From Sanderia malayensis (taxonomy: Eukaryota; Cnidaria; Scyphozoa; Semaeostomeae; Pelagiidae): a DNA stretch of 64,000 bases. The position numbers and the translations under genes were made by a program. The stretch is from assembly GCA_013076295.1 (NCBI GenBank), contig RQOL01000658.1:4409836-4473835 (forward strand), given 5' to 3'. Of this stretch, positions 1 to 64,000 are shown in pieces. Position 1 is the first letter of the stretch. Every line of letters begins with the position of its first letter. Under the pieces are notes generated by a model that saw only the letters and a program-made list of their open reading frames with translations, did not search any database and was not told the DNA's origin.

Positions 1-938
1 CTGAATTTGAAAAGGCCAGGCCAACCAACGAGCAGGAAGAAGAGATGCAATTGCAGATTGCCCTTGCCATGAGCAGGGAAGAAGCAGAGAAGAAAAAACA
101 GATTGAAGTTGGAGATGAGACGAGATTAGAAATGGCGTTACAACAGAGTAGTCACAACAATGGACAACAAAAATTGGCACCGCCACCATCTACACTGCTT
201 GATTTGACCGCACCTGCACCACAAGGTGGCAATGAAACATCATTTGATACTTGGACATCTCCACCAACTGTTGCTTCTACTGCCCAACTTAGCCAACCTA
301 ACCCATGGTCAACCCACCAACAACCAGCTGTCCAGCAACAGGTTGCCAGTAATCCATCTTATTCAACTGATCCATGGTCATCAAACTCGGCACCCAAGGA
401 TCCCTTTGCAAACACACAGCCAAATCCGTGGGAAAGTACACCTGTGGCCCCTGCTGATCCATGGAATCCCACAGCTGTACCACCTTCAATCCAATCAAAT
501 CTTGCAGTACAGCCAAGCTCAAACATGTTTCAGTCTTCAAGCAATGGCTTTGACCCAAGAGCTGATAACACAGCGGATGTCTTAACTCCCAACCCATTTG
601 ACATGTCGTCTGTTGGTGGTGCTCTTCAAGATACCAATACTGATCAATTTCTTGGCACTAGCTCAAAGCTTGTCAATCTTGATGATATCGCAGGAACAAA
701 AGTGTCCGATGAGAAGTCATTGAATCCATTTGCAAGTACTATTGTACCGAAAACTACCAACCCCTTTGCTGCAGAAAAGCCGAAAGCCAAATCGATCAAT
801 GAACTTCGTTCAGAGCAAACTTCATTTGTATCAACTGCAGCACCCGATAGTTCATCTAATGTTCTTCTACCAAGTCCATTGATTCCACAAACCAGTAATG
901 TTCAAGCATCTGACACCTCTAACCCATTTCTCCTATAA
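1..938 (+). CDS. EPN: Epsin, C-terminal part (5' end lies outside the window)
   Basis: The reading frame is open from base 3 to the stop at 936-938, about 311 residues, and the ENTH domain must lie upstream. Visible in order: a ubiquitin-interacting motif near the start (EEEMQLQIALAMSREEAEK) and a second, weaker one (DETRLEMALQQS); a clathrin-box-like LLDLT; a stretch with DPW, NPW and DPF motifs (DPWSSN, NPWEST, DPWNPT, DPFANT) of the kind that bind the AP-2 alpha ear; a second clathrin-box-like LVNLDD; and four NPF motifs, the last just before the C-terminus (NPFLL), which bind EH domains (Eps15, intersectin). This order is that of epsins, clathrin adaptors that bring ubiquitinated cargo into coated pits at the plasma membrane. 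Which vertebrate paralogue it matches cannot be decided. Shorter open frames in the other phases here are shadows. Confidence 0.93.
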   Translation, partial: EFEKARPTNEQEEEMQLQIALAMSREEAEKKKQIEVGDETRLEMALQQSSHNNGQQKLAPPPSTLLDLTAPAPQGGNETSFDTWTSPPTVASTAQLSQPNPWSTHQQPAVQQQVASNPSYSTDPWSSNSAPKDPFANTQPNPWESTPVAPADPWNPTAVPPSIQSNLAVQPSSNMFQSSSNGFDPRADNTADVLTPNPFDMSSVGGALQDTNTDQFLGTSSKLVNLDDIAGTKVSDEKSLNPFASTIVPKTTNPFAAEKPKAKSINELRSEQTSFVSTAAPDSSSNVLLPSPLIPQTSNVQASDTSNPFLL

Positions 939-2370
939 ATTTGAACTCAAAACTTATCAAGTCACACACTCATCTTGTGATATAAATACTGCTAATTATC
1001 AATGGACCATGTTGATTTCCATCTGGACTTACGGTGGATGAGTGCAATTTTATTAAGCATATATCGTATTATATCCGCATTAACAAAACTACTATTTTGT
1101 TAATTTGTTGGTTTATTCTTTTGCCTGTTAAAGTATTTACCAAAACAATGGCACAATATCTATGTTAAGGAAAAGTGGAGTACATTTAATTGTCAACGGA
1201 TCAGCTGTCATAATAACAAGTTTAATCAAAGGAATAATTTTTTTGCAATTTTTTATTGTAACTTCTTGGTTTATGAGACCATTTTGCTTTGATGTGAGGC
1301 AAATGATAAGGTATATACAGTTAGCTGGGCCTTTGCACTTATGGCGTTATAGAATTTCCTGTAAGTTTATTTCGACTCTTATTATCAATTGTCCTTTAAT
1401 AACTGTTTAAAATAGATGATATTCTTAAGCAGCTCAGCGCTCTATTTTATTGAATTTGTTCTTTTGAAACTTGACGTCAATGGTGGCCTCGTTTTCGACA
1501 ACTCAAATCAAACCAATGAAATCAAACTCTCGAAATGCGAAATGTGCGGGAGATTTGGAAAGTTGGCCTAACCTAAAGAGTTGTTTGAATGAGAACTTCG
1601 ACTAAAAAGAGAACACAGGTAATTTAGTATACACGAATCCTAAATATTTTGTTTCCTCGTTTGAATCTTCTTTTGAATTACATGCGAAACATCCACATAC
1701 AAGTCAAGCTGGTTCAACTATCAACTATCCTGCTCCAAATGCAGTTGTAACTAAATAATTAATGACAGCCATTAATTTTGATTGACTGACTTGTTTTAGA
1801 TTTTTCATTACTTTATATAACGGGCCAAGCCCGAAACGTTGTATCAATGAACTGATTTTTATTCGTGAAATTGTTTTGTTACATTAATTGATTGATTTGT
1901 GGTGTCGTAGTGTCCGTCTTTTGGAAGCAGTTAGTAGAAAGGTTAGATTTGATTAGATTAGATTTGATTAAAATCTGTTAGAAATGCTAAAATTGTTCTA
2001 CACATGATTTTTGAAGATCATTTACATCAAAATTCTTTATTTTGGTATATTCAGCCACATTTATAATTTGAACTCATTTCGCAAAATTCATTTTTTGTTG
2101 GGTCTCTTCGAGTTTTCGACCAAACGTACAAGAAGCTTGGGTGAAATTTTCATAAGAGTTGGGCAAAACATATATAACAGCTGGGCAAAACATCCATAAG
2201 GGTTCGGCAAATAGTCTAAAGCGGTTGGGCGAATCGTCTTTAGAGGTTGGGCGAAATGGTGGTTGGGCGAATGATCGAAAAAGCCTTTGTTTCACCCACC
2301 ACAATCTCACCAATAATATAATTACTTTCATTGTTGTTATAAGCAGGGACACATTGTTGCTATTTGCAAG
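939..2370. other. Epsin 3' UTR and intergenic DNA up to HAUS2
   Basis: AT-rich DNA with no coding exon that I can support. It begins with the presumed epsin 3' UTR. Around 1803-1845 is a short palindromic core, CGGGCCAAGCCCG, that recurs in altered form near 16076 inside a foldback element. The region ends in a degenerate tandem repeat just before the HAUS2 start. Confidence 0.6.
2158..2275 (+). repeat. Degenerate short tandem repeat (TTGGGCGAA-like)
   Basis: Six or so imperfect copies of a 20-27-bp unit built around GTTGGGC(A/G)AA occur in a row about 100 bp upstream of the HAUS2 ATG. They could be promoter-proximal, but nothing further can be said. Confidence 0.5.
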
Positions 2371-5300
2371 ATGGCTTCAAATCCATGGTCTACAAGCTAC
2401 GCAACTGTTGGAAATCTGAGAAAAGTGCTAAAGGTAGCTGAAAACAACGAAATATATCAGATTTTGCAGATCAATGCTGCCAACTCTAATATTGGTGGTG
2501 ATAGTTATGGAAATCCTAAAGAAAAGGCAAGATTATTTTTTCAGCAGCCACTTAATATTCAGGGATGCCAGCATCTGGGCTGGGGTACTTCTGGAAAATC
2601 TTTTTTATTTTGTCTTCCTTGCCCCCTTAAGAAAAGGCAGGAGGAGTGCTTGAATTGAACCCCCCCCCCACCCACACCCCATCTCCGGCATCCTTGTTAA
2701 TACTTTGTGTTCTGGTGTCATTAAAGCCAGGCTTGCAACTATCGACAGGGCTAGTTGCTAAGAATATATTTTATACTTATTAGTTGTGTTCTTGCACAAT
2801 GATGGAAAGCATCAAAACAAAAGAAAAATGACAATAGTGCAGTGAAAAATAGAAGTGATACTTTCAAGACCAACTTACACAATCTACAAGCACATCCTAT
2901 TATTAAACCATACCTATTATTTCTTTTAAAACAGAATGCTGAGAGGTCAATGAACAGTGAGCTGTCTCAATTAGGCAGAACAAAATCTCTGAATCAAATC
3001 AAACTACTTAAAGAGATTTCCAAGTTGAATGAACAACTCTGCGAGGTATCCCTAATGTTTCTGCACTCAGAAGTCTTTGGTCTTAGATTTAGCTATTTTT
3101 TACATTTCCATGTGATTGTTAAGCTTAATTAAACTTTGCTGAAATGTTATTTTTCTTTTAATGTGATATTTGCATTTTTATAAGTTCCAGGATGAAAGAG
3201 AAAAGAATAAAGCATTAAATTCCACAGCTGATCTCACCGATATTACATCGTTGAGTAAGTATGACAGTATAAGAGTAATAAATTATTGATTTATATAGCA
3301 GGTTTCATAATTAAAGCAAATATCAATGGTTCCTTATATGGGGCTCAATGTGACAACACTTTATTGTATCATTGCTGCTTTTTTATGTTGCAGACTCAAT
3401 TTTGTTGAAATTGGAAGACCTTTGTGTACACTTGCAAGATCTTATAAATAACAAAGACAACATTGTTTTTCGTTTGAGAGAAGCATATTCTGATCACTTG
3501 ACTGTTGATGCAGAATATCACAGGTATTTTCATAATACACTTTCATACATTTTGAGTTTTTATTCAAATGCTGTAATAGAGTTTGTCACTGTCTAGGGCC
3601 CATCTGAAGCTATTTTTGCATCCAAAGTAAGCAAACAAATATATCATATCCCATCCCTGCAATATTCTCAGATTGCAAAGTATTCCTCACCAGATGAAAG
3701 GAGACATAAAGAACTGTCTGGTGACGTATTTTTACAGTTGAGTTTTGACATGCAGCACAAGTTTTTAGTTTTGTATTTTATTTGAATTTGCTTGTAAAGT
3801 TTCCCAGTGTTGCTGTTACTAAAATTAAAATCCAGACAAATTCATCCTGGATCAAATCAAAAGTGATTGTGTTAGCCTTTCCCATTCACAATCAGTTAAG
3901 AATGAATAAAATTATTTTTTTGTTACTATAAATGAGGTTGTGGGCTGTCCATGGCGGTACTGCAATACCAGGACAACCCGTGTCTGGGGTGAAGCAAGCT
4001 TCAGACCCACAGACCAATTCCAAAAATCAGTTTAATATTTGAGCACCCTTGGGTGCATATCAGATATTAAGCTGATAAGAACAGATACTTTTTTTTTTTT
4101 TTTTTTTTTTTCCCTTTTATATTATTTGGAGGTGCCCCCTGATAAGCAGTAGGTACACCTCCAGCCCTCCATAGACATGGCAAGGGCGATAGATACAAAA
4201 ATCAGATTACTTACATGAATACATTAAATCAACGGAAATCGGGTTAATAACATGGATATGTATAACCTTTAATTTTACAAATATATTATATATTCAAATG
4301 GAGTTGGTCATTTTCAACATGTGCTAAAATATTGTTTACTAAGAATTTGCTAAGAGTTTTGCCGCCGTCAATGGAGGCTGTGTTAAAAGCTATTGTTATC
4401 CTTTCTTTTAAAGCTTGACGAATGCGGTATATTACGGCTTTACTATTATAGTGTTTGTGTTCGTATACCATTTTACATCTGGAAGTCCATAAGTGGTAGC
4501 AAATAAGTTTAATTAAGTATAATAATAAAGGAGCGTTCTTGTTAATAACATAAGAAGGAAGCATGCGCAGAAGAACTATCTCAGAATTGAGGTCAAAAGC
4601 GTCACTGGTTAAACATTGGAAAATGGTCTTAAAGTTGATCCAAGTTTCGATGGCAACAGGGCATTCAAGAAAAACATGGTCGATAGTCTCCGGATCTTTA
4701 CAGCGTCTACAGAGTCCATCTGTTTTACAGCCCCATGACTTGAGGTGATATAGCGTTTTGAGAACGCGGTGAGTAATTTTCCATGCGACGTCATTCTCAT
4801 AACCCGAGGATAGTCCGTAGAGAGTCGAAGACCACACAGACTTCCACGGAATGGAACGAGAGAAAAGGATTATCTCCCAAAGCTCTTCGGAGCGAGGCAC
4901 TAACAGCAGCGAAGTTAGTATCAGTTGATACATTCTGCTAACGGTGTAACCCGTAGAGAACATGTCCACAATGTTTGAACCGTATTTGTTTACAAGGGAA
5001 AGCAAAGTGTCGTATTGGGCAGGCCGGTAAAGGGAATTGGGAATAGTATTACTTCTAAGGAAAGACCACGAGGAGCTATATTTGGAGAGACTGCGTCCAA
5101 TCCAATAGCGAGCTAGAAAGATCCATTTTGGGGTGGCACTAGGATTGCAAATTGCAGAGATACAGCGAATAAGAAGTGCTTGGCTCTTATATCGTAAGTT
5201 TAACAATCCAAGACCACCACTATTTCGTGGTAGAAAAATGACTTCACGCTTGACTAGCTCATTTTTAGAAGACCACAGAAAGCTGAATATTATGGAATGG

Positions 5301-8300
5301 ATGCGAGATAAGATGTCACTTGGTATCATGTAAACTGTAGAAAGAAAGATCAAACCGGAGAGACCGAGAGAGTTGATGATCATAACCTTGCCATAGAGGG
5401 AGAGAGCGCGACTTGACCATAAGTTAAGTCGTTTCTCAAGTTGGTTGGCTCGTTTTTCGAATGCACTGCGGATTGAAGAAAGTGATCCAAATGGGGCACC
5501 TAAAATTTCTATAGAATCTAATGACCAGTGTAAACTGGGGACACAGTTGGAAATGCAACCTTTGTATCTTCCACACCAAATGGCCTCAGATTTACCTTTG
5601 TTGAAATTAACTTTAGAACCTGAGCCTAGTTCGAATAAGTGGACTGCAGAGAAGGCTTCTTTAATGGACTCTTCATTAGTTGCGAAAAGTGTGGTATCGT
5701 CAGCAAATTGACTAATCTTGACTGTGGCAAGGGTGCCAGGAAGGGCAAAGCCAGTTATCTTGTTGTTATTTCGGATGGCGTTGCCTAGTGTTTCAGCTAC
5801 AAGGCAATACAGAAGGGGGGATAGTGGGCAACCCTGGCGGACCCCACGATGAAGAAGAAATCGTCGAGAAGAAAATCCATTGTTTAGAACGGAAGAAGAA
5901 ACCTGGTTATATAGAGTTTTAACAAAACCTAAAAAGGCAGGACCAAAATTCATGGCAGTCATGACTTCATGTAGAAAGTTCCAGTCTACTCTATCAAAGG
6001 CTTTCTCTTGATCGACTTTAATCAGTGCCAAGGGAGTATTTTTTTGTTCTGCAAGAGATATAGAATCTCTGATAAGGATTAAATTATCGAATATACTTCT
6101 GCCGGGAACAGAAGATGTTTGGTCTTCGCTGAGAACGGAAGAGAGTAACACTTTGAGACGGTTGGTAAGAGTCTTTGTACCGATCTTGTAGTCGACATTA
6201 AGAAGAGAAATTGGACGCCAGTTTTTGAGGTCTTGTTTGTCGCCTTTCTTGAAGATGAGAGAGATCATCGCCAGACGCATGGATTCAGGCAGAAGGCCGG
6301 AAAAAAGCGAATAATTTAAAACATCAACAAGGTCTGATCCTAATAAAGCCCAAAAATGTTGGTAGAATTCTGCGGGGAGGCCGTCAGATCCAGGGGATTT
6401 GTGCATTTTCATGGAATTCAAAGAAGTAAGGCAAGATTCAAAGTCTAACGGATTTTCTAAAGACTCCTTTTCTTCTGAAGTGAGGCGCTTACTAATTAGA
6501 GATAGAAGAGACGACTGTGCGGCTGGATCTGGTGACGCAGCCGTGTACAGTTTCTCATAGAATTTTGCGGATTCTTCGAGAATTTCTGAGGGCGAGTGTA
6601 CGATTTTATGTTCTACCTTTAGTGAGGGGATAGTTTTGGCACTCTGCCGGGAGTTTTCGAGGCTAAAGAAGTATTTTGATGGTTTTTCGAAATCATTGTG
6701 AAAAATTTCTTTGGAGCGAATCATTACTCCTTGGATTGCGGCATTATGCAGATCTGTCAGAGCAGACTTGTACTCTTCAATCATGGTACGGTTATTTTCT
6801 GTGGGCTTTAGAGAGCATAAGTGCTGGAGCTTTTGCTCTAGAAAGAATCTTCGTGCATGTCGTTCACGTGCCAGACGTTTGGAGAAGGTTATAGAAATAT
6901 GTTTGATTTTCTTTTTGCCCATGTCCCACCAGACATTTAGGTCACGGAAATCGAGTTTTCGAAGCTGCCAATGCGACCAGAAGGTTTTGATTTTTTCTTC
7001 AAAGTCGGGATTTGATAGAAGGGATGTGTTAAACTTCCAAATTCCGGGTCCTCTCTTGGGAGAGTTAGGGAGGCGAAACGAAATGCACGGTGCGTCATGA
7101 TCAGAGTACGGAAAAAATATGATCTGCGAATGCGAACAATTGGTGAAGATACTGTCTGACACATAGAATTTATCTAATCGACAAGAAACATTGCCTGCAG
7201 GGTTTGTCCAAGTAAAATTCCTTGTAGAGGGGTTTAGGTGCCGAAATACATCTTTTAGGTTAAGGGATAGATTCAAATGCTGAAGTGCTCTCAAGGCAGT
7301 GATGGCGAGATCGGAGTCACCGCCGTTTTTATCCAGGAAAGAATCTTCAATTGAGTTGAAATCACCGCCAAAGACTGTGGGTATACCTCCTTTAAGGATA
7401 GAGTGAAGGGAATTAAAAAATTCCTCTCTTGCAGAGACGTGGTTGGGAGCATAGACATTACAAAACTGGATGCAAGTATTATCAAAATCGCAAAGTATAT
7501 TTAAAAAACGACCAGAAACATCATTGATTTGTGAGATCACAGAAAAGTTGAGGTTCTTGGAAAAGAGGGTACAGACGCCAGCAGAATGATTGCTACCTGG
7601 AGACAAGAAGACTTGCCCATCCCAATCTGATTTGAGAAGAGCGAGCTCAGAGGAAGAAAGATGCGTTTCCTGCATAAAGATAACATCCATTTTTTGATTT
7701 TTGACCCACTGAAGAATTGTTTGGCGCTTCTGGAAGTCTTTAAGACCATGGGTGTTAATAGTTAGACATTTCAGATCCATTTTGATAGCAGAGAAAAGTT
7801 GTAAAATGAGGGCAAAACAAAAAATATTAAAAACAACTACTTTTCGAAGCTAGGTGTGATTTTACTTACAAGAGAGTTGTCTGGGTTCTTCCTTTGTGTC
7901 TTCCGTTGTCTTCCTTCTTCTGGTTTTTTGCGGTCTTTTCTGGTGGCTTCTCTAATGCTGCTGACTGTGGATGAACTAGAGGAGGAACTTAGGGGGCGTT
8001 TGGAAGAGACGCTTCCGTCGGATAGGCTTCCAAGATCGTTTTCTGTTGGGATGTCTAGCTTTGTTTTCTTCTTTAAATGGTGTGATTTAGTTATGGCAGG
8101 TATCTTTTTGGAGGATGAGTTGATGACCGGAGGGGATATGCGTACTAAGGAAGCGGAGGACTGTTCATGTGTCGAAGGAGCTGGTGCTTCGGGGGCGGAA
8201 AGTGTGGAAAGCTTGAGCGGAGGTTGAAGTGAATCAGGGAGAGGATTGCTGAAGGGGAGCGGTAAGGGTTGAGAGTCAATGGCTTCTGGAGTTTCGTCCT

Positions 8301-10164
8301 CTGACTCCGGTACTGTGTCAGACTCTTCTTCCGAGGGTTCGTCATCGTTGCGCACCTGAGAACACCACTCAGGGCACGACGTAATCGTGTGATCCGTCGA
8401 TGAACAAATCGAGCACCTGGGAGGTTCAGGGCAGCTTGATATGTTGTGGCCTGTTTCCTCGCAATTGAAGCAACGAGATTTGTTACACTGGTTGGCTTCG
8501 TGCCCAGGCTCATTGCATCTGCGGCATGTTGACAGCTGGCCTTGATATCGGACGAAGAAAGATTCACTGCCAAAGTGGAGAAAAGACGGCACTCTGGCCT
8601 GCAGTTTCATTCTGAAGTGCCTGATGCCATTTTCGACTTCAGGCATTTCGGCGTGATGGCCTCTGCGATGGCTTAGTACAACACCAAACTTCGAGAGTTT
8701 TCTAACCAGTGCATCGTCATGTAGTTCAAAGGGGACGTTGTAAACGTTAATAAATGTGATGTCCTGTTCTGGGTCAAAGATTGCCAGGGAATGCCCGCTG
8801 CTTACCTTTAAAAAGGCGAATTTAAGAACTTCCTTTTTCTCTTCGCTTGACTTTACTGTGAGGATGATGTCTCCTGCAGTGTTTTTCCCCAATGACACGG
8901 GGGTCAGGTTAAAAATTTCACGACAATAATCGTACACCTCTTTTGGGTCGACTTTGCATCCCGTAGGGATTCGCAGACGGATGGATGTAGGTCTTTTTAG
9001 TCTCGAGAAAGATCCGTTGATAGGTCTGTCAATCGACGATCCGTTATTAATGCCTTTTGAAACGGCAGCGGCGTACATCGTGATTCGATAACAAAGTTAC
9101 AGTAAACTTTTAACAACAAAGGCGAACTTTGGACTTCCAACAATTTGTACTGATCTTTGGACCTATATAACAATAGGCGAACTTCTCAGTTTCCGGTTTG
9201 AGTAAAAACGGGTAGAACTTAGCCAAAAGGCCGAGAAGCGATAACGAGGTAGGGTTTCTTATCGACCGGTTGAAGCAAGAGTGACCGGTCGCACGTGGGA
9301 TGTGTTAGTGAGAGCGCATGCGTATGATAATTTAATCAACTCTGTCTAATTCGATTCGAAAACCCTGGGAAGCGTGAAAATGTTCGAATTACATGTTAAA
9401 GTTCAAATTATAGATGTTTGTTTTTAAGAGTTGGTTCATTAGTGATCCATGAAGGGACGGAGAATTTCGTTCGAATTAGATAGAGTTTGTGGAGTTGAGG
9501 CTGACGTCGTTAAAAATGTGACTTTCAATGACGCCATTTTGACACGTTTTGAGTTAGAAATATCGACATATCTTGGCTTATGCTATAGGTTTCCAAATTA
9601 CCCTACTAAACAGTGCTCAATTAGTCCTTTCCAATGATGTGCTGGAATTTTAGTTTTTTTGTGATTACATGCTGGACAAAAACTTCCCAGATGGAAACGC
9701 GATTAGTTAGGCAGGCTGTATATATTATTATTAGATACGTTATGCTATTCATCATAAACGTTTTATTTCTCTTACAGAGACATGAGTGAATGTTTTCAAT
9801 TGACAGCAGTCCAACTGGGACAGCTAAACTCGTCTTTGGAAAGAACATCACGGATCAGCACGTTTTCACTTGATGATTCAAACCTTGTAAGTAGCTGAAA
9901 GAAAAACAGTGTAGTTTTGTTGTAGAGCTACATTTCTATATATAAATTTCTCTGTGCAGCTCAACCTCGATAATAAGTCGATGATATACATGGACAGTAA
10001 CGTGTGTAATTTTCAAGCTAATATAATTAATTAGACTGTGTTTTTTCATACAGAATTCAACGTGTAAAAATATGGCATCGATGCTAGCTGATGAGCAATG
10101 TTATTACCAAGCAGTTGACGAATGCAGAACATTGATGAGAACGAGGCTCAGAAAACAAAGATGA
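2371..10164 (+). CDS. HAUS2: HAUS augmin-like complex subunit 2 (six exons)
   Basis: Exons 2371-2433, 2935-3045, 3191-3254, 3394-3523, 9778-9886 and 10054-10164 join in phase to give 195 codons ending in TGA (human HAUS2 is about 235 aa). The N-terminus MASNPWSTS resembles the ASNPW/AANPW start of HAUS2, and the middle has the family's conserved 'EAxYHR' type signature as DAEYHR. The rest is mostly predicted coiled coil with a basic C-terminus (RLRKQR). HAUS2 is part of the eight-subunit augmin complex, which recruits gamma-tubulin ring complex to spindle microtubules for branching nucleation. The first donor (AAG|GTAGCT) is weak, so exon 1 is the least certain. Intron 4 (3524-9777) is large because it holds a U2 snRNA gene with a LINE in it. 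An AATAAA lies at 10502-10507. The assignment is from remembered family features. Confidence 0.75.
3941..4088 (-). pseudogene. RNU2: U2 snRNA gene, 3' part (interrupted by LINE)
   Basis: Read on the minus strand this matches U2 from about nucleotide 36 to the 3' end: GTATCTGTTCTTATCAG at the start, the stem-II region, the Sm site GATTTTTGG (about 4021-4029), and the terminal stem-loop with CCTGGTATTGCAGTACC. The 5' 25 nucleotides are found 5.1 kb away at 9218-9242 on the same strand, and the stretch between is a LINE. Nucleotides about 26-35, including the start of the branch-point pairing region, are missing at the junction. The copy cannot make a normal U2. Confidence 0.93.
4286..7780 (-). 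CDS. LINE ORF2: AP-endonuclease / reverse transcriptase
   Basis: A 1,164-codon uninterrupted frame. Residues about 1-235 form an APE-type endonuclease, with TINTHG (N9), QETH (E38), GGDFN (D140, N142) and SDH (227-228), which would nick the target DNA. The reverse transcriptase follows: SPGSDGLPAEFY (about 462-473), NWRPISLLN (520-528), a VDQEKAFDRVDW block with its catalytic aspartate, RQGCPLSPLLY, and the catalytic FADD box (692-695). Near the C-terminus is a CCHC-type cluster (CRRCKDPETIDHVFLEC). It performs target-primed reverse transcription. The ATG at 7780 is taken as start because the endonuclease domain begins directly after it. The intact catalytic residues suggest a recently active copy. 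Confidence 0.95.
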   Translation of the reverse strand: MDLKCLTINTHGLKDFQKRQTILQWVKNQKMDVIFMQETHLSSSELALLKSDWDGQVFLSPGSNHSAGVCTLFSKNLNFSVISQINDVSGRFLNILCDFDNTCIQFCNVYAPNHVSAREEFFNSLHSILKGGIPTVFGGDFNSIEDSFLDKNGGDSDLAITALRALQHLNLSLNLKDVFRHLNPSTRNFTWTNPAGNVSCRLDKFYVSDSIFTNCSHSQIIFFPYSDHDAPCISFRLPNSPKRGPGIWKFNTSLLSNPDFEEKIKTFWSHWQLRKLDFRDLNVWWDMGKKKIKHISITFSKRLARERHARRFFLEQKLQHLCSLKPTENNRTMIEEYKSALTDLHNAAIQGVMIRSKEIFHNDFEKPSKYFFSLENSRQSAKTIPSLKVEHKIVHSPSEILEESAKFYEKLYTAASPDPAAQSSLLSLISKRLTSEEKESLENPLDFESCLTSLNSMKMHKSPGSDGLPAEFYQHFWALLGSDLVDVLNYSLFSGLLPESMRLAMISLIFKKGDKQDLKNWRPISLLNVDYKIGTKTLTNRLKVLLSSVLSEDQTSSVPGRSIFDNLILIRDSISLAEQKNTPLALIKVDQEKAFDRVDWNFLHEVMTAMNFGPAFLGFVKTLYNQVSSSVLNNGFSSRRFLLHRGVRQGCPLSPLLYCLVAETLGNAIRNNNKITGFALPGTLATVKISQFADDTTLFATNEESIKEAFSAVHLFELGSGSKVNFNKGKSEAIWCGRYKGCISNCVPSLHWSLDSIEILGAPFGSLSSIRSAFEKRANQLEKRLNLWSSRALSLYGKVMIINSLGLSGLIFLSTVYMIPSDILSRIHSIIFSFLWSSKNELVKREVIFLPRNSGGLGLLNLRYKSQALLIRCISAICNPSATPKWIFLARYWIGRSLSKYSSSWSFLRSNTIPNSLYRPAQYDTLLSLVNKYGSNIVDMFSTGYTVSRMYQLILTSLLLVPRSEELWEIILFSRSIPWKSVWSSTLYGLSSGYENDVAWKITHRVLKTLYHLKSWGCKTDGLCRRCKDPETIDHVFLECPVAIETWINFKTIFQCLTSDAFDLNSEIVLLRMLPSYVINKNAPLLLYLIKLICYHLWTSRCKMVYEHKHYNSKAVIYRIRQALKERITIAFNTASIDGGKTLSKFLVNNILAHVENDQLHLNI
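7837..9078 (-). CDS. LINE ORF1: RNA-binding protein with three zinc knuckles
   Basis: A 413-codon frame located 5' of ORF2 and separated from it by 56 bp. The middle shows an RRM-like pattern (TFINVYNVPFELHDDALV), followed by three CCHC knuckles: CRRCNEPGHEANQC, CFNCEETGHNISSC and CSICSSTDHTITSC. The C-terminal third is low-complexity, with acidic, Pro/Ser-rich and then Lys/Arg-rich parts. ORF1 proteins of this clade coat the LINE RNA and help bring the particle to its target. The plus-strand open frame at 7856-8227 is its antisense shadow. Confidence 0.92.
   Translation of the reverse strand: MYAAAVSKGINNGSSIDRPINGSFSRLKRPTSIRLRIPTGCKVDPKEVYDYCREIFNLTPVSLGKNTAGDIILTVKSSEEKKEVLKFAFLKVSSGHSLAIFDPEQDITFINVYNVPFELHDDALVRKLSKFGVVLSHRRGHHAEMPEVENGIRHFRMKLQARVPSFLHFGSESFFVRYQGQLSTCRRCNEPGHEANQCNKSRCFNCEETGHNISSCPEPPRCSICSSTDHTITSCPEWCSQVRNDDEPSEEESDTVPESEDETPEAIDSQPLPLPFSNPLPDSLQPPLKLSTLSAPEAPAPSTHEQSSASLVRISPPVINSSSKKIPAITKSHHLKKKTKLDIPTENDLGSLSDGSVSSKRPLSSSSSSSTVSSIREATRKDRKKPEEGRQRKTQRKNPDNSLVSKITPSFEK
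9218..9242 (-). pseudogene. RNU2: U2 snRNA gene, 5' end (first 25 nt)
   Basis: On the minus strand the 25 bases read ATCGCTTCTCGGCCTTTTGG and then CTAAG, identical to the start of animal U2 snRNA, after which the sequence turns into the LINE leader. Bases 9243-9340 would hold the old U2 promoter; I cannot point to a defined PSE. Confidence 0.93.
9334..9503. repeat. Dispersed repeat, copy 1 (related to 55148-55332)
   Basis: A stretch beginning ATCAACTCTGTCTAATT and containing ACCCTGGG, AAAATGTTCGAA, TCGTTCGAATTAGATAG and AGAGTTTG recurs in the same order at 55148-55332. Inverted-repeat pieces (AACTCTGTCTAATT against AATTAGATAGAGTT) show it is a MITE-like foldback family. Confidence 0.7.
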
Positions 10165-10768
10165 TCGTTTGCCAGTTTTGTTTCTATTAGAAAATTGCGC
10201 TTGTTGGCTCATTTGTTCATTTGAAAAACATAAATAGTGTGCCTGATTTTATGGTCTTATTTTAGAGACTCGACCGTGCTTATACAATCACTTTATTTCA
10301 ACTGGTGCAACAAATGTGTCGTTTAATTAATGTACCAACATCTGTTTGGTTATTTATTTTTATCAGCGTTCGACAGAGCTGTGTCAGTAGATTTAGAAAC
10401 CAACTGTTCGAGAATTAACGTTAACGTAACAATAACAGCTCCTGTTATTGTTGCCTTGACGTTTATTCTCGCATGCAATTCGATACTGCGTGAGTGTTTC
10501 TAATAAAATATGTCTTGTCATTGCGAAATACGTCAGTTGTTTTTAACTTTATTCTGGTGATACTCAGGTAAGCCTGACAACATGCATGCTTCCTATGATG
10601 CCGAAAGTGCAGATTATTTCAAGGCAACAATTGTTTAGTAGCTAACTTGTATGAATTTCCTCTCCTTCCCCAACTTACAAGGGATACGAAAATTGCATAT
10701 ATTTTCCACCAGTATATTTCTGTGCTCTATTTCATCCCCAATGAACGTCTCATTTTACATTTTAGTTA
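10165..10768. other. Intergenic, downstream of HAUS2
   Basis: This is HAUS2 3' flank, with AATAAA at 10502-10507. I see no further gene; the short open frames here lack any recognisable content. Confidence 0.5.
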
Positions 10769-11117
10769 CTTTAATCGGAGAAACTTTCGCGGGAAGAAAC
10801 TTTCGCGAGGCGAAAAAAACGCGAAATTTCTAGAATTAACTTTCGCGTTTTAGGCAAAATCGGATATTTTGCGAGAATAAACTTTCGCGAATTCCAAGTC
10901 TGAACAGAAACTTTAAACAGAAACCTTGAAGTATTTTTTATTCAAAGTGAAACTTTTTCATAAATTTCGCGAATTTCCAATTTTGAAATTTTTATCAAGA
11001 ATAAACTTTCGCGAATTTCATATTTTAGAAAATTTCGCGCAATAAACTTTCGCGAATTTAGGCCAAAAACGCGAAAATCGCGAAAGTTTCTTCCCGCGAA
11101 AGTTTCTCCGATTAAAG
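10769..11117. mobile_element. MITE with about 38-bp inverted repeats, TA-flanked
   Basis: Left end CTTTAATCGGAGAAACTTTC is mirrored at the right end, with inner continuation GCGGGAAGAAACTTTCGCG on both arms. TA flanks both sides (10767-10768 and 11118-11119), as for Tc1/mariner-type target duplications. The interior has many AAACTTTCGCGA repeats and no coding capacity, so it is non-autonomous. Confidence 0.88.
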
Positions 11118-12092
11118 TAGACTGCGCGCGTATTGCAGGAAATACGGTATTCTTCTATTTCACGGTAGCAACTTCAGTTGATAACGTGTTTAAAACCAGC
11201 TGGAGTGGAGCGTGCATTTCCCGTCGGAAACGTGCATTTCCCGTCCAGAACAATAGATTTTGAGGCTTTCCCGCGGCTTTGCGCTTTCTTTGCGTATTAC
11301 ACGCGCACGATTGGATTCAGATCAAATCAAACAAATCAACCATCAACCAAACCATGGTGGATTTGCCTTCAGTTCTTCGAAGTTGGACAGACACGCTGTG
11401 AGTATAAATTTAAATTTCCTGCTGCTTTTCGCTTGCAATGAAATCTGGTTGTCAATTAATTTACCAATGATGAATTCAAGTTAATTTTAAATATATATAC
11501 AGCTAGATATGCCTAAAATACCTAACGGTGCCTGTGGAGTCAGGGTAGGGACAGGCCTAGTCTAGCAAAACGCAAATTATATTTAGGTCCAAACAAAAGT
11601 CGACTTTCCTACAAACTCAGGTCGTAATAGTAGACTTTCTGTGATTTTTGTACTAACTGTATGTATGGCCAGTTGCACTGTAAGTTGAATTTTATCTTTC
11701 AGGCATTTCAAGTAAAGTACTTCAACAGTAGTCCTTGATAAGCATCCAGGACTTATATATTCCAAAAGGATTTTCAAAATGGACTTATTTAAATGGTGAT
11801 TAAATCTCGATTTAATCAGAGTTAATGTGGAAAGAAATGAAATCATCCATTCCTTGTTATTTGCACACAGCAAAGTGCTGATGGGTTGATAAGAATCCGA
11901 TCCCCGATCCTGCAGTGAAATACCCATGGGGTTGGCATCTCCAATATCGTTGTCAGTCGACGCCTTTCATCTCCTCTCCTTTGAGGTATTTATTTGTATG
12001 AACCATAGGTGGGTTAATCATTGTTTTACGAGTGTGCTTCGCACACGTTCAATTCAATTCTAAGATTTGTCTTCCTGATTTATTGGTTTTTA
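11118..12092. other. Intergenic, with a possible orphan first exon
   Basis: A direct duplication of CGTGCATTTCCCGTC occurs near 11210-11245. At about 11354 an ATG in good Kozak context (ACCATGG) opens 15 codons that end at a consensus donor (GTGAGT near 11399). It could be a first exon of CLEC16A or of another transcript, but no partner exon can be proved. Confidence 0.3.
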
Positions 12093-12857
12093 CAGTGGAA
12101 TCCCGCTATAACGAACTCTGTAGGGACCGGAAAATAGTTCGCAATAGCGGGAGTTTGTTGTACAGAAGGGACATTTTTTATGAAGAATTCCAAACACAAA
12201 TGGACCAGAATGTCTGTTCGACCCTCGATCAAGTATTCGCGTTTAAATGGCACACTATATTGTTCCAAAAAACAGTTTCCAGGATGACAACAGTTATTGC
12301 TCTGATAGATTGCAACAGGAAAAACGCTCAAGCATGTTTAACAATGAAACATCGCAAAGCAAAGTCGATATTACCACTTGATGTCAATTTTTTCATTACT
12401 ATTTCTATTTTATCTACTTTTATTTCTTTCTGTTCTGTTGAACAAAAAAATCAGTGATATGTTTTTGTTCCTTATTGTTTCTCATTGCTACGTCATAATT
12501 TCGAAATGAAATTGATCTTCTTCGATTTCGTTCCTTATTTCCGCACAAAAAAGGCCCGATGTTTGAAGTCCATCCAGAGCTTGAAAAACTTCACCTTTGA
12601 GCTTGAAAAACTTCACCCTTGAGCTTGAAAATTTCACCCTTCGCGATAAGTTTTCTCCAAAATTCGTTATATCGAGGGTATTTGTGGTCAGGGGATCGGA
12701 AGTTTGGTTCGTAATAACGAAAGTTCGCTATATCCAGGGTTCGTTATATAGGGAGCATTTACAGTATTTACTTCCCAGAATCCAAGAGATCGGAGTTTTA
12801 GTTCGTAATAGCGGGAAGTTCGTTATAAGCGGGGATCGTTATAGCGAGATTCCACTG
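12093..12857. mobile_element. MITE of pogo/Tigger-like type, TA-flanked
   Basis: The ends are inverted: CAGTGGAATCCCGCTATAAC on the left, and CAGTGGAATCTCGCTATAAC read inward from the right. TA occurs on both sides (12091-12092, 12858-12859). Terminal CAGTGGAA with ATATAACGAA-like subterminal repeats and a TA target are typical of pogo/Tigger-derived MITEs. No transposase is encoded; the open frames inside are chance. Confidence 0.88.
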
Positions 12858-13403
12858 TACTTGTATCTTGAAACGATTCTGAGGGTTCTGCAGTATTTCT
12901 ACATCATTTCCTATTCTATTGCTACCGTGTTGAAGCCGTTCGGCTTCTTGTTTCACTTCGTCGTGAGCTACCAACAGGTTAACTAACCTTTGATTTGATG
13001 TGTCATCATTCTCCGTCGGGAAGGTGGGGCATAATCGCACATGCGCACTCTCCATTTACAAAGAAGGAATTTGAGAAACAGTCGATTTTCAGTTTGGTTC
13101 AGAGTTATACCTACTTACTCATTGTTCAATAAATAATAAATGAATTGTTGATTAATGCGAGGAGCATTTCATCTGAAAAGTCTGTTATTGATGCTTACCA
13201 ACTTGAACAGAAGATACTGGACTTCTTATGTGCAAATACAGCTAGCTGTGGAGATTTAATTTATAGTTGCTTTTGCTCTTTGCCTGTAGGCCTATGTTAT
13301 TAGGCTTGGATTGTCTGCTTGATATTCAGATATTTATATTTGTAATTGTGTAACCCATGGAATAAGCTATCCTTACAGCGTTAGTACTACTTTCCCCATA
13401 AAA

Positions 13404-16400
13404 ATGTTCCAAAGACCGAGAAATTGGATTTCAGAAGTTGTATGGAAGCCGAAAGCAGCCCATTCCTTGGAGAAATTAAAGTAAGTTATGAAATAAAATA
13501 TTGTTGATTTCATTGATAAGCAGATAGGCGTAATGTTTTTCTATTTCTGTCAGTAATGTATGATAACGACAATAGTAGATCTGAGGATATTATATTTGGG
13601 ATATTCTTTTAATCTTTGAAATTATTGTTTTTAATCCACAGATATTTGCATTTCATTCTAACCAAGAACAGTGTAGTGAATGAAAATAACAAGCATCTTC
13701 TTGTGGAAACATTAAGATCAATTGCTGAGATATTGATTTGGGGAGACCAGAATGACTCTTCTGTTTTTGAGTAAGTTGTGTTTCAATTTTCCAAAGCACA
13801 TATTTTGGCTATCTCTGCAAACTGAAAGCTACATTGCATTAATTTAGTGACTCCTGTCAAGTATTAACTTCAAATTCCATCAATGGCACTGGTACTAAGC
13901 TAGTCTGGTCTGCATTGTTATAACACATAGACACAATCTATCCTACATTAACCTGTGAACCTTGTAATCCTATTATAGGATTGTTTTAAGATTTTTTTAA
14001 AATTTCTAGTATGGAATAATTATGATTGGAAAGTAACCTTTTTATGAAGCAGTCTCTTTCAGGCACTGGCCACCTTTCTCATTGCCTCATTCACAAAAAT
14101 TTCTTTTCTGTTTGAATTTTGTTACAAACTTCCATTTTTATATTGCTATAGCTTCTTCTTGGAAAAGAACATGCTGCTATTTTTTCTGAAGATAATGACA
14201 CAAAAGTGTGGAACATATGTTACTGTTCAACTTCTCCAAACTCTCAACATTTTGTTTGAGAACATCAGGCATGAAACATCACTTTGTAAGTATTTTCATC
14301 ATCCCGAAGTTTTTCAACAAGGATTTGTTTTTGAACCCTGTAGAATAGAAATCTCACATGTCACTGCACTACAATGTGTATTATATTGAGGGCTTTTAAC
14401 AATCTAGATTTCAGAATTGTGTGGTTATGGCAATTGTTATGTGTCTTATATATAATTGTAATAAATATGCATGGTGTCTGAATTCTATAGATTACCAGGA
14501 TAGATACCTTATCTAATATGTCTTCATTCTTTCTTTTTTAATTTGAGGGTTCTAATATGATGATATTATAATTTCTATTTCCATTTGTGTCACCCTCAAC
14601 CCTTATTTCCACCACCTTTATTCGTAATCAATGATTTTAATACTATTTTTGTTACAGACTTTCTTTTATCAAACAACCATGTTAACTCAATCATTGTTCA
14701 TAAATTTGACTTCTCAAATGAAGAGGTAACCTAGCATTGTTATTCCACATTGCTATTAGTCTACAGATTTTAGTACTTGTTTGAAATTTAACTTGTAATT
14801 TCTCACTCAATGTTATATTTTTAAAGGTCTTGGCTTACTACATCTCATTTTTGAAGACTCTTTCATTGAAACTGAATAAACACACAGTTAATTTTTATTT
14901 CAATGAGGTATTCGAAATTTCATCATTTTGCCTTCATTAAATTTCTTTGTTACCTTCATTATTTCTCAACCATCTCATCATGCCAGCATAAACAATTTTT
15001 CTGAGAAAAACAATTCTTGTTTACCAGCAAAAGAACGATTTCCCTCTCTACACTGAGGGCATCAAATTTTTCAATCATCCAGAAAGTATGGTTCGAATCG
15101 CTGTCCGAACGCTAACTCTCAATGTATACAGAGGTGAGTGTGATATCTTCTTCAGATGTGAGAAAATTAGTATTTTCAAGTTAACGTCTATAACTATTTG
15201 TGTTTCCACAATTGTACATCAAATGTGGCCATTACAAGATAGTGCCTTTAGAACACCTTTTTGAACTATGTATACATCATAGATGATCGTGTTGTTAAAC
15301 TCAACATTTGTTTACCACCTGAAGATATATCGTTCTGCTTTGTTTGTCAATGGAGCTGAAATAATTTCCAGGGGGGGTGGCTACCTAACAATTTGATATA
15401 CTTGAGCTTCATAGATACTATGTCATATTGATAAGATACTGTGCAACTAAGCTTACTAACTAAGCATAAAATTTTGCTGTCTTAAATTGAATTGACGACA
15501 ATATCTTGTTTACAGTTGGACACGAAAACATGTTGAATTTCATTTGTGATAAAACTGCGAATCCCTATTTCTCGAATCTCGTCTGGTTCATTGGCAAACA
15601 TGCAATTGAATTGGATGACTGCGTCATGATCGAGTCAGAGTAAGAAATTCGATTTTTTAATCTTTGATTCAAGAAGGCGAATCAATAGCCCGAGTTGAAT
15701 TGAATTGTGGGAGTGAATTGAATTGACAACGAGTGAATTGAATTCACTCCCAGCCCTACCGAACAAGTATTAACAATGCGTCATTCCTCTACTTTTTCTT
15801 CCAGTCATTTGAAGTGTGATCGGTTGAAAATGTGGGTAGCCGACCATTTGGATCACCTTCACTATCTACACGATATACTGTGCCTGGAAATCGATAAATT
15901 GAACATGATTCTTACGGATCATCTGTTGAATAGATTGCTCATACCATTATATGTTTATTCTTTACCATCTCAAGTTGAAAACTCGGTAAGGGACTTATAA
16001 CACCAAGCTATCCATACAATAACACAGTGAAATAAAAATAAAAGCTTCAAGCTACTTATCAAGTTGACTTGATAACGGGTCAAGCCCGATTTGTTGTTAT
16101 TCTTTATTTCAAGCAGCTTGAAGCTTTTATTTTGATTTTACTTTGTTATTATATATGCAGCTAGACACGCCACAAAGAATTTCTATCCATGCAACGCCCT
16201 TAGTTTACAAGGAAATTTCTCGTTATACGTTTGCAGTTGATCTTTGATAAGCAGACCACTTTTTAAGTCGCCTTCTTCAATGTCTGAATATTTTATTCTT
16301 GATTTTGGTTTTCTAAATTTGTCCCCTATGTTTGAACCACAGTTGCTCGAGCTCTGATTAACTCGAACAAAGTTTTTTATAACCTGTGGGTGTGTAACTC

Positions 16401-19400
16401 ATTGACTACAGCTGTACTTTTATTTATTCAACCGAAATGACTTGTTTTCAATTTATTTCAGGCGAAACACGAAAGAGTTTGCATCGGTAGATTGGTGTCA
16501 CTGTTTCTTCTTTCCCAGGTTGGCTGATTTTAACATGCCTTGTTTTTAGTATTCCTTCCCTGTTAGATCTTAATTATTTGAGATGGATTATGTTATCCAT
16601 CTTTACAGATTAATTCTAATTTATGTCTACATTTTCTCGATGATAACTCACATTTTTCTGCTAGATATTGCTTATTATGGACCACGAGCCTCTTATATCC
16701 TGCCTCGTTAACGTTATTCTTCACGATGAAGAAGAGGCGACAAGCACATGCGACTCAAGAGGCTCTCCAGCCTCATTGCGAAAGGTACATACGTTGTCTC
16801 GTTTTCATATCTCATGCTTTGCAGAGATTTGTCTATACAGTTGGCAATGTTATGTCTTTTGCAACCTTTTGTTGAGATTTTGATACCTCGAACCACTATA
16901 CGACAGAATAAAGTTGTTTACGTTAGTGAATGTTCAAGTTACTCAGGGCTTCAACTAAGGAGTATCGAGACTTTGATCTGTTGAACACCAAGTGATAATA
17001 ACGATTAGGGACATCGAGATGTTAAGTGAAAGTAACGATTAGGGACATTGAGATGTTATGTGAAAATAACGATTAGGGACATTCAGATGTTAAGAGTTAA
17101 TAGTTATGCACCCTCAATGTCTGCATCAAGGAATATTGCTCAACCTGTTGAGGAATTTAAATTCAACAGTGTTCATTTAATCGATGTCCAGTCCGTAGTG
17201 TGGACAGTCTTTGAACTGTAGTGTGGACAGTCTACAGAGGTGTAATTGATATGAAAACTGTCGTATCTTTCAGACTCCCGGCTCAGCAAAAGGAACGCCT
17301 GGCATAAGAGCTTTCATTCCTCCACCTGACAGCCTTGAATCTCAATTGGAAGCATCGGGAATCATAATCGACAATTACAATTTAATACAGAAACTAGAAT
17401 CAATATCAAAGGATAGAAGAAAGAAGAACTCAACCTTTTACGTCACAGGTTTGCTATTCTTGCTTTTTATAGTCTCTTCCCTGGAATGATTTAACTACGC
17501 AATCGATAATCGGAGTGAATTTTCATGCGGTTGGTTAAATCGATATTTGAAATTTGATTCGGTTTTCTTTTATTTTAAGATGATGATAGGCAAAGATTGA
17601 AGCGAAGGGAGAGGGAGAAAGCTGGTAATTTTGCGCATTGTACGCATGCGTGCCTAGTGCTACTGTTTGTTTTTTAAAGGTTTCAGCTGTAAAAAGGGCA
17701 ATTAGTTTCCTTATGACCCTAGTCATGATAAATTCAATTTTTGCCTTTAATGGGGAGCTAATTGTATGATGCTATGAATGGAGGTTTCATTCTGCAAATC
17801 TCCAGCTATCCTATGTCTACGCTACAATAAACATAAGGGTGTAAGGGGGTGGGGGTTGAGGGGTGGAATAGCCAAGAACATACAAAATTCATCTAACGAG
17901 AGGTCAGTTTCCTAGCTATTCTTCTGGTCGTAATTCATGTATTGCTTTGTCATTTTTCAGACCAGCAACAAGACAGTTCAGCCGACGAAGATATTTCATC
18001 TTCGAAAGATACAAACAGTCTCCAGAATCAATCCGGAAGTGAAACAGGAAGTGAAAGAAGCTTTCCAATGCTTCAAATGGATGAAAAAAATCAAACTGCT
18101 GTTTCACCCGGTATATATCTTGCATATTTCCATTCAAAAGGCTTTATGTAGTGAAATCAGAACTTGAGAAATTTCGAAATTTGCTCATTGGAGCATATTT
18201 CTTTTCGCTCGTTATCAGCTGAAATTATTTGCAGTGTACTGTATTCTGCGCAATGCAATGCACTCCACCCTACGCTATTGAACTATGACGTCATTGTCTC
18301 CATGGCTTCATAATTTCACTACCATTTGTTTTACAACAATGAAATCGTTTTCATTGGTTCAAGCTATAACACTGTCCATAATTTCCTGTCTGCTATACTG
18401 CAACACAGAATAGAGATAATACAGAAGGCCGACTCGAGCATTTTCGATGGTCACGCATGTAAGCGAGGTTAAGGACTCCAAAACACGTGTTATGTAATAT
18501 GCTAGACATAATAAATAAAAAAAACAATAATTAGGCCTTCGTTTTGTTATTCCGTGTATCAGTAAAAGTTTCTTCACTTGTATGCAACGCCCTTTTAATG
18601 ACATTCACACACAACACCCGCTTTCCCTGCCACAGCATTTTGTCACTATCCGCCATTAAACACGGGCCTATTCTCTGTTCTATTCTCGTTTTCATGTCGC
18701 CAGTGTTCGGCCCATTGGTTCGGCCACTGGCGACATGAAAACGAGTTTAAGGACTCCACAAAATCCATGACCATGAACTTCAAAGGATACCGACACGAGT
18801 TGGCCTTCTGTATTATCTCTATTCTGTGACTGCAATCAGCACCCAGTTTCAATTATCTTTTCCGTCCACAGAGTAATGTAACTGACATAAGATGTTTTTT
18901 TACAAAATTAAAATATACCCACAAAAGATATGTTGGAATTTCATGTAAAATGTCTACCAAAGATGTCATCAATAAAATATCTCCGGGATATTTCCAACTT
19001 TCCCACAGTCTAAATACTTAGCATCCGTTGACAATTTTAAAGTTAAGCATTCGGTTGCATATTTGTGAGAACTTCTCTATGTTATGAATAAAGCTACGAC
19101 TTTTATTTATTATGTTGTGTTTGTGCTTGTTGTACCGTGCCTCTAACTTAAGTCATATGACTTGTTTCACAGATAGTCAAAGCATGATTTGTGCAATGCC
19201 CGAAGCAACGTCCGAAGAAATTCAAAGTCAAATGACAGTAAGAGACTGTTGATCGTCACGAGTTATTTTAATTTCCAAATAAAACCTCCTTTGCAAACAA
19301 CCATTCAATTCGGATTTTTTGTTCTTTTCCAGTTACTGTCTGTAACGTCAATATTTTCTTTGATCTTTCAGAATTTACACAGCCAAATAAATAGTGGGTA

Positions 19401-22400
19401 AGTTTAGTTTGAGATGATTAACAATTTGCATTATGAGATCTGGCGGTATACCATTCCACTATTGTTACTTGTTTTTCCTTTTTTTGGATTTAATCTTTCG
19501 TGGTTCTCGGTAACTGCTGACTTTCTTTAGCAAATCTTCTTCCTTATCTAGTTTTTCTTCTCTTTGAGAAATTTTGTTTGGTTCAGGCATGCAAATACAC
19601 GCCTTTATTATTCATGTCTCTAGTTTCTTCTTGCTCGGGGTAAGCTAAGCCAAAATGAACAAAATTTCTCAAGGAATAGAAAAATTTCGGAAAAGAGAAA
19701 AAAGACTTTAGGCAAAAAAGTAGATTTGATAAATTAAAGGAAGCAGATGTTTTGATATGATTTGCGCCCTCCATATAGATCTAGGTCTTATCATTAGAGC
19801 AAGTAGTTACTCGCCTATTTCCTGCTGATATTTCAAACACAGTTTGCTTTGATTTACAGGGTTTTTCTAAAAAGCATTTATTCCACATTTGATTGTACTC
19901 GTGGCGACAGTGAAGCGTTATTTGCAATTAGCTTTTTCTATGCTTTATTGAACAATAAAGGTATATTCAAAATCTCGTATATGCTCTTACCCTCAAATTT
20001 CTTAATCTCTATAAATATTCCCTTATTTTTTCAAGAACCTGTTTATATTCTTGCTCTATATTTTCTCTATTTACATATGTTCTGTATATGCATTTAACTA
20101 TATTGTATATTGTGTATTGTATTTATATAAAATATCTGTTTTTTATGAAATAATTTATTGTTTTTTAGGTATTGACAGAAGTATTTTAGAGCATGCCAAA
20201 ATATCGTTGCCAGAGGTGAATGGTATCATTTAAATACCATAATGCAAATACCATAATGCCCATCGTATTGAATACAATAGCAAATATGTTTTGAATTTAA
20301 TTTGATTTGATTTTGTAATTATTTTGAAGGTCTGTGATGATTATAGTGATGAGCTGATGGAGCATCTTATTTCAATTCTTGAACAAGGTGCAAGAGATGG
20401 TAAGACGATTTTTAATACTTTTTATGCACGTGCCTTGACTCAAATCTTATGAATAAAAAGTGGATTGGTGGATTTCTTTTAACATTCATTAGTATATCCA
20501 TTGACCAGCGCGTTCTTGAATACACTTTTTTTAATAAGCAACCGCTCAATAAGCAACTAGGGCTGGATTGACCCTAACATTAAGCAACTCGAGGGCTCAA
20601 TTGAATTACTGTTAACAACTAAGAATTCAAACGTCATTTATTTTCACATGCCAAAACTGGCTTTTTATGTTGAAGTTCTTGACTAACATTAATTTACACT
20701 TACTATCTCTTAAGCCTTGTGTTGTAGGCGTTACAGTTGATGATTTTGACCCACGAACTTAGGGAGTGGTACCCTGGGGACAGGAGAGGCTGTTATAGGT
20801 ACAAAAAATTTTAAGCAACTGTTAAGCAACTTTGAGGGTAAAATATCCGAAATTTTAAGCAACTTTCAGGGCTGGACCAAATTCTAGTTGCTTATTAAAA
20901 AAACTGTATGATCATATTACTGCCACTGGGACACAAATATAATTTAATTCTTATTTATTCCTATTGTCAGACCATATGTTCTTTATTTGGGCTAACCACC
21001 TGTCTGATTAAAGAGTTTACTTATCGCAAACCTAATTACATTATTAACTGATGCAATTTTATATCCAAGTGTAGTTTGTATATAGAACCATTGAACCAAG
21101 TCTGAGTGATTTCCCTAACTAATTCTTGCAACTTTGCTGCTTACTCTATCAAGACAGCATGCGAATATCATATATCATTGAAATTTTTCATGAAAATACC
21201 TTTTGCTTGGATTTTCAGAATTACCTTGTGAGGTTTGTCAGTAAATCCCAAGGTGGAACTGAAGCATTTGACTCTTTCAAGAGTTTGTTGACAATATGAT
21301 TATTGATATGATACAATAAGTACGCCTTATTGCCATCTAAAGCTGTTAGAGCAAATAAAAAAGCTTCAAGTGAAATTCGTCGGAAATCAATTGATCTAAT
21401 AACTAATTTCGAAAATGCTTATAATAAGTACATTAAAAGAAACATTAAAAGTAATCAACAGTTCCAAACGTGTAAATCTCAAGTTGATACCACAATTGGC
21501 TCTCCGAAAAATCATTTTTGACTTGGATAAGAAAATAGCTTCGAGACAAATGATTATTATAAAAGTTTCAGTTGATATCTCCTTACAAGCATTACTAGGC
21601 AATCTACGTTGTTCTTTCACAAATTCTTTTAAAAAGGCAAATTTTTTACCTGTACACGCATTTTTTTACAAGCAACTGCTCTATAAGCAAGGCAGTACTC
21701 GGCAAGGCAAAAAGTTGAGCAGTGTTTATCACTATTACTTTAACTAACAAAATATAAAATCTAAGTACATTCTTTTTGTTTTTCTTTCTTATTTTTGTAA
21801 TTGTCCTCCCGTGTTTCTGGTATTTCTTTTTATTGTTTGATTTTCCACCGCTCTTCACTTTTTCCCAATTTTATCGTTTTATTTTATATTTTTCTTTCTT
21901 TCTCTAATTTTCTCCTTGTTTATGTTTCTATTTTCTATTTCCTTTTTTGTTGTTTTTTCCTTTGTTCATGATTTTTATTTGTCTTTTCTTATTTTTGTTT
22001 TGTTTTTTCTTTCACCCTTTCTTCCTTATCTTTACGTTCTGTGTTTTCGCTTAACACTTTCAAATCAAACTGTCCATGTTCCATCGCTTTTCCACAGGAT
22101 CAAAAGTTCGATTAGTTACATTGGAAATGGCTATCACGGTGCTGAAATTATTAGCAGTGAAAGACAATCAAAGCAGACTGAAAGATTTTCACTTCGCCAT
22201 GATTGAGGTAAGCTTTCTCTTATAATGTGTTAATTGCCTAATTTGACCAACATTGCATTTGTTTTTTACATCTTAATACTGCTTTTATCAAACGTCAAAA
22301 GGCAATACTTTCCCATTTTGAACTGCAGGATTTTCCTAAAACTTTTGCCATTTTGTTTTAGAATGCTCGTGAAGCAAGCACCTTTCAGTTGAGAAACTTT

Positions 22401-25400
22401 TACAGGGTAAATTTTCTTTTTAAAATTTTTTTTAATACAATGCATGCTGGAGCTTAGTTGTTATTTTCGAAATGATCTTATTTTTATGTTTTCATTACGA
22501 GGCTTTCCCCTTTTCAGGCCGATGAGATATTTCTAGAGATGTTTGAGTGTGAATACCACCAAGTTAAGGTGCATATTTAACGTTTTCAATGCTAACCAAG
22601 ACAATTTTATCGAACCAACTGTAGCCTGTTCAAGTCTCATTCTGATGATATCATACACTGATTTTAGACGAGGCTGAATTGTAGCTACTAGCATTTAATC
22701 AAGGGACTGGCTGAATATTAATCTTGTCATATGTTGAGATTGTAGATGTCGTGATTGTAGATTGTAGTTGAGATTATAGATAAAGTATCCCTTCAATTTC
22801 TACTAAATTATAACATTCTATCATTATCATGTGATGGTCTTTTTCTTTAGAATAAACCAATTAACGTACAGTACGTTATGATGGACTCATCTTTGCTTCT
22901 TCCGCCAACTAACACACCGCTGACTGGTATTGAATTCAAGAACAGACTACCTTGTGGTGAAGAAGAACGAGCCAGGAGGGTTAGCGATATTTCCATGTGC
23001 CTTGTTTGCTTGTTTGCTTGTTTGCGTGTTTACGTGTTTACGTGTTTACATGTTTACATGTTTACTTGCTTACTTGCTTACTTGAGGAGTTGCTTGCTTG
23101 AGCACTTACTTGCTTCTTGTTTAATTTATCAATTTTTTGTTTCCAGGCAATCCGTGTCTTTCTGCTTCTGCGCGATCTCTGTTTATTGATTCGAAATGAA
23201 AGGGAGATCTATCTACCGTTAAATAAAATCGAAAACCCGGTCAATCAAGATGATGTTCTTGATCTTAGTAAGTTTACATATCATTGATATTTTTGTTGCA
23301 CTAAGGTATAGAATTGTTACATGAAGTAATATTTCTTCTCTGACGATCTAACTGATATTATTTTATCCAGTTCATGATATTTCTTCTGAGATAGTACACC
23401 AAACTTTGCACCAGAGTCCGACCAGTCTCTTATTTGCAATATTAAAGGCGTTATTCTTGTTTTTACAGATAACAGTGACTTAATTGCTTGTACTGTTGTA
23501 TCGACAAATCGGTAAGAATTAAAGCGATCTGTTTTGTGGTAGAAACAATGCCTATGTAACCTTAAGATTAATTTATTTCCTCTCATTTGCAAGCAGCCCC
23601 AGTGGCGCAATGGACTAGCGCGTTGGACTTCTAATTCAAAGGTTGTGGGTTCGACTCCCATCTGGGGTGGTCGCTGCTGCATATTTTTCTTTGAGCTAAA
23701 TTTATTTCTTCATTATTATTTTCATTTTTTCTTATCGATTTTAAATTTATTATTTTTATGTTTTTATGTTTTTAATTTAGTTTCTCTGTTTTTATTATTT
23801 TTTTTAACTCGATTTTGGGATTAATTTTGATAATTTTTATTTTGCTATGCTGTCAGCCTTAGCCCAGCCCAGCCCAAGCCTTTCCAATGTGTTTTGTTAA
23901 ATTTTGATTTTTTGTCTCGTGCTGTTTTATATTTTGATCTATAAATGTGCAATACAACTTTCCAAACATATTTATTAAAAATAATAGATTTTTTATTTAT
24001 CATTTGCAGGCAGCATTTGCGAAGGTTTCTTGTTATTGATTCGACCCAGTTCATGCTAGTTGAACCTGACACAAGTAAACTTGGCTGGGGTGTCGTCAAA
24101 TTCATTGCATTACTACAGGTCAGTAAGTTGCCCCTTTTGGGGGCTATCTAAGGGGTGTATATAGATCGATTTAGGACAAGGACATAGATTGATAGACTCT
24201 ACCCTAAGGCTTATGTCGTACGTCGCTGTATATATCAAAGTCAGCAATAAGATAAAAATGTGATTGACAGCCCAAATGGCACTCCCAACTCCCAACACCT
24301 TCAAGGATTACTGAGGAACCAATTCTCTTTCATTTCATTGACTGTTTCAGGTCGATCTCACTCCCAAGGGCATTCATTTTTATGAATACTGTTAACAAGC
24401 CTTGATATCAAAAATTGGTCAATAATGACTCTAAAATATAAAAAATTTCGTACATTGGTAAGAGTACTTCTGCACCAAATGATTTTTGATTGAGCCCTGT
24501 GATAAACAAATGATTGTATTGCTATTTGCAAGGATTTTGCAGCCCCATGTAAACGAGAGAATGATTTTAAATCTTTTTTTCTTTCAAAGGACGTTGAAGC
24601 AACAGCAGACAAAGATGACAGCAGGTCCCTGTCCATCACAGTTCATCGTCCATTTGCTGCAAGAAACAGATCATTAGTAAACCCCCTGCCTCTTCTGTCA
24701 GCCAAGTTCATATTTGATGATTACATACGTTGTATGTCTGCAAGACAGAGACTGCAACGCAGGGGGGCTGCATTGCGACATCGGAAAATGTCAACATTGG
24801 CAAGCCTGCTCGAATTGCCTGTCATGGCAGCGCCACCAGCCCATTTCTACTCACTTGCTCCGTACAACAACAACGCAGCACAACAAGGCTATGTTTGGGC
24901 ACCGTCGTCTCGTACCTATGCAAGTCGGAGCGAGGCTAATCTATCGGACAAATCTTCACCGACAACGTCCGATCGACAAACGCCACCAGTTCGGACAAGT
25001 TCGGAACGGACATTGATGCTCTCACCGCAACATGCGAAGATTCTCGAGAAGAAGAATGAATTCGATAGGACAACAGAGACCAGTGACCAGGTCGATGGCG
25101 GTAATTTTGCGTCGATGTCTCCGGATAGATACGAGAGGCCGATAAAGCTCGACACACCTCGGCCTAAAAATGAAAAACTTCAAATTTCGCAAGCGGAATC
25201 GCTGGCATCTGCGCTCGGCTCGAGGTTTGGTACGGAGGAGCTCGTTGCGCAGGAGGAGAATAGCGAAACTGGTGTTGCTAGGAAACTAACTATAGACGAA
25301 GGAGAAGAAGCGAGTGAAGAATGCACGGATGATGACATGTTTTATGATTGCAAAAACCAGACAACTGCGCGTAAGGATTCACGGGTTTCTGCATCACACG

Positions 25401-25711
25401 CAGATCTTCTCGAAGATATGCACGCGCGGACAATAAACTTTGATTCGAAGACTTGTATTTCTGCCCCCTCCACCCCAACTGGGGCAAGAAGAGACGCCTT
25501 GTCCACTGATTTACGTCGCAAACTTACGATAGAGATGGTTAATGAAGCCAGATCGATGCCTGCTATTGCTTTGAATCCAGAAGAGATGCATCTGGAGAGG
25601 AAAAAACAAAGTCAGAGACAAAAAACTCCCAAGGAACCTCCCAGAAATTCTCAAAAATCCAAGCCCATGCAACCAAGTCGAAGTAATAGATCTGCTAGAA
25701 AGAAGCAATAG
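13404..25711 (+). CDS. CLEC16A: CLEC16A / Ema / GOP-1 homologue (26 exons, complete)
   Basis: Exons: 13404-13480, 13642-13770, 14152-14285, 14658-14725, 14827-14907, 15028-15133, 15516-15639, 15805-15985, 16462-16518, 16665-16784, 17274-17448, 17580-17624, 17961-18110, 19173-19237, 19372-19397, 19860-19960, 20169-20215, 20330-20399, 22098-22207, 22362-22406, 22518-22568, 22851-22979, 23147-23267, 23469-23511, 24010-24118, 24590-25711. All junctions keep phase, giving 1,161 codons (human about 1,053). Residues about 45-195 match the FPL domain ([51 protein letters not shown]); later landmarks include [18 protein letters not shown] and LGWGVVKF. Despite its name the family has no lectin fold. 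CLEC16A acts on endosomes and autophagosomes, in mitophagy with the RNF41 ubiquitin ligase and USP8; fly Ema promotes endosome maturation. The last exon encodes a long Ser/Pro/charged tail that ends Arg/Lys-rich and is not conserved by eye. Confidence 0.96.
16021..16150. repeat. Foldback repeat in CLEC16A intron 8
   Basis: Arms AAAATAAAAGCTTCAAGCT (from 16035) and its reverse complement (16115-16133) flank a core with CGGGTCAAGCCCG. The core resembles that at about 1814 near the epsin gene, suggesting a small dispersed foldback family. Confidence 0.75.
16992..17094 (+). repeat. Three copies of a ~37-bp tandem repeat (CLEC16A intron)
   Basis: Units share TAACGATTAGGGACAT followed by GAGATGTTA, with small differences between copies. 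The repeat is intronic and non-coding. A second short duplication, GTAGTGTGGACAGTCT, lies at about 17195-17235. Confidence 0.8.
18404..18828. repeat. Nested foldback element in CLEC16A intron 13
   Basis: Outer arms of 27 bp (18404-18430 and 18802-18828; CACAGAATAGAGATAATAC...) are perfect inverted repeats. Inside is a second perfect 21-bp inverted repeat (18685-18705 and 18725-18745; CTCGTTTTCATGTCGCC...). The element can fold into two stacked hairpins. No coding potential. Confidence 0.8.
20523..20906. mobile_element. MITE with AAGCAACT repeats, TA-flanked
   Basis: The ends are inverted, CA(C/G)TTTTTTTAATAAGCAAC, with TA at 20521-20522 and 20907-20908. The interior repeats AAGCAACT motifs and carries no gene. 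A related piece (CAAGCAACTGCTCTATAAGC) occurs near 21670. It lies in CLEC16A intron 18. Confidence 0.85.
23001..23084 (+). repeat. TGTTTGCT/TGTTTACG-type simple repeat
   Basis: A run of 8-bp units TTGTTTGC, drifting to GTGTTTAC and then TTGCTTAC, directly after the donor of CLEC16A exon 22. The open frame across it is an artefact. Confidence 0.8.
23596..23669 (+). tRNA. tRNA-Arg(TCT), intronless, in CLEC16A intron 24
   Basis: A 74-nt cloverleaf: acceptor GCCCCAG pairs with CTGGGGT (one G-T pair), D arm with TGGCGCAATGG (A box), anticodon loop CTTCTAA with TCT at its centre, and T arm GGGTTCGACTCCC (B box). The body matches animal tRNA-Arg(TCT). In vertebrates most such genes have an intron after the anticodon; here there is none. 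CCA is not encoded. Only short T runs lie just downstream (TTTTTC at about 23685). It sits in the same orientation as the host gene. Confidence 0.95.
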
Positions 25712-25840
25712 GTTTCTTTTAATCAGGTCATTATTTGATACACAGATGAATAGATTTCTACAATTAAATAGTGTACAGTTAGCTTATTTTCTTTTGTAAC
25801 TTCCGCGCATGATGAATCTACTTGTAGAATTGAATGTCAT

Positions 25841-25846
25841 AATAAA
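25841..25846 (+). terminator. CLEC16A polyadenylation signal AATAAA
   Basis: AATAAA occurs 130 bp after the CLEC16A stop codon, in AT-rich DNA, and is the best candidate for the gene's 3' end. Confidence 0.65.
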
Positions 25847-26279
25847 TATATTACTCTATGATTTTTCAACATCAGAAATAACAAGATAAAATAATGTTAT
25901 TTGCTTTGGAATCGAGGCAACTGAAGGTGCGGAAATGGCCTGGGAAAAGTTACGTAAACAAACAAAGTTTAGTTAGACTGTCTTAGTTCCCCTTATTTTA
26001 TTTTGGAAATAATAATGAATACTTCATTTCCAGTCGTGGAACAACGTCCGTTTTGGCAAAGGAAAGCAAAATAAAGTGAGCTAATTGATTTCTTTTAATT
26101 CAAAATGCCATTCCAAGTGGATTATAAGTACGACTACAGATTCTTAACATGGAATATCAATTTGATGATATATTTACTTCCGCGTTTACTTTTACATCTG
26201 TCTCTCTTTCCAAGAACTCAAAACTCATTTGTTCCGTGACCTCACTTTCACTTTCGTTTGCAACCTCGCTTGAAGATAG
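25847..26279. other. Intergenic DNA left of the giant transposon
   Basis: No gene or repeat is recognised. Without the 23.5-kb insertion, the CLEC16A stop and the AP4E1 start would be about 1 kb apart. Confidence 0.5.
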
Positions 26280-26287
26280 TTAAAAAA
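26280..26287. repeat. Putative 8-bp target-site duplication, left (TTAAAAAA)
   Basis: TTAAAAAA directly precedes the left terminus GGC. The same eight bases follow the right terminus GCC at 49798-49805. The sequence is low in complexity, so chance cannot be excluded. Confidence 0.65.
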
Positions 26288-26876
26288 GGCAGGCCCTCGA
26301 TGGCTCAGGAACGAAAATTTCATATAGCGTTATACACATACACGCCTTAACACACCCATTTTCGTTCCATGAACCTCGTAGTGATACTGAGGTTCATGGA
26401 ACGAATAATCAATACGAGGTTCCTACAAACTTTGTATCAGTCTCGTATTGATACTGAAGAATGGGCTTGGCTTGGGCGGAACGTTACGTACGTAAAGTGC
26501 TTTTGCAGGCAGCATGCTTCTTGCTTGGCCTATGATGTGGCTTGTATCTATCGTCATCTTTGGGGGAGTTGAGACAAGTCTTTTGACAGCTGATAAGGAG
26601 TTTTATGAGCATGCAAGCAAGGACATCTGTGAAATTATAGGGGGTGAGAAAAATAAGAAGAAACAAGGACAGTAAGTATGGAATTCAATTGCGCATGGTT
26701 GTTGGTGAGTATTCGTGTGGCCCAGGGCTAGGGCAGGGCCATAAAGTTCTTATTCCATGGCAATGAGGAAATGTGGGAAATAGCATATAGGCAATGAAGT
26801 AAACTTGAAGTCTATATGACTATACCCATATTTAAATACATGGTATGGTGGGGAGTATGGAGAGATTATGTGAATA
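26288..26876 (+). repeat. Left terminal/subterminal inverted repeat
   Basis: This mirrors 49321-49797. Besides the terminal 31 bp, the matching blocks are GCATGCAAGCAAGGACATCT, AATAAGAAGAAACAAGGACA and GAGTATTCGTGTGGCCCAGG. A perfect 17-bp hairpin (26361-26377 with 26389-26405, TTCGTTCCATGAACCTC) lies inside. An open stretch around 26560-26672 reads ADKEFYEHASKDICEI, similar to the right-end copy; it may be a decayed exon. Confidence 0.8.
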
Positions 26877-28010
26877 GTGTGGAGAACGTGGACAGCGTGG
26901 AGAACGTGGACAGTGTGGAGAACGTGGAGAACGTGGACAGCGTGGAGAACGTGGACAGTGTGGAGAACGTGGACAGTGTGGAGAACGTGGACAGTGTGGA
27001 GAACGTGGACAGTGTGGAGAACGTGGACAGCGTGGAGAACGTGGACAGTGTGGAGAACGTGGACAGTGTGGAGAACGTGGACAGTGTGGAGAACGTGGAC
27101 AGTGTGGAGAACGTGGACAGGTGGAGAACGTGGACAGTGTGGAGAACGTGGACAGTGTGGAGAACGTGGACAGTGTGGAGAACGTGGACAGGTGGAGGGG
27201 AGTGTGGAGAACGTGGACAGTGTGGAGAACGTGGACAGCGTGGAGAACGTGGACAGTGTGGAGAACGTGGACAGTGTGGAGAACGTGGACAGTGTGGAGA
27301 ACGTGGACAGTGTGGAGAACGTGGACAGTGTGGAGAACGTGGACAGTGTGGAGAACGTGGACAGTGTGGAGAACGTGGACAGTGTGGAGAACGTGGACAG
27401 TGTGGAGAACGTGGACAGTGTGGAGAACGTGGACAGTGTGGAGAACGTGGACAGTGTGGAGAACGTGGACAGTGTGGAGAACGTGGACAGTGTGGAGAAC
27501 GTGGACAGTGTGGAGAACGTGGACAGTGTGGAGAACGTGGACAGTGTGGAGAACGTGGACAGTGTGGAGAACGTGGACAGTGTGGAGAACGTGGACAGTG
27601 GTGGAGAACGTGGACAGGTGGAGAACGTGGACAGTGTGGAGAACGTGGACAGTGTGGAGAACGTGGACAGTGTGGAGAACGTGGACAGTGTGGAGAACGT
27701 GGACAGTGTGGAGAACGTGGACAGTGTGGAGAACGTGGACAGCGTGGAGAACGTGGACAGTGTGGAGAACGTGGACAGTGTGGAGAACGTGGACAGTGTG
27801 GAGAACGTGGACAGTGTGGAGAACGTGGACAGTGTGGAGAACGTGGACAGTGTGGAGAACGTGGACAGTGTGGAGAACGTGGACAGTGTGGAGAACGTGG
27901 ACAGTGTGGAGAACGTGGGACAGTGTGGAGAACGTGGACAGTGTGGAGAACGTGGAGTGGAGAACGTGGACAGTGTGGAGAACGTGGACAGTGTGGAGAA
28001 CGTGGACAGT
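26877..28010 (+). repeat. 18-bp minisatellite, about 63 copies (left)
   Basis: The unit is GTGGACAGTGTGGAGAAC, nearly homogeneous, with a few T-to-C changes (AGCGTG) and a few short insertions or deletions (near 27120, 27195, 27600, 27919, 27956). Because 18 is a multiple of three, all three forward frames stay open for up to 400 codons, giving repeats such as VENVDS. I do not consider them genes. Confidence 0.97.
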
Positions 28011-28561
28011 GTCTATGCCTGGAATTTTCTCTTTGAATCTTTAACTATGCTTTACCAAGGTTTTCTTTTTTTGTCAGCTTGTTTTTAGGTGTTACTTTTT
28101 TGAGTTAAATATAGTTTCTGAAAAACATTTTAACTCTCTACTGGGTCTTTTATGAACTGTTTTTCATATCAGTATAGTTTTTATACATTACTTGCAATAA
28201 CAGCAATAGAGCTTGTATAAAATATTTTACTTTATTACATGATGGTTCTTCTTTACATTAAAACATGGTGCATTTGGTGATTTCAAGAAAAGTAAAAAGA
28301 ATTATGTTTCTGCGCATCTTTTGGGTTGCAAGGCCATAAGAAGGATGCAGCATTTATTTTGTTGGTGAAGACAAGCTTTTAAATCTGCTGTAATGAGTAA
28401 AAGCTTGATAGAATTCCAATAGAAATTTGGAAGTACAGAGGATATAACAAGACTGGTTTTTTCTGTTGTATTATTTTATTAATGATCTGTTTTCACTTTA
28501 TTCATCCGTACTATATTTGATCACTCTTATAGCCCTATTTATCTGTCTATCTATCCATCTA

Positions 28562-28592
<31 letters not shown>

Positions 28593-29339
28593 TCATTACG
28601 CTCCTCCGTCCTCAGCGGACACTGCGCGGTCTACTACAATTTCCATACGTGTGCTATGTATGCGATTTGTTCGTGGTCACTATATTTGATCACTATATTT
28701 TTGTGTCGTTGTTTCTTTCTTCTAAATAACTTTTATCTACCATCTTTGTTTACATTTATAACCTCGCTTTCATGTATCTCTCAAAGTGAGACTGTAACTT
28801 CTCCAGCTTTCTTTCTCACTCTTTTTTTCTGAATAATAAAAGTGTGTTTGTCCACTGTGTGAGTGTTACTTGTTTCATCCTGTGTCCTACTCGTACAGGC
28901 TATATATCCTATCTGTATGGTCCTACTGCATATAGTATATGATACTTTCCATTCTATGACATCTTGTATTTACCATTCTTCATGTATTTACTTTGTTCTG
29001 TAATCAAGGTAAGTTCATATTGTAACCTTGGTATTTGCATTATAGAATTACTATATCACAAAGCTTTTGTATGTATTCATTGTTACCAGTTATTTTCATT
29101 TCATCCCCAGACAATATTTATCAAATTTAACAGAAGACATAATACACATAATTTGGCCAAGAATAACTGAACAGTGGCTTACATAAAATAATAGAAATAA
29201 ATAAAAAGTAAAAAACTAGAGATTATAATAAAGTATTAAGTAATAAAGTAGTAATAGTAATAATAATAGTAAAGTAGTAATAAAGTAATAGTAATAAAGT
29301 AATATTATTTATTATAATAAATAATAAAGTATTTTGGTT
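28011..29339. other. AT-rich transposon interior without a gene
   Basis: Contains a CTAT microsatellite (28540-28593) and a run of AATAAAGTA-like simple repeats (29215-29335). No coding exon is recognised. Confidence 0.6.
28540..28593 (+). repeat. (CTAT)n microsatellite
   Basis: About twelve CTAT units, with two interruptions. Confidence 0.92.
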
Positions 29340-32300
29340 TTAGTTTTTTGTTATTTTTCTTTTCCTTGTCAGGCTCGTTGGTTGAAAATTTTTTGAAAGG
29401 CAATCTTCCAACTTTTCACACGGATCTATAAAGTAAGATACGACAAAATATTGTAATACTGCCTTTTACTGATTTTTCCCTGTGTCACTAATAGCAACAG
29501 CTGAACAAATTATAAGTTTTCATACCTTTTTGCTTCCTTCGTTGTTGTCTGATTCCCTCAGTGCTATCATCTGAAATAGGTTAATAAGAGTTTGAAAAAA
29601 CTGTTGGTTTTACAGAATTCAGGTGTTAAGGGCAATAGCATTGATTTTTCTTTCATAGTTACCTTTATCTTTATTTTCTGTTTCTTTTCTGTCATTAGAC
29701 TCCTCAATAAGAATGTCTTCAGCATCAACATCATCAATATCATCATCAGTATCATCATCTTCCTCATAACTTTGCTGGTCTTCATCTTGAGATTCAGTTT
29801 CTGTGAAAAATATGAGGTAAAAATATTGCATCTGTTCTACATGTTTTCACAGCTTGCCACCAGCTACTTTTTAGAGACTTTTTAGAAACTGTTTAATGCG
29901 AATGTATGCTATGTAATGAATACTGAGCTTACCGATATCTGAAATATAATATACTGCATTGTGCTGAATGCCTGCTGTTATGTGAACAACAGCACTGCCT
30001 CCTATGAGCAGGGGGGAATGGTCAACTTTTGAAGCACAGACATCCATGCCATCTTCTTTTACCAGGCGTTTTATTATACAAAACCTCTGTGTTTCCAACT
30101 GGAAACGTTTGGTTGACCTTCCAATTGTTATTGAAACAACAGCATCTTCGGCAGTTTTATTTTCAATTTTCAGTTTTGTGTTGTATTGATCATCTGTGTG
30201 GGAAGCATTGATGTACTTGAGTATGATAATTTTAGAATTATGCATCTGATTAGAAATAATTTAAGTGATGGCAACAATGAAATACTGAGTTCCCCAGATC
30301 TGTCGATTGACATACAGGAAACCCAATTTTACAACAGAAAAATATAGGCTTTGTTATAGGCTTTATATCTACCAGTCATTTGCATTCCTAATCTTCTCAT
30401 GCACTCTCCATAGCCCTATGATGGGAAAAATGCATGATAATAACAAATCTAGCAAACAACAAAAGTTTTCAAATGGTCCAAAATTTTATCAGGTATATGG
30501 AAGCAAAGTAGCATATATAAATTGAATGAAAATAATATAATTGCCATGAAATTGGTCTTACTTTTTCATAATATGACTTCATTTGAGGATTCCCTTTCAA
30601 ATAGTCTCTTAATGGAGAAGATTCAAGAACCTGTAAAAAATTTAAGATCTAATTATAGATTCAGAAATGAGAAAACATTGAAAACTTGTTTGCATTATAA
30701 ATACTCACTGTCAGAAGGTGAGCTGACATACTATTGTCTGTGTCGTTTCTCCACATTATTTGTCTTTTTTTACCTATAGGAGAGGGTTTAACACATTCAA
30801 TCATTTATTCAGGAGTTGAAATATATCAATAAATTACTTGCCAATGAGGAAATATAGCGGAACTATAATGAAAAAGGCATTTCATTATCTTAACAAAGAG
30901 TATGTAATAAGTATGAAACTTGCTATCAATCTCACTTTCAATATAACTCTGCATTTTTGCTGTTATTGTAGTTTCAGTTTTTGCTAACTCTTCGCAATGT
31001 TCTCTGCTGAGACCAAATGTTCTTTCTGGCTCTTCCAGATCCCTTTCAACCCTTGGACCCTCAGGTAATCCACAAACTAGTAAAAATACAATTGAAAAAC
31101 TTGTCAATGACACAATTTCCTTAATGTGATGTTCAAACAATATTAATTAGTTTTAGGTTGCAAACCTATCAGCATATCAAGTCTTGAGAAGATTATAACA
31201 ACTGACAGGTTATGTATGTGATCTTGGTTTTTGGATTGTTGTACTTTTCAGTTAAGTTTTTCATTTTTAATAAAGCTAAATGGATCCATTTTGTGGTTAC
31301 AATTATTGGCAGGATTAGCTTGAGATATTTTTAATAGTAATTAAATGCTCACCTTCTCTGATTTTTATCATTACCGTAGGAGAAAGTTTTGAATGAGGAA
31401 TCTTGTTAGCTGGAAGAAAATATAGCATCTATCAAATAACAGATTCATTTCAGTCTGGGTTTTCAATTGTTTCAGAGAAGGATTCTCAACCTTTCATTCC
31501 CATTTTCATATCATCATTTCTTCTGTGTAAGTATAACATGAATTTAACCTGGAGAACTCAGGATACACAACTTCTATTTTGACCTACCTCTGCAATTCTT
31601 TGTTTTTTCTTTTTTTGAAAGATCTGCATAATGGGCAGGGCCCTGTTTGCAAAATATTACTGATGCCTGAAAGGCTGCCACTCCCCCAGCTTCCAACTTT
31701 TTATGTATTTCCTAGAACAATATAACAAATTTTAATATCCTCTCCCTTAATCAAATCGATCAAAGTATAGGTCATATTGATAGGCACTGAAACATGTACA
31801 AACCATGTGTGAAGCATTTGAAATGCGGTTAAACACATTCACAGCTATTGCAATTGATTGAATCTTTCTTTTGGCACTGTCGCGGAAATAGGTGGACGGG
31901 TTCAACCATGTCAAGACCTAGGCGTAGTTAGAACATTGTAAATTATCTGCACACACAAAATTCTGCCACCAGCATACACATGTAAGTAGCCTTTTTATGC
32001 AAAAGTGGTTTTCTGTATCTTGTAGAACAAAAATTTAGTTGTAAACTTACCTCGCTTTCTTCTGTGTCTTCAATTTCTTTTAATATACTAGCTCCAAGCT
32101 CTTCAAAGAATGTGTCGTCATTTTTTGTTGCAGCAACCCGTTGGAAAACGATCGACTTGACCGCTTCTCCCAGACCGATTTCTTTTCCCGCAGAAGCAGC
32201 AAGCTATGAACAAGAAAATATATGGAGAGTTGTCTATCGGTATCATAAAAATGAAGAGAATGTAAATACTGCCTTGTATCCATTTCTAACTGAGCTTTGT

Positions 32301-34882
32301 CAGTTTTCTAACACACCCAAGTTAATGACGCGACAAGCAAGTAAGTAATCACATATCAAGAAAGGGAGAATTTTATTACAATTTAAAATAAGCGTACCAT
32401 GCAGTAAGTCGCAAGAGTTGATGACATTCCGGATGTCCACCGTCTCTGCGTTGTGTTTGGCAGCTCATCCCTTATAATGTTATTTATGGTATCCGATATT
32501 CTTTTTTTTGATGCTTTCCAAAATTCGCCGAAGTGAACTGCCCAAGCAATAAGGTAACCCTGAATCAAAAAACACTGAATCTTATTAATCATGTTTGGTG
32601 ATCCGATATTGAGGATTTGCCACAAGCGAATGGCCACAAGTTTAGTTTTTCTGCATTGAGGTTAGTTTGTTTCACCCACAGTCATATTATTCGCATAAGA
32701 AATTTAGATTACCTTGTTCATTTGGGCTGTTGGTTGCAGTTCCATTTTCAAAATGTCTTCTTCGGACTTCGTGAAGCTCGCGTCCCATTTAAAATAGAAT
32801 GTCAACGTGCGTCCATCAATTCTGTGAACAAACGAAGAGAACAATGGAGACACTAAGCTTAAAATGGATAATTCATGTAAGTACACTGGGTAAATCTTCA
32901 TTACTCTTTCAATGCAAGGTCAATTGTATTGTACATCAATTATATTACCTTTCTGTGACACCACTATTCGAAGTGCTCAGCACTTTCGCTCTCGATTTTG
33001 AGAGACCACTTGTGCACGAGCCTTGCAGATACCCGTCGTGCGCTTGTAAAATGAACTCTGTCATGGTGTTGCTATTTGTTGCTTCATTTATGAAGCAAAC
33101 CATGTTGCTGCAAGACAGAGATTCTTGGATTCGTTTGCTACAAGAATGGAAGGAATTATTTAAATAGGGTTTGCGAAGATCATGGAATTTGAAAGTAAAC
33201 TTATTTTGGACCGATGCACACTTACGGAGTTGTGCCACTTTGCATCGAATCTCCTCCAGAAAGGAACATTGGGTGGCAATAATCGTCGGGTGCACCGATT
33301 CCTGATGCCAGAATTTCAAGGCATTTTGATTTGCCAACGTTCTGGCGACCACACATAATCATCGCATGGCTTGTTTCATCTACAAAAACGAAGACAATGA
33401 ACTTGGGTGGTTTAAATAAACCTGAATTTTAGTAAAAAGAAAAATTGGAATGAGATATCGAAAAGACATTTCCGTAAAGCTTAATTCATAAATTAATAAT
33501 ATAAGGACAGATAATTGACAGACATAAGCTCAATTCCTACCGGTTGAATCTTGTTCAAACATTTTTCTTAACAGCTGTGTCAGGGTGAATGCCATAGCCA
33601 TCAGCATCGGCTCTCTGTTGTCACAGAAGCAACAACTCAAGCTTACAATCCTGTTGGCAATGAAAACTACATTAATATTTCATCATATGTGAATACAACA
33701 TAAATTGCTATTTGTTGAAATTTGTCAGATTCGCAAAACTCAATGGATACTCATAATTAAAGTGTAAAATATTGACAAGCAGTGTAAATCTTCTTTATAC
33801 AGGGCGCTATCAGATAAAAGGATCAATTTATACTTACATTTTGATCACCTCAAGGAAGTTGGAAAAACTGCCGATCAGGTTTTTATTGATCGCAACAGAC
33901 ATTGCTTTGACGTTGTTGTCGATGATGACGTATTCACGTTCATCTTCTCGCAGAAGTCGTCCATTTTTTATTTGTTGCTGGAAAGTAAATAAGAAACGTT
34001 AATTTTGTCACAAATAGTAACGAGTAGTATTCTATGATATAATGTGCAGGTATTGTACTTTGCTGAAGAAGTAGCACACCATTCTTCCTTGTAATATTGC
34101 AATAGCTCTGAGTTCTTATTTGGTCACTCTTATCAGTTAAAAGTTATCGGCTATAATATAAATATACAGGTACTTACTGTTTCCGACAGGACCCAATAGT
34201 CCGGGTCATAAAATCCAATAAATGGAGCATTTTGGCAGCTTCTTTCCATGCCATGCACGACATAGTCGTGTTTAAGATATCGCAGATATTCGGAAAGATC
34301 TGCGGCTTTAATGTCACCAGCCACATTGAAGAGCCCGCGACCAAACTTTTTTCTAATTGTTGTTTCAAATTTTGTTCGACTGTCCAAGAAGCTGGCTGGT
34401 AGTGCAGTCGTCCTGTCGTGAGAAAGACGCATGTCAAGAGAAAAAATAACTTGCAGGGCCTCACAAGGTTCTTGATTTAAACTTTCTGTTGTACTATTGG
34501 TGAAGCCAGGCTTCATATGTTAAAATGTGGATTGTCTATATGTTTCTTTTAAAAACAATACCTGCTGCCACTTTTGCATGTTATTTTCGCCAGCCAATGG
34601 CCTTCTTTTTCCTCATAGTCGTCACCAGCGATGCTTCCCAGTAGTTTTACTTGAAAGTCGCAAAAGTGCTTTTCCTCTGCACCGGGTTTTCGTCGGAACC
34701 ATGTTTCGCCTTGCCTTTCTATAAATTTGCCGTCGTAGCAAAACTCAACATGGTCTGCCTTAAATGCGATGAGAAAGCATCAGTTAAGAATCCAGTTCCT
34801 TCAATCAGGGACTCATGATCATAATATTATTTATTACATCAGTATTACTTACCTGGTGTTCCGGTACGCTTTCTTCTGCCAT
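29340..34882 (-). CDS. P-loop (AAA+/SF3-like) ATPase, 19 exons, transposon-borne
   Basis: Exons in order on the minus strand: 34853-34882, 34562-34758, 34178-34493, 33838-33977, 33541-33650, 33226-33379, 32949-33107, 32713-32821, 32398-32559, 32051-32203, 31588-31711, 31353-31409, 30936-31076, 30709-30773, 30562-30630, 29933-30245, 29663-29800, 29526-29570, 29340-29425. All junctions keep phase, giving 855 codons, so the gene is intact. Residues 275-282 are a Walker A motif (GRQNVGKS), 318-324 a Walker B-like MVCFINE, and N363 in LSTSN fits sensor 1. This resembles DUF927/SF3-like ATPases known from mobile DNA. The exon at 29663-29800 is very acidic and the C-terminus basic (RKRKITKN). AATAAA lies just after the stop (29318-29323). 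It is transcribed away from the transposase gene, with which it may work. The molecular function is inferred from the motifs only. Confidence 0.82.
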
Positions 34883-35849
34883 CTTCGAAATTTTTTGGTT
34901 TCTTTGATCAGGTTTGTGTCCTGCAGATGCAAATTTCAAATGTGAAGATATGGCGCTTTATTGCTTATTTATAGTAACTGGACTTCCTTTGCAATTTACC
35001 ATCCAAGAATGTCTGGAAGACAATGTGAAGTATATCATAAAATATAGAAATAATGAAGTTAACAACTATATATGTTCCCGCAAGTGTGTATCGGCCTTTA
35101 TTACGACATTGACTAACTGGGGTTCTCGCAAAATATAAAACAATGAGATTGATAGCTTTATGCACCTCGGGGAGCATTACTACAGTCAAAGAGCACCCCG
35201 AAATGGTGGGCAATGTTTCGCGTTGCTTTTGATCGCCAAACAGCTTATTTCCCTTGTGCAAATAGATCTGCAATTTCTGTGGAGCAAGACCACAGGTAAA
35301 GAAGTGCTTTGAAGATAGCCACTTTACACCATGATTTCAAAACAACAATTAATCACAATCCAGACCGACCAAACGTTGCTAAAGTTCTCACTAAACAAAA
35401 TATTTCCATGGGTTTTTTCTACGCCCTAACAGCTTAGTTATTTCCTGCAGTGGGGAAATATATTTACACTTCGGAACATGTTGTTTACAACGTGTGTTCT
35501 GTCCCTTCGTCCGCTAAAAATGTAGCGCAATTTGGATGCAAATCCTATTAACCATATGTAAAGCAGATAAAGTAATATTTGGTCGATCACAGATTGCATA
35601 CATATTCCCTTGTTTACAGATCATTACTTATAGATCTTGTCAAAACCTGAAGGCAATTGTGTTTTTTGACTTTGGGTAACGCTGTTAACTAGACTTCAAA
35701 CAAATTTCAAATTGAAAGCATAGCTTTCTGGGCGTTGATTTTTCCCACGTGAGCGAGTTCAGTGTGTGACTCACCTCTCTCCTATGAGGCCATACACTCT
35801 TAATCTTTTTGTTCAGCAATTGAAGTCGTTCTAATCAAAGGTTATCTGT
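34883..35849. other. 5' flank of the ATPase gene
   Basis: Non-coding stretch between the ATPase start codon and the 505-bp satellite; the ATPase promoter should lie here. I see no defined element. Confidence 0.4.
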
Positions 35850-38800
35850 AAAACGGCTTTGAATCGGTATTGTTTCATTTGTTAAGTTTATTCACACACC
35901 AATTTCTGTGTTTGACAAAACTTCATCCCGTGACAAAAGCATCAATTCTGCAACAACTTTGCGTGTTTTTATGTATGAATGAATTTAGTTTAAAAATGAC
36001 TATATTCTCTTATATACGCAAGAGAATGATAGACAAATATAATTGATGTTTGCTACATAAAGACTAAATGGCGCACATGTTCTTCCACAGGGTAAAACAA
36101 AACAGAATAAAGACAACAAGTAATATCGTCACGAATTAGGGGTATATTTTAGATTCGCTTCCTTCGTATCCACGGCTTCCCAATTTCTGCCCTTATTTTT
36201 TTCACACGTAAACTGAAGATGAAACCGCTCTTTGTATTATGTCCGCTACAGTAGAATACATGCTCTTTTATGAGAGGCCTGTTTATAAGAAGTCTAGTAC
36301 TAAGCACCCACAAATTTTAAAAACTATTGTTTCTTCATTCAAACCATACTGATTAAAACGGCTTTGAATCGGTATTGTTTCATTTGTTAAGTTTATTCAC
36401 ACACCAATTTCTGTGTTTGACAAAACTTCATCCCGTGACAAAAGCATCAATTCTGCAACAACTTTGCGTGTTTTTATGTATGAATGAATTTAGTTTAAAA
36501 ATGACTATATTCTCTTATATACGCAAGAGAATGATAGACAAATATAATTGATGTTTGCTACATAAAGACTAAATGGCGCACATGTTCTTCCACAGGGTAA
36601 AACAAAACAGAATAAAGACAACAAGTAATATCGTCACGAATTAGGGGTATATTTTAAATTCACTTCCTTCGTATCCACGGCTTCCCAATTTCTGCCCTTA
36701 TTTTTTTCACACGTAAACTGAAGATGAAACCGCTCTTTGTATTATGTCCGCTACAGTAGAATACATGCTCTTTTATGAGAGGCCTGTTTATAAGAAGTCT
36801 AGTACTGAGCACCCACAAATTTTAAAAACTATTGTTTCTTCATTCAAACCATACTGATTAAAACGGCTTTGAATCGGTATTGTTTCATTTGTTAAGTTTA
36901 TTCACACACCAATTTCTGTGTTTGACAAAACTTCATCCCGTGACAAAAGCATCAATTCTGCAACAACTTTGCGTGTTTTTATGTATGAATGAATTTAGTT
37001 TAAAAATGACTATATTCTCTTATATACGCAAGAGAATGATAGACAAATATAATTGATGTTTGCTACATAAAGACTAAATGGCGCACATGTTCTTCCACAG
37101 GGTAAAACAAAACAGAATAAAGACAACAAGTAATATCGTCACGAATTAGGGGTATATTTTAGATTCGCTTCCTTCGTATCCACGGCTTCCCAATTTCTGC
37201 CCTTATTTTTTTCACACATAAACTGAAGATGAAACCGCTCTTTGTATTATGTCCGCTACAGTAGAATACATGCTCTTTTATGAGAGGCCTGTTTATAAGA
37301 AGTCTAGTACTAAGCACCCACAAATTTTAAAAACTATTGTTTCTTCATTCAAACCATACTGATTAAAACGGCTTTGAATCGGTATTGTTTCATTTGTTAA
37401 GTTTATTCACACACCAATTTCTGTGTTTGACAAAACTTCATCCCGTGACAAAAGCATCAATTCTGCAACAACTTTGCGTGTTTTTATGTATGAATGAATT
37501 TAGTTTAAAAATGACTATATTCTCTTATATACGCAAGAGAATGATAGACAAATATAATTGATGTTTGCTACATAAAGACTAAATGGCGCACATGTTCTTC
37601 CACAGGGTAAAACAAAACAGAATAAAGACAACTAACAAGTAATATCGTCACGAATTAGGGGTATATTTTAGATTCACTTCCTTCGTATCCACGGCTTCCC
37701 AATTTCTGCCCTTATTTTTTTCACACGTAAACTGAAGATGAAACCGCTCTTTGTATTATGTCCGCTACAGTAGAATACATGCTCTTTTATGAGAGGCCTG
37801 TTTATAAGAAGTCTAGTACTGAGCACCCACAAATTTTAAAAACTATTGTTTCTTCATTCAAACCATACTGATTAAAACGGCTTTGAATCGGTATTGTTTC
37901 ATTTGTTAAGTTTATTCACACACCAATTTCTGTGTTTGACAAAACTTCATCCCGTGACAAAAGCATCAATTCTGCAACAACTTTGCGTGTTTTTATGTAT
38001 GAATGAATTTAGTTTAAAAATGACTATATTCTCTTATATACGCAAGAGAACGATAGACAAATATAATTGATGTTTGCTACATAAAGACTAAATGGCGCAC
38101 ATGTTCTTCCACAGGGTAAAACAAAACAGAATAAAGACAACAAGTAATATCGTCACGAATTAGGGGTATATTTTAGATTCGCTTCCTTCGTATCCACGGC
38201 TTCCCAATTTCTGCCCTTATTTTTTTCACACATAAACTGAAGATGAAACCGCTCTTTGTATTATGTCCGCTACAGTAGAATACATGCTCTTTTATGAGAG
38301 GCCTGTTTATAAGAAGTCTAGTACTAAGCACCCACAAATTTTAAAAACTATTGTTTCTTCATTCAAACCATACTGATTAAAACGGCTTTGAATCGGTATT
38401 GTTTCATTTGTTAAGTTTATTCACACACCAATTTCTGTGTTTGACAAAACTTCATCCCGTGACAAAAGCATCAATTCTGCAACAACTTTGCGTGTTTTTA
38501 TGTATGAATGAATTTAGTTTAAAAATGACTATATTCTCTTATATACGCAAGAGAATGATAGACAAATATAATTGATGTTTGCTACATAAAGACTAAATGG
38601 CGCACATGTTCTTCCACAGGGTAAAACAAAACAGAATAAAGACAACTAACAAGTAATATCGTCACGAATTAGGGGTATATTTTAGATTCACTTCCTTCGT
38701 ATCCACGGCTTCCCAATTTCTGCCCTTATTTTTTTCACACGTAAACTGAAGATGAAACCGCTCTTTGTATTATGTCCGCTACAGTAGAATACATGCTCTT

Positions 38801-39421
38801 TTATGAGAGGCCTGTTTATAAGAAGTCTAGTACTGAGCACCCACAAATTTTAAAAACTATTGTTTCTTCATTCAAACCATACTGATTAAAACGGCTTTGA
38901 ATCGGTATTGTTTCATTTGTTAAGTTTATTCACACACCAATTTCTGTGTTTGACAAAACTTCATCCCGTGACAAAAGCATCAATTCTGCAACAACTTTGC
39001 GTGTTTTTATGTATGAATGAATTTAGTTTAAAAATGACTATATTCTCTTATATACGCAAGAGAACGATAGACAAATATAATTGATGTTTGCTACATAAAG
39101 ACTAAATGGCGCACATGTTCTTCCACAGGGTAAAACAAAACAGAATAAAGACAACTAACAAGTAATATCGTCACGAATTAGGGGTATATTTTAAATTCAC
39201 TTCCTTCGTATCCACGGCTTCCCAATTTCTGCCCTTATTTTTTTCACACGTAAACTGAAGATGAAACCGCTCTTTGTATTATGTCCGCTACAGTAGAATA
39301 CATGCTCTTTTATGAGAGGCCTGTTTATAAGAAGTCTAGTACTAAGCACCCACAAATTTTAAAAACTATTGTTTCTTCATTCAAACCATACTGGTTAAAA
39401 CGGCTTTGAATCGGTATTGTT
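35850..39421 (+). repeat. 505-bp satellite, seven copies plus a fragment
   Basis: Units start with AAAACGGCTTTGAATCGG at 35850, 36355, 36860, 37365, 37874, 38379, 38888 and 39397. The spacing is 505 bp, or 509 bp where an extra CTAA is present in GACAACTAACAAG. Copies are nearly identical, differing at a few sites such as TTTTAGATTCGC against TTTTAAATTCAC. Each unit has a small hairpin, ATTCTCTT...AAGAGAAT. No coding frame. The array lies between the two divergent genes, ending about 120 bp before the transposase ATG. Confidence 0.97.
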
Positions 39422-39545
39422 TCGTTATATGCGAAGGGGTTTTTTGAGCCTTTTGTGCACGCGTTTGAATGAACGAACATGACCACACCACATCACTTTC
39501 CTGTCATTTTTATCCACGCAAATTAGGGTATATCTCACAATCAAC

Positions 39546-42500
39546 ATGAATTCAACCATAGCGTTTTGCTTTATTTTAATAGCTTCTTTCACTAACCTAG
39601 AAGCCATTGATATACCAAAAAGTTGGCAAAATTTGATTATAGCCACCACATCGAAATTCGAAATGTTCATTGGTTGTGGCTCTTATTGCATCATACGGAG
39701 AACTCAAGTTATGCAATATGACTGTCGGGAAATGGATACATATTTTTGTCCACCTATTGTTCTTTGGGACCCATGTTTTAACTATGTCAGGAAATTCAAA
39801 CGCCCTGTCATGTGTCCTGACCATTTCAAAATTCTGGAGCCCACTGGGCAATGGATGAACAGTAGCTCAAATTCACGCACGCCAAGAGCTGTCTGGAGCG
39901 CAGAAGGGTTGCATTTATTGGTTGCAAGAGAATACATTTGTCCTGGAACTGTGTTCGAAGAAAGCCATAGAATCCGGACAACGGACAGCAGGCTGATAGA
40001 CATTATTGGTAAGGATACATGTGATATTCTTTTTTCAAGAAAATGCTCTTTCTTTAAAATGGTCTTATCGGCAATGATGGATGATGTTTCTCGGGGGGCT
40101 TCGTTTTGTCACATTGAGCAAAAAATGAGACAGAGACAGTTAGATTTTGTATCTTTGTGCGAACAAGAACTATGTGATGATTTGGCAATGGGAATTATGC
40201 ATCTCAACCTGGAAATCGACATAAATGGGAGAGTAAAGGAGCTACAGCAACTTTTGACTGGTTGTGTGCCAGACAGTGAGACTATCAGAAGAACGTTTGT
40301 CTGCTGGTGTAATATCTATCGAAAAGAAATGGAATCGTGCATGCAAAGAACAGAGGCTACAGCTCTAATGGCTGATCATACGTTTAAGGTATGTTGAAAT
40401 TTTGGGTAGCTTGAGTCGTTCGCTCCTTTGTTGAAGGTTGTTGCGATTTAATCGATCATAGTTTTTATTATTTGCTGTTCTGCTAAAATTCCAACCAAGC
40501 ATTCAAACCTGAGTTGATAATGCACGAGAACGTATTTATCTGTCATGCATTTGGGCTCCGGTAGCTAAAATTTGCAATTTGTGATGACAGCACACGATTT
40601 CTTATTTAATGGTGTCTTATCAAGACAGTGCTGTGTTGAAGTTAGAATACATTTACCTTTGTTTTAGGTTTCAGTGAATATCGGTGTCCATCAGGAAGCA
40701 GATTCAAAATGGCTAAGATTATTTAATTCTTTATTTATCGTTATGAACGAAAATAAGGAGGTTCTTACGTGGCAACTCACTAAACGCGAAAAATTCAATG
40801 TTGTTTCAGACATGCTAATGAACTTGAAAAATAGAATGGACAAGTCTCCTACCAGGTTACAGTATTTTGTCATAGATAATTGTTGCAAATGGGAAAACAA
40901 AATAAAGGAGCTTTTCGGCCAAAACGTAAAAGTAAAGTTGGACTTGTTTCATGCCCTCCAAAGACTGACCAGAACTTTAGAGAAATCAAACCCATACCAA
41001 AACAGGATTTGCCAAGATTTGCGCTCTATTTTTCGGCAAGAGGGTGATAGTAGACAATTTCGTACAATGGCTACTCCAACAGCAGAAGTCATCGAGCAAA
41101 AGCTTTTAACGATTTTGAATAGTTGGGAATCAGTGCAAGCGCTATTAGATGGAAAGTCAATTATAAATACAAAATTTAAGAAAGCTGTTGAAAATCTGTT
41201 GATTCACATAAGAAAGGGGTGCTTGTCTGACATTCCAGTGGGCTTAGCAACAGGGATGAACGAAAACTTACATAAAAATTTGAATAAAGTATTTAAAGGT
41301 TTGAAAATGGGACCAGAACTGGCAGTAAGTCTTTTGACAATGTTTTTTTATATTTGGAACGGAAGAAGAATTTGCCAAGAAGGAAAACGTTGTTACAAAA
41401 GTATATTTGCGCTAAAGTCTTCTTCATTTAATGAAACTCATAATGAAAAAGAAAAGTTCGGTATCGGTATTTCAAGCGAAAAAATCACTTTTGACCTACC
41501 GTTGACTGAGTATGGAGATGATAGTTCTGTAAAGACTATCAATTTCACATTGATGAAAAGAAAAATATTCGTGTTCAAAAAACTTAACAGTATGTCTTGG
41601 TTAGAAAAAATTCCACAAGAATTGTTTTTTGCTGAAATTATTGTATTTAAATTGTTGCAAATGAGACAACCTTTTGTATGTCAATCCGAATTACAGCACG
41701 GTGAAGCTTTAAAATCTCGATGCAAAAACTTTGGTTATTTTCCTATTGCAAGCCTTCCTATTTCGATCGATGATGAAAACAAACTTTTAACTGTTTCTAC
41801 TTTAACAATTGGAAATTTTATGAAAGAAAATGAATATTTCAGCGGCGTTACATCGCATTTAAAATCTATTGGCTTTACATCAGATGCAAACAAAGACTTT
41901 TCAATGCTAAAAATAATTGTACAGGAGGACTTAAAGATGCAATACCGAAACCTACACGATTTAAACACAAATTCCTTAAAAAGGCAAAGACTAGGAAATA
42001 TCTCGTCTAACAAAATCTCCTGTATGAAACCTGAGTTTACCGATATTATTATTCAAACGATTTCAAATTTAGTTCAATTACCTATTGTTGTCTTTACATC
42101 AATTCCGAATATTCCGATACTGCCAATCATTCCTGAAAATCGCATGATCACAACAGATTGTCTTTTCATGGCCATCAACTTTTCTGGAAAAGTAAGCTTC
42201 GAGTTGCTGAGCAAAGATCTATTAGTGCTGCAAAATAAAGATAAGAAAGATGTAAGCAGTCGAAAAGGTTGCATGTGTGGGAAAAATGACAAAAATCGTC
42301 TTCCGAAATGTACGATGGTCGAAGGTTCCAAGTACTCCTGCAAATGCCCATGCTTTAAGTTTCAACAGTCATGTGCGAACTGCAATTGCAAAGGCTGCAT
42401 GAATCCCTTTGGAATATCGAAAGGCAACGGACCTAAACGTAAAATTGAAAGCAGCAAAGCCAAAGCTGCATTGACACACCTCAGACCATGTGCAAAGAAA

Positions 42501-42830
42501 GGAAGCCAGTTTTTGAAAGACGAAGGCGAACCGAGTACCTCTACAAGATGGAACATCGATGAAACGATATTGCTTCTGAGCTTAATGGAAGAATTTGGTG
42601 GAGCTGGAGACAATGTTAACATTTGCAAATTATTCTGTAAGATAGCTAGAGCTAATACGGACTCGAGTCTTCTGATAGAAGAAAAAAGTCAAAGACAAGT
42701 GGAAGGAAAATTGCGTAACTTGAAAGAATTACAGCAAATCTGGTATTCTCAGGTGTATATTGCAATGGAACAGCCTGCAGCGTCGGTCGCAAGTATGGAT
42801 GTGCATACATCTACAGAAAACAACATCTAA
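39546..42830 (+). CDS. DDE-like transposase with CXC and Myb-like domains
   Basis: Two exons, 39546-40388 and 40668-42830, join in phase (AAG|GTATGT...TTTTAG|GTT) to give 1,001 residues. The N-terminal part has scattered Cys (VMCPDHFKI, VAREYICPG), probably zinc-binding. Candidate catalytic residues are D277 (MADHTFK), D351 in FVIDNCC or D373 in KLDLFHALQR, and E480 in GLATGMNENLHKNLN. A Cys-rich block at 815-863 (SCKCPCF, CANCNCKGCMNPFG) resembles the tesmin/TSO1 CXC DNA-binding domain. It is followed by a Myb/SANT-like helix region (about 908-970, RWNIDETILLLSLMEEFG). The length and layout are like those of large eukaryotic transposases, but I cannot place it in a named superfamily. The first 20 residues look like a signal peptide, odd for a nuclear protein; acceptor-like AG sites at 39582 and 39600 suggest the real first exon may lie upstream. 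Confidence 0.82.
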
Positions 42831-43670
42831 CTCTAGAGTATACAATTGTGTGGTTTACGGGTTAATTAACTTTTTATTATTGTAATTCAGCATGATCTCG
42901 CAGTTAGGAAACAGTCTTTTTAGAATGGACGCCATTGTTTACGATGATTTCCAATTGTTTTCTGTTAATTTGAGAATAACAACTATGTTTTTCACAAAAA
43001 GTTTCAATAAGGTTACGTTATTATGTCATGTCGTTCCAATTGGACACACAACTCAGAACATAGTCACGAGAAGTTTCTTACTTGCGGGACCCAAAAGTAA
43101 TTCATTAGTTTTATTTTGCAATAGCTTTAATTATCTTATGACTTTTAATATCTTGCAAGTAATGAGATATAGTTTTAAAACATGCAATCTAATATTCGTT
43201 ATAATATTTATTAGCTCCAAGAAAGGATTGAATATATAACATTACGAGCTACAAACAAATCCTCAATGGCCTTTATATAACAATTTTTAACAGCATTTCT
43301 GGTTATAATTTCTTACAGCATTCATTTAATACAAAATTACATTTTTATACTTATTGCCCGATTAGTAGTTACAATATTGTAACCATTTTTCTGCATTACT
43401 TGATGTCAGAACTATTCTAGCCTAGCCTTTTAGTGGCGATTACATGTAGATATGTTTTTAACAGTTGTTCGTTTACTAAATGAAGAGTGATTAACACAAT
43501 ACGTAATATATCTCAGTATTATAGCAGTAGGCTCTTTTGTTGTAATAATTGAGGAGTTGAAATGAGTTCATCAATTCAACAATGTCTTCCCTTATTTAAA
43601 TGTTCCTTCAATTTCTGTCGTTCTTATTGGCCGTTCTAACATTGGTTTTCACCCAAACAAGTAAAAAGAA
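42831..43670. other. Transposase 3' flank, no gene seen
   Basis: AT-rich DNA. The open frame at 42892-43239 has low-complexity, hydrophobic content and no recognisable domain. Confidence 0.5.
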
Positions 43671-46266
43671 GGGTAGTGCTACAGAGAAGGTAAGTGGTTC
43701 AAGATGGTCTGAATGAAATATCGAATAAATAGAATGAAAGAATGAAATTAGCACCTCTTTCATCATCTGCTGCAATAGCGTGAGGTAGTGCCATGGGGTT
43801 GCAACGGAGAAGGTAATGGTTCAAGATGCGGTTCTGTAAGGTGAATTTTAATATTTTCAAGCTAATTAAATAGTTAGGATGAATAAGAATGAAATTAGCA
43901 CCTCTTTCATCATCTGCTGCAATAGCGTGGAGGTAGTGCCATGGGGTGTGCAACAGAGAAGGTAAGTGGTTCAAGATGCGGTTCTGTACGGATGAATTTT
44001 AATATTTTTCAAGCTAATTAAATAGTTAGGATGAAATAAGAATGAAATTAGCACCTCTTTCATCATCTGCTGCAATAGCGTGGAGGTAGTGCCATGGGGT
44101 TTGCAACGGAGAAGGTAAATGGTTCAAGATGCGGTTCTGTAAGGCTGAATTTTAATACTTTTCAAGCTAATTAAATAGTTAGGATGAATTAAGAATGAAA
44201 TTAGCACCTCTTTCATCATCTGCTGCAATAGCGTGGAGGTAGTGCCATGGGTTTGCAACGGAGAAGGTAATGGTTCAAGATGCGGTTCTGTAAGGCTGAA
44301 TTTTAATACTTTTCAAGCTAATTAAATAGTTAGGATGAATTAAGAATGAAATTAGCACCTCTTTCATCATCTGCTGCAATAGCGTGGAGGTAGTGCCATG
44401 GGGTGTGCAACAGAGAAGGTAAGTGGTTCAAGATGCGGTTCTGTACGGATGAATTTTAATATTTTTCAAGCTAATTAAATAGTTAGGATGAAATAAGAAT
44501 GAAATTAGCACCTCTTTCATCATCTGCTGCAATAGCGTGGAGGTAGTGCCATGGGGTTTGCAACGGAGAAGGTAAATGGTTCAAGATGCGGTTCTGTAAG
44601 GCTGAATTTTAATACTTTTCAAGCTAATTAAATAGTTAGGATGAATTAAGAATGAAATTAGCACCTCTTTCATCATCTGCTGCAATAGCGTGGAGGTAGT
44701 GCCATGGGGTGTGCAACAGAGAAGGTAAGTGGTTCAAGATGCGGTTCTGTACGGATGAATTTTAATATTTTTCAAGCTAATTAAATAGTTAGGATGAAAT
44801 AAGAATGAAATTAGCACCTCTTTCATCATCTGCTGCAATAGCGTGGAGGTAGTGCCATGGGGTTTGCAACGGAGAAGGTAAATGGTTCAAGATGCGGTTC
44901 TGTAAGGCTGAATTTTAATACTTTTCAAGCTAATTAAATAGTTAGGATGAATTAAGAATGAAATTAGCACCTCTTTCATCATCTGCTGCAATAGCGTGGA
45001 GGTAGTGCCATGGGTTGTGCAACAGAGAAGGTAAGTGTTTCAAGATGCGGTTCTGTAAGGCTGAATTTTAATACTTTTCAAGCTAATTAAATAGTTAGGA
45101 TGAATTAAGAATGAAATTAGCACCTCTTTCATCATCTGCTGCAATAGCGTGGAGGTAGTGCCATGGGGTGTGCAACGGAGAAGGTAAGTGGTTCAAGATG
45201 CGGTTTTGTAAGGCTGAATTTTAATACTTTTCAAGCTAATTAAATAGTTAGGATGAATTAAGAATGAAATTAGCACCTCTTTCATCATCTGCTGCAATAG
45301 CGTGGAGGTAGTGCCATGGGGTGTGCAACGGAGAAGGTAAGTGGTTCAAGATGCGACTCTGTACGGATGAATTTTAATACTTTTCAAGCTAATTAAATAG
45401 TTAGGATGAAATAAGAATGAAATTAGCACCTCTTTCATTATCTGCTGCAATAGCGTGGAGGTAGTGCCATGGGTTGTGCAACAGAGAAGGTAAGTGTTTC
45501 AAGATGCGGTTCTGTAAGGCTGAATTTTAATACTTTTCAAGCTAATTAAATAGTTAGGATGAATTAAGAATGAAATTAGCACCTCTTTCATCATCTGCTG
45601 CAATAGCGTGGAGGTAGTGCCATGGGTTGTGCAACAGAGAAGGTAAGTGGTTCAAGATGCGACTCTGTACGGATGAATTTTAATACTTTTCAAGCTAATT
45701 AAATAGTTAGGATGAAATAAGAATGAAATTAGCACCTCTTTCATCATCTGCTGCAATAGCGTGGAGGTAGTGCCATGGGTTGTGCAACAGAGAAGGTAAG
45801 TGTTTCAAGATGCGGTTCTGTAAGGCTGAATTTTAATACTTTTCAAGCTAATTAAATAGTTAGGATGAATTAAGAATGAAATTAGCACCTCTTTCATCAT
45901 CTGCTGCAATAGCGTGGAGGTAGTGCCATGGGGTGTGCAACGGAGAAGGTAAGTGGTTCAAGATGCGACTCTGTACGGATGAATTTTCATACTTTTCAAG
46001 CTAATTAAATAGTTAGGATAAAATAAGAATGAAATTAGCACCTCTTTCATCATCTGCTGCAATAGCGTGGAGGTAGTGCCATGGGGTGTGCAACGGAGAA
46101 GGTAAGTGGTTCAAGATGCGACTCTGTACGGATGAATTTTCATACTTTTCAAGCTAATTAAATAGTTAGGATAAAATAAGAATGAAATTAGCACCTCTTT
46201 CATCATCTGTTGCAGTGGCGTAGAGGTAGTGCCATTGGGTGTGCAACAGAGAAGGTAAGTGGTTGG
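43671..46266 (+). repeat. 153-bp satellite, 17 copies, forward orientation
   Basis: Landmark GAATGAAATTAGCACCTC occurs at 43740, 43887, 44040, 44193, 44344, 44497, 44650, 44803, 44956, 45109, 45262, 45415, 45568, 45721, 45874, 46027 and 46180. Every unit contains GCAATAGCGTGGAGGTAGTG and GAGAAGGTAA(G/A)TG. Variant bases alternate along the array, which points to duplication of two- or three-unit blocks. No coding frame. Confidence 0.97.
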
Positions 46267-46836
46267 GTATGAAGTGAAGGTAAGTCAATTTACATTGGTA
46301 TAAGCATAATTCTCATTTATCCATGATTACTCTGATATCTAAATGTTTAACTTACTTTCGATCATTCTCGCGTAAAGTAAATGGTAAGTTATCGCAAAAA
46401 CACAACAAAGACAGGTTGAAGACCAAGGGAGGCATGGCGCACGTGGTTGAATTGAGCAAGGGGACGTTGCTCGATGCGTGAAAATCAAGGGGAGGATAAA
46501 TTCCTTCTGCGTTTTCTCTAGAGGTGTTTTCTTGTAACAAAAAGTTGATCCGCCTCCCCTTAGATTTTTATGCGCCAGCGTATGACCCCTTGCAAGTAAG
46601 GCCATTTGCGCGATGTCCCATTACTGTTATGCGCCTCTATCACTATGTTTCTAGTCTAATATCAGCGTTCTGGTAGATAAACTGTTCCTAACTATTTTTC
46701 TGGCTCGAACCTCTTCTTACTACGCAATCCGACAACTAAACTTCACTCTCTATCATCACTTATCTAATTTATCTAATCTATTTAATTATTTATTTTATGG
46801 TAGTCAGTGCAGCTAACATTATATATCAACTTAAAT
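46267..46836. other. Spacer between the opposed 153-bp arrays
   Basis: Unique DNA of about 570 bp. A minus-strand frame of 88 codons (46339-46605) has no recognisable features. Confidence 0.5.
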
Positions 46837-47704
46837 GACTTACCTGGCTCTTGAACCACTTACCTGGTCGGTGCACACCCCGTAGCACTACCTCCACGCT
46901 ACTGCAACCGATGATCGAAATGATGCAACTGTCAATGTAATTCCATTCTAAATGCTTCAGTTGATTTAAATGTAATAAATTCGTTTCTCAAGTAATGCAA
47001 TTTGCACCACTTACCTTGTTGGTTACCCTCCCCGTAGCACTACCTCCACGCTACTGCAACCGATGATCGAAATGATGCAAATGTCAATGTCATTCCATTC
47101 TAAATGCTTCAGTTGATTTAAATGTAATAAATTCATTTCTCAAGTAGCGCATTTTGCACCACTTACCTTGTTGGTTACCCTCCCCGTAGCACTACCTCCA
47201 CGCTACTGCAACCGATGATCGAAATGATGCAACTGTCAATGTAATTCCATTCTAAATGCTTCAGTTGATTTAAATGTAATAAATTCATTTTTCAAGTAAT
47301 GCAATTTGCACCACTTACCTCCTCCGTTGCACACCCCATGGCACTACCTCTACGCTATTGCAACAGATGATGAAAGAGGTGCTAATTTTATTGTAAGTAT
47401 TTAATTAGCTTGAAAAGTATTAAAATTCATCCGTACAGAAGCGCATCTTGAACCACTTACCTTCTCTGTTACACACCCATGGCACTACCTCCACGCTATT
47501 GCAGCAGATGATGAAAGAGGTGCTAATTTTATTCTAAGTATTTAATTAGCTTGAAAAGTATTAAAATTCATCCGTACAGAAGCGCATCTTGAACCACTTA
47601 CCTTCTCTGTTACACACCCATGGCACTACCTCTACGCTATTGCAACAGATGATAAAAGAGGTGCTAATTTCATTCTTCATTTCATTCTAATTATTTAATT
47701 AGCC
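46837..47704 (-). repeat. 153-bp satellite in reverse orientation, about six copies
   Basis: Reverse complement of the array at 43671-46266. The three copies nearest the spacer belong to a diverged subtype (CTACTGCAACCGATGATCG); the outer three match the main type. With the forward array it forms a long inverted repeat around a 570-bp spacer. Confidence 0.93.
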
Positions 47705-48563
47705 TAAATTTCACTTGATAAAATACGTTCCATCTCGTGCTAGTAGTATTGAAAATTACATGTTGATAACCTGATAAATAAGAACTTGGACGCTGTTGAA
47801 TAGTTCACTAACTTGAAGTAATGGTTCCAAAAAATAAGCTCCTATAGAGCTAATCACAATCTGGCCGCCATGTAACAGCGTTATTTTTTAAATTACAAAT
47901 GTATAGCTCATGTATTAACATCACTGTAATATAAAGTACCATTTTATAATAGAATAAAAGTGAAGTGAGTTCAATTCATTTTCAGTGGTAACATATCTTC
48001 GCTACCTTATTAAAAAATAAATGGTCTCATGTTTATGCAGATTTACCAACAAATTTAACAGCAGAATGGTAGAAAATACATCAATATAAAAAAACACATA
48101 GGTGAACAACAAATAGAAAAGCTCTGAACAAAGCTCTTAAGCCATAGAGCATGAATTTTCAAAACGTACAATAATTTACACTTACAAAAAATAACTATGA
48201 AAATAGTTATTTTTTGTAAGTGTATGTAAGTGTATTTTGTAATAATTATAAAATCTGCACTAAAGCACCAAATAGATTGTAGCGTCTATTACATCTTTGC
48301 ATCAGGAAAATATGCTATCTGTTATACTTTTATAAGAAACCTCAGTTCGGAAAAAACATATTAAGGATGTTTCAAAACATCTTCAATGTTTTCCAAGGGC
48401 ATACTTAATACTGGCATTACTCTTACATAAGATAGAAAATTTGTTAATTGGTTTTAATTACCAACCATACCACAAACCAGGTAATTGTGAAAAACTTAAG
48501 ACTTTTGATTATTGTGCCCCAATGGTCTCTGCTGCTACATTGTTTAAGGCATGCATATATCTA
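47705..48563. other. Transposon interior, no gene; perfect hairpin at 48177-48224
   Basis: No gene is seen. Bases 48177-48198 (TACACTTACAAAAAATAACT...) and 48203-48224 are perfect 22-bp inverted repeats with a 4-base loop. Confidence 0.8.
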
Positions 48564-49314
48564 TGTTCTCCACACTGTCCACGTTCTCCTCACTGTCCAC
48601 GTTCTCCACACTGTCCACGTTCTCCACACTGTCCACATTCTCCACACTGTCCACGTTCTCCACGCTGTCCACGTTCTCCACGCTGTCCACGTTCTCCACA
48701 CTGTCCACGTTCTCCACACAGTCCACGTTCTCCACACTGTCCATGTTCTCCACGTTGTCCACGTTCTCCACACTGTCCACGTTTTCCATGTTGTCCACAT
48801 TCTCCACACTGTCCACGTTTTCCATGTTGTCCACATTCTCCACACTGTCCACGCTCTCCACCCTGTCCACGTTCTCCACACTGTCCGCGTTCTCCACACT
48901 GTCCACATTCTCCACACTGTCCACGTTCTCCACACTGTCCACGTTCTCCACACTGTCCACGTTCTCCACACTGTCCACGTTCTCCACACTGTCCACATTC
49001 TCCACACTGTCCACGTTCTCCACACTGTCCACGTTCTCCACACTGTCCACGTTCTCCACGCTGTCCACGTTCTCCATGCTGTCAACGTTCTCCACACAGT
49101 CCACGTTCTCCACACTGTCCATGTTCTCCACGTTGTCCACGTTCTCCACACTGTCCACGTTTTCCATGTTGTCCACATTCTCCACACTGTCCACGCTCTC
49201 CACCCTGTCCACGTTCTCCACGCTCTCCACACTGTCCACGTTGTCCACGTTCTCCACACTGTCCACGTTCTCCATGCTGTCCACGTTCTCCACGCTCTCC
49301 ACACTGTCCACGTT
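48564..49314 (-). repeat. 18-bp minisatellite, about 42 copies (right, inverted)
   Basis: Same unit as the left minisatellite on the opposite strand (GTTCTCCACACTGTCCAC on plus). It is more diverged than the left array, with many single-base variants and some 9- or 12-bp deletions, and contains an internal duplication (about 48721-48850 resembles about 49090-49200). Confidence 0.97.
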
Positions 49315-49797
49315 ACTCCATTGCCTATATGCTATGATATTCCCCACATTTCCACATTGCCATGGAAAAATAAGAACTTTAAAGGCCCAGGGCCTGGGCC
49401 ACACGAATACTCACCAACCCTGTCCTTGTTTCTTCTTATTTTGTATTCTATCTTAATTTCATAGATGTCCTTGCTTGCATGCCCATAGAACTTCTTGTTA
49501 CCTCCGCAAGCAAAATAGATTCCAGAACTCAACTCACCACCAGTCCGTGGCAAACATGTTGTTGTCATCTCCCATATTATGACAGGTGTCCACGACGTTC
49601 CACTGATATTGTGGATATTTAGGTTAATGATCGCAAAATAATGGAAGTAGTGCGAATGAAAACGTGTGAAAGGAATACTGGCCATGTGTTTATAAGATAG
49701 GCTCAGGTTCTCGCTGGCGCTTAGGCCATATGCGCATACGCGTGAAAGATTGGCAGAGGTTCGCGCATTTTCGTGCCTGAGCCATCGAGGAATAGCC
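49315..49797 (-). repeat. Right terminal/subterminal inverted repeat
   Basis: Mirror of the left end. A minus-strand open frame (49332-49892) runs through it and includes GGNKKFYGHASKDIYEI, matching the left-end KEFYEHASKDICEI. The frame begins beyond the element's terminus, so it is not a single intact gene of the element. Confidence 0.8.
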
Positions 49798-49805
49798 TTA
49801 AAAAA
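49798..49805. repeat. Putative 8-bp target-site duplication, right (TTAAAAAA)
   Basis: Direct repeat of 26280-26287, immediately outside the right terminus GCC. Confidence 0.65.
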
Positions 49806-50204
49806 CATGGTGGATTTTTGGTGAGAAGTTTCTTCTGATGGTAAGCTATCTAATTTTAGTCTGAATTTCATCGACCTGCTCTTGTTTCTCAATCTTCAAT
49901 TGTGGCTTGAAGTAGTATTCAGTACTTTAAGTGTAGCCAGGGATGGTTCCGTGCCGTAGTATATAAAATATAGTTGATTTTTATTAGACATAAAGCTCAA
50001 TTTGCTTCCTCTTCTTACCATTATTATCTGCTTTGCCCTTCCGCTGCAAAAACGCGTTGCATGCCGATGCAAAAGTCACATTCTTACTTGGGATAACAAT
50101 ACACGACTGTATTATCTTTCAGCGTATCTTACATGTCAGATGATGTAAGACAATGTTTAATGACTAATTGGAATATTCAAAACCATATTTAATAATACAC
50201 AAAT
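49806..50204. promoter_or_regulatory. Upstream region of AP4E1
   Basis: About 400 bp between the transposon end and the AP4E1 start codon; it should contain the promoter. No specific element is recognised. Confidence 0.4.
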
Positions 50205-53200
50205 ATGGACAAGGTCAATATACCAGGACTTTCTCCTTACTATGGTTTGGCAACAGGATTCTCAAGATCTTTCCAGAATCTTATCCGAGACATTGGAGAC
50301 GCAAGGTCCAAATATGTATGAAAAAGTTTCATTTTGCTTTGATTTTGCTTGCTTACTTCCTCTCGTGTTTACACTATGTGGATTTCATTTCAATAATGTG
50401 TATTATTGTAATCTACATACTATGGGTTGCCCCCAAAATAAAGACATTGCAAGAGCTTAACTTTACACAAATGCTAATAATAACCATTTTTGCAAGTGGA
50501 GCTTGTTTCTACAAAGAGATGAGTATTTTGTGACATTTTTCGAACAACTTGCTTATCTGTTATTCATCTTGGAATTCATGCTGTAGATGTGTCCATATTT
50601 TTATCAACAGGAAGAAGACAGGATCATCCAAAGAGAAGTACAATACTTGAAAGACAATATCGACAAGCCAAATGTTGATTCTGTACGTTTTACCCTGTTT
50701 TCAAAATTATTTTATTCTAACAATTATCAATTGACTGCTATGTGTCTATATAAAATTTATCAAATGTGAACTTGGACCATTCCTAACAATCCTTTCTATT
50801 GCTCCTTGTGAAAACTATTCAATGCATTGTCAAGTATGATGTTGATAAATTTCATTTTGCAGAAACAAATGAAAGAGAATTTGATTCGTTTGATTTACTG
50901 TGAGATGCTTGGCCATGATGCTTCATTTGGTTTTATTCATGCAATCAATTTCACTCAAAAGGGAAAGCTTATGGAGAAAAGAATAGGTATTTCTACAATT
51001 AGAAAGCTCTAATTTCCTTGGAATTTCTTGGTATCAAGGAGCTCTAAGCTACACAGTTGCTATTTTAATCTAGGAGATGCAAGGTTGCTATAAAGCTTTT
51101 TGTTCTGTTGATTTCTTTCATTTCATTTTAACAGGTTATCTTGCTTGTTGTCTTCTGTTGCGAGAGGATCATGAATTGACATTACTTTTGATGAATGCAT
51201 TGCAAAAAGTATCCACTTTCAATACCTATTTATGTGTTTCAAATCTTAATTGTTGTCTATGATTTCTCAATTAATATTTTTGAGCAAAATAAACCCAAAC
51301 ACAGCACAGAAACAGAATATTGGTTTGAGATTGAATTTATTATTGTGAATATTATTACTATTATCATTTGCAGGATTTAAAAAGCTCAAATATAATGGCA
51401 AATTGCATTGCTTTAATAGCTGCCAGTAGACTTGTCAGCAAAGACACCATTCCAACAGTTTTACCACTTGTTGTTGATCTCTTGCAGCATAAAAGGTAAC
51501 CACTTTCCCTTTTGTTGTCATTATTGAATCTCTCTGTCATCAGTTCTAAATTGCAAAACTTACAACAAATGCTGTCAATTGACCCATCAAAGAGAGAAGG
51601 GTAGATTTTCCCAGACCCCAAGCCTAAAGGGGCCCCAAATGTTTGCAGCAATGTTTTCTAGATATAATTCTATTGATTGGTATTGTTTCTTGATCACTGG
51701 ACTTTTTTGATGAATTTTTCTTCCATACATATCCGGTCCGTAGCTGGTGGCTTCCTATAAACAGCAACAACAACAATGATTTTAGTTTTATGATGTTGTT
51801 GTAGAGCCCATCTTATTTCTTGTACCAGGTCCCAAAAGAGCTTTTGGCAGGCCCTGCTATCATCCTTATTTGAGCTATATTTAAATATTTCCATTTGACA
51901 TTTACTTTTTGACATTTTCGTTATTCCCTCTGAAGCTCAATATTCAGAACCTGTTTCGCTTATTTTTTGCAACAGATTTCGTATTAATCATTTCTCAATT
52001 TTCGTACTTTCAGATATATTTTTTCTTGTTTGATCTTTTTCGTATCTTTTTCAAGTCACAACAGCCCCAGAGTTATCAGCTTTAGCTGAACTGCTGCCTA
52101 TTATCCTTCAAATTCATTGCTTTCACGTTCACCCTGCTACCAATATCTTAAGACAAACATTACTGTCGCTCAATAAAAATTTATTGCATTGCGTTTTTGT
52201 ATTATTTTAGAGAAATGGTGAGAAAGAAAGCAGTGATGGTTTTGCTTCGATTCCACCATCTTGATCCTTCTTCCGTCTCAAGTTTGAAATCGAGGTTTGA
52301 AAGCACGCTGTGTGACAGAAATCCTGGTGTCATGGGTACAACACTGAACGTCTACCTGACTTTTGTATCTGTGAGTATTCTACTACCTTTGTCCTGTCAT
52401 TTTATGATAGCAACTGGGAACAGAAAGGGGTGGTATTTGCCCGCAATCGTGCTCAACTAAAACATTTCCATGTTGAATTTTTTGGTCAACAAGAATGTTT
52501 GGGTAGTTAATCCCACATGCAATTGATGTAGCACACTGCAGCGTGGGTAGTTCAAGCACCCATGGGAAGCATTTGCTTGTTTTAAAGAGAGTCTGAGGTT
52601 TTGAGGGTTAAATAAGCATAAAGCATTCATGTGGCATGACAAAATAAATGGAGGCAAAAGGATGATTGATGCATGGAAGAATTCGTCTAAAATGATAGCC
52701 TTATCGATGTACTATAATCTAGAGTTGGACAACGTGTCGATTTTCAACTCTAGATTATAGTATGAAGATTGTAAACAATGAAGTTATAATGTAAAATTAT
52801 AGTTCTTTGTTTTGTTTCCATCGTTGCTTCTTATTTTTATTGTTTTTTACACTTTTTTCACTTGCTATTATTTTTGCTTTTCTTCATCTGCGTTTTTTCT
52901 TTTAAATTCTTTCTTCTTGAATCCGTTTTCTTTCCTTCCTCGTTCTGCCATTAATGTTATTCGAAAAAGCTTTACAATGACGACGATAGGAATTCTTTAG
53001 AGATGTTTTTATTTAAATTCTTTACATGTTTAAAACGTGTTTTTATCATTACCTTCTTACATTTGGCATAATTTTAGGAGTCGCCAGATGAATTCAAGAG
53101 ATTGGTGGGCCCTTTTGTGAACATTTTGAAACAAGTTATTGAATTTCGATTGCCAAGTGAATTTACCTATTATAATGTTCCTGCACCGTGGATACAGATT

Positions 53201-56200
53201 AAATTATTCAAAATACTCGCACACCTTGGCCGTGATGACCAACAGTAAGATCTTTTATTTTCTCAATTACCGTAAATCCTCGAATAAGCCCCCACCTCCG
53301 AATAAGCCTTTCCCTTGATTAAGCCCTCATCCTGATAATCATTTGCAAGAATATTGAGCCCAAGTTTCCAGACATTGAAGTTGTTTAGTGAATGTATTGG
53401 AAATGCCAGCAAGTTTAAACCAATAACTTTATTGATTGGCTGCATCGTATAGCTTGTATTTTGCTTAACATTGAACAATAATCAGACTAAAATTTCTTTT
53501 TGCAAATAAACCCCTGGGGGCGTATTCGAGGATATACGGTAAGTAATTAATCACTGCGATTTATTTAGTACCTCTGTGGCTTTGAAACGTAGAATTAACT
53601 GTAAGGTGGAAAATATAGAGTTGTAGATGAAATGTTATAACGTGTATTTATTTTTGTTTTGTTTCAGGCAAAGTGAAAAAATGTATGAAATTTTAAAACA
53701 GTGCATCGATACTGCTTACATAGAAAACAATATTGGATGTGGTATGTCTATAGATTTATCAATTGATCATCTTACCCGCTCTTAATTAATCAATTAGTTG
53801 GTTGGATAATCAACTGATTAATTGACAATTTGATGAGATGACTCATTTTCCATTTTCTTTGTTACTTTTTTCATTTTTTATTTGTCTCTTTATTTATATT
53901 TTCTGTTGTTATTTATTTGATTGTTTTTTTATTTGATGTGCTTGTTTATTGATTTATTTCTTTGTTTACTTTAGCTGTTTTATCAGAATGTTTGTACACT
54001 GCTGCAACCATACACCCAAACAAACAATTGTCTGAGGCCACAGCAAGACGAGTGGGATTACTGCTTGTTTCCAGAAATAACAATTTAAAATATTTAGGTA
54101 AGTAAATTATATTTCATTATTAAATGCATGTTGTTTTTGGAAGTAGCTGTCCACCTGAATTCCAGGAAAATGTCTTTTGCTTAGAAATGATTTCATAATA
54201 TAATTGTGAATAGCTGTAAATATTGTTCAGGAAATACTGTGCATGTTTCTTTGTTGTATTTTCATATAGCTGCATGTCTTGCTGGTGCATTCCATGTGTT
54301 GCGTGCACATGGCTGCGTGTATTGCCATACTATAGATTAATTTATTGTCAAGACGTTTTTGCACATGTTTTTAATGTGTAGCTTTCTGCATTGCCTTAGA
54401 ATGGCTGCATAGTTTGCGAAGCAGTAGCTAGAGATGTTATGTAGGAGTCATTTTACGGCTTGATATTATACCATCATTGTATTTTTCAGGTATTAAAATC
54501 TTGGCGCATCTTATAAAAACGGATGTGTCGTATGCATTTCGGCATCAAATGACTGTAATCGATTGCTTAAACGACCCAGACGAAACTCTAAAGAGAAAGG
54601 TGAATTTAAATTAAACTTCTTTTATGCGTGTATATGCAATATACAATGCTCAGTTATTCCTTGATAAGTTGACTAATGTTTAACTATTAAGCTTGGATTC
54701 CCCGATATAGCCAACACATATCTGTTTTTCTTGACGTATGCTCTGCGTATGTCTCAGAGTCGACTTCCGATAGCTTGAAGTTTCGTTGTCTTAGAACTTC
54801 ACAAATGCTATTGTAATAGATAGGGAACGCTGGTGAAATTTGTGTGAAACATATCCCACTCTGTATAAATGGAGAAACTAATATTTAAAAGATCTTAAAT
54901 TTAGATCTGTTGGCGGTGATTTTTTCTTAATCTGTTCATCTTCATTTGCAGACCCTGGTTCTTCTCTATCGGATTACAAATTCGAGTAATGTTTCAGTAA
55001 TCTGTGACAAGCTCATCCACTATTTAAGGTCATCCGTCGACGAGCATTTGCGAGCAGATCTTGTCGATAAAATCACAACATTAGCAGAAAAGTAAGTTTT
55101 TAAATGTAAGCCATACCTTATGTGCGCAAACATGAGATACGAATTACAATCAACTCTGTCTAATTGGAACACCCTGGGGAAGCATGAAAATGTTCGAACT
55201 ACAAAAAGTTCGAATTATAAAGGTTTTTTGCTAGAGTTGGTTTATAAGTGATTCTTGAAGGGACAGAGAATTTCGTTCGAGTTAGATAGAGTTTGAATTA
55301 CACGAGTTCGAACTATGCACATTTGACTGTATTTCTTTTATCATATCTGTTGTTATCAAAAGTTAATACCGTTTGATACTTTTTGGTTTTTATAGATACG
55401 GTAGTTAGAATCTAAATTGAAATAGACATACAGTGAAATTGTGTTATGCGTGTGATGGATGTAGCGGTATCTTTTGACCGATTGCGTGCCTGCGTATAGT
55501 TTTCATGAACTTGTTCACTTGTGCCTACTGCAAAAATAAAGATACAACTTCGGTATCAACTAGAGTCACCATAACACTGTATATCTATTGGTACTGACTT
55601 ATAATAGTGACGTTTCATTACAGTGTATTTTCCGATTACAGTATATTTTGTGACGTTACGTTACAAATATACTTTAGTGACGTTACAGTGTATTTTCTGA
55701 TTTTTACAGTGTTTGTATTAGCAGGACTCCACTGTATAGGGTTGTAGTTATATTGTGTGGTTTCTGCCTTATCTTTGAGTTATTGTTATGCTGTATGGAT
55801 TGAGTCACGGGCGTGTCTTTTTTCAGATATGCTCCCGACAATGATTGGTTTATTGAAACAATGAACAATGTATTCGAACTTGGTGGAAGCTTGGTTCAAC
55901 CTCAAGTTGCGCATAACATTATGAGGTTAATTGGGGAAGGTTGGTTCAACTTTTTCAATCCGAACAGATATTTGTATCACCTTTAATGAGTAAGTAGGAA
56001 TTATTGTTTTTTCAATTTTCGTTTCTGCAATTAGGATCAGATGATGATGAACTGGACACTGATCTTCGACTTTATGCGGTTAATTCGTATTTGGATTTGA
56101 TTGAAAAACCTTCTCTCCCAGACATCCTAATACACCTGATTTGCTGGGTATGGAATTTAATTATTCATATGCCTATGCAAACATCATTATTAGTCGCTGC

Positions 56201-57252
56201 CATCAAATTCACTTGAGATTGTGGAATATTTATTCATGGAATGTTTATTTGTTCCTCAGGTAATTGGAGAATATTCCTATTTGGCAACTCACTTTGAACC
56301 AGAAGCTGTTATGGATAAACTTTGCAGTCTTTTTCATAGACAATTCCATGGTAAGAGCCTTTTGTCCAGTTGATGATGAACCGAATACATTTCATTTTCT
56401 CTTCTTCTTTTCACCTTCTTTTTCGTTTTATCTGCTCTGTTCTTTTCCAATTTTTCTTTTTTTATTTCCCTTATTGCTATTTATTGGCTCTTTCAGATAA
56501 ATGTACAAAATCATGGATTGTTACGGCAATAACTAAAATAGCTGGTCAATTGGGATACCTACCAAATGAAGTTCGACAAGTTATTCAGAGAGAAATGCAA
56601 AAATCAATGGACGTTGAATTGAACCAGGTAACATGAAATCCGATAACGGCCTTAACTGGAATAATATCCATTAAAAAAAGCCATTTATTTTCTATGAATT
56701 TCAGCTCGCTAAAATTGCGTGGTACTTACAGTAAATTCCCGAATTATCTCCTTTACTTTCTGAAGGGGTCTTATTCGGGGAGGGCGCATAGAAAACTTTT
56801 CTGAAACACACTAATGTCATTCTCGAATATTATAAAGCTTGGTCGAGCTTCTTGAATATTCATTTCGTCTGGAAGATTTCATTCAACGGATTCGCTTTCT
56901 ATGCGAACTTCATGAATCGTCAATGAGACCTCATTTTCCGGGTGTGGTCAAGTCAACATAAGGAGCGAGCACTTCCATTGGGGGGGGGGGGATTCGACGA
57001 TATACTGTGTTATCCCAGTAGATTGATTGACAAGGCTGATGATAGATGTTCCGTGATCTGTATTCTGCTGACAAATTTCAGGATGGTTTCCATAACATTT
57101 CAATAACATAATAAGAGCAGAACTTTGTCTTCACTTGTAAGATTATTCTTTTCATTTTTATGCAGAGATGTGCCGACCTTCTTGCTGTTTTCAATGTTTT
57201 TGATTCCTTTGCTGAAGTTCTTCCAATCGATGCGAGCTGTGAAGATCTAGAG
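50205..57252 (+). CDS. AP4E1: AP-4 complex subunit epsilon (16 exons, 3' part beyond window)
   Basis: Exons: 50205-50315, 50611-50682, 50863-50986, 51135-51208, 51374-51495, 52211-52370, 53078-53244, 53668-53741, 53975-54097, 54490-54599, 54952-55091, 55827-55939, 56035-56147, 56260-56350, 56497-56627, 57166-57252. All phases agree, giving 604 codons. The sequence follows the adaptin N-terminal trunk of epsilon: LIYCEMLGHDASFGFIHAI, EMVRKKAVMVLLRFH, CDRNPGVMG, VPAPWIQIKLFKIL, LKYLGIKIL, TLVLLYRITN, AEKYAPDNDWFIETMN, and ending at SCEDLE, about where the human trunk ends (full human protein about 1,137 aa). AP-4 sorts cargo such as ATG9 at the trans-Golgi network, without clathrin. The hinge and ear exons must lie past the tRNA array. 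The ATG at 50205 is chosen because exon 1 has the Ser/Phe-rich start followed in phase by the EE(D/E)RIIQRE block. Confidence 0.95.
52710..52762. repeat. Perfect 18-bp inverted repeat (hairpin) in AP4E1 intron 6
   Basis: Arms TACTATAATCTAGAGTTG (52710-52727) and its complement (52745-52762), with a 17-base loop. Confidence 0.85.
53270..53539. mobile_element. MITE (CCGTAAATCCTCGAATAAGC ends), TA-flanked
   Basis: Left end CCGTAAATCCTCGAATAAGC; the right end read inward is CCGTATATCCTCGAATACGC. TA flanks both sides (53268-53269, 53540-53541). No coding capacity. It is in AP4E1 intron 7. Confidence 0.88.
55148..55332. repeat. Dispersed repeat, copy 2 (related to 9334-9503)
   Basis: Shares CAACTCTGTCTAATT, CACCCTGGGGAAGC, AAAATGTTCGAA and AGAGAATTTCGTTCGA with copy 1, in the same order. 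It ends TTGACTGTA, suggesting a MITE end with a TA target. Confidence 0.7.
56729..57007. mobile_element. Diverged MITE, relative of 53270-53539
   Basis: Left CAGTAAATTCCCGAATTATC; the right end read inward is CAGTATATCGTCGAATCCCC. The interior contains GGGGTCTTATTCGGGGAGGG and a G run. The TA flank is seen only on the left. Confidence 0.65.
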
Positions 57253-57344
57253 GTATTCAGTCTTTGATTTTCAATGTATTATCTCTAATTTAAGAAAGCT
57301 TTCCAATTCCAAAAAAAGCTAAACCGGAGGAATATTATACACAT

Positions 57345-57379
57345 AGAGACTGACGCGCTGCCTACTGCGCTAACAAGGC
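57345..57379 (-). pseudogene. Truncated tRNA-Met-like fragment at the array edge
   Basis: Matches the 5' half of the array tRNA (acceptor 5' strand, D arm, part of the anticodon arm) and is cut before the anticodon. Confidence 0.85.
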
Positions 57380-57477
57380 TATAAATGTTTACTTTATACC
57401 CTACGACAATTCTTATAACTGCGGCAACAGTGAATAAAACCATACCATCTAAAACTACTGACTTGTTGCAAAAGATG

Positions 57478-57550
57478 TGCCTTGTGTGAGGATCGAACTC
57501 ACGACCTTCAGATTACGAGACTGACGCGCTGCTTACTGCGTTAACAAGGC
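57478..57550 (-). tRNA. Array copy 1: tRNA-Met body with anticodon CGT
   Basis: The anticodon loop reads CTCGTAA instead of CTCATAA, so a predictor would call Thr(CGT). The D loop has AG in place of the conserved GG and there is a TTTT terminator. Possibly non-functional as tRNA-Met. Confidence 0.85.
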
Positions 57551-57648
57551 TATATATGTTTACTTTATACCCTACGACAATTGTTATAACTGCGGCAAAA
57601 GTGAATTGAAGCATTCCTTATAAAACTACTGAGTTGTTACAAAAGATG

Positions 57649-57721
57649 TGCCTTGTGTGAGGATCGAACTCACGACCTTCAGATTATGAGACTGACGCGC
57701 TGCTTACTGCGCTAACAAGGC
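57649..57721 (-). tRNA. Array copy 2: tRNA-Met(CAT)
   Basis: Cloverleaf as in the main type, with A box TAGCGCAGT and B box GTTCGATCC; the D loop has AG for GG. TTTT terminator. Confidence 0.92.
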
Positions 57722-57819
57722 TATATATGTTTACTTTATACCCTACGACAATTGTTATAACTGCGGCAACAGTGAATAAAACCATACCATCTAAAACTAC
57801 TGACTTGTTGCAAAAGATG

Positions 57820-57892
57820 TGCCTTGTGTGAGGATCGAACTCACGACCTTCAGATTACGAGACTGACGCGCTGCTTACTGCGCTAACAAGGC
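57820..57892 (-). tRNA. Array copy 3: tRNA-Met body with anticodon CGT
   Basis: Loop CTCGTAA; D loop AG for GG; TTTT terminator. Confidence 0.85.
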
Positions 57893-57990
57893 TATATATG
57901 TTTACTTTATACCCTACGACAATTGTTATAACTGCGGCAAAAGTGAATTGAAGCATTCCTTATAAAACTACTGAGTTGTTACAAAAGATG

Positions 57991-58063
57991 TGCCTTGTGT
58001 GAGGATCGAACTCACGACCTTCAGATTATGAGACTGACGCGCTGCCTACTGCGCTAACAAGGC
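57991..58063 (-). tRNA. Array copy 4: tRNA-Met(CAT), main type
   Basis: All stems pair: acceptor GCCTTGT with ACAAGGC, T arm GTGAGTTCGATCCTCAC, loop CTCATAA. It resembles animal elongator tRNA-Met. TTTT terminator. Confidence 0.96.
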
Positions 58064-58161
58064 TATATGTGTTTACTTTATACCCTACGACAATTGTTAT
58101 AACTGCGGCAAAAGTGAATTGAAGCATTCCTTATAAAACTACTGAGTTGTTACAAAAGATG

Positions 58162-58234
58162 TGCCTTGTGTGAGGATCGAACTCACGACCTTCAGATTAT
58201 GAGACTGACGCGCTGCCTACTGCGCTAACAAGGC
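58162..58234 (-). tRNA. Array copy 5: tRNA-Met(CAT), main type
   Basis: Identical to copy 4 over the tRNA; TTTT terminator. Confidence 0.96.
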
Positions 58235-58332
58235 TATATGTTTTTACTTTACACCCTACGACAATTGTTATAACTGCAGCATCAGGGAATAATATCATAT
58301 CATATAAAACTACTGACTTGTTGCAAAAGATG

Positions 58333-58405
58333 TGCTTTGTGTGAGGATCGAACTCACGACCTTCAGATTACGAGACTGACGCGCTGACTACTGCGCTGAC
58401 AAGGC
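58333..58405 (-). tRNA. Array copy 6: tRNA-Met body with anticodon CGT, decayed
   Basis: Loop CTCGTAA. Acceptor C3-A70 mismatch and altered D arm (GT for GG). Probably a pseudogene. Confidence 0.75.
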
Positions 58406-58503
58406 TTTATGTTTTTACTTTACACCCTACGACAATTGTTATAACTGCAGCATGAGTGAATAAAATCATAGCATCTAAAACTACTGACTTGCTGCAAAAG
58501 TTG

Positions 58504-58576
58504 TGCCTTGTGTGAGGATCGAACTCACGACCTTCAGATTATGAGACTGACGCGCTGCCTACTGAGCTAACAAGTC
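58504..58576 (-). tRNA. Array copy 7: tRNA-Met(CAT), acceptor mismatch
   Basis: Base 2 is A, mismatching G71; A box reads TAGCTCAGT. TTTT terminator. Confidence 0.88.
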
Positions 58577-58674
58577 TATATGTTTTTACTTTATACCTTA
58601 CGACAATTGTTATAACTGCGGCAAAAGTGAATAAAACCATACCATCCAAAACTACTGACTTGTTGCAAAAGATG

Positions 58675-58747
58675 TGCCTTGTGTGAGGATCGAACTCACG
58701 ACCTTCAGATTATGAGACTGACGCGCTGCCTACTGTGCTAACAAGGC
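58675..58747 (-). tRNA. Array copy 8: tRNA-Met(CAT)
   Basis: A box TAGCACAGT; otherwise main type. TTTT terminator. Confidence 0.94.
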
Positions 58748-58845
58748 TATATATGTTTACTTTATACCCTACGACAATTGTTATAACTGCGGCATAAGTG
58801 AATAAAACCATACCACCTAAAACTACTGACTTGTTGCAAAAAATG

Positions 58846-58918
58846 TGCCTTCTGTGAGGATCGAACTCACGACCTTCAGATTATGAGACTGACGCGCTGC
58901 CTACTGCGCTAACAAGGC
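58846..58918 (-). tRNA. Array copy 9: tRNA-Met(CAT), acceptor mismatch
   Basis: The 3' acceptor strand has G67, giving a G6-G67 mismatch. Six-T terminator. Confidence 0.9.
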
Positions 58919-59016
58919 TATATGTTTTTACTTTACACCCTACGACAATTGTTATAACTGCAACATGAGTGAATAAAATCATACCACCTAAAACTACTGA
59001 CTTGTTGCAAAAAATG

Positions 59017-59089
59017 TGCCTTGTGTGAGGATCGAACTCACGACCTTCAGATTATGAGACTGACGCGCTGCCTACTGCGCTAACAAGGC
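59017..59089 (-). tRNA. Array copy 10: tRNA-Met(CAT), main type
   Basis: Full pairing; six-T terminator. Confidence 0.96.
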
Positions 59090-59187
59090 TGTATGTTTTT
59101 ACTTTACACCCTACGACAATTGTTATAACTGCGGTAAAAGTGAATAAAATGATACCATCTAAAACTACTGACCTGTTGCAAAGGATG

Positions 59188-59260
59188 TGCCTTGTGTGAG
59201 GATCGAACTCACGACCTTCAGATTATGAGACTGACGCGCTGCCTACTGCGCTAACAAGGC
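59188..59260 (-). tRNA. Array copy 11: tRNA-Met(CAT), weak terminator
   Basis: Main-type tRNA, but only TTT follows (CCTTTGC). Confidence 0.95.
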
Positions 59261-59358
59261 TATATGTTTTTACTTTGCACCCTACGACAATTCTTATAAC
59301 TGCGGCAAAAGTGAATAAAATCATATCATCTAAAACTACTGACTTGTTGCAAAAGATG

Positions 59359-59431
59359 TGCCTTGTGTGAGGATCGAACTCACGACCTTCAGATTATGAG
59401 ACTGACGCGCTGCCTACTGCGCTAACAAGGC
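59359..59431 (-). tRNA. Array copy 12: tRNA-Met(CAT), main type
   Basis: Full pairing; TTTT terminator. Confidence 0.96.
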
Positions 59432-59529
59432 TATATGTTTTTACTTTACACCCCACGACAATTGTTATAACTGCAGCATGAGTGAATAATATCATATCAT
59501 CTAAAACTACTGACTTGTTGCAAAAAGTG

Positions 59530-59602
59530 TGCCTTGTGTGAGGATCGAACTCACGACCTTCAGATTATGAGACTGTCGCGCTGCCTACTGCGCTAACAAG
59601 GC
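59530..59602 (-). tRNA. Array copy 13: tRNA-Met(CAT), A26-region variant
   Basis: GCGCGACAG replaces GCGCGTCAG at the D-arm/anticodon-arm junction. Five-T terminator. Confidence 0.93.
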
Positions 59603-59700
59603 TATATGTTTTTACTTTACACCCTACGACAATTGTTATAACTGCAACATGAGTGAATAAAATCATACCACCTAAAACTACTGACTTGTTGCAAAAAATG

Positions 59701-59773
59701 TGCCTTGTGTGAGGATCGAACTCACGACCTTCAGATTATGAGACTGTCGCGCTGCCTACTGCGCTAACAAGTC
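59701..59773 (-). tRNA. Array copy 14: tRNA-Met(CAT), two variants
   Basis: Combines the GCGCGACAG junction variant of copy 13 with the A2-G71 mismatch of copy 7. Six-T terminator. Confidence 0.87.
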
Positions 59774-59871
59774 TATATGTTTTTACTTTATACCTTACGA
59801 CAATTGTTATAACTGCGGCAAAAGTGAATAAAACCATACCATCCAAAACTACTGACTTGTTGCAAAAGATG

Positions 59872-59944
59872 TGCCTTGTGTGAGGATCGAACTCACGACC
59901 TTCAGATTATGAGACTGACGCGCTGCCTACTGTGCTAACAAGGC
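59872..59944 (-). tRNA. Array copy 15: tRNA-Met(CAT)
   Basis: Same tRNA as copy 8 (A box TAGCACAGT); TTTT terminator. Confidence 0.94.
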
Positions 59945-60042
59945 TATATATGTTTACTTTATACCCTACGACAATTGTTATAACTGCGGCATAAGTGAAT
60001 AAAACCATACCACCTAAAACTACTGACTTGTTGCAAAAAATG

Positions 60043-60115
60043 TGCCTTCTGTGAGGATCGAACTCACGACCTTCAGATTATGAGACTGACGCGCTGCCTA
60101 CTGCGCTAACAAGGC
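60043..60115 (-). tRNA. Array copy 16: tRNA-Met(CAT), acceptor mismatch
   Basis: Same as copy 9 (G6-G67 mismatch); six-T terminator. Confidence 0.9.
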
Positions 60116-60213
60116 TATATGTTTTTACTTTACACCCTACGACAATTGTTATAACTGCAACATGAGTGAATAAAATCATACCACCTAAAACTACTGACTT
60201 GTTGCAAAAAATG

Positions 60214-60286
60214 TGCCTTGTGTGAGGATCGAACTCACGACCTTCAGATTATGAGACTGACGCGCTGCCTACTGCGCTAACAAGGC
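60214..60286 (-). tRNA. Array copy 17: tRNA-Met(CAT), main type
   Basis: Full pairing; six-T terminator. Confidence 0.96.
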
Positions 60287-60384
60287 TGTATGTTTTTACT
60301 TTACACCCTACGACAATTGTTATAACTGCGGTAAAAGTGAATAAAATGATACCATCTAAAACTACTGACCTGTTGCAAAGGATG

Positions 60385-60457
60385 TGCCTTGTGTGAGGAT
60401 CGAACTCACGACCTTCAGATTATGAGACTGACGCGCTGCCTACTGTGCTAACAAGGC
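60385..60457 (-). tRNA. Array copy 18: tRNA-Met(CAT), weak terminator
   Basis: A box TAGCACAGT; only TTT downstream. It looks like a recombinant of copies 11 and 8. Confidence 0.94.
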
Positions 60458-60554
60458 TATATATGTTTACTTTATACCCTACGACAATTGTTATAACTGC
60501 GGCATAAGTGAATAAAACCATACCACCTAAAACTACTGACTTGTTGCAAAAATA

Positions 60555-60627
60555 TGCCTTCTGTGAGGATCGAACTCACGACCTTCAGATTATGAGACTG
60601 ACGCGCTGCCTACTGCGCTAACAAGGC
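60555..60627 (-). tRNA. Array copy 19: tRNA-Met(CAT), acceptor mismatch
   Basis: G6-G67 mismatch; the unit is one base shorter in the trailer; five-T terminator. Confidence 0.9.
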
Positions 60628-60725
60628 TATATGTTTTTACTTTACACCCTACGACAATTGTTATAACTGCAACATGAGTGAATAAAATCATACCACCTAA
60701 AACTACTGACTTGTTGCAAAAAATG

Positions 60726-60798
60726 TGCCTTGTGTGAGGATCGAACTCACGACCTTCAGATTATGAGACTGACGCGCTGCCTACTGCGCTAACAAGGC
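60726..60798 (-). tRNA. Array copy 20: tRNA-Met(CAT), main type
   Basis: Full pairing; six-T terminator. Confidence 0.96.
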
Positions 60799-60896
60799 TG
60801 TATGTTTTTACTTTACACCCTACGACAATTGTTATAACTGCGGTAAAAGTGAATAAAATGATACCATCTAAAACTACTGACCTGTTGCAAAGGATG

Positions 60897-60969
60897 TGCC
60901 TTGTGTGAGGATCGAACTCACGACCTTCAGATTATGAGACTGACGCGCTGCCTACTGCGCTAACAAGGC
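60897..60969 (-). tRNA. Array copy 21: tRNA-Met(CAT), weak terminator
   Basis: Main-type tRNA; only TTT downstream. Confidence 0.95.
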
Positions 60970-61067
60970 TATATGTTTTTACTTTGCACCCTACGACAAT
61001 TCTTATAACTGCGGCAAAAGTGAATAAAATCATATCATCTAAAACTACTGACTTGTTGCAAAAGATG

Positions 61068-61140
61068 TGCCTTGTGTGAGGATCGAACTCACGACCTTCA
61101 GATTATGAGACTGACGCGCTGCCTACTGCGCTAACAAGGC
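61068..61140 (-). tRNA. Array copy 22: tRNA-Met(CAT), main type
   Basis: Full pairing; TTTT terminator. First unit of the repeated ten-unit block. Confidence 0.96.
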
Positions 61141-61236
61141 TATATGTTTTTACTTTACACCCACGACAATTGTTATAACTGCAGCATGAGTGAATAATAT
61201 CATATCATCTAAAACTACTGACTTGTTGCAAAAGTG

Positions 61237-61309
61237 TGCCTTGTGTGAGGATCGAACTCACGACCTTCAGATTATGAGACTGTCGCGCTGCCTACTGCGC
61301 TAACAAGGC
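61237..61309 (-). tRNA. Array copy 23: tRNA-Met(CAT), junction variant
   Basis: GCGCGACAG variant as in copy 13; TTTT terminator. Confidence 0.93.
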
Positions 61310-61407
61310 TATATGTTTTTACTTTACACCCTACGACAATTGTTATAACTGCAACATGAGTGAATAAAATCATACCACCTAAAACTACTGACTTGTTGCA
61401 AAAAATG

Positions 61408-61480
61408 TGCCTTGTGTGAGGATCGAACTCACGACCTTCAGATTATCAGACTGACGCGCTGCCTACTGCGCTAACAAGGC
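61408..61480 (-). tRNA. Array copy 24: tRNA-Met body with anticodon GAT
   Basis: Loop CTGATAA, which would be called Ile(GAT). The rest is main type and pairs fully; six-T terminator. Confidence 0.88.
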
Positions 61481-61578
61481 TGTATGTTTTTACTTTACAC
61501 CCTACGACAATTGTTATAACTGCAACATGAGTGAATAGAATCATATCATCTAAAACTACTGACTTGTTGCAAAAAATC

Positions 61579-61651
61579 TGCCTTGTATGAGGATCGAACT
61601 CACGACCTTTAGATTATGAGACTGACGCGCTGCCTACTGCGCTAACAAGGC
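61579..61651 (-). tRNA. Array copy 25: tRNA-Met(CAT), stem variants
   Basis: C28-A42 mismatch in the anticodon stem, and one change in the T stem (TATGAG for TGTGAG on plus). Six-T terminator. Confidence 0.87.
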
Positions 61652-61748
61652 TATATGTTTTTACTTTACACCCACGACAATTGTTATAACTGCAACATGA
61701 GTGAATAAAATCATACCATCTAAAACTACTGACTTGTTGCAAAAAATG

Positions 61749-61821
61749 TGCCTTCTGTGAGGATCGAACTCACGACCTTCAGATTATGAGACTGACGCGC
61801 TGCCTACTGCGCTAACAAGGC
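61749..61821 (-). tRNA. Array copy 26: tRNA-Met(CAT), acceptor mismatch
   Basis: G6-G67 mismatch; six-T terminator. Confidence 0.9.
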
Positions 61822-61919
61822 TGTATGTTTTTACTTTACACCCTACGACAATTGTTATAACTGCGGTAAAAGTGAATAAAATGATACCATCTAAAACTAC
61901 TGACCTGTTGCAAAGGATG

Positions 61920-61992
61920 TGCCTTGTGTGAGTATCGAACTCACGACCTTCAGATTATGAGACTGACGCGCTGCCTACTGCGCTAACAAGGC
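61920..61992 (-). tRNA. Array copy 27: tRNA-Met(CAT), B-box change
   Basis: The T arm reads GTTCGATACTC, breaking one T-stem pair and the B-box end; only TTT follows. Possibly silent. Confidence 0.85.
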
Positions 61993-62090
61993 TATATGTT
62001 TTTACTTTGCACCCTACGACAATTGTTATAACTGCGGCAAAAGTGAATAAAATCATATCATCTAAAACTACTGACTTGTTGCAAAAGATG

Positions 62091-62163
62091 TGCTTTGTGT
62101 GAGGATCGAACTCACGACCTTCAGATTATGAGACTGACGCGCTGCCTACTGCGCTAACAAGGC
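62091..62163 (-). tRNA. Array copy 28: tRNA-Met(CAT), acceptor mismatch
   Basis: C3-A70 mismatch; TTTT terminator. Confidence 0.9.
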
Positions 62164-62261
62164 TATATGTTTTTACTTTACACCCTACGACAATTGTTAT
62201 AACTGCGGCAAAAGTGAATAAAACCATACCACCTAAAACTACTGACTTGTTGCAAAAAATG

Positions 62262-62334
62262 TGCCTTCTGTGAGGATCGAACTCACGACCTTCAGATTAT
62301 GAGACTGACGCGCTGCCTACTGCGCTAACAAGGC
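62262..62334 (-). tRNA. Array copy 29: tRNA-Met(CAT), acceptor mismatch
   Basis: G6-G67 mismatch; six-T terminator. Confidence 0.9.
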
Positions 62335-62432
62335 TATATGTTTTTACTTTACACCCTACGACAATTGTTATAACTGCAACATGAGTGAATAAAATCATAC
62401 CACCTAAAACTACTGACTTGTTGCAAAAAATG

Positions 62433-62505
62433 TGCCTTGTGTGAGGATCGAACTCACGACCTTCAGATTATGAGACTGACGCGCTGCCTACTGCGCTAAC
62501 AAGGC
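62433..62505 (-). tRNA. Array copy 30: tRNA-Met(CAT), main type
   Basis: Full pairing; six-T terminator. Confidence 0.96.
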
Positions 62506-62603
62506 TGTATGTTTTTACTTTACACCCTACGACAATTGTTATAACTGCGGTAAAAGTGAATAAAATGATACCATCTAAAACTACTGACCTGTTGCAAAGG
62601 ATG

Positions 62604-62676
62604 TGCCTTGTGTGAGGATCGAACTCACGACCTTCAGATTATGAGACTGACGCGCTGCCTACTGCGCTAACAAGGC
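62604..62676 (-). tRNA. Array copy 31: tRNA-Met(CAT), weak terminator
   Basis: Main-type tRNA; only TTT downstream. Confidence 0.95.
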
Positions 62677-62774
62677 TATATGTTTTTACTTTGCACCCTA
62701 CGACAATTCTTATAACTGCGGCAAAAGTGAATAAAATCATATCATCTAAAACTACTGACTTGTTGCAAAAGATG

Positions 62775-62847
62775 TGCCTTGTGTGAGGATCGAACTCACG
62801 ACCTTCAGATTATGAGACTGACGCGCTGCCTACTGCGCTAACAAGGC
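62775..62847 (-). tRNA. Array copy 32: tRNA-Met(CAT), main type
   Basis: Full pairing; TTTT terminator. Counterpart of copy 22 in the second block. Confidence 0.96.
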
Positions 62848-62945
62848 TATATGTTTTTACTTTACACCCCACGACAATTGTTATAACTGCAGCATGAGTG
62901 AATAATATCATATCATCTAAAACTACTGACTTGTTGCAAAAAGTG

Positions 62946-63018
62946 TGCCTTGTGTGAGGATCGAACTCACGACCTTCAGATTATGAGACTGTCGCGCTGC
63001 CTACTGCGCTAACAAGGC
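62946..63018 (-). tRNA. Array copy 33: tRNA-Met(CAT), junction variant
   Basis: GCGCGACAG variant; five-T terminator. Counterpart of copy 23. Confidence 0.93.
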
Positions 63019-63116
63019 TATATGTTTTTACTTTACACCCTACGACAATTGTTATAACTGCAACATGAGTGAATAAAATCATACCACCTAAAACTACTGA
63101 CTTGTTGCAAAAAATG

Positions 63117-63189
63117 TGCCTTGTGTGAGGATCGAACTCACGACCTTCAGATTATCAGACTGACGCGCTGCCTACTGCGCTAACAAGGC
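63117..63189 (-). tRNA. Array copy 34: tRNA-Met body with anticodon GAT
   Basis: Loop CTGATAA, identical change to copy 24 and its counterpart; six-T terminator. Confidence 0.88.
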
Positions 63190-63287
63190 TGTATGTTTTT
63201 ACTTTACACCCTACGACAATTGTTATAACTGCAACATGAGTGAATAAAATCATATCATCTAAAACTACTGACTTGTTGCAAAAAATC

Positions 63288-63360
63288 TGCCTTGTATGAG
63301 GATCGAACTCACGACCTTTAGATTATGAGACTGACGCGCTGCCTACTGCGCTAACAAGGC
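63288..63360 (-). tRNA. Array copy 35: tRNA-Met(CAT), stem variants
   Basis: Same C28-A42 mismatch and T-stem change as copy 25; six-T terminator. Confidence 0.87.
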
Positions 63361-63457
63361 TATATGTTTTTACTTTACACCCACGACAATTGTTATAACT
63401 GCAACATGAGTGAATAAAATCATACCATCTAAAACTACTGACTTGTTGCAAAAAATG

Positions 63458-63530
63458 TGCCTTCTGTGAGGATCGAACTCACGACCTTCAGATTATGAGA
63501 CTGACGCGCTGCCTACTGCGCTAACAAGGC
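63458..63530 (-). tRNA. Array copy 36: tRNA-Met(CAT), acceptor mismatch
   Basis: G6-G67 mismatch; counterpart of copy 26; six-T terminator. Confidence 0.9.
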
Positions 63531-63628
63531 TGTATGTTTTTACTTTACACCCTACGACAATTGTTATAACTGCGGTAAAAGTGAATAAAATGATACCATC
63601 TAAAACTACTGACCTGTTGCAAAGGATG

Positions 63629-63701
63629 TGCCTTGTGTGAGTATCGAACTCACGACCTTCAGATTATGAGACTGACGCGCTGCCTACTGCGCTAACAAGG
63701 C
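63629..63701 (-). tRNA. Array copy 37: tRNA-Met(CAT), B-box change
   Basis: GTTCGATACTC as in copy 27; only TTT downstream. Confidence 0.85.
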
Positions 63702-63799
63702 TATATGTTTTTACTTTGCACCCTACGACAATTGTTATAACTGCGGCAAAAGTGAATAAAATCATATCATCTAAAACTACTGACTTGTTGCAAAAGATG

Positions 63800-63872
63800 T
63801 GCTTTGCGTGAGGATCGAACTCACGACCTTCAGATTATGAGACTGACGCGCTGCCTACTGCGCTAACAAGGC
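63800..63872 (-). tRNA. Array copy 38: tRNA-Met(CAT), mismatches
   Basis: C3-A70 mismatch as in copy 28, plus a further change in the T-stem/acceptor region (TTGCGTGAG on plus). TTTT terminator. Confidence 0.87.
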
Positions 63873-63970
63873 TATATGTTTTTACTTTACACCCTACGAC
63901 AATTGTTATAACTGCAGCATGAGTGAATAATATCATATCATCTAAAACTACTGACTTATTGCAAAAAATG

Positions 63971-64000
63971 TGCCTTGTGTGAGGATCGAACTCACGACCT
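63971..64000 (-). tRNA. Array copy 39: tRNA-Met type, cut by the window edge
   Basis: The 3' 30 bases (acceptor 3' strand, T arm) are present; the anticodon is outside the window. Six-T terminator. Confidence 0.9.

Follow-up and report, generated by a model that had tools for sequence, protein, structure and literature searches.

The window, a stretch of 64,000 nucleotides of Sanderia malayensis genomic DNA, contains an element of 23,510 bp (positions 26288–49797) bounded by GGC...GCC ends that share the 15-mer CCTCGATGGCTCAGG. The gene on its left is CLEC16A, identified by the Pfam domains FPL and CLEC16A_C. The right flank matches Pfam Adaptin_N weakly (E 0.0013, below the Pfam cut-off), which is consistent with this gene being AP4E1. 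The left end reads GGCAGGCCCTCGATGGCTCAGG from 26288 and the right end GGCTATTCCTCGATGGCTCAGG, on the minus strand, from 49797. The terminal inverted repeats are 31 bp long and imperfect: GGCAGGCCCTCGATGGCTCAGGaACGAAAAT at 26288–26318 on the plus strand and GGCTATTCCTCGATGGCTCAGGcACGAAAAT at 49767–49797 on the minus strand. An exact 8-bp duplication, TTAAAAAA, flanks the element at 26280–26287 and 49798–49805, and its length was confirmed at other insertions. A previous sequence-only reading had proposed a transposon with these inverted ends and flanking repeats at 26280–49805; both ends were read directly at 26288 and 49797, and the interval corresponds to the element together with its two target-site duplications.

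The subterminal blocks, also described there as mirror images, indeed are. An inverted repeat at 26595–26787 (plus strand) is 71% identical to one at 49333–49496 (minus strand), and two minisatellites with an 18-bp period are arranged in inverted orientation to each other: 64 units of AGTGTGGAGAACGTGGAC at 26876–28012 (plus strand) and 41 units of GTTCTCCACACTGTCCAC at 48565–49302 (minus strand). Further inside, tandem repeats with a period of 505/509 bp lie between the two genes of the element (35836–39434), 16.6 copies of a 153-bp repeat occupy 43738–46264, and 152/141-bp repeats at 46851–47676 match this last array on the other strand, in opposite orientation.

Both genes predicted inside the element, a large DDE-like transposase and a second multi-exon gene, proved to be open through GT-AG splice sites without stops, and they match two consecutively numbered EukProt gene models. 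The transposase is encoded on the plus strand by two exons. Exon 1 (39546–40388; the EukProt model starts at 39663) ends just after the first catalytic D (codon 40374–40376). Exon 2 (40668–42830) carries the second catalytic D (40875–40877), a DxxH motif (40941–40952), the catalytic E (41262–41264), an OTU-like fold (about 41679–42221), and a CXC region (about 42258–42410). Gene 2, on the minus strand at 29340–34882, was modeled with 21 exons encoding 887 amino acids without an internal stop; EukProt model P0004 differs from it in some exon choices.

Allowing at most one mismatch, CCTCGATGGCTCAGG occurs at 16 places in the 184-Mb genome, compared with 0 for a reversed-pattern control. Inspection identified 12 of these as element ends that retain GGC, including the two of the window (C5 and C303:8009 represent a single sequence). 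At two others (C829 and C478) the end is still recognizable but the GGC is gone, and the remaining two (C155 and C781) adjoin telomere-like repeats and are unrelated to the element. A second insertion, whose ends lie on contigs C902 and C289, is flanked at each end by CCTGCTCG. When its two flanks were joined and searched against the genome, 35 of the 38 matches spanned the empty site. At a third site, a copy cut by the contig end is 99.7% identical to the window element over 9.2 kb. The check proposed by the earlier reading, a search for further copies that share the termini but lie in other surroundings, thus gave a positive result, although only the window copy is assembled end to end; the other transposase copies of this family found by search are all incomplete or, as assembled, interrupted by stops or frame shifts. 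Contigs C902 and C289 are both broken at one and the same base of the element (window 42153/42154). Joining C902:70122 and C289 as one copy on the strength of this shared base was rejected, since the flanks do not match as a duplication. As those of C902:21917 and C289:204701 do match, we infer that the common break reflects a split chimeric contig. For the window site itself, a search of the assembly recovered only its own two flanks and no empty allele.

A diverged sister family, whose transposase is 36% identical to that of the window over 234 residues, was identified in the same genome. It shares the GGC ends and the 18-bp array period, and 12 of the 14 end pairs read show perfect 8-bp duplications; these 14 leave out C569, where both ends have the same orientation, and the convergent pair C405:4012161/4019890. 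In the window family, the 8-bp duplication is present in both insertions at which the two flanks could be read. The sequence-only reading had itself cautioned that low-complexity flanks could mimic a target duplication. Indeed, TTAAAAAA is of low complexity and the arrays are simple repeats, so that the whole structure could be viewed as an artefact of such sequences resembling a transposon. The CCTGCTCG duplication with its empty site removes this concern and, with the 12 sister-family pairs, refutes an artefact, to which we attach practically no probability.

The D-D-E and DxxH residues are conserved across the relatives of the transposase. Its predicted fold best matches ISCth4 (PDB 6xgx, 6xg8, 6xgw), a member of the IS256 family, at 11% identity. 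Unlike the window protein, the solved ISCth4 chains are about 400 residues long, without OTU and CXC regions. Most relatives keep the OTU catalytic residues; in the window copy, other residues stand at the aligned Cys and His positions, and its OTU part is probably only structural. None of the 37 pattern stretches returned by an IMG/VR scan with the transposase alignment was a relative, and a viral fold library gave no match at E 0.001 or better.

On the basis of the predicted ISCth4-like fold, the DDE and DxxH motifs, and the 8-bp duplications, we place the transposase near the IS256/Mutator branch. The earlier proposal is supported in that the element is a DNA transposon of very large size, encoding a DDE transposase and another multi-exon gene; its "possibly undescribed type" is qualified by this position. 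Pfam does not identify the transposase: Transposase_mut (PF00872) reaches 13.2 bits in the transposase protein P0001, against a cut-off of 21, and Transposase_mut and MULE (PF10551) are each found in one of 56 family members at E about 0.04 (0.039 for MULE), below their cut-offs. It is thus the predicted fold that carries the placement. The DxxH motif after the second D agrees with Mutator and is nonspecific, as C/DxxH at this position is common to hAT, P, and Kolobok too, according to PMC3706591.

The element might belong to a deep but ordinary Mutator clade, perhaps the MuDR-6_HM group, in which case the type is known and the family alone is new. We consider the chances of this to be even. 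In PMC6446971, MULEs are described as making 8- to 11-bp duplications and, for some, as carrying a second ORF; aphid Phantom and Rehavkus contain minisatellites; and MuDR-6_HM, an element from Repbase, is tabulated as an OTU-bearing ("Ovarian Tumour Gene") Mutator-like element of a cnidarian. The IS256-like predicted fold points the same way. Conversely, Pfam MULE appears at just E 0.039 in a single relative, and FLYWCH, SWIM, and PHD finger are absent from the P0001 scan and from the 25 families listed, of 43, for the 56 relatives. The window element also differs in its short ends with paired 18-bp arrays and its CXC region; typical Mutator elements usually, though not universally, have inverted repeats of hundreds of bp, whereas here 31-bp imperfect repeats are accompanied by subterminal repeats and arrays. 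Among MULE/Foldback types, Rehavkus, Phantom, and Tm1 resemble it in that minisatellites or tandem repeats lie within their ends or close by. Their duplications are 9 bp, 8–10 bp, and most often 9 bp, respectively, compared with 8 bp here; Rehavkus and Tm1 have one ORF and Phantom one or two, compared with two genes; and the Tm1 element with a transposase measures 2.6 kb, compared with 23.5 kb. The choice concerns the name of the element and would leave its mechanism unchanged.

A Zisupton or other KDZ element could also be envisaged: duplications of 8 bp are known from Zisupton and Dileera, and the large transposase of Zisupton is encoded by multiple exons. However, the KDZ model PF18758 is not among the three families found for P0001 or the 25 listed of 43 for the 56 relatives, and none of its 140 genome matches (E up to 1, best 7e-17) falls on the transposase loci studied, making such an assignment highly improbable. 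A search of P0001 at E up to 3, in which HMMER filters drop most weak matches, yielded three families, none of them a hAT model. ISL3, considered for its 8-bp duplications and some weak hits, was rejected: with an E limit of 3, DDE_Tnp_ISL3 was found in three of the 56 relatives (best 0.0063), P0001 not included, and it gave no genome match at E 0.001 or better. Polintons/Mavericks are very large DNA transposons, as is Teratorn. Neither DNA polymerase B and capsid genes of Polintons/Mavericks nor herpesvirus families were found in eight ORFs, gene 2, and the transposase, a set that leaves out ORFs at 43–48 kb, and a piggyBac/Teratorn TTAA target was rejected, as TTAA occurs neither in CCTGCTCG nor in the duplications of the sister family. 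Literature titles and abstract openings, a search outside which most subscription papers and Repbase lie, contained no description of this transposon family, and no publication on DUF6729 was found.

By eye, gene 2 contains SF3-helicase-like motifs (P-loop GRQNVGKS, FINEA, and LSTSN). Pfam, PHROGs, and PDB gave nothing significant. The C352 element contains an ORF with a P-loop that by eye resembled gene 2; it was rejected as a homologue, since phmmer, tblastn, and shuffled alignment (best z 3.0) did not support the relationship. Gene 2 could be a captured host gene or a passenger rather than a working part of the transposon: it is intron-rich, has no detected relative outside the EukProt model of its own genome, is undetectable in the sister element, and holds a stop in one near-identical copy. 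We regard this as rather unlikely, as gene 2 recurs in diverged copies in the order of the window (alongside transposase pieces at three loci and a left end at two), and its dN/dS is 0.35 against one diverged copy.

In the explanation that we hold to be very probable, 26288–49797 is a 23.5-kb transposon of a family inserted at multiple sites with 8-bp duplications, likely moved by cut-and-paste by its own DDE transposase of predicted ISCth4-like fold. Binding by the transposase likely involves both the terminal repeats and the 18-bp subterminal arrays, with its CXC or N-terminal region perhaps making the contact; the enzyme would cut at the GGC ends, which would then be joined with a stagger of 8 bp. 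For gene 2, an ATPase/helicase-like accessory role is probable, helping an element of this size to move or to be maintained. In relatives with catalytic residues, the OTU part would counter host ubiquitin signaling. More tentatively, and with lower odds than an ordinary Mutator clade, these giant elements may be a eukaryotic cut-and-paste superfamily in their own right, combining an IS256-like fold with OTU and CXC regions, GGC ends, 8-bp duplications, paired 18-bp arrays as assembly platforms, and their own AAA+/SF3-like ATPase, similar to bacterial transposons in which an ATPase helper assists a DDE enzyme.

Few very large DNA transposons have both of their genes open. Here, a near-identical copy elsewhere, a provable empty site for the family, and a many-copy sister family make testing in cells possible. 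With a deubiquitinase-like module in its transposase, the element would allow a possible strategy of host evasion to be tested, and the orphan gene 2 prompts the question whether ATPase helpers take part in transposition in eukaryotes. A profile search with the transposase found 128 proteins; among the 120 listed, just three are named at all (two "hypothetical" and one "uncharacterized"), so transposons may account for many genes annotated as OTU-containing or uncharacterized.

The element occupies 23,510 bp (window 26288-49797). Its left terminus, GGCAGGCCCTCGATGGCTCAGGaACGAAAAT, starts at window 26288 and its right terminus, GGCTATTCCTCGATGGCTCAGGcACGAAAAT, is read on the minus strand from window 49797, with the direct flank TTAAAAAA on both sides. 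Subterminal inverted blocks (26595-26787 and 49333-49496) are 71% identical. The minisatellites, mirror images of each other, have an 18-bp unit repeated 64 times on the left and 41 times on the right, and they enclose 153-bp repeats as well as the two genes. The second gene, gene 2 (29340-34882, minus strand), and the transposase gene (39546-42830, plus strand) are arranged head to head, separated by 505/509-bp tandem repeats (35836-39434). The sequence-only reading had named CLEC16A and AP4E1 as host neighbours. CLEC16A was recovered with Pfam at the left, and the right host flank yielded only a weak Adaptin_N match (E 0.0013, under the cut-off), consistent with AP4E1.

The 15-mer common to both ends occurs at 16 sites in the 184-Mb assembly, versus none for the reversed pattern; inspection showed 12 of them to be GGC-bearing ends, two to be ends that have lost GGC, and two to be unrelated. 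The termini proposed earlier as those of a transposon do recur with different flanks, as left ends (C902:70122, C902:21917, C5/C303, C469, and C809; C-numbers denote contigs) and right ends (C289, two on C303, and C714), not all of them independent: the C5 end is that at C303:8009, identical over 3,015 bp, and the C469 and C809 ends are 93% alike over 2.1 kb, flank included. The right ends C303:4053191 and C303:5151827 have about 120 bp of outside flank in common (88% identity), which suggests that they may have targeted the same repeat or been duplicated jointly.

Upstream of the left end C902:21917 stands CGAGCAGG, and upstream of the right end C289:204701 its reverse complement, CCTGCTCG. 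Both flanks were joined around a single CCTGCTCG to form a 292-base empty-site query. Thirty-five of its 38 genome matches, all copies of a dispersed repeat, cross the junction (base 150) unbroken; of the remaining three, two are the flanks used to build the query and one lies outside the repeat. Direct reading confirmed the uninterrupted sequence at four of the loci. C902:21917 and C289:204701 are therefore the ends of a single insertion into a dispersed repeat. Its 8-bp duplication is no low-complexity sequence, which answers the earlier worry that such flanks could mimic a target duplication. Perfect 8-bp duplications border both window-family insertions readable on both sides; for the window's own insertion, no empty site turned up in the assembly. 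C155:3172946-3173063 matches the C902:21917 insertion flank at 100%, outside the disrupted repeat, and may represent either another copy or an allele that lacks that repeat.

The copy at C902:70122-84332 is cut off where its contig stops. It shares 99.7% identity with the window element over 9,174 alignment columns, the arrays being less alike (97.5% in the initial 2,326 columns). This near-identity argues for recent movement. One gene 2 codon of this copy reads as a stop, and its transposase match contains stops; the other family copies found by genome search with the transposase are all partial or carry stops, the window copy being the only one found with a complete open transposase. C902 (at 84332) and C289 (at 212573) share a breakpoint within the element (window 42153/42154), which suggests a chimeric contig split in the assembly. 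Two further loci are related to the transposase. The long relative L029 (C616:3751264-3754959) has a 1,136-aa open stretch, and its alignment shows apparent changes at the DxxH and E positions; it may represent a domesticated gene. The EukProt model P0003 (gene1580-1745_t) joins PF14223 and PF22936, which we take to be retrotransposon gag/pol-like, to a short segment that has 90% identity with the element's transposase.

The gene 2 model has 21 exons, GT-AG introns, and no internal stop. It corresponds to EukProt P0004 (92% identity, with different exon choices), whose numbering adjoins that of the transposase model, P0001. Comparison with Pfam, PHROGs, and PDB gave no significant match. Three motifs recognized by eye, without profile support, are a P-loop (GRQNVGKS), FINEA, and LSTSN, in what we presume to be the order of SF3 helicases. 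Beyond the window, gene 2 matches were found on C902, C5, C849, and C655 and at three places on C303. They accompany transposase pieces at C303:4.05-4.08 Mb, C303:5.13-5.15 Mb, and on C849, and a left end on C655 and C5, in the window order and main orientation; C655, where one exon match is on the opposite strand and the first exons are repeated, seems rearranged. The dN/dS of gene 2 is 0.35 against C303:4.07 Mb (630 codons; six stops dropped) and 0.62 against C303:46 kb (752 codons; four stops dropped), both C303 copies being broken and neutral decay pushing both values up. The value of 0.35 suggests past purifying selection. Given this dN/dS and the recurrence with transposase pieces and left ends, we regard gene 2 as belonging to the element, with a putative function.

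Genome search with the transposase also identified a relative on C352 that shares 36% identity across residues 1-234 of exon 2 and 28% with the longer transposase model over 475 columns. It belongs to a 13.8-kb element (C352:40414-54237; loci L081, L026, and L082) representing a diverged sister family. This element starts with GGCTAAGACTTC, has the inverted end GGCAAGGACTTC, and is bordered by the perfect 8-bp duplication TTTCCGCA. Its arrays (95 and 97 units) are likewise mirror images with an 18-bp period, in a sequence differing from that of the window arrays, and DUF6729 matches the N-terminal part of its transposase over the cut-off. The 147-base terminus has at least 41 genome matches, 39 of which, both C352 ends included, begin exactly at base 1. 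Identical 8-mers flank 11 of 13 additional convergent end pairs, the exceptions being C859:289550/292436 and C478:3055346/3057815, hence 12 of 14 with C352; among the first ten pairs, none of 90 off-diagonal comparisons matched. The two families agree in orientation, with the GGCA end 5' of the transposase and the GGCT end 3' of it. The sister family bears out the proposed mechanism of the element. On the minus strand of C352:46900-50500, ORF pieces with a P-loop (GHQVSGKS) possibly represent its second gene; comparison did not support their homology to gene 2.

The KDZ/Zisupton model PF18758 gave 140 genome matches (E up to 1), none on the transposase loci studied, and this identity was rejected on that ground; the matches themselves point to a host with many true KDZ elements. 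Polintons and Teratorn were rejected, as none of their genes occurs in the scanned ORFs and genes and their targets differ. MULEs are described with 8-11 bp duplications, second ORFs, and, in some groups, minisatellites (PMC6446971). The closest printed lead is a table entry, the cnidarian MuDR-6_HM, listed there with an 'Ovarian Tumour Gene' (PMC6446971). Pfam did not assign the transposase to MULEs, so the element is a candidate member of that superfamily. The element likely works in the manner of an IS256/Mutator cut-and-paste element, and we file it as a new variant of the IS256/Mutator branch.
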